Source: a virus | Strand: one strand, 5' to 3' | Virus record (IMG/VR): IMGVR_UViG_3300024520_000385 | Span: 1-28,493 of that record | DNA: 28,493 bases | In this document: in pieces, positions 1 to 28,493 of the stretch | How the letters are laid out: each line of letters starts with the position of its first letter | Position numbering within the stretch: position 1 is the stretch's first letter | Program-made: the position numbers and the translations under genes | The notes under the pieces: generated by a model | Database searches by the model: none | The model's input: the letters and a program-made list of their open reading frames with translations, nothing else | Told to the model about the DNA's origin: nothing

Positions 1-1
1 C

Positions 2-1378
2 GTCAGGGTCAGCGAGCGATTGACGGTCAACGTCACGACGGACGCCATCCGATGGGGAGACTCGGAAGAGTCCATCCGCTTGGCCGGCTCGCTCAGCTTG
101 TGCCAAAGAATGGCCGACCACGTTGGCGGGATGCTCTTGACCGGCGTCGTAGCCGACGCATCGTGGAGCGGCAGCGATGTACAGATTGACCCAATGCCGA
201 TGCCGATTAGCAGCAAGACATCCGCGCTCATCGAGCAGCACGACGCCATTGAGAAGAAGCTAGACGGGCGCCGCGGCATCGTCACCGCTTGGAAAAACTG
301 GACCATCTCCAAAGCTGCCTTCGCAACTGGCCGCGCAACCAATTACGGTTGGCACGTTGAAGGCGAGGCGGCGAGCTACAAAGGCATCAAGCTTTATCCA
401 ACTGTGAGCGATTCGGGCGCGCGAGTCATTCAGGGATTCGCTAGCGCTCACTCCGCTCTTCATGCCGACTATTCGCAGCAATGCCGAATCATGAAGCGAG
501 CAGCGATGCTCGACGGCAAGCGGGTGGACCTTGCCGAGCTAATCACCGGGCCGCAAGCCGACCTGATAAGCCATGAGGGACCGCTCCTCGGATTCCGTCA
601 CCCGCAGGTAAGCGAGGACGTCTTTGACGATGCGGACGACGTAGCGCCGCGTATCACCTTTCCCGGCGAGCGCGGAGAGGATGTTGTGCTCTGGCAAGAG
701 CAGTTAATCAAAGACGGCTTCGGTGAGATTCTAAACCCGAAGAACAAGGCCGACGGCATCCACGGGCCAGCGACCGAGCGAGCGACCGAGCGTTGGCTTG
801 AGTCGAACAGCGGTAGCCGCGACACGATGGCTCCCGAAACTCAGCTAATCACCGGCCACATTCAATCGACCAACTATCGCAAGGCGGGCCGCGATTCCGT
901 CAAGTGGATTGTGCTCCACAGTACCGAGTCAGCAACGGACGCCGCCCACGCGGTGGCGTCGTGGTTCGGCTCTGGAGCTGGCGCGCCGATGGCGAGCGCT
1001 CACTATGTGGTGGACACGTCGTCCGCTTATAGCTGCGTCGATGAAGTTGATATTGCCTATTGTGCTCCGGGCGCGAATGCTTCTGGAATCAATGTCGAGC
1101 TATGCGGGCGAGCGATGAGCACCAACTGGCTTCACGATTGCGCGACGACGCTGGAGCGAGCGGCCGAGATTGTGGCGCGAGCTTGCCGCCGGTGGGACGT
1201 GCCAATCCGAGAAGTCAAGGCGGCTGAGATGATGGCAGGAGAGCGCGGCATCTGTACCCATGCCGAGGTCACGCGAGGAGTTGGCAAGGGCAAGACGAAT
1301 CACGTCGACCCCGGCGGTCCAGACGGGTCCAGATGGCCGATGGCCGAGTTTTTGGAGCTAGTGCGCGCAAAGACCTGA
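2..1378 (+). CDS. N-acetylmuramoyl-L-alanine amidase (endolysin or virion lysin), 5' end outside window
   Basis: Predicted to cleave the amide bond between N-acetylmuramic acid and L-alanine in peptidoglycan. Numbered from the TTG at 20, residues ~217-262 look like a peptidoglycan-binding domain (VLWQEQLIKDGF, then ADGIHGPATERATERW). Residues ~293-450 are an Amidase_2 domain: IVLHSTES with putative zinc ligand His300, SAHYVV, NVEL (Glu360), then THAEV with His414 and NHVDPG near 427-432. The first ~210 residues match nothing I recognise. The frame is open to the window edge with no convincing ribosome site before the TTG, so the true start probably lies upstream. No holin is visible nearby, so endolysin versus tail-associated lysin cannot be settled. 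The amidase call is firm. Confidence 0.85.
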   Translation, partial: VRVSERLTVNVTTDAIRWGDSEESIRLAGSLSLCQRMADHVGGMLLTGVVADASWSGSDVQIDPMPMPISSKTSALIEQHDAIEKKLDGRRGIVTAWKNWTISKAAFATGRATNYGWHVEGEAASYKGIKLYPTVSDSGARVIQGFASAHSALHADYSQQCRIMKRAAMLDGKRVDLAELITGPQADLISHEGPLLGFRHPQVSEDVFDDADDVAPRITFPGERGEDVVLWQEQLIKDGFGEILNPKNKADGIHGPATERATERWLESNSGSRDTMAPETQLITGHIQSTNYRKAGRDSVKWIVLHSTESATDAAHAVASWFGSGAGAPMASAHYVVDTSSAYSCVDEVDIAYCAPGANASGINVELCGRAMSTNWLHDCATTLERAAEIVARACRRWDVPIREVKAAEMMAGERGICTHAEVTRGVGKGKTNHVDPGGPDGSRWPMAEFLELVRAKT

Positions 1379-1436
1379 AAGACGCTACAGAGGGCGATTG
1401 TGGCCGATTGCGGGCTGGCTCTTTTATTTGCCGTTG
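1379..1436 (+). other. Short intergenic stretch, weak terminator-like
   Basis: Non-coding stretch between the amidase stop and the first leader. It has imperfect dyad symmetry (GGCC...GGCTGGC, about 1401-1420) followed by CTTTTATTTG, and a short direct repeat of CGATTG. It may terminate amidase transcription, but it lacks the clean tetraloop hairpin of the later terminators. Confidence 0.3.
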
Positions 1437-1492
1437 TTAGAATAAAACTGTATGCCACCACGTCTAATAAGTAAGAAAGAGAGAGAGACAAG
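1437..1492 (+). promoter_or_regulatory. Repeated leader copy 1 (putative promoter, 5' UTR and RBS)
   Basis: First of seven copies. Block 1 is TTAGAATAAAACTGTATGC, followed by four variable bases (CACC), then block 2 ACGTCTAATAAG, then a purine-rich GAAAGAGAGAGAG tract and the ATG at 1493. The repeat and its fixed spacing are seen directly. Promoter plus ribosome-binding function is inferred from its position before a start codon in every copy. Confidence 0.75.
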
Positions 1493-1816
1493 ATGAGCAG
1501 AACCACCGACACGAGAATTGAGGACACCAAAGACGCAGAATTTCCGGCCACCGGAGCCCGCTGCATCTGGGGACCGGCAGCCGGAAGCCTTCTGTATACG
1601 CCAAGCGAATACGCGAAAAAATGGGACGGAGCCCAGTGGGCCAACGCCGCAATCGGCTCCCGCTTCGGAGGATTCTCCTACGCTGAGCTGAAAATCACCG
1701 GCCGCAAGCTGACTAAAACTCCGGGCGGAGAATACGGAACCCGCTGCCGAATCACCACAAATAAGGGCACCGAAAACGAGCGAACATGGGGAGCTTGGTG
1801 GATCGCTCAGCGATGA
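1493..1816 (+). CDS. Leader-array protein 1, unknown function
   Basis: 107 residues, not recognised. The N-terminus is acidic and polar. The middle is aromatic and glycine-rich (YTPSEYAKKWDGAQWANAAIG, then SRFGGFSYAELKITG), and it ends in TWGAWWIAQR. No signal peptide or membrane segment. The ATG follows the purine tract of leader copy 1, which fixes the start. A strong terminator follows 13 bases after the stop, so it probably makes its own short transcript. Sharing its leader with ArdA suggests an early host-interaction or anti-defence role, which is inference only. Confidence 0.75.
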   Translation: MSRTTDTRIEDTKDAEFPATGARCIWGPAAGSLLYTPSEYAKKWDGAQWANAAIGSRFGGFSYAELKITGRKLTKTPGGEYGTRCRITTNKGTENERTWGAWWIAQR

Positions 1817-1828
1817 CGAGCACCCAAC

Positions 1829-1853
1829 GGCCCGGCGAAAGTCGGGCTTTGTT
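1829..1853 (+). terminator. Rho-independent terminator A (GAAA tetraloop)
   Basis: GCCCGGC, loop GAAA, GTCGGGC form a 7-bp stem with one G-U pair, followed by TTTGTTG. The GNRA-type loop and T-tract are typical of an intrinsic terminator. It lies between leader-array genes 1 and 2 and is almost identical to the terminators at 2191, 2601 and 2915. Confidence 0.85.
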
Positions 1854-1862
1854 GTGCCTTTC

Positions 1863-1915
1863 TTAGAATAAAACTGTATGCCACCACGTCTAATATGCAG
1901 AAAGAGAGAGACAAG
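1863..1915 (+). promoter_or_regulatory. Repeated leader copy 2
   Basis: Same two blocks as copy 1 with variable bases CACC. TAATAAGTAG is changed to TAATATGCAG, which creates a spurious in-frame ATG at 1895 inside the leader. The purine tract and position of the other copies place the real start at 1916. Confidence 0.75.
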
Positions 1916-2176
1916 ATGACTGAATTAGCAACATACCGATGGACAATTACCCGCGACCGAATTTGTGACGGAGAAGACAAGGGCGTCACTGGCCCGCGCA
2001 ATGCCGATGCTTCGCTAGAGGACAACGCTACCCGCTTCTCGATGTATGACGATGACGGCGAATGCTATTACGAGGGAATGCTATACGGCGACTTCGAAGG
2101 CTTCGAGCCGCTGGACGACTTCGGAATGCCGAATGCAGGATGCACAGCGATCAAGCTAAACGGCGAATGGCTCTGA
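1916..2176 (+). CDS. Leader-array protein 2, small acidic protein, unknown function
   Basis: 86 residues, acidic. The core MYDDDGECYYEGMLYGDF and the following GFEPLDDFGMPNAGCTAIK remind me of small conserved proteins of unknown function found in actinobacterial and other phages. That resemblance is from memory and unverified. The start at 1916 is chosen over an in-frame ATG at 1895 because 1895 falls inside the conserved leader and 1916 sits directly after the GAGAGAGACAAG tract, as in the other copies. The acidic, compact character would suit a DNA mimic or inhibitor, but this is speculative. Confidence 0.75.
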   Translation: MTELATYRWTITRDRICDGEDKGVTGPRNADASLEDNATRFSMYDDDGECYYEGMLYGDFEGFEPLDDFGMPNAGCTAIKLNGEWL

Positions 2177-2190
2177 GAACAAGCCCAATC

Positions 2191-2217
2191 AGCCCGGCGA
2201 AAGTCGGGCTTTTCTTT
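2191..2217 (+). terminator. Rho-independent terminator B (GAAA tetraloop)
   Basis: AGCCCGGC, loop GAAA, GTCGGGCT gives an 8-bp stem with one G-U pair, followed by TTTCTTTG. It has the best stem and T-tract of the four copies. It separates genes 2 and 3. Confidence 0.88.
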
Positions 2218-2224
2218 GTGATTC

Positions 2225-2279
2225 TTAGAATAAAACTGTATGCTGCCACGTCTAATAAGCAGAAGGAGAAAAGAACAAC
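2225..2279 (+). promoter_or_regulatory. Repeated leader copy 3
   Basis: Conserved TTAGAATAAAACTGTATGC, variable TGCC, conserved ACGTCTAATAAG, then AGAAGGAGAAAAG as ribosome-binding tract before the ATG at 2280. Confidence 0.75.
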
Positions 2280-2594
2280 ATGAAAAACACCGAAACAGAG
2301 AGTGGACTGAAGAGCTTCATGCTTGCCAAACCCAAGACCAAGATTGCCGCCGAAACCACCAACAATTGCAGAGCTTATGACGCCATCGAATGGGCAGTAG
2401 CCGCGGCAAACAAAGGGCGCCTATGCTGCTTCGATTACCTACACGCCGCCAGCTCGCTTGTCATGATTAGCCCAATATTGTGGACCGAAAAGGAAATCTA
2501 CAGAGCTGCCCTCGAGTGCATCGAAGCGCTTTACTCCAACGGATTCACCCGGCCGCAAGCGATAGCCGCATATCATGCGAGCCGGCGGCTCTAG
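2280..2594 (+). CDS. Leader-array protein 3, unknown function
   Basis: 104 residues, not recognised. The first ~30 residues are Lys/Thr-rich and probably flexible. The rest looks helical (AYDAIEWAVAAANKG, IYRAALECIEALYSNG, PQAIAAYHASRRL). No membrane segment or known catalytic motif. The start is fixed by leader copy 3 with an AGGAGA ribosome site. Terminators lie on both sides, so it is an autonomous cassette like its neighbours. Confidence 0.75.
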   Translation: MKNTETESGLKSFMLAKPKTKIAAETTNNCRAYDAIEWAVAAANKGRLCCFDYLHAASSLVMISPILWTEKEIYRAALECIEALYSNGFTRPQAIAAYHASRRL

Positions 2595-2600
2595 GCCAAC

Positions 2601-2625
2601 GGCCCGGCGAAAGTCGGGCTTTGTT
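2601..2625 (+). terminator. Rho-independent terminator C (GAAA tetraloop)
   Basis: Same hairpin as terminator A: GCCCGGC, GAAA, GTCGGGC, then TTTGTTG. The run from this hairpin into the next leader is essentially identical to the run starting at 1829, indicating duplication or recombination of the whole intergenic unit. Confidence 0.85.
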
Positions 2626-2634
2626 GTGCCTTTC

Positions 2635-2690
2635 TTAGAATAAAGTTGTATGCCAGAACGTCTAATAAGTAGAAAGAGAGAAGAGACAAC
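2635..2690 (+). promoter_or_regulatory. Repeated leader copy 4
   Basis: TTAGAATAAAGTTGTATGC (two changes from consensus), variable CAGA, conserved ACGTCTAATAAG, purine tract GAAAGAGAGAAGAG, ATG at 2691. Confidence 0.75.
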
Positions 2691-2894
2691 ATGAGCAACG
2701 CAACGCTATCCGCTATCCGAATCGACTTGAACAAGTCCGCATGGACATTCTATGCAAAGCACGACGACCAGTGCGCCGTCATGTGCGATGGTTGCGCCAC
2801 GTCCCACGGCTGGCAGGTTGGCCGCGGCGAGGGGTCAGCATACGCGGTCGATAGGTGCGACCAAGACTTAAGGTGCGAAGGATGCGGGCGCTAG
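2691..2894 (+). CDS. Leader-array protein 4, small putative zinc-binding protein
   Basis: 67 residues. Cysteines at 28, 32, 35, 56, 62 and 65 give MCDGC and CEGCGR knuckles about 30 residues apart, consistent with a treble-clef or zinc-ribbon fold. The first 25 residues (SAIRIDLNKSAWTFYAKHDD) look like beta structure. No close family recognised. It could bind nucleic acid or a host protein, but the sequence does not say which. The ATG directly follows leader copy 4, and terminator D follows the stop. Confidence 0.75.
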   Translation: MSNATLSAIRIDLNKSAWTFYAKHDDQCAVMCDGCATSHGWQVGRGEGSAYAVDRCDQDLRCEGCGR

Positions 2895-2914
2895 CCTGCC
2901 GCCATCTAACAAAC

Positions 2915-2940
2915 GGCCCGGCGAAAGTCGGGCTTTGTTG
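2915..2940 (+). terminator. Rho-independent terminator D (GAAA tetraloop)
   Basis: CGGCCCGGC, GAAA, GTCGGGC, TTTGTTG. Fourth near-identical copy. It lies 20 bases after the stop of protein 4 and 8 bases before leader copy 5. Confidence 0.85.
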
Positions 2941-2948
2941 TACGATTC

Positions 2949-3004
2949 TTAGAATAAAACAGTATGCTGGAACGTCTAATAAGCAAGAAAGAGAGAAGAA
3001 GAGG
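2949..3004 (+). promoter_or_regulatory. Repeated leader copy 5
   Basis: TTAGAATAAAACAGTATGC, variable TGGA, conserved ACGTCTAATAAG, purine tract GAAAGAGAGAAGAAGAGG, ATG at 3005. A longer upstream reading frame (from 2855) runs through the terminator and leader and is rejected as the start. Confidence 0.75.
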
Positions 3005-3397
3005 ATGAGAAAAACGGAAGAGGAGCTGAGGGTCATTGCGATTCGGGCACACGGTCAAGTTGAGCGCTATGCAGAGACTGGGCGCCGCCTGACAAGCCGA
3101 ATGTGCCACCAACACGGGACGCGATATTGCGACTGTTGCCCCAATTGCGGAGCAAGGGGCTTGGAGAGCCACGAAGATGGGTGCTGGCGCGATGTGGTAC
3201 GCCCATTCTGTGCCACCCACCTCGCCGTTATTGCCAGCGAATGCCTTACAGTAGAGCAGTGTCTCGCCTGGCTGGACGCATGGCAGAAATTGCTCAACAT
3301 ATTCTGTCTCGAAGCCGAGCGGGCGAACTGGTTTGAGCGCTGGAGTCGGTCGCTACCTTCGAGCCAGCGGAGCGATTGCGATCCCGATGGAAACTGA
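3005..3397 (+). CDS. Leader-array protein 5, Cys/His-rich putative zinc-binding protein
   Basis: 130 residues. A dense metal-site candidate spans residues 34-60: MCHQHGTRYCDCCPNCG, then H56 and C60, with C69 and H72 further on. The C-terminal half is helical (LTVEQCLAWLDAWQKLLNIF) with a Trp/Arg-rich tail. Not recognised as a known family. The start at 3005 follows leader copy 5; earlier in-frame ATGs would translate the terminator and leader. No terminator hairpin precedes the next leader, so transcription may read through into ardA. Confidence 0.72.
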   Translation: MRKTEEELRVIAIRAHGQVERYAETGRRLTSRMCHQHGTRYCDCCPNCGARGLESHEDGCWRDVVRPFCATHLAVIASECLTVEQCLAWLDAWQKLLNIFCLEAERANWFERWSRSLPSSQRSDCDPDGN

Positions 3398-3416
3398 TTC
3401 TTTTCTGGTGCGATTC

Positions 3417-3470
3417 ATCGAATAAAACTGTATGCCAGAACGTCTAATAAGTAGAAGGAAAAAGAACAAC
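3417..3470 (+). promoter_or_regulatory. Repeated leader copy 6 (upstream of ardA)
   Basis: ATCGAATAAAACTGTATGC (left end diverged), variable CAGA, conserved ACGTCTAATAAG, then AGAAGGAAAAAG before the ATG at 3471. No terminator hairpin precedes this copy. Confidence 0.72.
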
Positions 3471-3998
3471 ATGAAAAACAAGAGCCTACAGATCTACGTC
3501 GCTTGCCTGGCGAGCTACAACGCCGGCAAACTTTTCGGAAAATGGATCGACATCACTGACGCGGAAAGCGTTGACGAAGTACACGAGGAAATCAGCGAGA
3601 TGCTGAGTCAGAGCCCGCAACCCTACGCGGAAGAATGGCGCATCGATGACACCGAATATCTCCCCAGCGGACTTGGACTTGAGGGGATGGTCAGCTTTGC
3701 GCTCGCAGTTAGCGAGCACGGCCACCAGAACAGGGAAGCGCTGGCGATGCTTCTCGATGAGGGCTGCGTTACCATCGAAGACCTCTCAACCGAATTTTCA
3801 GACCGCTACAAAGGGAGCTGGGAAGACGGCGTAAGCTTCGCAGAAGACCACGCCGAGCAACTCGGCCTGATTCGCGAAAAAGCCAACGAGCTGGAGCGCC
3901 ATATCGACTGGAAATCCTACGCTCGCGAATTGCTCAGCGAGGAATACTGGGGATGCCGCGGCGCATCTGGAGAGTTTCACGTATTCGCCGGCAGCTGA
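3471..3998 (+). CDS. ardA: ArdA-family anti-restriction protein
   Basis: Predicted cytoplasmic DNA mimic that inhibits type I restriction-modification enzymes by occupying their DNA-binding site (known for the ArdA family). The 175 residues match family length and layout: N-terminal IYVACLASYNAGKLFGKWID (8-27), EEWRIDDTEYLP (54-65), central VSFALAVSEHG, then RYKGSWEDGVSFAEDHAEQL (112-131) and DWKSYARELLSEEYW (146-160) with a final FHVFAGS. The protein is strongly acidic, as a DNA mimic should be. The start at 3471 is set by leader copy 6; an in-frame ATG at 3432 lies inside the leader. This is the only array gene with a recognised job and it suggests the theme of the array. Confidence 0.93.
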   Translation: MKNKSLQIYVACLASYNAGKLFGKWIDITDAESVDEVHEEISEMLSQSPQPYAEEWRIDDTEYLPSGLGLEGMVSFALAVSEHGHQNREALAMLLDEGCVTIEDLSTEFSDRYKGSWEDGVSFAEDHAEQLGLIREKANELERHIDWKSYARELLSEEYWGCRGASGEFHVFAGS

Positions 3999-4003
3999 GA
4001 TTC

Positions 4004-4058
4004 ATAGAATAAAACTATACGCGCCAACGTCTAATAAGTAGAAAGAGAGAAGAAGAGA
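4004..4058 (+). promoter_or_regulatory. Repeated leader copy 7
   Basis: The most diverged copy: ATAGAATAAAACTATACGC, variable GCCA, conserved ACGTCTAATAAG, purine tract GAAAGAGAGAAGAAGAG, ATG at 4059. It starts 6 bases after the ardA stop with no terminator between, so read-through from ardA is likely. Confidence 0.72.
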
Positions 4059-4217
4059 ATGAAAATCCCAGCTCACGCAGTAAAGCCCGGAGACAAGATC
4101 GGAACGGTCGAAGTTTTTGACATAGTGCGCCGCACCTTCGGTGGATTTTATATCCCGATGACAGACGGCTCCCGCTATTGGGTGCGGAGCTTGGCCCAGA
4201 TTGTGACGATCGACTAA
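4059..4217 (+). CDS. Leader-array protein 7, 52-residue unknown protein
   Basis: 52 residues. A small beta-rich protein (AVKPGDKIGTVEVFDIVRR, then GGFYIPMTDGSRYWVRSL), perhaps SH3-like or a small barrel. It is supported mainly by leader copy 7 with its ribosome-binding tract exactly in front of the ATG and by a clean stop at 4215-4217, followed 20 bases later by the next gene. Function unknown. Confidence 0.72.
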   Translation: MKIPAHAVKPGDKIGTVEVFDIVRRTFGGFYIPMTDGSRYWVRSLAQIVTID

Positions 4218-4237
4218 CACTCACGAGGAGAAAAAAC

Positions 4238-4468
4238 ATGGACCCGAATGCAGCACTAATGAACATCGCCTATGAACTATCGGTTAGTTCGCCATCTGGG
4301 CGCCGAGTATTTGTGAGCCAAGAAATCGACGACACGGTTGACGACTTGCGCGAATGGATCGCCGGCGGAGGCTTTGAGCCAGACTGGGAACGCCACCCGC
4401 TCGCCACGAGCTACTACAAGGCGCGAGTGGCAACGCTTGAGCACAGCAAGACAAGGCGGACGGCATGA
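4238..4468 (+). CDS. Small hypothetical protein
   Basis: 76 residues, not recognised. Contains IDDTVDDLREWIAGGGFEPD, helical and acidic, then a basic C-terminus (EHSKTRRTA). The start at 4238 has a strong ACGAGGAGAA ribosome site; an upstream in-frame ATG at 4178 would overlap the previous gene and lacks one. The stop overlaps the next start (ATGA at 4465), implying translational coupling. It is the first gene after the array without the repeated leader. Confidence 0.7.
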   Translation: MDPNAALMNIAYELSVSSPSGRRVFVSQEIDDTVDDLREWIAGGGFEPDWERHPLATSYYKARVATLEHSKTRRTA

Positions 4469-4746
4469 GCAAGGCAGCCACAAAACCCGCCACGCTGGCC
4501 GAGCTGATGGACGCCGTCCAAGACGGGCGCGTTGAGCTGACAGACGAGATGGACGACTTTGGCGGTGAGGAGCCCGATTGCACGGCTGGCGTCTGGAGTT
4601 GGGACGAGGGCCATCTGCTAGTCGGCACCCACGCGGGCGACCTGGAGATAGTGGCGCGCGAGCATCACGCCGCGGAGATTCTGCAACATCACGCCGAGGC
4701 GATGCACGAAGACCGCGAGCTAGCTGAGAAAGCGGAGTGGTCATGA
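4465..4746 (+). CDS. Small acidic hypothetical protein
   Basis: 93 residues, strongly acidic and His-rich toward the end (REHHAAEILQHHAEAMHEDR). Contains MDDFGGEEPDCTAGVWSWDE, then HLLVGTHAGDLEIV. No known family. Coupled by ATGA overlaps to both neighbours (4465 and 4743), so it is part of a run of small early genes. Confidence 0.68.
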   Translation: MSKAATKPATLAELMDAVQDGRVELTDEMDDFGGEEPDCTAGVWSWDEGHLLVGTHAGDLEIVAREHHAAEILQHHAEAMHEDRELAEKAEWS

Positions 4747-4964
4747 GCGCGGAGCTTTTTAAGGATGAGTCGCCCTTTGTTGGATGGGTAGAATTTAAAA
4801 CCGGAGGCGGTAAGATGCGCGGGGAGTACATCGGCGGAAAACAGTGGGCGCTTTATGAGCAACAATCAGGCGGCGCATTTGTGAGATTCTGCACAGTGCA
4901 AGCCGGCAAGGGCGCAACTTGCAATCAACTCTGGGACGCAATCCAATCGGAGTTAAAACCATGA
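4743..4964 (+). CDS. Small hypothetical protein (KTG-type)
   Basis: 73 residues. Beta-rich core ESPFVGWVEFKTGGGKMRGE, then WALYEQQSGGAFVRFCTVQ, resembling small single-stranded-nucleic-acid or 'KTSC'-like folds only loosely; no firm assignment. The ATG at 4743 overlaps the previous stop (ATGA) and is preferred over a GTG two codons upstream. The stop overlaps the start of the membrane peptide at 4961. Confidence 0.65.
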   Translation: MSAELFKDESPFVGWVEFKTGGGKMRGEYIGGKQWALYEQQSGGAFVRFCTVQAGKGATCNQLWDAIQSELKP

Positions 4965-5032
4965 AGCGCTATCTCTTCGACGCCCTAGCGGGCGCAATTT
5001 TAGCGGCGGCTTTGGTGGCCGTTTGCCTGTAA
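4961..5032 (+). CDS. 23-residue single-span membrane peptide
   Basis: Short frame: a basic start (MKRYLFD) then an unbroken hydrophobic run ALAGAILAAALVAVCL to the stop. It would cross the inner membrane once. Support comes from the exact ATGA coupling to the gene before it and the coherent positive-inside hydrophobic layout. Function unknown; it might be a membrane-targeted host-modulating peptide. Short enough to be chance. Confidence 0.45.
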   Translation: MKRYLFDALAGAILAAALVAVCL

Positions 5033-5053
5033 CAAAAAACAAGAGGACACCGA

Positions 5054-5245
5054 ATGGGACTGAAAGAGAAATTAAAAACCGAGCGAGCCCGAGCCAAGCT
5101 GACGCAAGAGCAGTTGGCCGAGCGGCTAGACATCTCACGACAACACGTCAGCAAGTGGGAAACGGGAGCGAGCGAGCCTAGCTTGAAACTTTTCCGGCGG
5201 CTTGTTATCGCGCTAAACTGCTCGCCCGCTGACCTCATCCAATAG
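5054..5245 (+). CDS. Cro/CI-type (XRE) helix-turn-helix regulator
   Basis: 63 residues, essentially one HTH_3 domain: LTQEQLAERLDISRQHVSKW (residues ~16-35) followed by ETGASEPSLKLFRRLVIALN. The helix-turn-helix QEQLAERLDISRQHVSKWE is intact and there is no dimerisation or protease domain, so it resembles Cro rather than a full CI repressor. An AAGAGGAC ribosome site precedes the ATG. Placed between the accessory genes and the recombination genes, it may control this operon or the leader array; its operators are not identified. Confidence 0.85.
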   Translation: MGLKEKLKTERARAKLTQEQLAERLDISRQHVSKWETGASEPSLKLFRRLVIALNCSPADLIQ

Positions 5246-5264
5246 AAAACAGAAAGAGAAAAAC

Positions 5265-5969
5265 ATGAACGACATCGAAGAAAGCGAAGAAGGGGGATTT
5301 CTCCCGCTAACGTCGGCCAAGGTTGACAAGATTATGCCACAGCTAGTCAAGGCGCAATCCGAAATGGGGAGTCCAAAGTTCGACAAGACAAACCCGCACT
5401 TCAAGACCAAATACGCTTCACTCGGTGAGATGTATCGAGCAGCAAAGCCCGCGCTCAATGCTCACGGTATGACGCTGACTCAGCCGGTCCGCTCTTACGA
5501 AGTGGTAACGCGGGTAACCCACAGCAGCGGGCAATGGGTTCAGTCTAGCGTGCCAATCATAACAACTCGGCCAGGCTCGCAGGACTTTGGCAGCGGGTTG
5601 ACCTACGCGAAGCGGCAGGGACTTTGCTCGCTCCTCGCCATCGCTGGAGAAGAAGACGACGACGGCGAGTCGCAAGCTCGGTCACCAAAGAGCACAAAGA
5701 AAAAACACCAGCTCATAACAAAGGAAACAGCCGCAGAGGTTAGCCGGATTCTTGGCCTATACGCGGACGCCAAGACACTAGACGACATCGCGATCGCCAA
5801 GGATTGCGTTACGGCAATCTGGAAGAAGTGCCACGATGAAAGCCGGCGAAAGCTGCAAGCGGCCCACGAGCGAGCCGACGAGCGAATCGACTTGGCCGAT
5901 GACCCGCTTGAAATCGCAATCGCTAGCGCGAAAGACGGCGCACGAAAAGCAAAGGAGAGCAAATCATGA
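5265..5969 (+). CDS. erf: Erf-family single-strand annealing recombinase
   Basis: Anneals complementary single strands during phage recombination and genome circularisation (known for P22 Erf relatives). Family motifs: NPHFKTKYASLGEMYRAAKP (43-62), LNAHGMTLTQP (64-74) and GLTYAKRQGLCSLLAIAGEE (111-130) followed by DDDG. The C-terminal ~90 residues are charged and helical, a likely oligomerisation or partner-binding region. Ribosome site GAAAGAGAAA. The stop overlaps the following nuclease start (ATGA at 5966), fitting an annealing protein/exonuclease pair. Confidence 0.88.
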   Translation: MNDIEESEEGGFLPLTSAKVDKIMPQLVKAQSEMGSPKFDKTNPHFKTKYASLGEMYRAAKPALNAHGMTLTQPVRSYEVVTRVTHSSGQWVQSSVPIITTRPGSQDFGSGLTYAKRQGLCSLLAIAGEEDDDGESQARSPKSTKKKHQLITKETAAEVSRILGLYADAKTLDDIAIAKDCVTAIWKKCHDESRRKLQAAHERADERIDLADDPLEIAIASAKDGARKAKESKS

Positions 5970-7240
5970 GCGGCCCGCTATGCTCTGGCAGTACAACTCA
6001 GCGCGTCAGCGAATGCGGAGCGCCCGAAGCGGCAGCGGAAGCGGGCGAGCCTTGGCAAGAGCCCGATCGCACCGTTGGCTTTCCGGCTCACAGAGGGACG
6101 CTAATTCACGGACGATGGGAGCAGATGTTAACGTATCGCCCGGCGCTTCTGCCGGATATTGGCGAGCTAATCAACGAGCTTGAAGTGGCCGACGTTATTC
6201 CATTCGGCCTGGAGTTTGACCTTGAAAATGTCGAGCTTAGGGCGCGAGCATTCGCGGACAAGGTTGCCGAGGAATTTCCAGCGGACGACTACAATCTGAA
6301 GCTTGAAAAGAAACGAGCCTTCAGCCCATACGGAAACCCGACGGTTGGCTTTACAGGGTACGAGGCGGACGCGGGCGGCCATAGAAACTATGAGGAGGTC
6401 GATGGCGGTGACATTGCGCTAACAACGGACCTCGAAGCCTGGCCAGAGTTTGACGGCGGGACGATCGTAAACGTGGACGGCAAGACGGGACGCCGCGAGA
6501 ACGTCACGCCGGCGCGCCACAATATGCAGGGACTATCGGCAGCTTGCGCGATTCGATACGGGACGCACCAGACGGCGCAAGTGCGCCGCGGAGAAGCACC
6601 GGACCCTATCCGCTTCGAGCTTTGGTTTGTTGGCGAGGACGGCAGCATCGAGGTGGACGGCTGGACCTACAGCGACGAAGAAATCGAAGCGGCAGCGGTC
6701 AAGCTCTGCAAGATGGCCGGACGAATTGCTTCGGGCTACTGGCCGCCCGTCGTTGGCGAGCACTGCACAAAGAACTGGTGTAGCTACCGCCGAGTCTGTC
6801 CGGCTCAAGGGCAAGCGCTCGCCACGATTAGCAAGAAGCCGGTCATCATTGAGCCCGGGGCCGAGCTGGCGGAAGTAACCAACAACGCGCAAGCGCTCAA
6901 GGCGATCGCCTTCCTGCCTGGCGTCAAAAAACTAATCAAGGAGCTGGAGTCAAGCTTGAAAGAATACTCCGCGGACAATGAAATCACACGAGAAGAGGAC
7001 GACAAGAAGTGGGAAGCAAAAGAAAGTCCGCGCTTTTCTGGGCTCACCGAAAGCGGTATGGTGATGCTGACCGAATTGACTGCGGACGACGGCGAGCTTG
7101 ATGAGTTGGCTCCGCGAAAACTAAACCGGTCAGCACTAAAGGGGCTTGGCAAAGAAAGGGAAGCGGAGATAATGAAAGCCATCTCTGACGCTGGAGGCAT
7201 TGTCGAAACGACAACGACCCGTTATGGGTGGCGCAAGTGA
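5966..7240 (+). CDS. PD-(D/E)XK nuclease, Cas4/DUF2800-like
   Basis: Predicted recombination exonuclease partner of Erf. Motifs in order: GTLIHGRWE (44-52, the G-x-x-x-H helix of RecB/Cas4-type nucleases), acidic residue near D155, IVNVDGKTG (167-175, the D-x-K catalytic strand), a Gln-containing helix around 188 (NMQGLSAACA), and a C-terminal Cys cluster C267, C272, C278 (EHCTKNWCSYRRVCPA) that in relatives helps hold an iron-sulfur cluster. After residue ~290 there is a helical region and a tail of unknown role. Start at 5966, coupled to erf. Confidence 0.82.
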   Translation: MSGPLCSGSTTQRVSECGAPEAAAEAGEPWQEPDRTVGFPAHRGTLIHGRWEQMLTYRPALLPDIGELINELEVADVIPFGLEFDLENVELRARAFADKVAEEFPADDYNLKLEKKRAFSPYGNPTVGFTGYEADAGGHRNYEEVDGGDIALTTDLEAWPEFDGGTIVNVDGKTGRRENVTPARHNMQGLSAACAIRYGTHQTAQVRRGEAPDPIRFELWFVGEDGSIEVDGWTYSDEEIEAAAVKLCKMAGRIASGYWPPVVGEHCTKNWCSYRRVCPAQGQALATISKKPVIIEPGAELAEVTNNAQALKAIAFLPGVKKLIKELESSLKEYSADNEITREEDDKKWEAKESPRFSGLTESGMVMLTELTADDGELDELAPRKLNRSALKGLGKEREAEIMKAISDAGGIVETTTTRYGWRK

Positions 7241-7404
7241 GCAGCAGCGTCCCACGAGCCAAGGCGCTGAAGGCTCCCGCAGTCTCCGCGCCATCGAAAG
7301 GCCGGCTCATCAATTCGATAATCTTTTGGCTGACATTCCTTAACACCGAAGAACTAGAAAACATTAAAAGCAAACTGGAGAGAAAACATGAACGATTCAA
7401 ATAA
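7237..7404 (+). CDS. Possible 55-residue hypothetical protein
   Basis: GTG start overlapping the nuclease stop (GTGA), ending 17 bases inside ssb in another frame. The product is basic with one hydrophobic helix (LINSIIFWLTFLN) and a charged helix (TEELENIKSKLERKHERFK). It fills an otherwise 147-base gap in a very compact operon, which is the main support. Could be chance. Confidence 0.45.
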   Translation: MSSSVPRAKALKAPAVSAPSKGRLINSIIFWLTFLNTEELENIKSKLERKHERFK

Positions 7405-7750
7405 TGACATTTCAAGCTGGAACCAATCCGGCATGGTGAACGGTTGCGGCTACTTCCCAGAAAAGGAGGAGATGGGCTCCTACTTCTGGGCCAACATCGA
7501 AAGCCATATAGCAGGCCGCACAAAATATCTGTTCGTCCGCGGCTACCGCTCAGCGGCTGACGGAGCGTCGAGACAAATCAAGAAAGGCGATCGCGTCCTG
7601 TTTAGCGGCAAGCAAGGGTCGAACAAGGACAAGAAAACTGGCGAGTGGACAGTGTGCCTCGAGTTCAATTCCTTCGCCGTGCTCGCTGAAGAGCGAAGCA
7701 TTGACGAGGCGCAAGACGACGGAGGGATGGACGATGTCCCTATGTTCTAG
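7388..7750 (+). CDS. ssb: Single-stranded DNA-binding protein
   Basis: 120 residues. Residues ~12-100 fit an OB-fold (GMVNGCGYFPEKEE, YLFVRGYRSAADGASRQIKKGDRVLFSG, then EWTVCLEFNSFAVLAEE). The decisive sign is the acidic tail ending DDGGMDDVPMF, the SSB C-terminal peptide that recruits replication and repair partners. Ribosome site GGAGAG. Located between the recombination genes and the replication initiator. Sequence similarity to bacterial SSB in the fold itself is weak; the call rests on layout plus tail. Confidence 0.85.
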   Translation: MNDSNNDISSWNQSGMVNGCGYFPEKEEMGSYFWANIESHIAGRTKYLFVRGYRSAADGASRQIKKGDRVLFSGKQGSNKDKKTGEWTVCLEFNSFAVLAEERSIDEAQDDGGMDDVPMF

Positions 7751-7795
7751 CCGCGGGCGCTCCGCCAGATGGCGAAAGCTGGAGAGCTATACAGG

Positions 7796-8710
7796 ATGAA
7801 AAATAGCTCAAGATATAGCCGCGTCAATTGCCGAGTCTGGAACGACAGCAAGGTGCGGCGACTATCGATTGCGGGCAAGCTTTTGTGGTTCCGTCTCCTC
7901 GCTCCACTGGAGCGGGGACGGATCCCCGGCCTGTTTCAAGCTTGGCCAGAGGCGCTAAAGAAGAGCACCGGGCTCCAGGATAAGCAATTCGACAAGGCTT
8001 GGGGAGAGTTAATAGACCTTATGGGCATCGAATACGACGCTGAATGGGGCTTAATTTACCTGGCCAAAGCCGTTAAACACGACCCGCCAAGGAACCCAAA
8101 CACCGTTAAAAGCTGGGTGATTGGGCTCAACGAATTGCCAGAGTGCGAGCTTAAAAGCGAAGCAATACGCAACATTAAACAGTTCTGCCAACAGTTGGGC
8201 GAACACTTCGCCAAACCATTGGACGGGTTGTTACCCGAATATGATCATAACCATAACCATTACCATGATCATGATCATAAGAAGGATCGCGAAACTGTTT
8301 CACGTGAAACGAAAGAGACGCTCTTGAGGAAAGCAAAGCTCGTGGCTGAAAATGTCGATCGGGTTTGGGGTCACTACGCGGACAAGTATGACAAGGAGGT
8401 GAACAAGAAACGCCGGCTCACTAGCGGCATGAAGAAGAAAATCGAAACAAGGCTCAAGGAGTTCACTGCCGAGGAGCTGATGAGCGGGATTGACCGGCTA
8501 TTTATCGATCCTTGGTATCGTGAAAAAGGTCTGTTTGAGCTGAAGTTTGTGGTCAAGAGCGACACGGCAGCGGAAGAATGGATCAATAAGGCTGAAGCGA
8601 AAGCGGACGCGAAACCAAATGCGAGAGTGGTGCAAATTGGCGGCGCCCGTTCTGGAGATGCCGACATTATGAGAAGACAACTAGGAATGAAGGGGACAGC
8701 GAATGAATAA
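7796..8710 (+). CDS. Replication initiator, lambda O-like, containing a nested candidate origin
   Basis: Predicted origin-binding protein. Residues 10-60 look like the N-terminal winged-helix found in phage initiators (NCRVWNDSKVRRLSIAGKLL, then LLAPLERGRIPGLF). A linker follows with a His/Asp run at 150-161 (DHNHNHYHDHDH), then a helical C-terminal domain (~185-270) that would contact the helicase loader encoded next. I chose ATG 7796, with GGAGAG nine bases upstream, over the in-frame ATG 7769, which lacks a ribosome site. The DNA coding for the linker holds palindromic repeats and a parS-like site, as the lambda origin lies inside O. Confidence 0.78.
   Translation: MKNSSRYSRVNCRVWNDSKVRRLSIAGKLLWFRLLAPLERGRIPGLFQAWPEALKKSTGLQDKQFDKAWGELIDLMGIEYDAEWGLIYLAKAVKHDPPRNPNTVKSWVIGLNELPECELKSEAIRNIKQFCQQLGEHFAKPLDGLLPEYDHNHNHYHDHDHKKDRETVSRETKETLLRKAKLVAENVDRVWGHYADKYDKEVNKKRRLTSGMKKKIETRLKEFTAEELMSGIDRLFIDPWYREKGLFELKFVVKSDTAAEEWINKAEAKADAKPNARVVQIGGARSGDADIMRRQLGMKGTANE
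8241..8280. other. Candidate replication origin repeats
   Basis: Three copies of the 8-bp palindrome ATGATCAT (8241, 8265, 8271) and two exact copies of ATGATCATAA, with CCATAACCAT and TTACCAT between them. It is locally AT-rich against a GC-rich background, and further GATC sites lie at 8285 and 8357. The position in the middle of the initiator gene matches the lambda O/ori arrangement. Origin function is inferred. Confidence 0.5.
8296..8311. promoter_or_regulatory. parS-like ParB binding site
   Basis: TGTTTCACGTGAAACG. The 14-bp core GTTTCACGTGAAAC (8297-8310) is a perfect palindrome identical to the core of the widespread chromosomal parS consensus; only the last flanking base (G instead of A) differs. 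It lies in the initiator gene, encoding TVSRET, about 15 bp past the candidate origin repeats. No parA or partition-type parB is in the window. Confidence 0.7.
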
Positions 8711-9371
8711 GGCAGACGGTTTAATAAGACATATGAATTTGGTGGTTGACGGTAAGGCTGAAGCAGTGCGCCAAGAGACAGACCTTGAGAAAAGCAAGAT
8801 GCAGCACCGGCGTGACCAGCTAACGGTCACTGGAGCGAGAGTGCCAAGCCGATATAGGGGTCTCGACATCGCGAGCGCCATCGAGCGAGCGCCGGCCATC
8901 GAGAAGGTACGAGACTTTCTGGACCCGGACGCCTATAGACTGCTCGGCAGCTTCATCGCTTGCGGCTCGACTGGAGTAGGCAAGACAACGCTGGCAGCCG
9001 TGACGATGCGAGAGATTCTTATGAGGGCCTGGCATGGCGATGAGCTGTCATGGTCCGTCGGCAAGTCGGCGTGGTTCTTCGTGGCGTCTGACCTCAGCAA
9101 CGAAATTGCTAGGTGCGCTCCGTGGGAAGAGTGCCGATCGGCAGAGCTTGCGCTCTCAGCGTCTTGGCTTTGCATCGATGACCTTGGCACGGAGCGCGGA
9201 GAGCGCGGCATCTCGGAAATATCGCGCATCATCTCGGCACGCTATAACGACAGCCAGCCGACAGTTATCACCACGGCGATGACTTGGCCGCAAATTAATA
9301 ACCGCTATGGTGAAGGTATTGCGCGCCGGATGCTAGAGGCTGAGGTCATCGAGCTGGGAGGCGCATCGTGA
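8703..9371 (+). CDS. DnaC-like replicative helicase loader (AAA+ ATPase)
   Basis: 222 residues. Walker A GSTGVGKTT (88-96), Walker B WLCIDDLGTE (155-164), and downstream TVITTAMTWPQINNRYGEGIARRML (within 185-215) with the sensor and arginine-finger arrangement of DnaC/IstB ATPases. Predicted to deliver the host DnaB-type helicase to the melted origin. It overlaps the initiator stop by 8 bases, with AAGGGGACA as ribosome site. Initiator then loader is the lambda O-P order with a DnaC-type loader in place of P. Confidence 0.88.
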   Translation: MNKADGLIRHMNLVVDGKAEAVRQETDLEKSKMQHRRDQLTVTGARVPSRYRGLDIASAIERAPAIEKVRDFLDPDAYRLLGSFIACGSTGVGKTTLAAVTMREILMRAWHGDELSWSVGKSAWFFVASDLSNEIARCAPWEECRSAELALSASWLCIDDLGTERGERGISEISRIISARYNDSQPTVITTAMTWPQINNRYGEGIARRMLEAEVIELGGAS

Positions 9372-9523
9372 TAGATGAGGACTTCGGCATGTCGGGACGC
9401 TTCGGCTTCGCGCCGGGCATTGACCTAACAATTCATGACAGATGCTGCACGTTTGACGGAATCGTTACAGGCATTGCGGTCTATGCTGCGCTCGCCCTTC
9501 TACACTTGCCGTGGACGCTATGA
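9368..9523 (+). CDS. Possible 51-residue hypothetical protein with hydrophobic C-terminus
   Basis: GTG start overlapping the loader stop (GTGA), stop overlapping the next start (ATGA at 9520), so it fits exactly between two genes. Sequence IDLTIHDRCCTFDGIVTG then AVYAALALLHLPWTL: a CC pair and a possible membrane segment. Perfect coupling at both ends supports it; no family recognised. Confidence 0.55.
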   Translation: MIDEDFGMSGRFGFAPGIDLTIHDRCCTFDGIVTGIAVYAALALLHLPWTL

Positions 9524-9861
9524 GCGGGGCGCATTCTCGAAACAAGGGCAAGCGAGGAGAGCGAGAGGTGGTCGCCATCATGGCGCAAGCCTTCAAGGGC
9601 GAGAGCATCCGGCGAGGCTGGCAGGCCAGGGCTGGAGACGATGAGCCTGACGTCATCATGCCGTGGTTTTGGTGCGAGGTTAAGCGAGGCAAGGCGCCGC
9701 GGATTATGGCGGCCTTCCGTCAATCGGACGAAGCCTGCGGGGAGCGGAAGCTGATTCCAATAGCTTGTACGAAAGAGGACCGCGGCGAATGGATGGTGAC
9801 GCTAAGGCTATCGGACTTGGCTGAGCTTGTCGGCCAGCTCTGGGAGCTAATGCGGCGGTGA
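9520..9861 (+). CDS. PD-(D/E)XK endonuclease, Holliday-junction-resolvase-like
   Basis: 113 residues. Catalytic pattern of the Hjc/VRR-NUC type: SRNKGKRGEREVV (E14), then DEPDVIMPWFWCEVKRGK with D44, E53 and K55. Predicted to resolve branched DNA from replication and recombination before packaging. The start at ATG 9520 overlaps the previous stop; a GTG three codons earlier is less likely. The stop overlaps the following GTG (9858). Confidence 0.78.
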   Translation: MSGAHSRNKGKRGEREVVAIMAQAFKGESIRRGWQARAGDDEPDVIMPWFWCEVKRGKAPRIMAAFRQSDEACGERKLIPIACTKEDRGEWMVTLRLSDLAELVGQLWELMRR

Positions 9862-10349
9862 GGCTTAACCCGGCTGACGAGCAGCTTCTAAGGTGGTATT
9901 GCTTAGAGTGGAGCGGCGAGCTGCTTCGCAGCAGCTTCTCCATCGTTGTCGGCAGGGCGACCGGTGAAATCCCCCCTTCTAGCCGGGCGCCCTCCGGCGA
10001 CACTTACTCGGACGAGTCACTGGCCCGCGTCAGAGTGGCCAACAAGGTCCGTAGCAGGCTCGCTAAGCTCCCGCAGCGGCTCAGCCGCGCGCTGATGGCT
10101 GCCTACGTGCAAACGCGCCCCAGAGGGCTAGAGGCGGCCTTTGACCGGCTCGCTTGTGTCGTCCTGCTCTTGCCGTCCGTCCGGGCGGCATATCGGAAAG
10201 CGCAAGACAAGAAGCGGGCCAGCGGGCTATCCTTCGAGCGATGGGTAGTGGTCACGGCCAAGGTGGACAAGGACGCGGCGGCTCGCTTCGGAGACGAGGC
10301 GGATGCGCTATTGAGTGAGGCGTCGGCGGCATGGCGGAGGACAAGCTGA
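9858..10349 (+). CDS. Hypothetical protein, possible late regulator
   Basis: 163 residues, GTG start overlapping the nuclease stop. Helical and basic: VANKVRSRLAKLPQRLSRALMAAYVQTRP (split across ~56-85), then a hydrophobic stretch ACVVLLLPSVRAAYRKAQD, then LSFERWVVVTAKVDKDAAA. Position at the end of the replication genes, just before the packaging block, is where late transcription activators often sit in phages, but no specific family is recognised and that role is a guess. Confidence 0.65.
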   Translation: MRLNPADEQLLRWYCLEWSGELLRSSFSIVVGRATGEIPPSSRAPSGDTYSDESLARVRVANKVRSRLAKLPQRLSRALMAAYVQTRPRGLEAAFDRLACVVLLLPSVRAAYRKAQDKKRASGLSFERWVVVTAKVDKDAAARFGDEADALLSEASAAWRRTS

Positions 10350-10537
10350 AAGCCGTCTACACTTGCCAGGAGCTAGCGACATTGTGCAACGTGGACCGCT
10401 CGACCATCTGGCGATGGTGCCGCAAGGGCATTATAGGCTATGAGAAAATCAATGGTCGCATCCGGATTCCAAGCTCCAAGATAAGGCGAATGCTTCCGGC
10501 CACCTTCGAGTCGATTAGGGACATGGAGGGTACGTAA
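10331..10537 (+). CDS. Excisionase/MerR-type helix-turn-helix protein
   Basis: 68 residues. YTCQELATLCNVDRSTIWRW (10-29) then CRKGIIGYEKINGRIRIPSSKI is the winged helix HTH_17 layout of Xis and AlpA-type proteins. Overlaps the previous gene by 19 bases. With no integrase visible it may serve as a transcription regulator rather than an excisionase; direct repeats of GTTGCAC begin 14 bases after its stop and would be a natural place to look for its operator. Confidence 0.78.
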   Translation: MAEDKLKAVYTCQELATLCNVDRSTIWRWCRKGIIGYEKINGRIRIPSSKIRRMLPATFESIRDMEGT

Positions 10538-10715
10538 TGCACTCATGATGGTTGCACCGTGTTGCACGAGTGCGCGATCCATATAGGGACTATTGGAGAA
10601 ATCGCGATCATGCTGTAGGCTAAGATGGCCCGCGTGACGCTTTTCTTTCGTTCATGTTTTTCTCGGTGTCCGCGGGCTCTTCAGTTATGCCAACAGTGAG
10701 AGTGAAGGGGACCAG
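10538..10715. promoter_or_regulatory. 178-bp non-coding region before the packaging genes
   Basis: Contains tandem direct repeats GTTGCACCGT and GTTGCACGAG (10551-10570, 10-bp period) inside an inverted repeat GCACTC/GAGTGC (10539-10544 and 10568-10573). Further on, a perfect 7-bp inverted repeat GCCCGCG/CGCGGGC (10628-10634 and 10671-10677) encloses a pyrimidine-rich, T-rich loop of 36 bases. It ends with ribosome site GTGAAGGGGACC for the HNH gene. Likely holds a late promoter or operator; cos or pac is possible. No clear -35/-10 pair identified. Confidence 0.45.
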
Positions 10716-11312
10716 ATGAGTAAAGTTGTTCACGACGTGGACTTTAGCGCTTGTGCCGATTCAGAGGCGCTCGCTAAACAAAGGATCACGGTCTATCTCG
10801 ACAAGACCACAGCGAAGCGCTTGAGAATAGCCGCAGCCACCGACGACCGCAGTTTATCTGATATTGCGGAGGAGGCTATCTTGGCCCACGCTAATAGGAG
10901 CCAAGAATCTGAGATCAAGATGACCCTTGAGACCATTCTTAGCAAGGCGGAAGAGCAGGGCGAGAGATTGGCCAAGCTTTGCTCTTTCACCTATACAGGA
11001 AAGAAGAAGCGCCCAACGATAATTACTAGAAATCGGCACGTGGAATACCTCATCAACGAGCTTCGCGAGTTTCCTTGCTGCTATGAGCCGGTCGGTGAGT
11101 CCAAGGTCGAGATAGACCATATGGATCTGACGAGTGATGCGACCTTTGACGGCACTTGGCCAACCTGCACGGATTGCAATAGGGCGATGAACAAGCCGAC
11201 GGAGCGCCATCGTAGGCGCCCACGGTTTCACGCCTATCATGACAAATATAAGAAAGTTCATCCCGACGAAAACCTTCAGCTGGACCTCGGACTTGATGGG
11301 GACGGCGAATGA
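10716..11312 (+). CDS. HNH endonuclease fused to a ribbon-helix-helix domain
   Basis: 198 residues. N-terminal residues ~21-60 (KQRITVYLDKTTAKRLRIAA, then RSLSDIAEEAILAHA) read as a CopG/Arc-type ribbon-helix-helix DNA-binding domain. Residues ~118-160 form an HNH finger: FPCCYEP, VEIDHMDL (D134-H135), and WPTCTDCNRAMNK with C151, C154 and N155. HNH proteins beside terminase genes are known to assist cutting of packaged DNA in HK97-like phages. The extra binding domain could target it to a specific site such as the adjacent non-coding region; that is inference. Confidence 0.8.
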   Translation: MSKVVHDVDFSACADSEALAKQRITVYLDKTTAKRLRIAAATDDRSLSDIAEEAILAHANRSQESEIKMTLETILSKAEEQGERLAKLCSFTYTGKKKRPTIITRNRHVEYLINELREFPCCYEPVGESKVEIDHMDLTSDATFDGTWPTCTDCNRAMNKPTERHRRRPRFHAYHDKYKKVHPDENLQLDLGLDGDGE

Positions 11313-12541
11313 AGGTGCAATCGATTGCGGTCGCGGAATTGGTCAACGACCCTTCCAACGTGCGAAAGCACAGCGGCAAGAACCTTGACGCTATCAAGGG
11401 CAGCCTGGCCAGGTTTGGCCAACAGAAGCCGATTGTGGTCGGAGCTGATGGCGTAGTGGTCGCGGGCAACGGAACGCTTGAAGCTGCCAAGGCGCTAGGC
11501 TGGCAGAAGATTGACGCGGTCAAGACTGGGCTCAAGGGCAGCGATAGGACGGCCTTCGCCATCGCGGACAACCGGACGAGTGAGCTCGCCGAGTGGGACG
11601 ATGCAGCGCTAGCCGAGCAGCTTAGCGCGTTGGCCATAGACGATGAGGAGCTGTTAGCGGCTGCGGGCTTCGATGAGGCCGAGCTTGAGAAGCTGGTTAG
11701 CGAGACGACCGGCATGGAGGACATCGTTGAAGACGAAGCTCCAGAGCCACCGGCTGACCCGGTGACGAAGCCGGGCGACTTGTGGCAGCTTGGCGAGCAT
11801 CGGGTGTTATGCGGTGACTCGACGAAGGCCGAAGACGTGGCGCTAGCGATGGGTGGCGAGAAGGCCGGGATGATGGTCACAGACCCGCCCTACAACGTTG
11901 AGTATGAGGGGAACTATATCCAAAGCGGGCGCATACTCAGAAAGGACCAAAAGGTTTGGTCTGGTGGAATTGCAAACGACAACCTTTCAGATTTTGGGGA
12001 GTGGCTAGGCTCAGCCTTTGCCGCAAGCGATGTAGCCATGAAAGAGGGCGCGGCCATTTACGTTTGGCACCCTTCCGGCGAAGACGGGAAGCACTTCTGG
12101 GCTGCGTGGCCGTATGATAAATGGCATTTTCAAGTGGACCTAGTATGGAACAAAACCTCGCTGATTATTAGCCGATGGGACTACAAGCCGCAGCACGAGC
12201 CTTGTATGTACGGATGGAAGGGTAAAAACAGGTCTTGGATAGGTCCAAACAACGAGCCCACCGTTTGGGATATACCGAGACAGCAAGGTGCATCTGGGGA
12301 AACGAGAAAGCATCCTACACAAAAGCCGGTAGAGTGCATGGCTCGTGCTATCCGCAATCACGGCGGGTCCGTCTTTGACCCCTTTCTAGGCTCAGGGACA
12401 ACGCTCATCGCCGCCGAGCAGTTAGGCCGAAAGTGCTACGGGATTGAAATCTCGCCGGCCTATTGCGACGTGATTGTGGAGCGCTGGCAGAATCTAACCG
12501 GCAAGAAGGCCAAGAGGGTAGCTGATGGCAAAGCAGCCTAA
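11309..12541 (+). CDS. ParB-domain / DNA methyltransferase fusion (beta class)
   Basis: Residues ~1-95 are a ParB/Srx-like domain (VAELVNDPSNVRKHSGKNLD, then GQQKPIVVGADGVVVAGNGT LEAAKALGW). Residues ~150-395 are an N6-adenine/N4-cytosine methyltransferase with catalytic DPPY (192-195) before the SAM-binding DPFLGSGTT (357-365), plus HPTQKP (335-340), the beta-class order. DPPY favours adenine. The region between (200-330) is the target-recognition part. This fusion is common beside phage terminases. Likely role: modify phage DNA against restriction or mark it for packaging. Coupled by ATGA to the HNH gene. Confidence 0.88.
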   Translation: MKVQSIAVAELVNDPSNVRKHSGKNLDAIKGSLARFGQQKPIVVGADGVVVAGNGTLEAAKALGWQKIDAVKTGLKGSDRTAFAIADNRTSELAEWDDAALAEQLSALAIDDEELLAAAGFDEAELEKLVSETTGMEDIVEDEAPEPPADPVTKPGDLWQLGEHRVLCGDSTKAEDVALAMGGEKAGMMVTDPPYNVEYEGNYIQSGRILRKDQKVWSGGIANDNLSDFGEWLGSAFAASDVAMKEGAAIYVWHPSGEDGKHFWAAWPYDKWHFQVDLVWNKTSLIISRWDYKPQHEPCMYGWKGKNRSWIGPNNEPTVWDIPRQQGASGETRKHPTQKPVECMARAIRNHGGSVFDPFLGSGTTLIAAEQLGRKCYGIEISPAYCDVIVERWQNLTGKKAKRVADGKAA

Positions 12542-12947
12542 AGACAAGCCCGCTCAGAAGCAGCACAACAACAGCGAAGCGCTGAAGGCTCACCAATTCA
12601 AGCCAGGCAAGAGCGGCAATCCTAACGGCAGACCGAAGGGCGCGAGCTTGACGGCTAAGCTTCGGAAGGCGCTAAACGCCAACGACGGCAAGCTAGCTGA
12701 CCTCGTTGTCCGGCGGCTCATTGTCGAAGCTGGCAAGGGCAAGTTCAACCACGTGAAGGAAATCTTCGACCGCATAGACGGCTCGGTGGTTCAGCGCTTC
12801 AAGATGGACGACGCGCTGCAAGAGATGCTCAAGACGGCAGAGCGAGTCTTAGAGAGGGACCAATATGCCAAGCTCGTCTTCGCTCTTGCGGGAAATAGCG
12901 AAGAGGGAAGCGACGCGGCTGCGGCTGAGTCGCTCCCGCTCCACTGA
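12525..12947 (+). CDS. Putative terminase small subunit (DUF5681-type)
   Basis: 140 residues. The signature FKPGKSGNPNGRPKGASL (near residues 25-43) is the DUF5681 motif common in proteins immediately upstream of large terminases. The following helices (LTAKLRKALNANDGKLADLV, then FNHVKEIFDRIDG) would bind DNA and oligomerise. Starts 17 bases inside the methyltransferase gene and overlaps the terminase large subunit by 83 bases. Small-subunit role is inferred from position and motif. Confidence 0.75.
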   Translation: MAKQPKDKPAQKQHNNSEALKAHQFKPGKSGNPNGRPKGASLTAKLRKALNANDGKLADLVVRRLIVEAGKGKFNHVKEIFDRIDGSVVQRFKMDDALQEMLKTAERVLERDQYAKLVFALAGNSEEGSDAAAAESLPLH

Positions 12948-14226
12948 CCTCGGCAGCTTCATCACCGGGCTTTCGCGGGACTACCACGAGCCGGTCCATC
13001 TGCGCCCGCTGCTCGAGGAGCTTGGCAGGGCAGAGCGTGAGAAGGTGCGCTTTTGCTTCAGCGTGCCGCCGCGTCACGGCAAGAGCGAAACCTTGCTGCA
13101 TTACGTGGCCATGTTGCTGGCCAACAATCCGGCCATTCGCATCGGCTATTGTTCCCACACTCACAGCTTCGCAGTGAAGCAGAGCAAACGAGCGCGGCAG
13201 CTAGCGCGGCGGGCTGGCGTGGACATTCCGCAATTCATCGGCAGGGCTGACGATTGGCAGACCACGGCGGGCGGCGGGCTAGTGGCTCGCGGCGTTGGTG
13301 GTGAGCTAACGGGCCGAGGCTTTGACATCCTGATAGTAGATGACCCAATCAAGAGCCGAGCGGTGGCCGAGAGCGCGTCGCAACGCGATAGCGTCTATGA
13401 CTGGTTTACGTCTGACGCCTTTACGCGATTAACGCCAGACGGCAGCATCATCGTGGTCCACACCCGCTGGCATCCAGACGACCTCGTGGGCCGGCTGGTC
13501 AGCGATGGTTGGGGCTTCGTCAATCTCAAGGCTATCGATGAGCAGGGCGCGGCATTGTGGCCCGAAGGCGGCTGGTCCGCTGACGTGCTAGCCGAGCGCC
13601 GGCGCCACGTTGGCGAGTATAACTGGGCCAGCCTTTATCAGGGTGAGCCAAGGCCAAGAGGCGGCCAGGTCTTCGGTGAGCCAAGTTTCTATGACCGATT
13701 GCCTGAGCGCTATCAGTGCGCTTACGGTATCGACCTCGCCTACACGAAGAAGACCAATGCGGACTATTCGGTTTGCGTGAAGCTACTCAAGTCCGGCGAT
13801 TGTTATTACGTGGCCGACGTCGTCCGTAAGCAAGTGGACGCGCCAGCCTTCGCGCTAACGCTCAAGGCGATGGCTGCGGGTACGCCGGGCCGGATGCTTT
13901 GGCACGCCAGCGGCACGGAGAAGGGCGCGGCCCAGTTCCTGCAGCAACGCATCAAGCGGCTGGAGGTGGCCAACGCATCGACCGACAAGTTCGTCCGCTC
14001 TCAGGGAGTGGCGGCAGCTTGGAACGATGGGCGGGTATTGGTGCCCGATGATGCGCCTTGGCTCGATGTTTTCTTGGGCGAGATGGCCGACTTCACCGGG
14101 CTTGACGATGCCCACGACGACCAAGTTGACGCACTGGCTAGCGGGTTCACCGCTCTTGCTGTAAGCTCCAGCGCATATCGCGACACGAGAAGAGCCCGGA
14201 AGTCAATGCCTCAGAGGAGAATGTAG
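12865..14226 (+). CDS. terL: Terminase large subunit
   Basis: DNA-packaging motor ATPase and headful or site nuclease. 453 residues. Walker A-like PPRHGKSE (68-75), Walker B FDILIVDDPI (152-161), HTRWHPDD coupling region, then the RNase H-like nuclease: YGIDLAYTKKTNADYSV (~287-303) and DDAHDDQVDALASGF (~413-427). ATG 12865 has ribosome site AGAGAGGGAC just upstream, which supports a start 83 bases inside the preceding gene. The C-terminus is basic (RDTRRARKSMPQRRM). Confidence 0.93.
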   Translation: MPSSSSLLREIAKREATRLRLSRSRSTDLGSFITGLSRDYHEPVHLRPLLEELGRAEREKVRFCFSVPPRHGKSETLLHYVAMLLANNPAIRIGYCSHTHSFAVKQSKRARQLARRAGVDIPQFIGRADDWQTTAGGGLVARGVGGELTGRGFDILIVDDPIKSRAVAESASQRDSVYDWFTSDAFTRLTPDGSIIVVHTRWHPDDLVGRLVSDGWGFVNLKAIDEQGAALWPEGGWSADVLAERRRHVGEYNWASLYQGEPRPRGGQVFGEPSFYDRLPERYQCAYGIDLAYTKKTNADYSVCVKLLKSGDCYYVADVVRKQVDAPAFALTLKAMAAGTPGRMLWHASGTEKGAAQFLQQRIKRLEVANASTDKFVRSQGVAAAWNDGRVLVPDDAPWLDVFLGEMADFTGLDDAHDDQVDALASGFTALAVSSSAYRDTRRARKSMPQRRM

Positions 14227-14523
14227 ATGCCGTTCGTTTACCTAGCCGAGCCTGCGCGATGCGCTAACCGCGACTGCCGGTCAGACCTTCGCACCGTCGA
14301 GCGAGTCTTTCAGAATCCAGACGGCTCCGTGGTCTGTATGAATTGCTACACCGACCGGCTCAACGATGCGCCCGCCCTTCAGCCTGCGCCAGAGCCAGAG
14401 ATGGCGGCAGAGCCGGTCATCGTCAGCGAGCCCGCGCCCATTCCAGAGCCCGACCCCGTGCCGGAGCCAGAGCCATCCAAGCCTAAGCGGCGCCGCAAGA
14501 CATCAAAGAAGACCAGCAAATAA
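14227..14523 (+). CDS. Small zinc-ribbon protein with Pro/Glu linker
   Basis: 98 residues. Cysteines in ARCANRDCRSD and VCMNCYTDR (two C-x(2-4)-C pairs about 22 residues apart) suggest a zinc ribbon. A repetitive Pro/Glu-rich linker follows (PAPIPEPDPVPEPEPS), and a Lys/Arg tail ending RRRKTSKKTSK. Lies between terminase and portal with TAATG coupling to the portal gene and ribosome site CAGAGGAG. May bridge DNA or terminase to the portal; no known family. Confidence 0.72.
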   Translation: MPFVYLAEPARCANRDCRSDLRTVERVFQNPDGSVVCMNCYTDRLNDAPALQPAPEPEMAAEPVIVSEPAPIPEPDPVPEPEPSKPKRRRKTSKKTSK

Positions 14524-16247
14524 TGCCCGCCCCTGGCTCCCACCTTCGGCGCATCTATACGCCATATTCCGCCGGCATCCAGCCGACGTGGACAGTCGGC
14601 CAAGTTCGCGGCGCGTTGCTATCTCACGAGCTTGGCGTCTTTGAGTCGTCCGCCCGGCTAGTCGATGCGATGGGCCGCGACGACCGGTTGACCGCTTGCC
14701 TGGAGACTCGAATCAAGGCGCTCCTCGGCTCGCCGTTTGAGATGCTGGCCGCTGACCTCGAGTCGGAGAAAGCCGTCGAGATAGCCGAGGAGATTGGCAA
14801 GCAATGGTTTGACATTCTCACAGAGGACGAGCTTGCCGAGATGATGCGGTGGCGAGTGCTATTGGGCTTCGCTATATGTTCGCTCGAATGGGAGACGACG
14901 GCGGCCTACTGGAGGCCCAAGGTCAAGGTCTGGAATCCGCAGTATTGCTATCACCAGCAAAACGATGACACTTGGTGGATGCTGACGAAAGAAGCCGGCG
15001 AGGTCCAGATAACGCCCGGCGATGGCAAGTGGATGCTGATAGGCCGAGGCCGCCGCCCCTACATGGACGGCGCAGTGCGCTCGCTGGCTATCCCTTGGCT
15101 GATTCGACAATTCGCCGTCAGAGACTGGGCGCGCTATTCCGAGCGCCACGGGATGCCTTTGATAAAGGCTATGGTGCCAGCCGCAGTTGACGCGCCAGAG
15201 AAAGAAGAGTTCTTCGATGACGTGCGAGCGCTATCGACCGAGACGACGGTCATGCTGCCGACCAACGTCACCAGCGATGGGGCCGGCTTCGACCTTGAAT
15301 TGCTAGAGGCTACGGATAAATCATGGCAAGGCTTCGAGCGGCTAATCACGAGCTGTAACGTCTCGATGAGCGTCAACCTGCTAGGTCAGAATCTCACGAC
15401 AGAGGTTCAGGGCGGCAGCTACGCGGCGGCCAAGGTTCATGACCGCGTCCGCGCCGATTATCTGGAGGGCGATGCCGAGGAGTTATCAACGACGCTCCGC
15501 GCTCAGATGCTCAAGCCAATGGTTGCGTTTCAGTATGTCGAAGACGTTGACGAGCTGACCCCGTGGCCGCGCTGGCAGACCTCGCCAGAGGAGGACTTGA
15601 AGGACAAGGCGGAGGTCTACCGGATTGCGGGCGATGCTTTGGTTAGGCTGAAAGAAGCGGGCTTCACCGTTGGCAATATCGCAGAGTTTGGCTTGTCGCT
15701 TGGTCTGACGTTGTCCCAAGTTGGCGGCATTGCGGAGGAGGGTGGCGACGCTATCCAGACGGACCCCGGCGCATCGCTGGTGCTAGCTCCTACGGACTTG
15801 GCAACAATCGTGACCGTCAACGAAGCTCGCGCAAGCCAGGGCCTGCCGCCATTAAAGGCCGATGGTGATCTAACCGTTGGCGAATATCAAGATAAGTCCA
15901 AGGCCGAGGCGCAAGCGCAAGCGCAAGCAAAGCCGCCAGCGGGGCCGCCAGCGGCAACGAAGCTAGCAAGCGGCGATACCGCAAGCTCAGCGCCCGGATT
16001 CGTCGAGGGGATTCTTTATTCTGATTCAGTATCAGAGCAGGCCGCTATGGCCGCGACCGAAGCATTCGCTCCGGACCTCAAGGAAATCATATCGATTATT
16101 GAGACGGCAGAAGATTACCCGCAGATGAGAACGCGGCTGGCCGAGGCTTACGCTGGCATGAAGCCGGAATCTTTCGCGGTGATTGTTGAGAAGGCGCTTA
16201 TCCTGAGCGAGCTGGCCGGCCGCTATGCCGTCCTGAAAGACCTTTGA
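14523..16247 (+). CDS. Portal protein, Mu gp29-like (DUF935)
   Basis: Forms the dodecameric DNA entry channel at one capsid vertex. Family features: ARLVDAMGRDDRLTACLETR (43-62) followed by KALLGSPFEM, SLEWETTAAYWRPKVKVWNP, AIPWLIRQFAVRDWARYSER with HGMPLIKA, and NLLGQNLTTEVQGGSYAAAK (~285-305). 574 residues is a typical length. Residues ~458-485 hold a low-complexity Ala/Gln/Pro repeat (AEAQAQAQAKPPAGPPAA) encoded by near-tandem GCGCAA units, dividing the core from a helical C-terminal domain. Confidence 0.92.
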   Translation: MPAPGSHLRRIYTPYSAGIQPTWTVGQVRGALLSHELGVFESSARLVDAMGRDDRLTACLETRIKALLGSPFEMLAADLESEKAVEIAEEIGKQWFDILTEDELAEMMRWRVLLGFAICSLEWETTAAYWRPKVKVWNPQYCYHQQNDDTWWMLTKEAGEVQITPGDGKWMLIGRGRRPYMDGAVRSLAIPWLIRQFAVRDWARYSERHGMPLIKAMVPAAVDAPEKEEFFDDVRALSTETTVMLPTNVTSDGAGFDLELLEATDKSWQGFERLITSCNVSMSVNLLGQNLTTEVQGGSYAAAKVHDRVRADYLEGDAEELSTTLRAQMLKPMVAFQYVEDVDELTPWPRWQTSPEEDLKDKAEVYRIAGDALVRLKEAGFTVGNIAEFGLSLGLTLSQVGGIAEEGGDAIQTDPGASLVLAPTDLATIVTVNEARASQGLPPLKADGDLTVGEYQDKSKAEAQAQAQAKPPAGPPAATKLASGDTASSAPGFVEGILYSDSVSEQAAMAATEAFAPDLKEIISIIETAEDYPQMRTRLAEAYAGMKPESFAVIVEKALILSELAGRYAVLKDL

Positions 16248-16248
16248 T

Positions 16249-17016
16249 GTGGCGACTAAGGCACCGAGCACCTTCAGCAAGTTTGATGAAGCCATCGCCT
16301 GGTTCCTCGCTCGCATTGTTTTGGATCGTGGCGAGTTTGACCGCCTCAAGGACAACGCGAAGCGGCAAGCGTTTACCGTTTCGAATCTATCTTCCCTCCG
16401 GATGGTGGACCAAGTTTTCAGAGAAATCGCAAGGTCAATGGACAAGGCCGAGGGCCGAAAGGCTTTCAAGAAGCGAATGATCCCATTGCTGCAAAACGAT
16501 TGGGGCGGCGGAATGGCCAGGGACGCCGCCGGCCGCCGCATCAACGTTGGCGCTCGGCTTGATACTATCTACCGGACCAACGTCCTTGGCGCTTATAACG
16601 AGGGACGATACGAGCAGATGAATAGGCCGGTCGTTAAGAAGTTTCGGCCATACTGGATGTACGATGCAATAATGGACAGCCGCACCACGAGCATCTGCCG
16701 CGGGAGAGACAAGAAGGTTTTCGCCGCTGATGACCCTTGGTGGGACACGAACTACCCGCCGCTCCATTACAACTGCCGCTCCGGCGTGCGAGCGATAACG
16801 GCGCGCCGAGCGAACAAGGAAGGCGTCTCAAGCCAGGCGGACCTCTGGTCAGAGGACAAGGACGGAAACATCGTCCCGGCTGGTGACCCGCTCGCCGGTT
16901 TCGGCAACTCCCCGGACATCGGGGCCAAGGTTGTAGCGCAAGCGGATATGAGCAAAGTCAACGAAACCCTAGTGAATATATACAACGAGAAAGAAGCAAG
17001 GACGATCGACAAATGA
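16249..17016 (+). CDS. Head morphogenesis protein, Mu gpF-like
   Basis: Minor head protein needed for capsid assembly, probably entering the head with DNA. The diagnostic C-terminal pattern is present: LDTIYRTNVLGAYNEGRYEQ (~104-123), YDAIMDSRTTSICRGRDKKV, then NYPPLHYNCRSGVRAITARR. 255 residues is shorter than Mu gpF; the N-terminal part is brief. GTG start at 16249 one base after the portal stop; an overlapping ATG at 16247 is in another frame. Confidence 0.88.
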   Translation: MATKAPSTFSKFDEAIAWFLARIVLDRGEFDRLKDNAKRQAFTVSNLSSLRMVDQVFREIARSMDKAEGRKAFKKRMIPLLQNDWGGGMARDAAGRRINVGARLDTIYRTNVLGAYNEGRYEQMNRPVVKKFRPYWMYDAIMDSRTTSICRGRDKKVFAADDPWWDTNYPPLHYNCRSGVRAITARRANKEGVSSQADLWSEDKDGNIVPAGDPLAGFGNSPDIGAKVVAQADMSKVNETLVNIYNEKEARTIDK

Positions 17017-17288
17017 GCACCTTCGGAATTGACCCGCCAAGCGATTGGCAAGAGTTCGACGCTGCGGCCATCGGCGCCGGCATTGACCTGGAGGCGACTG
17101 GCGGAACCAACGGGCTTGGCAAGGTCATCCGCGTTATCACTGCGGGAGCCGGTGCGCTTGACGTCATCATGGCAAGCTCTAGCGGAGTGACGCGGACGCT
17201 CACCGTCGCGGACAACGAGGAAATCATCGGGCTGTTCGCAGCCGTCCGCGGCACGTCAACCGTTACCCGGATTCGGGTGGGCTGGTAG
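17013..17288 (+). CDS. Small hypothetical virion-region protein
   Basis: 91 residues, likely beta-rich. GLGKVIRVITAGAGALDVIM and RTLTVADNEEIIGLFAAVRG, then TSTVTRIRVGW, read like alternating strands of a small barrel or jellyroll. Coupled to the gpF-like gene by ATGA and followed after 3 bases by the LamG gene. Might be an anchor for that protein on the head or a decoration component; unrecognised. Confidence 0.68.
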   Translation: MSTFGIDPPSDWQEFDAAAIGAGIDLEATGGTNGLGKVIRVITAGAGALDVIMASSSGVTRTLTVADNEEIIGLFAAVRGTSTVTRIRVGW

Positions 17289-17291
17289 AAA

Positions 17292-18809
17292 ATGCCCGGT
17301 TACGCTAACGCCAACAGCTACGCCGCGAGGCGGGGAGGCGGCCCGATTGGGCCTGCTCCCGTGCCGGCCTTCGACACGAAGTCCATCGTGCTCGATGGCG
17401 TCAGCGAGCGGCTGACGAGAGCAGGCGGAAGCGTTACGGGTTGCGAGTTTGACTGGAACGCGGCTTTCTCCATTAACGCTTGGGTCAAAGGGACATCGAC
17501 CGCTGGCATCTATCTAGCAAGCAAGCAAGCGGCCGGCAGCGCGCAGGGGTGGGCAGTTGGTTTCTACCTCGGCTTCCCACTCTTTTTCTTGTGCAACAAT
17601 CTACCGGGTAACCTGTACATCCAAGAGGCTGTGAGCCAGACGACGTTAAGCGGCTGCTGGAAGATGGTGACCTGGGTTTACAACGGGAGCGGCTTGGCAT
17701 CGGGCTGTACGACTTTCATCAACGGGACGAGCACCATGCCGGTCCCCAGCGGACTGACATACCGTGATGCGCTTGGTGGCAATACGACTCTTGGCGGCGG
17801 TGACCTCGACATCGGGCGCTATCCCGGCGGCAACTTCTTCCCGGGCTCCGTCGCTGACTTGTCAATCTGGAGCGCCGCGCTCAGTCCCGCTGAGGTTAAT
17901 ACGCTTTACAATAAGACAACCGGCATCGCTGGCCGCCCGCTAGACATCACGGGATTTGCTAACCTCGACGGCTGGTGGCGAATGGGCGACGGCACCGGAG
18001 ACAGCGCAGCGCCAGGCGGCGAGATATTCGACCAAAGCCCAAACGGCAACGACCTGGCCGCTATCAATACAATCTCCACGGACATCGTCCCCGACTCGCC
18101 TGGAGCGCTGTTCTGGAACGACCTCAGTCTTGGTACAGACGGAATTGATGAGCGGGTCAACCTTGGGAGCGCTGCGGACTTCAGCGGGCTAGACCAACAC
18201 TTCACCGCTGCGGTTTGGTTCAAGACTTCGCAGGTAGGAACGGCGGACATCTTTGGAAAGTGGGCCGGCCTTGCCGCTCGTGATTGGGTTATCTTTCTCG
18301 ATGGCGGCAGAATCTTTGCTTATATGAACACGGCGACCGGCCCGAAGACCGTAGCGACCGTGGCGAGCTTTAACGATAACGCTTGGCATCTGGCCGTCAT
18401 GAGCTGGGACGGCGCAAACCTTACCATTGACATGGACGGCGGCACGGAGCGCTGGCAGCTCATCGTGGGCGACCGGCTTGGCAACAGCGGCAGCGATGTC
18501 CTGTTAGGCGCCCGTGATAACTTTGGCGGCACTGCTATCAGCTTCTATTCGGGCCGATTCGACGAGGCTAGTTTTTACAGCCGAGCGCTGACGGCGGCGG
18601 AGTGTATCGAAATGTACCATGGCGGCCTGCCGGTTGACCTCTCGACGCATAGCGCAAACGCCGACTTGCTCCATTGGTGGCGTTGCGGCGATGCCACGTT
18701 TGATGGTATTGCGCTTGGCCAAGCGTCCGTGTTCGATGTCGTTGGTAGCAGCGACGGCTTCCAATTCAACATGGACGCTGCGGACTTAACTGGAGATGTT
18801 CCGACATGA
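17292..18809 (+). CDS. Double LamG/concanavalin-like domain protein
   Basis: 505 residues. Two LamG-type jellyroll domains: ~25-215 (SIVLDGVSERLTRAGG, FSINAWVKGTSTAGIYLASK, ending LSIWSAALSPAEVNTLYN) and ~278-480 (GIDERVNLGSAADFSG, FTAAVWFKTSQVGTADIFGK, ending FDEASFYSRALTAAECIEMY). Such domains bind glycans or act as laminin-like adhesion modules. No signal peptide. It sits within the head gene block, between the gpF-like gene and the protease, so it may be displayed on the capsid rather than on tail fibres. Confidence 0.85.
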   Translation: MPGYANANSYAARRGGGPIGPAPVPAFDTKSIVLDGVSERLTRAGGSVTGCEFDWNAAFSINAWVKGTSTAGIYLASKQAAGSAQGWAVGFYLGFPLFFLCNNLPGNLYIQEAVSQTTLSGCWKMVTWVYNGSGLASGCTTFINGTSTMPVPSGLTYRDALGGNTTLGGGDLDIGRYPGGNFFPGSVADLSIWSAALSPAEVNTLYNKTTGIAGRPLDITGFANLDGWWRMGDGTGDSAAPGGEIFDQSPNGNDLAAINTISTDIVPDSPGALFWNDLSLGTDGIDERVNLGSAADFSGLDQHFTAAVWFKTSQVGTADIFGKWAGLAARDWVIFLDGGRIFAYMNTATGPKTVATVASFNDNAWHLAVMSWDGANLTIDMDGGTERWQLIVGDRLGNSGSDVLLGARDNFGGTAISFYSGRFDEASFYSRALTAAECIEMYHGGLPVDLSTHSANADLLHWWRCGDATFDGIALGQASVFDVVGSSDGFQFNMDAADLTGDVPT

Positions 18810-19033
18810 CTTATTGCGTCGTTAGCTATCCCGCCACAGCGGAACAGTATGGGCAAGCCATTGAAGAGGAGGCGACGGTGAGAATCAGCCTCGATGAAAG
18901 CCAGTGCATTCTAAAGTGGAGAGGCGCGACGCCGCCCGCCTTCGCTGGGCTTCTAACGCTGACCCACGCCGCGGCGCTTGCGCTGATGCACACGGCAGCC
19001 TGGCAAGACGACACGCCGCCGGGGGCTCCATGA
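18806..19033 (+). CDS. Small hypothetical protein
   Basis: 75 residues, unrecognised. AIEEEATVRISLDESQCILKWRG then APAFAGLLTLTHAAALALM-like hydrophobic helix near the end (GLLTLTHAAALALMHTAAW). Start overlaps the LamG stop, stop overlaps the following ATG, both ATGA. Probably accessory to the neighbouring LamG protein, by position only. Confidence 0.62.
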   Translation: MTYCVVSYPATAEQYGQAIEEEATVRISLDESQCILKWRGATPPAFAGLLTLTHAAALALMHTAAWQDDTPPGAP

Positions 19034-19227
19034 TGAGCTTCATGGGTAAACTATTGTCAGACTCTGCGACGTGGCGAGCTTGCGTCCGTTGTCCGGCTAT
19101 CTGGCTGGGCGAGATGGCTTGTGAGGTTTGCGGCGCTGACGGTGAGCCGATAGCCGATAGGGACGCGGACCCCGCGCCGATGATTGTGGAGATTGTGAGC
19201 GATGCCAGTTCAGACCTGCCAAATTGA
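19030..19227 (+). CDS. 65-residue zinc-ribbon protein
   Basis: Two CxxC knuckles ten residues apart: ACVRCPAIWLGEMACEVCG, followed by an acidic tail (DRDADPAPMIVEIVSDASSD). The start at ATG 19030 overlaps the previous stop (ATGA); the same frame is open much further upstream but that part shadows the previous gene. Overlaps the protease gene by 26 bases. Function unknown. Confidence 0.65.
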   Translation: MMSFMGKLLSDSATWRACVRCPAIWLGEMACEVCGADGEPIADRDADPAPMIVEIVSDASSDLPN

Positions 19228-20326
19228 CGGAGTGAGCGGCTACCAGTGGGGCGATGGTGGCAAGTGCTACACCGGTCCAGATGCTGAGCGCAAAGCCGAG
19301 CAGCAAGGCCGCGCCATCGAGCAAGAGGCTGACATGATGCGAGCGTCCTTGTCCGTTGTCATCGGCACCGAGCCTCCGAGCGAGTTCGTCATCTTTACGC
19401 TTGGCAATCTCTCGACGAGCAAAGGCGAGTTTGTCTTTGACGATGACGCCGCGGCCCGCGTGATGCTCGCCTTTCAAGAGCACGGCGCCGACCGGCTGCC
19501 GATTGACTTTGACCATGGGATGCTCGCAGCGGTCAAGACGCCGGAGACGAGCGTGGCCGCAGGATGGTTCACGCCGGCTATAGTGGACAACAAACTGATG
19601 GCGCTTAACGTCGAGTGGACGGAGCGAGCGGCCGAGATGCTTCGCGCTCGCGAGTTCCGCTTTCTGTCGCCAGCCTTCAACTATGACCGCAAGACCGGGC
19701 AAATCACGCAACTGCTCAACGTAGCGCTGACCAACTTGCCAGCCACGAGAGACGCCGAGCCGCTCGTAGCCAATCAAATAGAAAATGTTCCGCCATCGCA
19801 ATCCCGCGCGGCGGCCACCACAAAAGAGGTCCGAAAAGTGTCTGAAAAGATTCTCGCAGTCCTTGGCGCCGCCACCGAAAATGAAGCGGTAAACATTGCC
19901 AAGGAATTTAACAGTTGGTCGCGCGAAGTTCTCGCAGCGACTGGAACAGAAACCCTTGACGCTGCAGCCGCGGCCATCAAGCTCAACGCTGAGCTACCGG
20001 CCAAGGTCGCAGAGCTTAGCCAGCAAATCAAGACGCTGACTGATGAGAAGCAAGCGCAAGACCGCGAGCAACTTATCGGCAAGCTGAGCGAAGCGGGCAA
20101 GCTGCCGCCAAGCCTTCATGACTGGGCTCGTGGTCAGTCAATGGAATCCCTTTCAACATTCGGAGACGCCGCGCCCACCGTGGCTCCAGTCTCCGCCATT
20201 CAACCCCAAAGCGACGGCGCAATCATTCTCAGCGATGAAGATGAAGAAGCCATCAAGCTTGGGCTGGCTACTCGCGAGTCATTCCTGGCTGAGCGTAAAC
20301 GAGAGAATAACGAGGTGGCGAAATGA
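19202..20326 (+). CDS. Prohead protease with C-terminal scaffold, Mu gpI-like
   Basis: 374 residues. Residues ~47-190 fit the phage I-like protease domain (PSEFVIFTLGNLSTSKGEFV, RLPIDFDHGM, AAGWFTPAIVDNKLMALNVE, FRFLSPAFNYDRKTGQI, LLNVALTNLPA). It is predicted to cleave itself and the scaffold during head maturation. Residues ~213-374 are helical and charged, a scaffold. The N-terminus CQIDGVSGYQWGDGGKCYTG is a module seen in several phage head proteins. An in-frame GTG with its own ribosome site starts a separate scaffold product (next entry). Confidence 0.87.
   Translation: MPVQTCQIDGVSGYQWGDGGKCYTGPDAERKAEQQGRAIEQEADMMRASLSVVIGTEPPSEFVIFTLGNLSTSKGEFVFDDDAAARVMLAFQEHGADRLPIDFDHGMLAAVKTPETSVAAGWFTPAIVDNKLMALNVEWTERAAEMLRAREFRFLSPAFNYDRKTGQITQLLNVALTNLPATRDAEPLVANQIENVPPSQSRAAATTKEVRKVSEKILAVLGAATENEAVNIAKEFNSWSREVLAATGTETLDAAAAAIKLNAELPAKVAELSQQIKTLTDEKQAQDREQLIGKLSEAGKLPPSLHDWARGQSMESLSTFGDAAPTVAPVSAIQPQSDGAIILSDEDEEAIKLGLATRESFLAERKRENNEVAK
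19838..20326 (+). CDS. Internal-start capsid scaffold protein (Mu gpZ-like arrangement)
   Basis: GTG at 19838 is in frame with the protease gene (residue 213) and has AAAGAGG at 19823-19829, nine bases upstream. The product would be 162 residues: MSEKILAVLGAATENEAVNI, coiled-coil AKVAELSQQIKTLTDEKQAQ, linker, and C-terminal EEAIKLGLATRESFLAERKR. In Mu, gene Z scaffold is made from within gene I in the same way (known). The start site here is inferred from sequence. Confidence 0.62.
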   Translation: MSEKILAVLGAATENEAVNIAKEFNSWSREVLAATGTETLDAAAAAIKLNAELPAKVAELSQQIKTLTDEKQAQDREQLIGKLSEAGKLPPSLHDWARGQSMESLSTFGDAAPTVAPVSAIQPQSDGAIILSDEDEEAIKLGLATRESFLAERKRENNEVAK

Positions 20327-20745
20327 CCGCACTAGCAATTGACACGGACGTCCCCGAAAAGGCGTCCAGCTTTTCTATGATTTCAGAATATGGCGCAGCG
20401 GCTGGCGCCATTTGCTATCAGGGCGCCTTGATGGTTGTCGATGCCAATGGCAACTTCGCACCCGGCACGGCTGTCTTGGGACTCGTCGCGGCTGGCCGTT
20501 GCGGCGAGTTCGTGGATAACACGACTGGCGCAGCGGGTGACCTCAACGTACGAGTGAAGAGCGGAATCTTTCGCTTCGCTAACGAAACCACAGACATGGT
20601 TTTAGCGACTCAGGTAGGGGAGGACTGCTTCATCTTTGACGATGGGACCGTCTCTGCAACGAATGGCGGCGCTACGCAAAGCATTGCGGGCCGAGTTTAC
20701 GAAGTAGACGCTGATGGCGTTTGGGTCGCAATTAGCTACCCGTAA
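20323..20745 (+). CDS. Head decoration or capsid-associated protein
   Basis: 140 residues, beta-rich, resembling small capsid-stabilising proteins encoded just before major capsid genes: AICYQGALMVVDANGNFAPG, TAVLGLVAAGRCGEFVDNTT, LNVRVKSGIFRFANET, AGRVYEVDADGVWVAISYP. Coupled to the protease gene by ATGA. Predicted to sit on the outer capsid surface; call based on size, composition and position. Confidence 0.75.
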   Translation: MTALAIDTDVPEKASSFSMISEYGAAAGAICYQGALMVVDANGNFAPGTAVLGLVAAGRCGEFVDNTTGAAGDLNVRVKSGIFRFANETTDMVLATQVGEDCFIFDDGTVSATNGGATQSIAGRVYEVDADGVWVAISYP

Positions 20746-20763
20746 AGAATAAGGAATAAGAAA

Positions 20764-21669
20764 ATGCTAATCACACCAGCAGCAATCGCGGCTCTTCAAA
20801 CGAGCTTCAGCACCCGCTTTCGCGACGCCTACAGCGAGTCGCCTATTTGGCACGACCAGCTTTCCACCGTGGTCCCTTCGTCCAACCGGACGAACACCTA
20901 TGGCTGGATGCAACGTCTCCCAAGGATGCGCCAGTGGCTCGGGCCGCGCATTCTTCAGAACGTTAGCGCGTCAAGTTACACGCTGACCAACTTGCCATTC
21001 GAGCTTACGGTGGCAGTGGACCGCGATGACTTCGAGGATGCCAACTTGGGCACCTACGCTCCCCTCATGTCTGAGATGGGGCGGCAGGCTCGCAAGTGGC
21101 CAGACGAATTGTGTCGTAATGCTTTGCAGCTCGGCGCAACGACCGGCATCGGCTTTGATGGCTTGAGCTTCTTTAACGTAGCTCACCCCATCGACCCCGC
21201 TGGCGTCCAGTCCAACATCTTCGCCGCAACTCCTCTGACGCCCGCTAACTATGGCGACGTCCGAGAGGCGATGATGAGCTACACCGGAGAGGACGGCTTG
21301 CCACTCGGCGTCATGCCGGACTGCCTAATCGTCCCGCCACAACTCGAGCGCCAGGCGCGCGAGATTCTAAATAGCACCATCATCGCCGACCCCGGCGGAG
21401 TCAACGCTGGAGTCTCGAACGTCTTTCAGGGTTCGGCAAAACTCTTGGTCGTTCCTGAGTTGGCAAACGAGCCGGGGCGCTGGTATCTCGCTGATACGAG
21501 CAAGGCAATCAAGCCCCTAATCTTCCAGCTTCGCAAAGCTCCTGAGCTTGTGGCGAAGACTGGACCGACCGAGGATAATACCTTTTTCGACAAGCAACTC
21601 ATCTGGGGCGTGAGTTCCAGGGGCGCCGTCGGTTACGGATTATTTTTCTTGTGCTCGCGCTGTAACTAA
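20764..21669 (+). CDS. Major capsid protein, Mu gpT-like
   Basis: 301 residues, the length of Mu gpT. Opening LITPAAIAALQTSFSTRFRD and following YGWMQRLPRMRQWLGPRILQ, then LPFELTVAVDRDDFEDANLG and ARKWPDELCRNALQLGATT, then DCLIVPPQLERQAREILNST are typical of the family, which has an HK97-type fold. The preceding spacer TAAGAATAAGGAATAAGAAA carries an AAGGA ribosome site. Expected to be the most abundant virion protein. Confidence 0.93.
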   Translation: MLITPAAIAALQTSFSTRFRDAYSESPIWHDQLSTVVPSSNRTNTYGWMQRLPRMRQWLGPRILQNVSASSYTLTNLPFELTVAVDRDDFEDANLGTYAPLMSEMGRQARKWPDELCRNALQLGATTGIGFDGLSFFNVAHPIDPAGVQSNIFAATPLTPANYGDVREAMMSYTGEDGLPLGVMPDCLIVPPQLERQAREILNSTIIADPGGVNAGVSNVFQGSAKLLVVPELANEPGRWYLADTSKAIKPLIFQLRKAPELVAKTGPTEDNTFFDKQLIWGVSSRGAVGYGLFFLCSRCN

Positions 21670-21689
21670 ACCGGGGACGAGGGCAGCCA

Positions 21690-22124
21690 ATGGCTCAATA
21701 TGCAACAGCAGCAGACCTCGCAGTCTTAGGCTTGCCTGCGGCTGCCCTCGTCAACATTCCCGTCGCCACTCAAGACGACCATCTTGAGAAGGCGTCGGGG
21801 CTTATCGATTCTTATTTGCGGGCGCAGCATACGCTCCCGCTGGCGCAACCCTATCCCGACGAAGTGGTCAGGGCTTGCATTGTTATTACCGCTTATGACC
21901 TCATTCAGTTTCGCGGGTATAACCCCGACGAATACGACGCCAACTTTCGGCTTCGCTATGAGGACACAATCCGCTGGTGCGAGCAGTTGGCAGCCGGCAC
22001 GGTTTCGCTATCTCAAACGGCAGACGCCACCGGCACCGTCAACGAGGGGCGTCCGCGAGTCGCCACGGCTGGCGCTAATGTTCTCAATGGCACCGGCACG
22101 CCGGACACCTTGAGGGGTTGGTAA
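21690..22124 (+). CDS. Head-tail connector, DUF1320 / Mu gp36-like
   Basis: 144 residues. QYATAADLAVLGLPAAALVN then LEKASGLIDSYLRAQHTLPL, PYPDEVVRACIVITAYDLIQ and YDANFRLRYEDTIRWCEQLA match the DUF1320 helical pattern. Predicted neck protein joining portal and tail. Directly follows the capsid gene as in Mu; ribosome site GGGACGAGGG. Confidence 0.85.
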   Translation: MAQYATAADLAVLGLPAAALVNIPVATQDDHLEKASGLIDSYLRAQHTLPLAQPYPDEVVRACIVITAYDLIQFRGYNPDEYDANFRLRYEDTIRWCEQLAAGTVSLSQTADATGTVNEGRPRVATAGANVLNGTGTPDTLRGW

Positions 22125-22125
22125 A

Positions 22126-22611
22126 ATGGCCGCTCTTGTAATTGACCTTAAACAGATCAAAGCGCTGGCGAAGAAGTTTGAGAAGCTTGGCAAAGATGCG
22201 ATGCTGGACATTTCAGAGGTGTTGGCAAACACCACCGTCGACCTTGCCCTTGATGGTTTCGACAGAGAAACGGACCCCTACGGAAGAAAGTGGAAAGCGA
22301 CAGCGAGAGGCGGGGAGATTCTTTCTGATAGTGGCGAGCTGAAAAACTCAATCAAGGTCAAGAGTTTTTCGGCTTCCAAGTTCGTCATAGATGCGTCGGT
22401 CCATTATGCCAGCACTCACCAGCTAGGTCTGAAAATTAAACATCCTTCCCGCCCATCTAAGGCCAAGGGAAGGAAGGGAAAGAAGACCAAGAAATACACG
22501 GTGAAAATGCCGGTGAGAAGGTTCTTTATGGTGCCGGGACAAATGTCGAGCGCGTGGCTTGCCGAATATAAGCTAGTCGCTGCCGATGTTCTCAAGAAGT
22601 ATTTGACCTGA
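22126..22611 (+). CDS. Tail completion/virion morphogenesis protein, Mu gpG / P2 gpS-like
   Basis: 161 residues. Family traits: FDRETDPYGRKWKATARGG, ILSDSGELKNSIKV, HYASTHQLGLKI, and the C-terminal PVRRFFMVPG. A Lys-rich loop (SKAKGRKGKKTKKYTVK, ~112-128) is prominent. Predicted to join or complete the tail at the neck. Placed between DUF1320 and the tail terminator candidate. Confidence 0.82.
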   Translation: MAALVIDLKQIKALAKKFEKLGKDAMLDISEVLANTTVDLALDGFDRETDPYGRKWKATARGGEILSDSGELKNSIKVKSFSASKFVIDASVHYASTHQLGLKIKHPSRPSKAKGRKGKKTKKYTVKMPVRRFFMVPGQMSSAWLAEYKLVAADVLKKYLT

Positions 22612-23129
22612 TGGCTTCACGATTCAATCAGATAGTCGATGAGATTCAGGCGGACGCCACGCTTGCCGGGTTCAATTATTCGACCGGCAGGCTAGCGGAG
22701 AAAGAGAACGCCGACTGGCCGCGGATCGTTTGGATTCCAACGGGCGGACCTATCACGGCAACGCAGAACGTCGGCGGCAGGCTGATGGGAGCGGGCACCG
22801 ATAGGGCGCGGCAGTTTCGCACCGTCGAGCTTAACTGCGAGATCCATATATGGGGCCAAGACGTTGAGCAGGCCGAGGAGATGATGCACTTAATCATCGC
22901 CGCCAGCTTCCGCCTAATGCTCGGCTCCATCGAGTTCAGCAGTCACACTTGGGACACCCAAACGCAAACCGGCGCCGACTACTCGGCACGCGGCCAGAAG
23001 ATTGTGCTCGATTCCATGCTGCGGATTCCTGTTATCGACACGGCGAAGCCACTGTCAATAGTTACTACAGAGGTCCACGCTGGCAAATTCATCTATCCGC
23101 CAACGGGCTCCGAAGAAACGGTGTGCTGA
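22611..23129 (+). CDS. Putative tail terminator / neck protein
   Basis: 172 residues. RFNQIVDEIQADATLAGFNY, WPRIVWIPTGGPITATQ, RTVELNCEIHIWGQDVEQAE then EMMHLIIAASFRLMLG have the alpha/beta order of tail terminator proteins that cap the tail tube (helix, strand, strand, helix). Starts one base inside the previous stop. Assigned from position before the sheath gene plus this layout; direct family match not recognised. Confidence 0.65.
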   Translation: MASRFNQIVDEIQADATLAGFNYSTGRLAEKENADWPRIVWIPTGGPITATQNVGGRLMGAGTDRARQFRTVELNCEIHIWGQDVEQAEEMMHLIIAASFRLMLGSIEFSSHTWDTQTQTGADYSARGQKIVLDSMLRIPVIDTAKPLSIVTTEVHAGKFIYPPTGSEETVC

Positions 23130-23455
23130 TGACTGACGAAGAAGAGACAACGACGAAGAAGAAGAAGCCGAAGAAGCCGGCTAAGGTGCAATCTACAGAA
23201 GCCAAGGCTCCAGAGCTTTGGTGCTATGAGCTGCAGCGCTTCAGCTTTGGCCGAAGGCCAGAGCGCAAGATGCTTCCATGCTGGCAGCACAACGCAGCCG
23301 CAGCGCTTCACGGCTGGGCTCGCCATGCCCATGAAGCAAACGAGCCAATTCAAATCACAAAGTCCGCATACATTGCCGCGCTTGAAGCGGTGGAGCGCTC
23401 ACCCCTTACCCCTCATGCTGATGCAGTCAGCCCCTATTTGAAATCCAAAGGTTAA
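23129..23455 (+). CDS. Hypothetical protein between tail terminator and sheath
   Basis: 108 residues. Charged N-terminus (TDEEETTTKKKKPKKPAKV), then a compact domain LWCYELQRFSFGRRPERKML, PCWQHNAAAALHGWARHAHE, ITKSAYIAALEAVERSPLTP. Start at 23129 overlaps the upstream stop by one base; the frame is open far upstream but shadows the previous gene. Equivalent small genes sit here in Mu-type tail operons. Role unknown. Confidence 0.7.
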   Translation: MTDEEETTTKKKKPKKPAKVQSTEAKAPELWCYELQRFSFGRRPERKMLPCWQHNAAAALHGWARHAHEANEPIQITKSAYIAALEAVERSPLTPHADAVSPYLKSKG

Positions 23456-23458
23456 CCA

Positions 23459-24898
23459 ATGCCCATTCCGAATCAGACCATTACCATCTTAGACCCCGGT
23501 CTTGGGCTCGTCGAGCCTTCGTCCACGACTCCGCTTCTGCTCGGTTGTTGCGAGCTTGGCGCAGTCGATACCCTTCAAAGTTTCTCGACCAAGAGCGCGG
23601 CAGTGACGGCGCTTGGCCAGGGTCCGTTGACTGAAGCGGTATGCCGCTCGCTAGATATTGCCGGCAGTCCGGTGATGGCGATGGCTCTGACGGTTAACGC
23701 CGCTGGCGCCGCTGGAGCGGTGACGCCCGTCCGCGTAGGGGTATCAACCGGGACCATCACGGTCGCGGGCGCTTCCAATGATTCCTATGAAGTGCAAATT
23801 CGCATCGTGGAAACGTCTGACGGCATCACGATGGGCACCGGCGTCTTTCGCTATAGCCTTGACGACGGCCGCACCTTCAGCGAGCCCATCAACGTCCCTG
23901 CCGGCATGACCTACACCGTGCCGAGCACCGGGCTGGCGCTGACCTTCGTCGTTGGCGCGGGGCCGATTGCCTTCGAGCTTGGCGACGTTCACAGCTTCGA
24001 TTGCACGGCGCCATACTATAACGCCGCTGGCTTGGCGACTGCGGTCACCGCGCTGCTGGCCGATTCCACAGAATGGGCTTTCCTGATTCTCACCGGCACG
24101 CCGGCGAGTGCGGCGGACGGCGCGACGATGTTTGGCGCGTTGCAGACTCACATGGCGGCCTTTGAAAGCCAGTTTCGTTTCACCCGCGCCATCATGGACG
24201 CCGGGGACGACAACACGACGAACATCATCGCATCATTCGGCGCGGTGAGCGATAACCGGATTTGTGTTTGTTATGGCTCCTGTGACGTCGCATCCAGCAA
24301 AGCCTTCTCCGGCTGGGGCGCTCCTAGCCGCTCAATCGTGGACGTGGTCGGCTCCCGAGCTGCCGCTTCGCTTATCAGCACCGACCTCGCCCGCGTGGCA
24401 TCGGGAGCGCTCGCCGGAGTGCTCTCAATCTCGCACGACGAGTTTCTGAATGAGGTGCTCGACGTTCACCGAATCACGACCACCCGCAGCTGGCTGGGGC
24501 GTCCCGGCTTCTACATTACAAACGCAAGGCTGAAGAGTGACCCCGGCTCGGACTTCATTTATTGGCAGTATGGGCGCGTTATGGACGTGGCTTGCAAGAC
24601 GACTTATCTGGTGCAGCAGAACTTCATCTCGATGGGCCTGCGGACGACGGCGACCGGCACCATCAACGAGCTGGACGCGGCAAGGCTGGAGACAAGAGGG
24701 CGCGACGCCTTGTCAGCTCAGCTCACCGCACCGAGCAACGCCGAGGGCACCCGCGGCCACGTCTCGGACTTCAGTTACCAAATAGACCGCACAAATAATA
24801 TTCAGATTTCCCAAACTGTTAACAGTGACGTTGCTGTCAGACCGCTTGGCTACAGCAAATATATCACCACGCAAATCGGCTTCTCTGTGACCGTCTAA
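23459..24898 (+). CDS. Tail sheath protein
   Basis: 479 residues. Contractile sheath subunit around the tail tube. The N-terminus PNQTITILDPGLGLVEPSST followed by TPLLLGCCELGAVDTLQSFS and the C-terminal SDFSYQIDRTNNIQISQTVN then VRPLGYSKYITTQIGFSVTV fit DUF2586-type sheaths; the DRTNNIQ..V.V.PLGY ending is the conserved sheath C-terminal strand. A variable beta insertion (~90-180) probably faces outward. Its presence makes this a contractile-tailed phage. Confidence 0.87.
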   Translation: MPIPNQTITILDPGLGLVEPSSTTPLLLGCCELGAVDTLQSFSTKSAAVTALGQGPLTEAVCRSLDIAGSPVMAMALTVNAAGAAGAVTPVRVGVSTGTITVAGASNDSYEVQIRIVETSDGITMGTGVFRYSLDDGRTFSEPINVPAGMTYTVPSTGLALTFVVGAGPIAFELGDVHSFDCTAPYYNAAGLATAVTALLADSTEWAFLILTGTPASAADGATMFGALQTHMAAFESQFRFTRAIMDAGDDNTTNIIASFGAVSDNRICVCYGSCDVASSKAFSGWGAPSRSIVDVVGSRAAASLISTDLARVASGALAGVLSISHDEFLNEVLDVHRITTTRSWLGRPGFYITNARLKSDPGSDFIYWQYGRVMDVACKTTYLVQQNFISMGLRTTATGTINELDAARLETRGRDALSAQLTAPSNAEGTRGHVSDFSYQIDRTNNIQISQTVNSDVAVRPLGYSKYITTQIGFSVTV

Positions 24899-24907
24899 GG
24901 ATTCATA

Positions 24908-25357
24908 ATGGCTACCTACCCGCTAATTAACGGCAACAAATACGATTACAGTTCCATCGAGATTGACGTTGGAGACATCGGCATTTTCACCGGCGTGAAG
25001 GAAATCAGCTTCACCCATAGCCTTGAGCCTGGCGAAGTGCGCGGCACTCGCGCCGAGCTTCTTGGCCGCACCCGAGGAGAGTATTCCGCGGAGGGCTCCA
25101 TGGTGGTCTATTCCGAGGAGTATGCGGAAATCATCAAGGCGCTCGGTGACGGCTTCATGGAGCAGAGCTTCAGCGTGACCATCACCTACTCTGACACAAA
25201 CGCTCCCGTCCAAGTTAACCGGCTCATCGGCTGCCGGATAACCAATATGGAAGGCGGCGGCAGTCAGGGAACGGACCCGCTAGAGGTCAGCCTTGACCTG
25301 AGCATCTTCAGGGTGGAGACTGATGGCCTAAACGCCGTTAGCGGCATTCTAACCTGA
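24908..25357 (+). CDS. Tail tube protein
   Basis: 149 residues. YDYSSIEIDVGDIGIFTGVK, ISFTHSLEPGEVRGTRAELL, RTRGEYSAEGSMVVYSEEYA, then CRITNMEGGGSQGTDPLEVS and LDLSIFRVETDGLNA give the beta-sandwich plus helix (AEIIKALGDGF) layout of myovirus tail tubes. Follows the sheath gene directly, as in Mu L-M order. Confidence 0.88.
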   Translation: MATYPLINGNKYDYSSIEIDVGDIGIFTGVKEISFTHSLEPGEVRGTRAELLGRTRGEYSAEGSMVVYSEEYAEIIKALGDGFMEQSFSVTITYSDTNAPVQVNRLIGCRITNMEGGGSQGTDPLEVSLDLSIFRVETDGLNAVSGILT

Positions 25358-25367
25358 GAGGTGAGCG

Positions 25368-25706
25368 ATGGGGTCAGCATTGAAGGAAGTTAAAACAGAA
25401 GATAGCGAGCTTGACGAGCTGGCGAAAGAGCACGGAGAAATCCACGTGTTCAGCACCCGGCATGGGAAGGTGGCCTTCAAGTCTCCGAGCTTCGCTGACT
25501 ATCAGCGCTTCACCGATAAGATAACGGATGGTAAGGGTAGCAAGTTCGCCTCAATGCGTGAGCTTGCTATCGCTTGCCGCGTCTACCCATCGCGAGAGGA
25601 CTTGCTTGTCGTCTTTGAAAAGATGCCCGGCATGGTGCTGCAAGCGGCCACAGCCATCCAAGAGTTGGCTGGGACCGAGGTAGAGGGCGAAGTAAAAAAA
25701 GGGTAG
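25368..25706 (+). CDS. Tail assembly chaperone, short form
   Basis: 112 residues. TEDSELDELAKEHGEIHVFS then TRHGKVAFKSPSFADYQRFT and AIACRVYPSREDLLVVFEKM, PGMVLQAATAIQELAGTEVE: the helical, acidic make-up of tail chaperones located between tube and tape-measure genes. It coats the tape measure during tail assembly (known role). Ribosome site GAGAGGTGAG. The frame ends at TAG 25704, immediately after a seven-A slippery run that allows a -1 shift into a longer form. Confidence 0.85.
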   Translation: MGSALKEVKTEDSELDELAKEHGEIHVFSTRHGKVAFKSPSFADYQRFTDKITDGKGSKFASMRELAIACRVYPSREDLLVVFEKMPGMVLQAATAIQELAGTEVEGEVKKG

Positions 25707-25915
25707 CCGGCTTTGAGCGGGCAAAGAAAAATCTTTACTACGCCGCCCGCGCCTTGCTGGCCTTCCAATACTGCGAACGAAACGAAGACCGAGAGCCGAC
25801 TAGCTTGGCCGTTGAAGGCGCGCTATTGCACGCCGAATTTCACGACATTGCACGAGCATTCTCAAGAGCATATTTGAAAACGAAGAACCATGGCCGGCGT
25901 CGATCTCCCCGTTAA
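25368..25915 (+). CDS. Tail assembly chaperone, -1 frameshift long form
   Basis: Translation in frame to 25700, slip of one base back on A AAA AAA (25694-25700, correctly phased to GTA AAA AAA), then reading from 25700 to the TAA at 25913-25915. Gives 182 residues: 111 shared plus a 71-residue extension (AGFERAKKNLYYAARALLAF, NEDREPTSLAVEGALLHAEF, HDIARAFSRAYLK). The extension ends 26 bases inside the tape-measure gene, the arrangement known for G/GT of lambda and E/E' of P2. Shine-Dalgarno-like AGAGGG at 25682-25687 could stimulate the shift. Confidence 0.82.
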
Positions 25916-27800
25916 ATTGACCGATCAGGTCAGCGCGCCCGCGAAGAGGGCGGCCAAGGCTGTAGAGGGCATTGGGCGCGCCGCTCAAACATCGAAGAAG
26001 GACTTCGATGCCTTGGCTCGCGCCATGCGGAAGATTAGCAAGGCCGCCGACAAGGCAAAGCAGGCGACCAAGGCTAGCGAATCATCTGCGGCTAAGTTCA
26101 ACAAGTCGAGAACAAAACACGCCAACAGCAGCGCCAAGGAGATGATGAGGAGCGTTGGTTATCAACGCGCCTCGGCGACCGCGACCGGTGGAATGGGCTC
26201 GGCATTGGGTAGCATGGCGCTTAGAGCGTCAGCCGCAGCCAAGGCGATTGACCTAATAGTGGCCGCTATAAGGGCCGCGGCTGCGGCCATGGTCAAGTTT
26301 GTCGGGGCAACGATTAAGATGGCGGCATGGGTTGAGAAGACCCGCATGGGATTCCACTTCGTAGCCGGCGGAGTTAAGAAAGGGAACGCGGCAATGTCGA
26401 GGGCTATCAAGCTTTCGAAGACCTATGGGCTGGACGTTATGGAAACAACGGACCAGTTCAAGAAGCTTCTCGCGATGCAGTTCAGCTTGAGCGAAGCGAC
26501 CGACGTCGTAAAGATGGCCGCCGATATGAAGGCGCTAGGGATGGGAGCGGAGGCCACCCAGCGAATTATTGTGGCTATGACGCAAATCAAGTCAGCCGGC
26601 AAGCTTGCGGGCGGCGAGATGAAGCAATTGGCGGAAGCTGGAATCAGTACTGATCTAATCTATGGCGCCCTAGCGAAGCAGTTGAACAAGAGCGTCGAGC
26701 AAGTCAAGAAGATGCAAGCTGCCGGGAAGATAACGGCAAATCAGGGACTGGACGCCATCAAGGCCGCCGTCAAGCAGAAGCTCCACATCGACAACCTTGG
26801 CGATGCTGGAAAGAAAGCGACCAAAACGCTGGCCGGCATGTGGGGAAAGATGAAAGCCGCGGGACAAGGCGCCTTCATCGAGTTCGCTCAAAAGGTGCTC
26901 CCGTCAATCCGCAAGGCGCTCGTGCCAATCGTCGAGGAGATTATGGCGTGGAGCAAGAGCGAAGGCGCCAAGAATCTGATGAACGACATTGCCGCCGGAT
27001 TCGCTGCGGCTGCGGCTGCGGCTGCGTCTATGTGGCCGCACGTGAAAATGGGAATGCAGGCGATGGCAAATATGGCCGTCGTCATCGTTGGCCTGACTAA
27101 CAAGTTGAATGAGTGGTCGGCGGCGCTCGGCGGCGCGGGAGATTTCTCCATGATTGGCGCAGCAATCAAGGGATTCGTCATGATAGGCGTTGCCATTGGC
27201 ACCGTGCTCGCCGCCATATTTGCGCTCGCCTATATCATAATGCTCCCGTTTGAGATTCTAAAAGACGCCACGATTACGGCGCTTGCTCCTTTGGCAAATA
27301 TGGGCGAGGCATTTTCCTCCCTTGGCCAGTCAATCGGCAGCGCATTCTCGTCCGCTTGGGCTTCGCTGAAAGCATTCGGCGCGAGCTTCATGGCCCTAGG
27401 CTCCAGCATGATGGCAGGGCTCGTAGAGGGCATAAAGGCCGCGGCGGGCGCGGTGGTGAGCGCAATCACTGGCGTCGTCGGCGCCGGAATTGACGCCGCC
27501 AAAGGTGCGCTGGGAATATCGTCACCGTCCAAGGTCTTCGAGAATATGGGCGCCATGTCGGCGCTAGGCTATGAAGAAGGCTTTGCCGACGTTGGCGCAA
27601 GTATTCCAGCGATGAGCGCCGGCGCAGTGGCGCCATCATTCGGCGGCGGCGGCGGCGCTAACGTCACGCAAAACAACTCGAACACCTTCAATGTCACCGA
27701 AGCCCAGAGCGCGGAGGACACGGCGCGAATGGTCAAGCGGATGCAGTTGATGGAGATGGCGTCAGCCTTTGAGCAGATGGCCGTGGAGATTGGCGGATGA
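25890..27800 (+). CDS. Tail tape measure protein
   Basis: 636 residues. Sets tail length and helps DNA exit. N-terminal ~100 residues are Lys/Ala-rich coiled coil (DFDALARAMRKISKAADKAK). A tape-measure domain follows (~165-260: KLSKTYGLDVMETTDQFKKL, DMKALGMGAEATQRIIVAMT, SAGKLAGGEMKQLAEAGIS). Hydrophobic segments at ~425-460 (FVMIGVAIGTVLAAIFALAY) could insert in the host membrane. C-terminal GALGISSPSKVFENMG then SALGYEEGF is the widespread tape-measure ending. Short trinucleotide-type GCTGCG runs near 27005 encode poly-Ala. Confidence 0.92.
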   Translation: MAGVDLPVKLTDQVSAPAKRAAKAVEGIGRAAQTSKKDFDALARAMRKISKAADKAKQATKASESSAAKFNKSRTKHANSSAKEMMRSVGYQRASATATGGMGSALGSMALRASAAAKAIDLIVAAIRAAAAAMVKFVGATIKMAAWVEKTRMGFHFVAGGVKKGNAAMSRAIKLSKTYGLDVMETTDQFKKLLAMQFSLSEATDVVKMAADMKALGMGAEATQRIIVAMTQIKSAGKLAGGEMKQLAEAGISTDLIYGALAKQLNKSVEQVKKMQAAGKITANQGLDAIKAAVKQKLHIDNLGDAGKKATKTLAGMWGKMKAAGQGAFIEFAQKVLPSIRKALVPIVEEIMAWSKSEGAKNLMNDIAAGFAAAAAAAASMWPHVKMGMQAMANMAVVIVGLTNKLNEWSAALGGAGDFSMIGAAIKGFVMIGVAIGTVLAAIFALAYIIMLPFEILKDATITALAPLANMGEAFSSLGQSIGSAFSSAWASLKAFGASFMALGSSMMAGLVEGIKAAAGAVVSAITGVVGAGIDAAKGALGISSPSKVFENMGAMSALGYEEGFADVGASIPAMSAGAVAPSFGGGGGANVTQNNSNTFNVTEAQSAEDTARMVKRMQLMEMASAFEQMAVEIGG

Positions 27801-28384
27801 GCGAGCCGGTTTATTCTCCGTTCTGGAACGACAGCGGGCAAGGCCAAGACCAATGGGACCGCCTGCTAATGGCTGGCGACGTCTGGCCAGGGCTTGCCGA
27901 GATTTCTGGCTCCGGCGTCAAGCGCCGAATAGACGTTAAGAAAACGAAAGGCAAAGACGGCGGCACGCTGAAGGATAACGGGATGGACCCGGCGAAGATC
28001 AACATAAGCCTTCGCCTCTGGACCGCCGAGCATTGGAAGAAATTCAACGAGCTTCTTCCGCTGATTCATCCGAAGCGCATCGGCGGTATCAGAACGCCGA
28101 CCGAGATAGTCCACCCGCAATGCAACGCGATGGGAATTAGCGCCATCTATATCAGCCACATTAGTTTCCCAGAGCTTGATCGTTCGAGCGGAGTCATGAC
28201 CGTTAACATGAGCGCCATTGAATGGATCCCGACGCCCGCGCCAATCAAAGGCGGAGCCGGCACGCCAGGCGGCAAGAAGGAGCCGGTTGAGGACTTCCTA
28301 GATTCGGCGCTCGCCATTGGCAAAGAAGCGCTGACGGACCCCGGCAAGGCTGCCAACTTAATCGCCAACATCCTCTGGGGCTAG
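27797..28384 (+). CDS. Tail/baseplate protein of unknown type
   Basis: 195 residues. Aromatic start SPFWNDSGQGQDQWDRLLMA, then WPGLAEISGSGVKRRIDVKK, beta-rich middle (INISLRLWTAEHWKKFNELL, HPKRIGGIRTPTEIVHPQCN) and MTVNMSAIEWIPTPAPIKGG. The C-terminus is a separate helix (FLDSALAIGKEALTDPGKAA). Coupled to the tape measure by ATGA. This is where Mu-type phages encode gpN and other myoviruses encode a LysM or adaptor baseplate protein, so a tail-hub adaptor is likely; family not recognised. Confidence 0.72.
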   Translation: MSEPVYSPFWNDSGQGQDQWDRLLMAGDVWPGLAEISGSGVKRRIDVKKTKGKDGGTLKDNGMDPAKINISLRLWTAEHWKKFNELLPLIHPKRIGGIRTPTEIVHPQCNAMGISAIYISHISFPELDRSSGVMTVNMSAIEWIPTPAPIKGGAGTPGGKKEPVEDFLDSALAIGKEALTDPGKAANLIANILWG

Positions 28385-28387
28385 CTA

Positions 28388-28493
28388 ATGACCTATGAGC
28401 TTGAAGGCTTCGCGGTTATCAGCGGAACGCTATACGAACCATCCGTTGGCGTCTGGCACGCCGAGCTAGAGGCTGACTCAGCGGAGGACATAG
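28388..28493 (+). CDS. 5' end of a putative baseplate hub or tail protein (runs off window)
   Basis: 35 codons are visible: LEGFAVISGTLYEPSVGVWH then AELEADSAEDI. The G-x-W-x-A-x-L-x-x-D pattern after a strand is frequent at the start of baseplate/hub proteins (Mu gp44 or gp45-like). ATG at 28388, four bases after the previous stop. The rest lies beyond the right edge, so the assignment is tentative. Confidence 0.55.
   Translation, partial: MTYELEGFAVISGTLYEPSVGVWHAELEADSAEDI

Follow-up and report, generated by a model that had tools for sequence, protein, structure and literature searches.

In archaeal viruses, early anti-defence genes have one regulatory sequence in common, and this signature has already been used to nominate counter-defence genes (PMC11065993). 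In viruses of the SIRV2 type, small genes without relation to each other each follow an upstream sequence that is specific to the virus and nearly identical from gene to gene; they include known anti-defence genes, their content differs among relatives, and a DNA-binding protein is the likely regulator (PMC11065993). The pLS20 family of conjugative plasmids has clustered genes with repeated control regions (EGeRS1 and EGeRS2) that undergo gene replacement between close relatives; these regions have been called anti-defence islands, and the anti-restriction gene of the family is ardC (PMC8708921). Cluster K mycobacteriophages carry short repeated elements, SAS and ESAS, just 5' of the starts of unrelated small genes (PMC3203893, PMC11373665); the ESAS extends over 46-47 bp and contains a putative promoter with an imperfect inverted repeat, downstream of which the sequence at the ribosome site is conserved (PMC11373665). 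Cluster A phages have stoperators, asymmetric intergenic sites of 13 bp that are repeated genome-wide and bound by the immunity repressor (PMC9283540).

The window analysed here is IMG/VR record IMGVR_UViG_3300024520_000385 (28,493 nt), from a tailed bacterial virus. It contains a locus whose logic, by analogy, is already known from the early anti-defence genes of SIRV2, the pLS20 establishment islands and the ESAS of cluster K. Our reading, with a probability of roughly 55%, is that this virus, a phage of myovirus type, has here an island of accessory genes with rapid turnover, in which a repeated leader would act as a portable promoter/operator control element and the cargo is a candidate for counter-defence.

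A repeated leader precedes seven small genes

A preliminary description of this DNA had reported seven small genes in a row behind one repeated leader, a common terminator ahead of four of them, products unrelated to one another, and ArdA as the one recognised family; all of this is borne out, as are the protein lengths (Table 1). Motif search finds seven copies of GAATAAAACTGTATGC-N4-ACGTCTAATA within 1440-4058 (0-2 mismatches; chance expectation 0.00), each ahead of its own small gene, with 50-53 nt from leader start to ATG in all seven units, for a leader of about 52 bp. In a motif scan of the genome these sites score 48-55 bits, the next best 3.9 and the best in shuffles 6.9, and the rest of the genome holds no copy. 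The N4 forms a fixed-length 4-bp gap between two constrained boxes, a point that goes beyond the preliminary description; of these, the left one has imperfect dyad symmetry (GAATA-N6-TATGC), and a ribosome-binding stretch occupies the 3' end of the leader. Because of this stretch the downstream ATGs were chosen for units 2 and 6, which have alternative starts further upstream, inside the leader, at 1895 and 3432. Neither recognisable sigma-70 hexamers nor SigA-like hexamers 17-18 bp apart were found in the array region, which weighs against our main reading; the leader yields neither an RNA fold in the folding analysis, which favours that reading, nor a match in Rfam.

Table 1. Features of the array and of the genes that follow it (window coordinates).
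Feature	Coordinates	Strand	Basis or remark
Leader 1	1440..1492	+	motif with 0 mismatches; 53 nt to ATG
Unit 1, 107 aa	1493..1816	+	basic, pI 9.5; no known family
Terminator after unit 1	1829..1848	+	hairpin and folding
Leader 2	1866..1915	+	motif; distance to ATG
Unit 2, 86 aa	1916..2176	+	acidic, pI 4.05; phrog_12268, E=2e-14
Terminator after unit 2	2191..2210	+	hairpin and folding
Leader 3	2228..2279	+	motif; distance to ATG
Unit 3, 104 aa	2280..2594	+	no known family
Terminator after unit 3	2601..2620	+	hairpin and folding
Leader 4	2638..2690	+	motif with 2 mismatches
Unit 4, 67 aa	2691..2894	+	6 Cys; no known family
Terminator after unit 4	2915..2934	+	hairpin and folding
Leader 5	2952..3004	+	motif with 1 mismatch
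Unit 5, 130 aa	3005..3397	+	11 Cys; no known family
Leader 6	3420..3470	+	motif; distance to ATG
Unit 6, ArdA, 175 aa	3471..3998	+	pI 4.45; PF07275, E=6.6e-24
Leader 7	4007..4058	+	motif with 2 mismatches; no terminator downstream
Unit 7, 52 aa	4059..4217	+	no known family
Cro/CI-type HTH protein, 63 aa	5054..5245	+	PF01381, E=6.6e-17
Erf-like ssDNA annealing protein	5265..5969	+	phrog_2324, E=3.9e-38
Exonuclease, same operon as Erf	5966..7240	+	phrog_69, E=7e-10

Units 1-4 are each followed by the terminator GCCCGGCGAAAGTCGGGC, a hairpin with a GNRA loop (folding z -2.9 to -4.4), which thus precedes units 2-5 and has no further copy elsewhere in the genome. Terminator and leader together are up to 93% identical between paralogous units, and the proteins cannot convincingly be related to each other: of 45 comparisons, the top one aligns units 1 and 5 over 30 residues (E=0.007). 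No terminator was found after units 5, 6 and 7; leader 7 would therefore also head the downstream operon, and indeed no terminator-like site (+ strand) intervenes between it and the HTH gene, which with the Erf and exonuclease genes follows the array directly, without a terminator between. Of the independent transcripts proposed in the preliminary description, only those of units 1-4 would have a terminator to end at. The array stands at the head of the recombination/replication block, a place consistent with early expression.

The array proteins

Unit 6 is an ArdA anti-restriction protein, blocking host restriction enzymes: it scores 85.7 bits against PF07275 (cut-off 27), and it matches the PHROG anti-restriction protein (E=4.5e-24) and the solved ArdA structure 2w82. 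It is an ordinary ArdA, unusual in its setting only, and the one array gene of seven with a known counter-defence family, which counts against our main reading. For units 1, 3, 4, 5 and 7 the defence role that had been suggested by association drew no support, Pfam giving no family above its cut-off and the PADLOC and NCBIfam searches nothing for any of the seven units; the structure model of unit 1 is unusable (pLDDT 35). These five are candidate counter-defence or takeover proteins. ArdA and the acidic unit 2 (phrog_12268) make an anti-defence reading plausible, and the latter probably serves, like ArdA, as an acidic counter-defence protein. The notion of an anti-defence island is partly supported: it stands on the cassette array, the constrained leader, the gene turnover and a true ArdA, gains a little from unit 2, and has units 1, 3, 4, 5 and 7 as candidate members.

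The array in a sister phage

The leader occurs in only two further IMG/VR virus records, of which one is a twin at 99.3% and the other a sister phage; the leader array has no match in GenBank phages, and a relaxed motif finds no leader in GTDB genomes. A looser core pattern hits 23 stretches in IMG/VR, with more than one match only in the two known viruses. Capsid relatives at about 40% are found in both Clostridia and Alphaproteobacteria and pick out no single host group.

In the sister phage the flanking genes and backbone are mostly 80-97% identical, and the array has five units: their order is changed, two genes are lost, one is gained, one is chimeric and one truncated. Unit 1 has a 58% relative there, and none was found outside the two viruses; unit 3 retains its first ~25 residues, the remainder being replaced; unit 4 is missing; unit 5 is truncated and without its own leader; ArdA and unit 7 are kept at 93% and 98%. 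The preliminary description had expected that genes behind the motif in relatives would not be mainly structural or housekeeping ones; in the sister phage they are small accessory genes and ArdA, but the last leader also leads into ordinary recombination genes, so the comparison falls neither for nor against that description. Between the orthologous leaders of the two phages, the core differs at 3 of 112 sites and the 4-bp gap at 7 of 16 (Fisher p=1.2e-5); the core is frozen while the fixed gap varies, a pattern that points to selection on a two-part DNA site, most probably a promoter/operator.

Comparison with described systems

A moron is a phage gene that brings along its own promoter and terminator. 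Units 1-4 resemble morons as small accessory genes with their own control element and terminator; unlike morons, the genes here form a tandem series of seven under a common element, a putative promoter, with terminators in four of the seven units. The likeness to the SIRV2 type extends to near-identical sequences upstream of unrelated small genes, a known anti-defence member (here ArdA), content that differs among relatives and a candidate DNA-binding regulator (here the HTH protein); SIRV2, however, has archaeal BRE/TATA promoters and measured early expression, whereas the present locus, with terminators between units, belongs to a tailed bacterial phage and is read from sequence alone. With the pLS20 family it has in common the clustering, the repeated control regions and the gene replacement between close relatives, in a phage instead of a plasmid and with an ardA-type gene in place of ardC; neither the 400-600 bp control regions of EGeRS1 nor the sigma-A promoters with TTATCCCnnTTATCCC operators of EGeRS2 are present, the single match to the dual motif TTATCCCnnTTATCCC (three mismatches, outside the array) being at chance level. 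The cluster K repeats, which had been called loosely similar, are an apter comparison than that, since the ESAS contains a putative promoter and an inverted repeat (PMC11373665); they are, however, dispersed, of other sequence and equipped with SigA-like hexamers, whereas here the elements form one contiguous array, hexamers are absent, and the SAS sequence GGGATAGGAGCCC has no match with up to two mismatches.

Proposed mechanism and alternatives

In an accessory-gene island under portable control, each leader would join a bipartite promoter/operator site to a ribosome-binding stretch, and would let a newly arrived, unrelated small gene be expressed at once, probably early in infection. With the common terminators, transcripts of units 1-4 would mostly cover one gene each; leaders 5-7 would feed into each other, and leader 7 would run on into the HTH-Erf-exonuclease block, whose HTH protein is a candidate regulator of the leaders. 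The repeats could provide homology for cassette exchange and deletion, possibly via the neighbouring Erf-type annealing protein. With an inhibitor of host restriction enzymes among its genes, the array resembles an exchangeable toolkit against bacterial defences. If so, phages could exchange counter-defence genes without re-engineering regulation; and if the leader marks such genes, six candidate inhibitors could be picked out here from their sequence signature alone, with many further ones to be expected where other phages carry analogous repeats.

The stoperator consensus is GGTGGMTGTCAAG; the genome has two matches to it with two mismatches, none in the array, which is chance level. It is thus unlikely that a repressor or roadblock acting at the leaders, in the manner of stoperators, silences the region in a lysogen while one upstream promoter drives transcription: the leaders lie in one block at a fixed 50-53 nt from the start codon, where stoperators are genome-wide (PMC9283540), and the terminators between units 1-4 would interrupt one long transcript. 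What favours such a role is the palindromic left box, the HTH gene downstream, and the stoperators that cluster A phages carry 5' of genes in that part of the genome where the unit-2 relative lies (Trixie; PMC9283540), with one stoperator of Trixie ahead of that relative. Just as improbable, in our estimate, is that the repeats are mainly duplication relics, one 5' region copied many times ahead of unrelated genes with non-defence functions; the high identity of terminator and leader among paralogues, the ongoing reshuffling seen in the sister phage and the lack of a functional hint for five of the seven genes would suit this, but a fast-changing gap within a near-frozen core is not expected of pure duplication.

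An action of the leader on translation, as a start-associated signal or upstream ORF, appears quite unlikely, although its 3' end is a ribosome-binding stretch and a translational role has been proposed for the SAS elements (PMC3203893). In 10 of 12 leader copies the ATG inside TATGC does start a short reading frame, which in four ends on the gene's own start; both unit-7 copies, however, have ACG instead, the register relative to the gene varies, and the wobble positions are invariant, so that the constraint acts on the nucleotide sequence rather than on an encoded peptide. An upstream ORF was rejected on these grounds as the source of the conservation. Moreover, the leader is without an RNA fold, and its frozen part reaches back to about 50 nt before the gene, further than a ribosome site would.

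The unit 2 family and arrays in other phages

Unit 2 has at least 122 relatives in IMG/VR, and its family is acidic (median pI 4.26 among 67 relatives). Its structure model (pLDDT 92) has no significant solved relative; the solved entries that rank first, those of the phage inhibitors p56 and Dmd, match so poorly (E near 1, TM near 0.3) that they are no evidence on unit 2, and the viral structure matches are uncharacterised proteins only. In one element (L195) a relative stands directly before two ArdA-like genes; the family was nevertheless rejected as a regular ArdA neighbour, as any ArdA is present in only 1 of 50 records with a unit-2 relative and absent from the other 49. It was likewise rejected as regularly preceded by repeats, clear cases being few (MissSwiss, Kumao, L126).

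Analogous arrays with unrelated leaders occur in other phages with unit-2 relatives, for example in L126 with 13 copies; among 51 genes behind analogous repeats elsewhere, there are no matches to known counter-defence families, which, like the rarity of ArdA in phages with a unit-2 relative, weighs against our main reading. It is possible, but doubtful, that phage-specific start-associated elements ahead of unrelated accessory genes form a general plug-in platform for counter-defence in tailed phages, in which phrog_12268 would recur and would represent a new family of acidic proteins of anti-restriction type. The element of L126 is a covarying hairpin and those of L194 are terminator-like hairpins; the elements that such a platform would bring together differ completely between phages, from the palindrome-like box described here to these hairpins.

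The leader as a DNA site

The repeated leader of the preliminary description is borne out: GAATAAAACTGTATGC-N4-ACGTCTAATA occurs seven times with at most two mismatches (by chance 0), the distance from leader start to ATG is 50-53 nt in all seven copies, and a genome scan with a position matrix finds no leader site beyond these, confirming a seven-gene array headed by leaders. Across 12 copies from two phages, GAATAAA, TA.GC, ACGTCTAATA and one G are invariant, and the 4 bases separating the boxes vary freely in sequence at constant length. The ATG within TATGC begins a short frame in 10 of the 12 copies; since the unit-7 copies have ACG at this place and the wobble positions of the frame are invariant, a peptide is ruled out as the constrained feature. 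The leader shows no stable RNA fold and no match to RNA families. In the four gene pairs common to the window phage and its sister, 3 of 112 sites differ in the 28-position core and 7 of 16 in the 4-bp gap (Fisher p=1.2e-5), a comparison of few sites in which a gene and its leader may have moved separately; judged on these sites, selection acts on the leader's DNA sequence. It is best read as a two-box DNA site of fixed spacing just 5' of the ribosome-binding stretch, a putative promoter or operator. No sigma-70 hexamers fit within it; GAATA-N16-CGTC is spaced like an ECF-type promoter, and the left box forms an imperfect palindrome; neither is more than a lead.

Units 1-4 are each followed by the same hairpin with a U-rich tail, but none stands behind units 5, 6 and 7, and the next gene lies only 20 nt beyond unit 7. 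The proposal of seven independent transcripts is thus too simple; units 5-7 probably continue into the HTH-Erf-exonuclease block.

Genomic setting and exchange of units

The 28.5 kb tailed-phage fragment is wholly contained, at 99.3% identity, in a 37.5 kb IMG/VR record (IMGVR_UViG_3300024518_002631, G001). All genes are co-directional, in the order amidase endolysin, array, HTH protein, Erf annealing protein, exonuclease, helicase loader, RusA-like resolvase, ParB/methyltransferase, terminase, portal, capsid, tail sheath and tape measure; by this gene complement the phage is a myovirus, and the array sits between lysis and recombination/replication genes.

In the sister phage (IMGVR_UViG_3300033153_003685, G002; 35.4 kb), protein identities to the window are 97% for terminase, 96% for portal, 95% for capsid, 97% for helicase loader and 80% for exonuclease. 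Its array has five leaders and comprises, in this order, a chimera in which unit 3's first ~25 residues are joined to a body unrelated to that unit; unit 1 (58% identity); a new 28-aa ORF and, behind it, a truncated unit 5 that lacks a leader of its own; ArdA (93%); and unit 7 (98%). Units 2 and 4 are absent. With units reordered, chimeric or lost while other genes are mostly conserved, no other part of the compared block varies as much as the array, though its two right-hand units are stable. The sequence 5' of the first leader is nearly the same in both phages, which places the exchange of the first gene at, or just within, the first unit. The divergent ParB/methyltransferase fusion may be another rapidly evolving means of countering restriction.

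Coordinates of the array, neighbouring features and compared loci
Feature	Record or locus	Position	Observation
Array	window	1440-4217	
TAACACTYACGAGGAGAAA	window	4218-4237	second, different start-associated stretch; precedes gene at 4238
TAACACTYACGAGGAGAAA	L027 (sister phage)	4253-4277	precedes unit 5
HTH protein	window	5054-5245	
Erf-like protein	window	5265-5969	
Exonuclease	window	5966-7240	
ParB/methyltransferase fusion	window	11309-12541	64% protein identity to sister phage; neighbours mostly 90-97%
L126 array	IMGVR_UViG_3300030106_005739	1959-7440	successive small genes; leader sequence unrelated to window's
MissSwiss array	L032	1139-2917	AGACTGTTTACAC 35-50 nt 5' of SprT-like protease, unknown, unit-2 relative, unknown
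CTACTACTTAGCTTACTACGTAAGCAGTAG	L165	1322-2750 and 6664	large palindromic element ahead of successive small genes; one further copy just 3' of apparent tRNA gene 3' end
AGCTTTCACCCACTC	L194	1496-5196	preceded by GC-rich terminator-like hairpin; ahead of at least 6 successive small genes
ArdA-like locus	L195, IMGVR_UViG_2890725172_000001	343-5524	unit-2 relative and three ArdA-like genes

The anti-defence reading

Unit 6 is ArdA, and unit 2 is a member of phrog_12268 (E=2e-14) that has at least 122 IMG/VR relatives. Acidity is conserved in the family (median pI 4.26 across 67 relatives); the fold predicted for unit 2 is confident (pLDDT 92) and has no significant relative among solved structures. 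L195 belongs to a 110 kb record; there, two ArdA-like genes come directly after a unit-2 relative, with a third ~3 kb upstream (one of the three above Pfam's cut-off), and in cluster A mycobacteriophages Trixie gp87 (unit-2 relative) and Astro gp93 (ArdA) occupy the same right-arm small-gene block. ArdA was not seen in 49 of 50 phages carrying a unit-2 relative. For units 1, 3, 4, 5 and 7, Pfam gave nothing above its cut-off, and NCBIfam and PADLOC gave no family at all. The anti-defence reading is thus plausible, its support coming from ArdA and from one suggestive family, that of unit 2; the remaining five genes are candidates by association.

Comparable arrays

Unrelated anti-defence genes of archaeal viruses lie behind one virus-specific early regulatory sequence, through which new inhibitors were discovered (PMC11065993); pLS20-type plasmids carry 'anti-defence islands' in which an anti-restriction gene occurs alongside repeated control regions, and these plasmids swap genes between relatives (PMC8708921); and in cluster K phages ESAS elements, a putative promoter plus inverted repeat, precede unrelated genes (PMC3203893, PMC11373665). 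The array resembles these in its working but by sequence is a member of none, since the defining sequences of SAS, EGeRS2 and stoperators were not found in the window.

Loci with unit-2 relatives often have their own repeats, unrelated in sequence, before successive genes. An upstream 12-mer occurring at least 3 times is found for 42 of 659 ORFs in these loci, against 6 of 910 when the loci are structural ones from prophages; because this control was not matched by compartment and the window's twin is among the unit-2 loci, the excess may be a general property of early regions. None of 51 genes behind such repeats falls in a known counter-defence family. The clearest analogous array, L126, has 13 leaders, mostly 64-69 nt 5' of a start (including that of the unit-2 relative); in 12 of these leaders, exact inverted arms 10-12 bp long co-vary in sequence (GTGTACCCC/GGGGTACAC, GTACACCCCC/GGGGGTGTAC, GTATACCCCC/GGGGGTATAC, GTATCCCCCC/GGGGGGATAC). 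In the Arthrobacter phage MissSwiss, AGACTGTTTACAC stands ahead of four successive genes, a unit-2 relative among them. Two further phages (L201 and L204) carry TATGCTTAGAGTACCAA ahead of several small genes, with TTGACA-like hexamers 5' of some copies.

Follow-up and report, generated by a model that had tools for sequence, protein, structure and literature searches.

The 28.5-kb IMG/VR virus record analysed here, which as a whole is called the window, carries a parS-type site, TGTTTCACGTGAAACG, inside its replication initiator gene. We predict that this site is an orphan parS kept by selection, at which chromosomal ParB of the host probably loads beside the phage replication origin. ParB-parS is the most widespread system of chromosome segregation in bacteria, and the site is likely to be a functional ParB site, any single use of it having lower odds than this function itself. 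The near-perfect parS that an earlier note on this DNA had pointed out is borne out: the match to the universal consensus TGTTTCACGTGAAACA extends over 15 of 16 positions with the last base as the sole mismatch, the full 14-bp parS core forms a perfect palindrome, and the reading frame across it is (T)VSRET. No other site with up to three mismatches to parS has been found in the window, and dinucleotide-preserving shuffles of it have yielded a mean of 0.09 sites at this threshold. From base composition, 7e-5 occurrences of the specified 14-mer would be expected in the window, close to the ∼0.0001 estimated earlier, and even for a fixed VSRET peptide encoded with the codon usage of the phage, the 14-bp core arises with P = 6e-4.

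The sequence of the site is also well represented in bacteria. Of 299 Pseudomonadota genomes, 50 contain the exact 16-mer, whereas the reversed control gave a single match, and among the ten chromosomal loci that were read, copies lie, among others, in gidA-, gidB- and parA-like frames (names that are a reading of the translated peptides), where they are read as VSRET. Therefore, a parS that codes in the VSRET frame is normal in bacteria, and the variant in the window is, by this comparison, to be regarded as an ordinary chromosomal one, within the tolerance seen in chromosomes. Besides the 15/16 match and the coding VSRET variant, proximity to an origin, here a candidate one, may be shared with chromosomal parS; the window's site differs in lying on a virus genome, as a single site and without parA or parB. 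The same chromosomal frames could be taken to mean that the site is a neutral relic of a captured fragment of the host origin region, with a parS from gidA, gidB or parA still in its VSRET frame, but the peptides flanking the site are unlike those chromosomal contexts and the gene in which it lies is a phage initiator, which makes such a relic extremely improbable.

The call of a replication initiator gene in the earlier note has turned out to be right in kind (Table 1). The N-terminal ∼145 residues are 32-35% identical to annotated DNA replication protein O, primosomal and DnaT-like proteins (E ∼1e-15), and the gene is followed by one for a DnaC-like loader, which gives the lambda O-P order. 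An N-terminal domain of residues ∼12-156 is common to phage O/DnaT-like proteins, and the C-terminal part is separate from it. The structure model is confident for residues ∼50-150 only, and a fold search with it has given no significant match; residues 157-178 are modelled with low confidence as an unstructured linker, and the parS occupies codons 176-181, at the end of this linker. Genes for an Erf-like annealing protein and an exonuclease have been found upstream of the initiator. In lambda, the phage origin lies within the linker part of its own O gene, and for this reason the AT-rich tract located ∼10 bp upstream of the parS has been read as a candidate phage origin, an assignment that draws on base composition and the lambda analogy. 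The tract is the second lowest-GC 50-bp stretch of the window and shows a 12-bp period of codon repeats at 8241-8280, which code for a His-rich linker, as well as three imperfect 16-nt repeats at 12-nt spacing. The likeness to lambda thus covers an initiator followed by a helicase loader and AT-rich repeats in the linker of the initiator gene, whereas the parS that adjoins the tract sets the window apart, with its origin assigned by analogy. To the left of the replication genes, dispersed repeats of ∼70-110 bp are found among small ORFs at 1420-4070 (around 1423, 1824, 2186, 2596, 2910, 3400 and 3996); they are 78-93% alike between the window and a relative and are possibly repeated promoter or ribosome-binding units.

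Table 1. Positions of the parS-type site and of the genes and tract discussed with it (window coordinates).
Feature	Position	Strand	Basis or remark
SSB-like protein, weak	7388..7750	+	PF00436, E 0.0096, below cut-off
Replication initiator gene, lambda-O-like position	7769..8710	+	N-terminal homology, structure model
AT-rich tract, candidate DNA-unwinding element	8238..8287	.	30% GC; CAT/GAT/AAC codons
parS-type site TGTTTCACGTGAAACG	8296..8311	+	Perfect palindrome 8297-8310; codons for T-V-S-R-E-T of initiator
DnaC-like helicase loader, lambda-P position	8703..9371	+	phrog_50, E 1.9e-19; directly 3' of initiator
ParB-CTPase-fold N-domain fused to N6/N4 DNA methyltransferase	11309..12541	+	No HTH_ParB

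Relatives of the window in IMG/VR are few. Only L122 (99% at the nucleotide level) and L123 (∼90%) have been found, and a third contig, L133, is related in the portal region only; the longer records used below are G047 (37.5 kb, 99% identical to the window) and G048, which corresponds to L123 (35.4 kb, about 90% identical). The latter keeps 16/16 of the window's site at about 6-10% divergence, and it shares 58 of the 60 bases upstream (97%) and 41 of the 64 downstream. Since it is the one informative relative and is 97% identical upstream, the conservation of the palindrome within the window's own lineage is suggestive and weak alone. The drop in identity begins right after the parS (window 8312-8375) and is followed by a recovery, as might be seen with a recombination junction or a rapidly changing stretch starting at the site. 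Around distant relatives of the initiator (L143-L220), no parS within 3 mismatches has been found in 833 kb, and the site is by this measure no feature of the initiator family. These relatives are mostly enteric by appearance, as judged from named genome matches of the same query and not host by host, and enteric bacteria, to our knowledge, have no chromosomal ParABS. The sheath protein of the phage has given no match in 398 Pseudomonadota genomes, the portal protein has given no more than 27-31% matches in 385 genomes from the class to which G173 belongs, and the phage collection contains no near DNA match to the window. The closest annotated phages are Mx4, MMP7 and Riverbug by sheath and portal (∼35%) and phiAO1 by terminase, and in the stretches of them that were examined (Mx4 minus its last 7 kb) no parS within 3 mismatches has been found.

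Beyond this lineage, sites of the same type are frequent in viral contigs. The 14-bp core is present at ≥120 loci of IMG/VR and full 16-mers at ≥94, both being lower bounds and no frequencies, against a single locus in the whole collection for TGTTTGACGTCAAACA, a composition-matched control palindrome. Among the matches listed, the flanks complete the 16-mer in 94 of 148 14-mer sites, and the classes 16/16, 15/16 and 14/16 hold 94, 46 and 8 sites, where 9, 56 and 83 would be expected with random flanks. The T..G / C..A type to which the window's site belongs has been observed 23 times among these matches, versus ∼1.8 predicted from the 14/16 class, and according to this flanking-base test about 92% of the 15/16 T..G-type sites in viral contigs are above chance. 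ParB (TIGR00180) exceeds the cut-off in none of 98 parS-bearing records, the two relatives included, and twelve of the 98 give weak ParB-fold matches. Contamination with host chromosome has been rejected as the source of these sites because terminase, portal and tail genes adjoin the parS in several records and ParB and ParA are missing from the long ones. Taken together, orphan parS of the universal type is evidently enriched in phages generally and selected at the DNA level.

Arrangements other than that of the window have also been observed. In three related viral contigs (L029 2658-3443, L074 10536-11461 and L087 241-960), between three and five full parS lie within ∼1 kb, and ParB has not been found in the records of the first two. 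Another four related contigs (L044, L070, L075 and L109) have a common intergenic parS within strongly diverged surroundings, and in three of them a conserved element resembling AACATGGCCCT lies near it.

The question whether DNA or peptide is conserved has been addressed in a lineage unrelated to the window, for which 80 relatives were collected by a portal-region protein, regardless of parS; the identity of the query as a portal protein is a reading from size and place, and the test is independent of it. In 13 of the 19 closest relatives, the region immediately 3' of the query gene contains a site with ≤2 mismatches. In these 13, and thus conditioned on having the site, mean identity amounts to 92% over the 16 bp as compared with 61% for 100 bp on either side. 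The variants seen are TGTTTCACGTGAAACA, TGTTCCACGTGAAACA, TGTTCCACGTGGAACA, AGTTTCACGTGAAACA and GGTTCCACGTGAAACA, and the peptide over the site changes from VSRET to VPRET and VPRGT. In L235-L253, the symmetric double substitution TGTTCCACGTGGAACA goes along with the change from VSRET to VPRGT. In L292, L305 and L312, which are more distantly related, parS lies elsewhere, which suggests independent gain. Because the palindrome is kept while the peptide drifts, selection in this portal-gene lineage evidently acts on the DNA palindrome and not on the peptide, and the strongest evidence for selection is that from other phage lineages and not from the window's. In the earlier note, a peptide kept without its palindrome had been named as an observation that would speak against the site; the reverse is seen here. 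The conservation in related phages that it had proposed to check has thus been found in an unrelated lineage, and for the window's own lineage the 16/16 match in one relative gives a weak answer. A coincidence of TVSRET codons, or a constraint on the protein, could in principle produce such a palindrome within a coding sequence for which the lineage offers one informative relative. This explanation has to contend with the chance expectations given above for the window and for the VSRET codons, with the excess of T..G-type sites in viral contigs, and with the phages in which the peptide has changed over a conserved DNA site; we regard it as quite unlikely.

A parS requires a reader, and domain searches have found neither HTH_ParB nor ParA (AAA_31) in any of 49 records, namely the window, G047, G048 and 46 other parS-bearing records of ≥20 kb. 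The statement of the earlier note that no ParA or ParB is encoded consequently holds for partition proteins, but it had overlooked the gene for a ParB-CTPase-fold domain fused to a DNA methyltransferase (Table 1). This fusion has been set aside as a parS reader because HTH_ParB is missing from it. A phage protein might nevertheless take the place of host ParB at the site, be it the fusion with its ParB-type fold, a small HTH protein or the initiator itself, as initiators often bind sites in their own gene (lambda O). The absence of HTH_ParB from the window and the 48 other parS-bearing records makes a reader of this kind very unlikely, as does the match itself, which follows a host-type consensus common to unrelated phages and is no iteron; moreover, fusions of ParB fold and methyltransferase are a known separate, phage-enriched class (PMC12704722).

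Tyrosine integrase has been found in neither the window, G047 nor G048, and in 5 of the 46 other parS-carrying records. A clear lysogeny module has not been identified in 37 kb of a relative either, the regulators seen being small HTH and Arc-like ones only. These results bear on the suggestion, made in the earlier note, that the phage segregates as a plasmid-like prophage, i.e., as an extrachromosomal replicon inherited via host ParA and ParB on its parS, in the manner of SGI1 with the IncC parABS. The missing integrase would fit a non-integrating element and the site adjoins a likely origin, and a mobile element with orphan parS has a precedent (PMC10954446). Against it stand the lack of phage-borne ParA and ParB and of a clear lysogeny module, together with the regulators seen, and also that orphan parS is common in integrase-free records and beside structural genes, which fits lytic phages more. 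Given the missing integrase and lysogeny genes, and with integrase absent from most records that carry an orphan parS, plasmid-like partition is less favoured; the suggestion is unsupported by these data, and we consider it unlikely.

The closest precedent found is nevertheless that of SGI1, which contains two parS mimics without ParAB and hijacks the parABS of IncC plasmids, and copies of its site destabilise the owner of parABS (PMC10954446). Like SGI1, the window has a parS and no cognate ParB on the element; SGI1 uses the ParB of another replicon, which in the window phage is only proposed. The two also differ in that SGI1 targets plasmid partition by two plasmid-type sites, whereas the window has a single universal, chromosomal-type site, located in the initiator linker of a phage. 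Phage-encoded partition systems are represented by P1 and N15, each with ParA, ParB and a cognate, non-universal site of its own. Cyanophage Mic1 likewise possesses its own ParAB and parS (PMC7156551). The window shares with these three a parS-like palindrome on a phage genome, but it encodes neither of the two proteins that, along with a cognate non-universal site, make up their ParABS modules. In the published papers searched, few of them from subscription journals, no account of phages with an orphan parS of the universal type has been found.

That the phage recruits host ParB to the vicinity of its origin, as the earlier note had proposed, is the best-supported reading and is partly supported overall: a canonical 15/16 parS lies in the initiator linker by an AT-rich tract, a parS-reading protein is absent from the window, and sites of this type are enriched in viral contigs. 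For ParB in general, parS binding, the CTP clamp, sliding and contact to ParA are established (PMC12704722). Putative host ParB would bind the phage parS, close as a CTP-dependent clamp and slide over several kilobases of neighbouring DNA. Through such clamps, the phage DNA may, as it replicates, be coupled to ParA and SMC of the host, by which it would be placed with the nucleoid or the host origin machinery during lytic replication. As every new copy adds a parS, rising phage copy number would also deplete the host centromere of ParB. That the site mainly serves as a decoy, titrating ParB (and SMC) off the host origin while the phage itself makes no use of ParB, would agree with the established nucleation of many sliding clamps by one parS and with phage copies that would soon outnumber the few parS sites of the host. 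For a decoy, however, several sites would be expected, where the window phage has one and most parS-bearing records one each, and the origin-side position would need no special role; we would give this use of the site little credence.

As a general reading, to which we incline slightly, orphan universal-type parS is common and selected in phages of ParABS bacteria, whose host ParB places or organises the replicating lytic genomes without phage-encoded ParA and ParB and mostly without integrase. This would explain the parS found in viral contigs, and an orphan parS would hint at ParABS in the phage's host. If many phage lineages carry host-type centromeres without a reader, host ParB, ParA and SMC would have to be counted as phage host factors, and both the placement of phage DNA and the failure of host segregation would become addressable by a 16-bp synonymous change.
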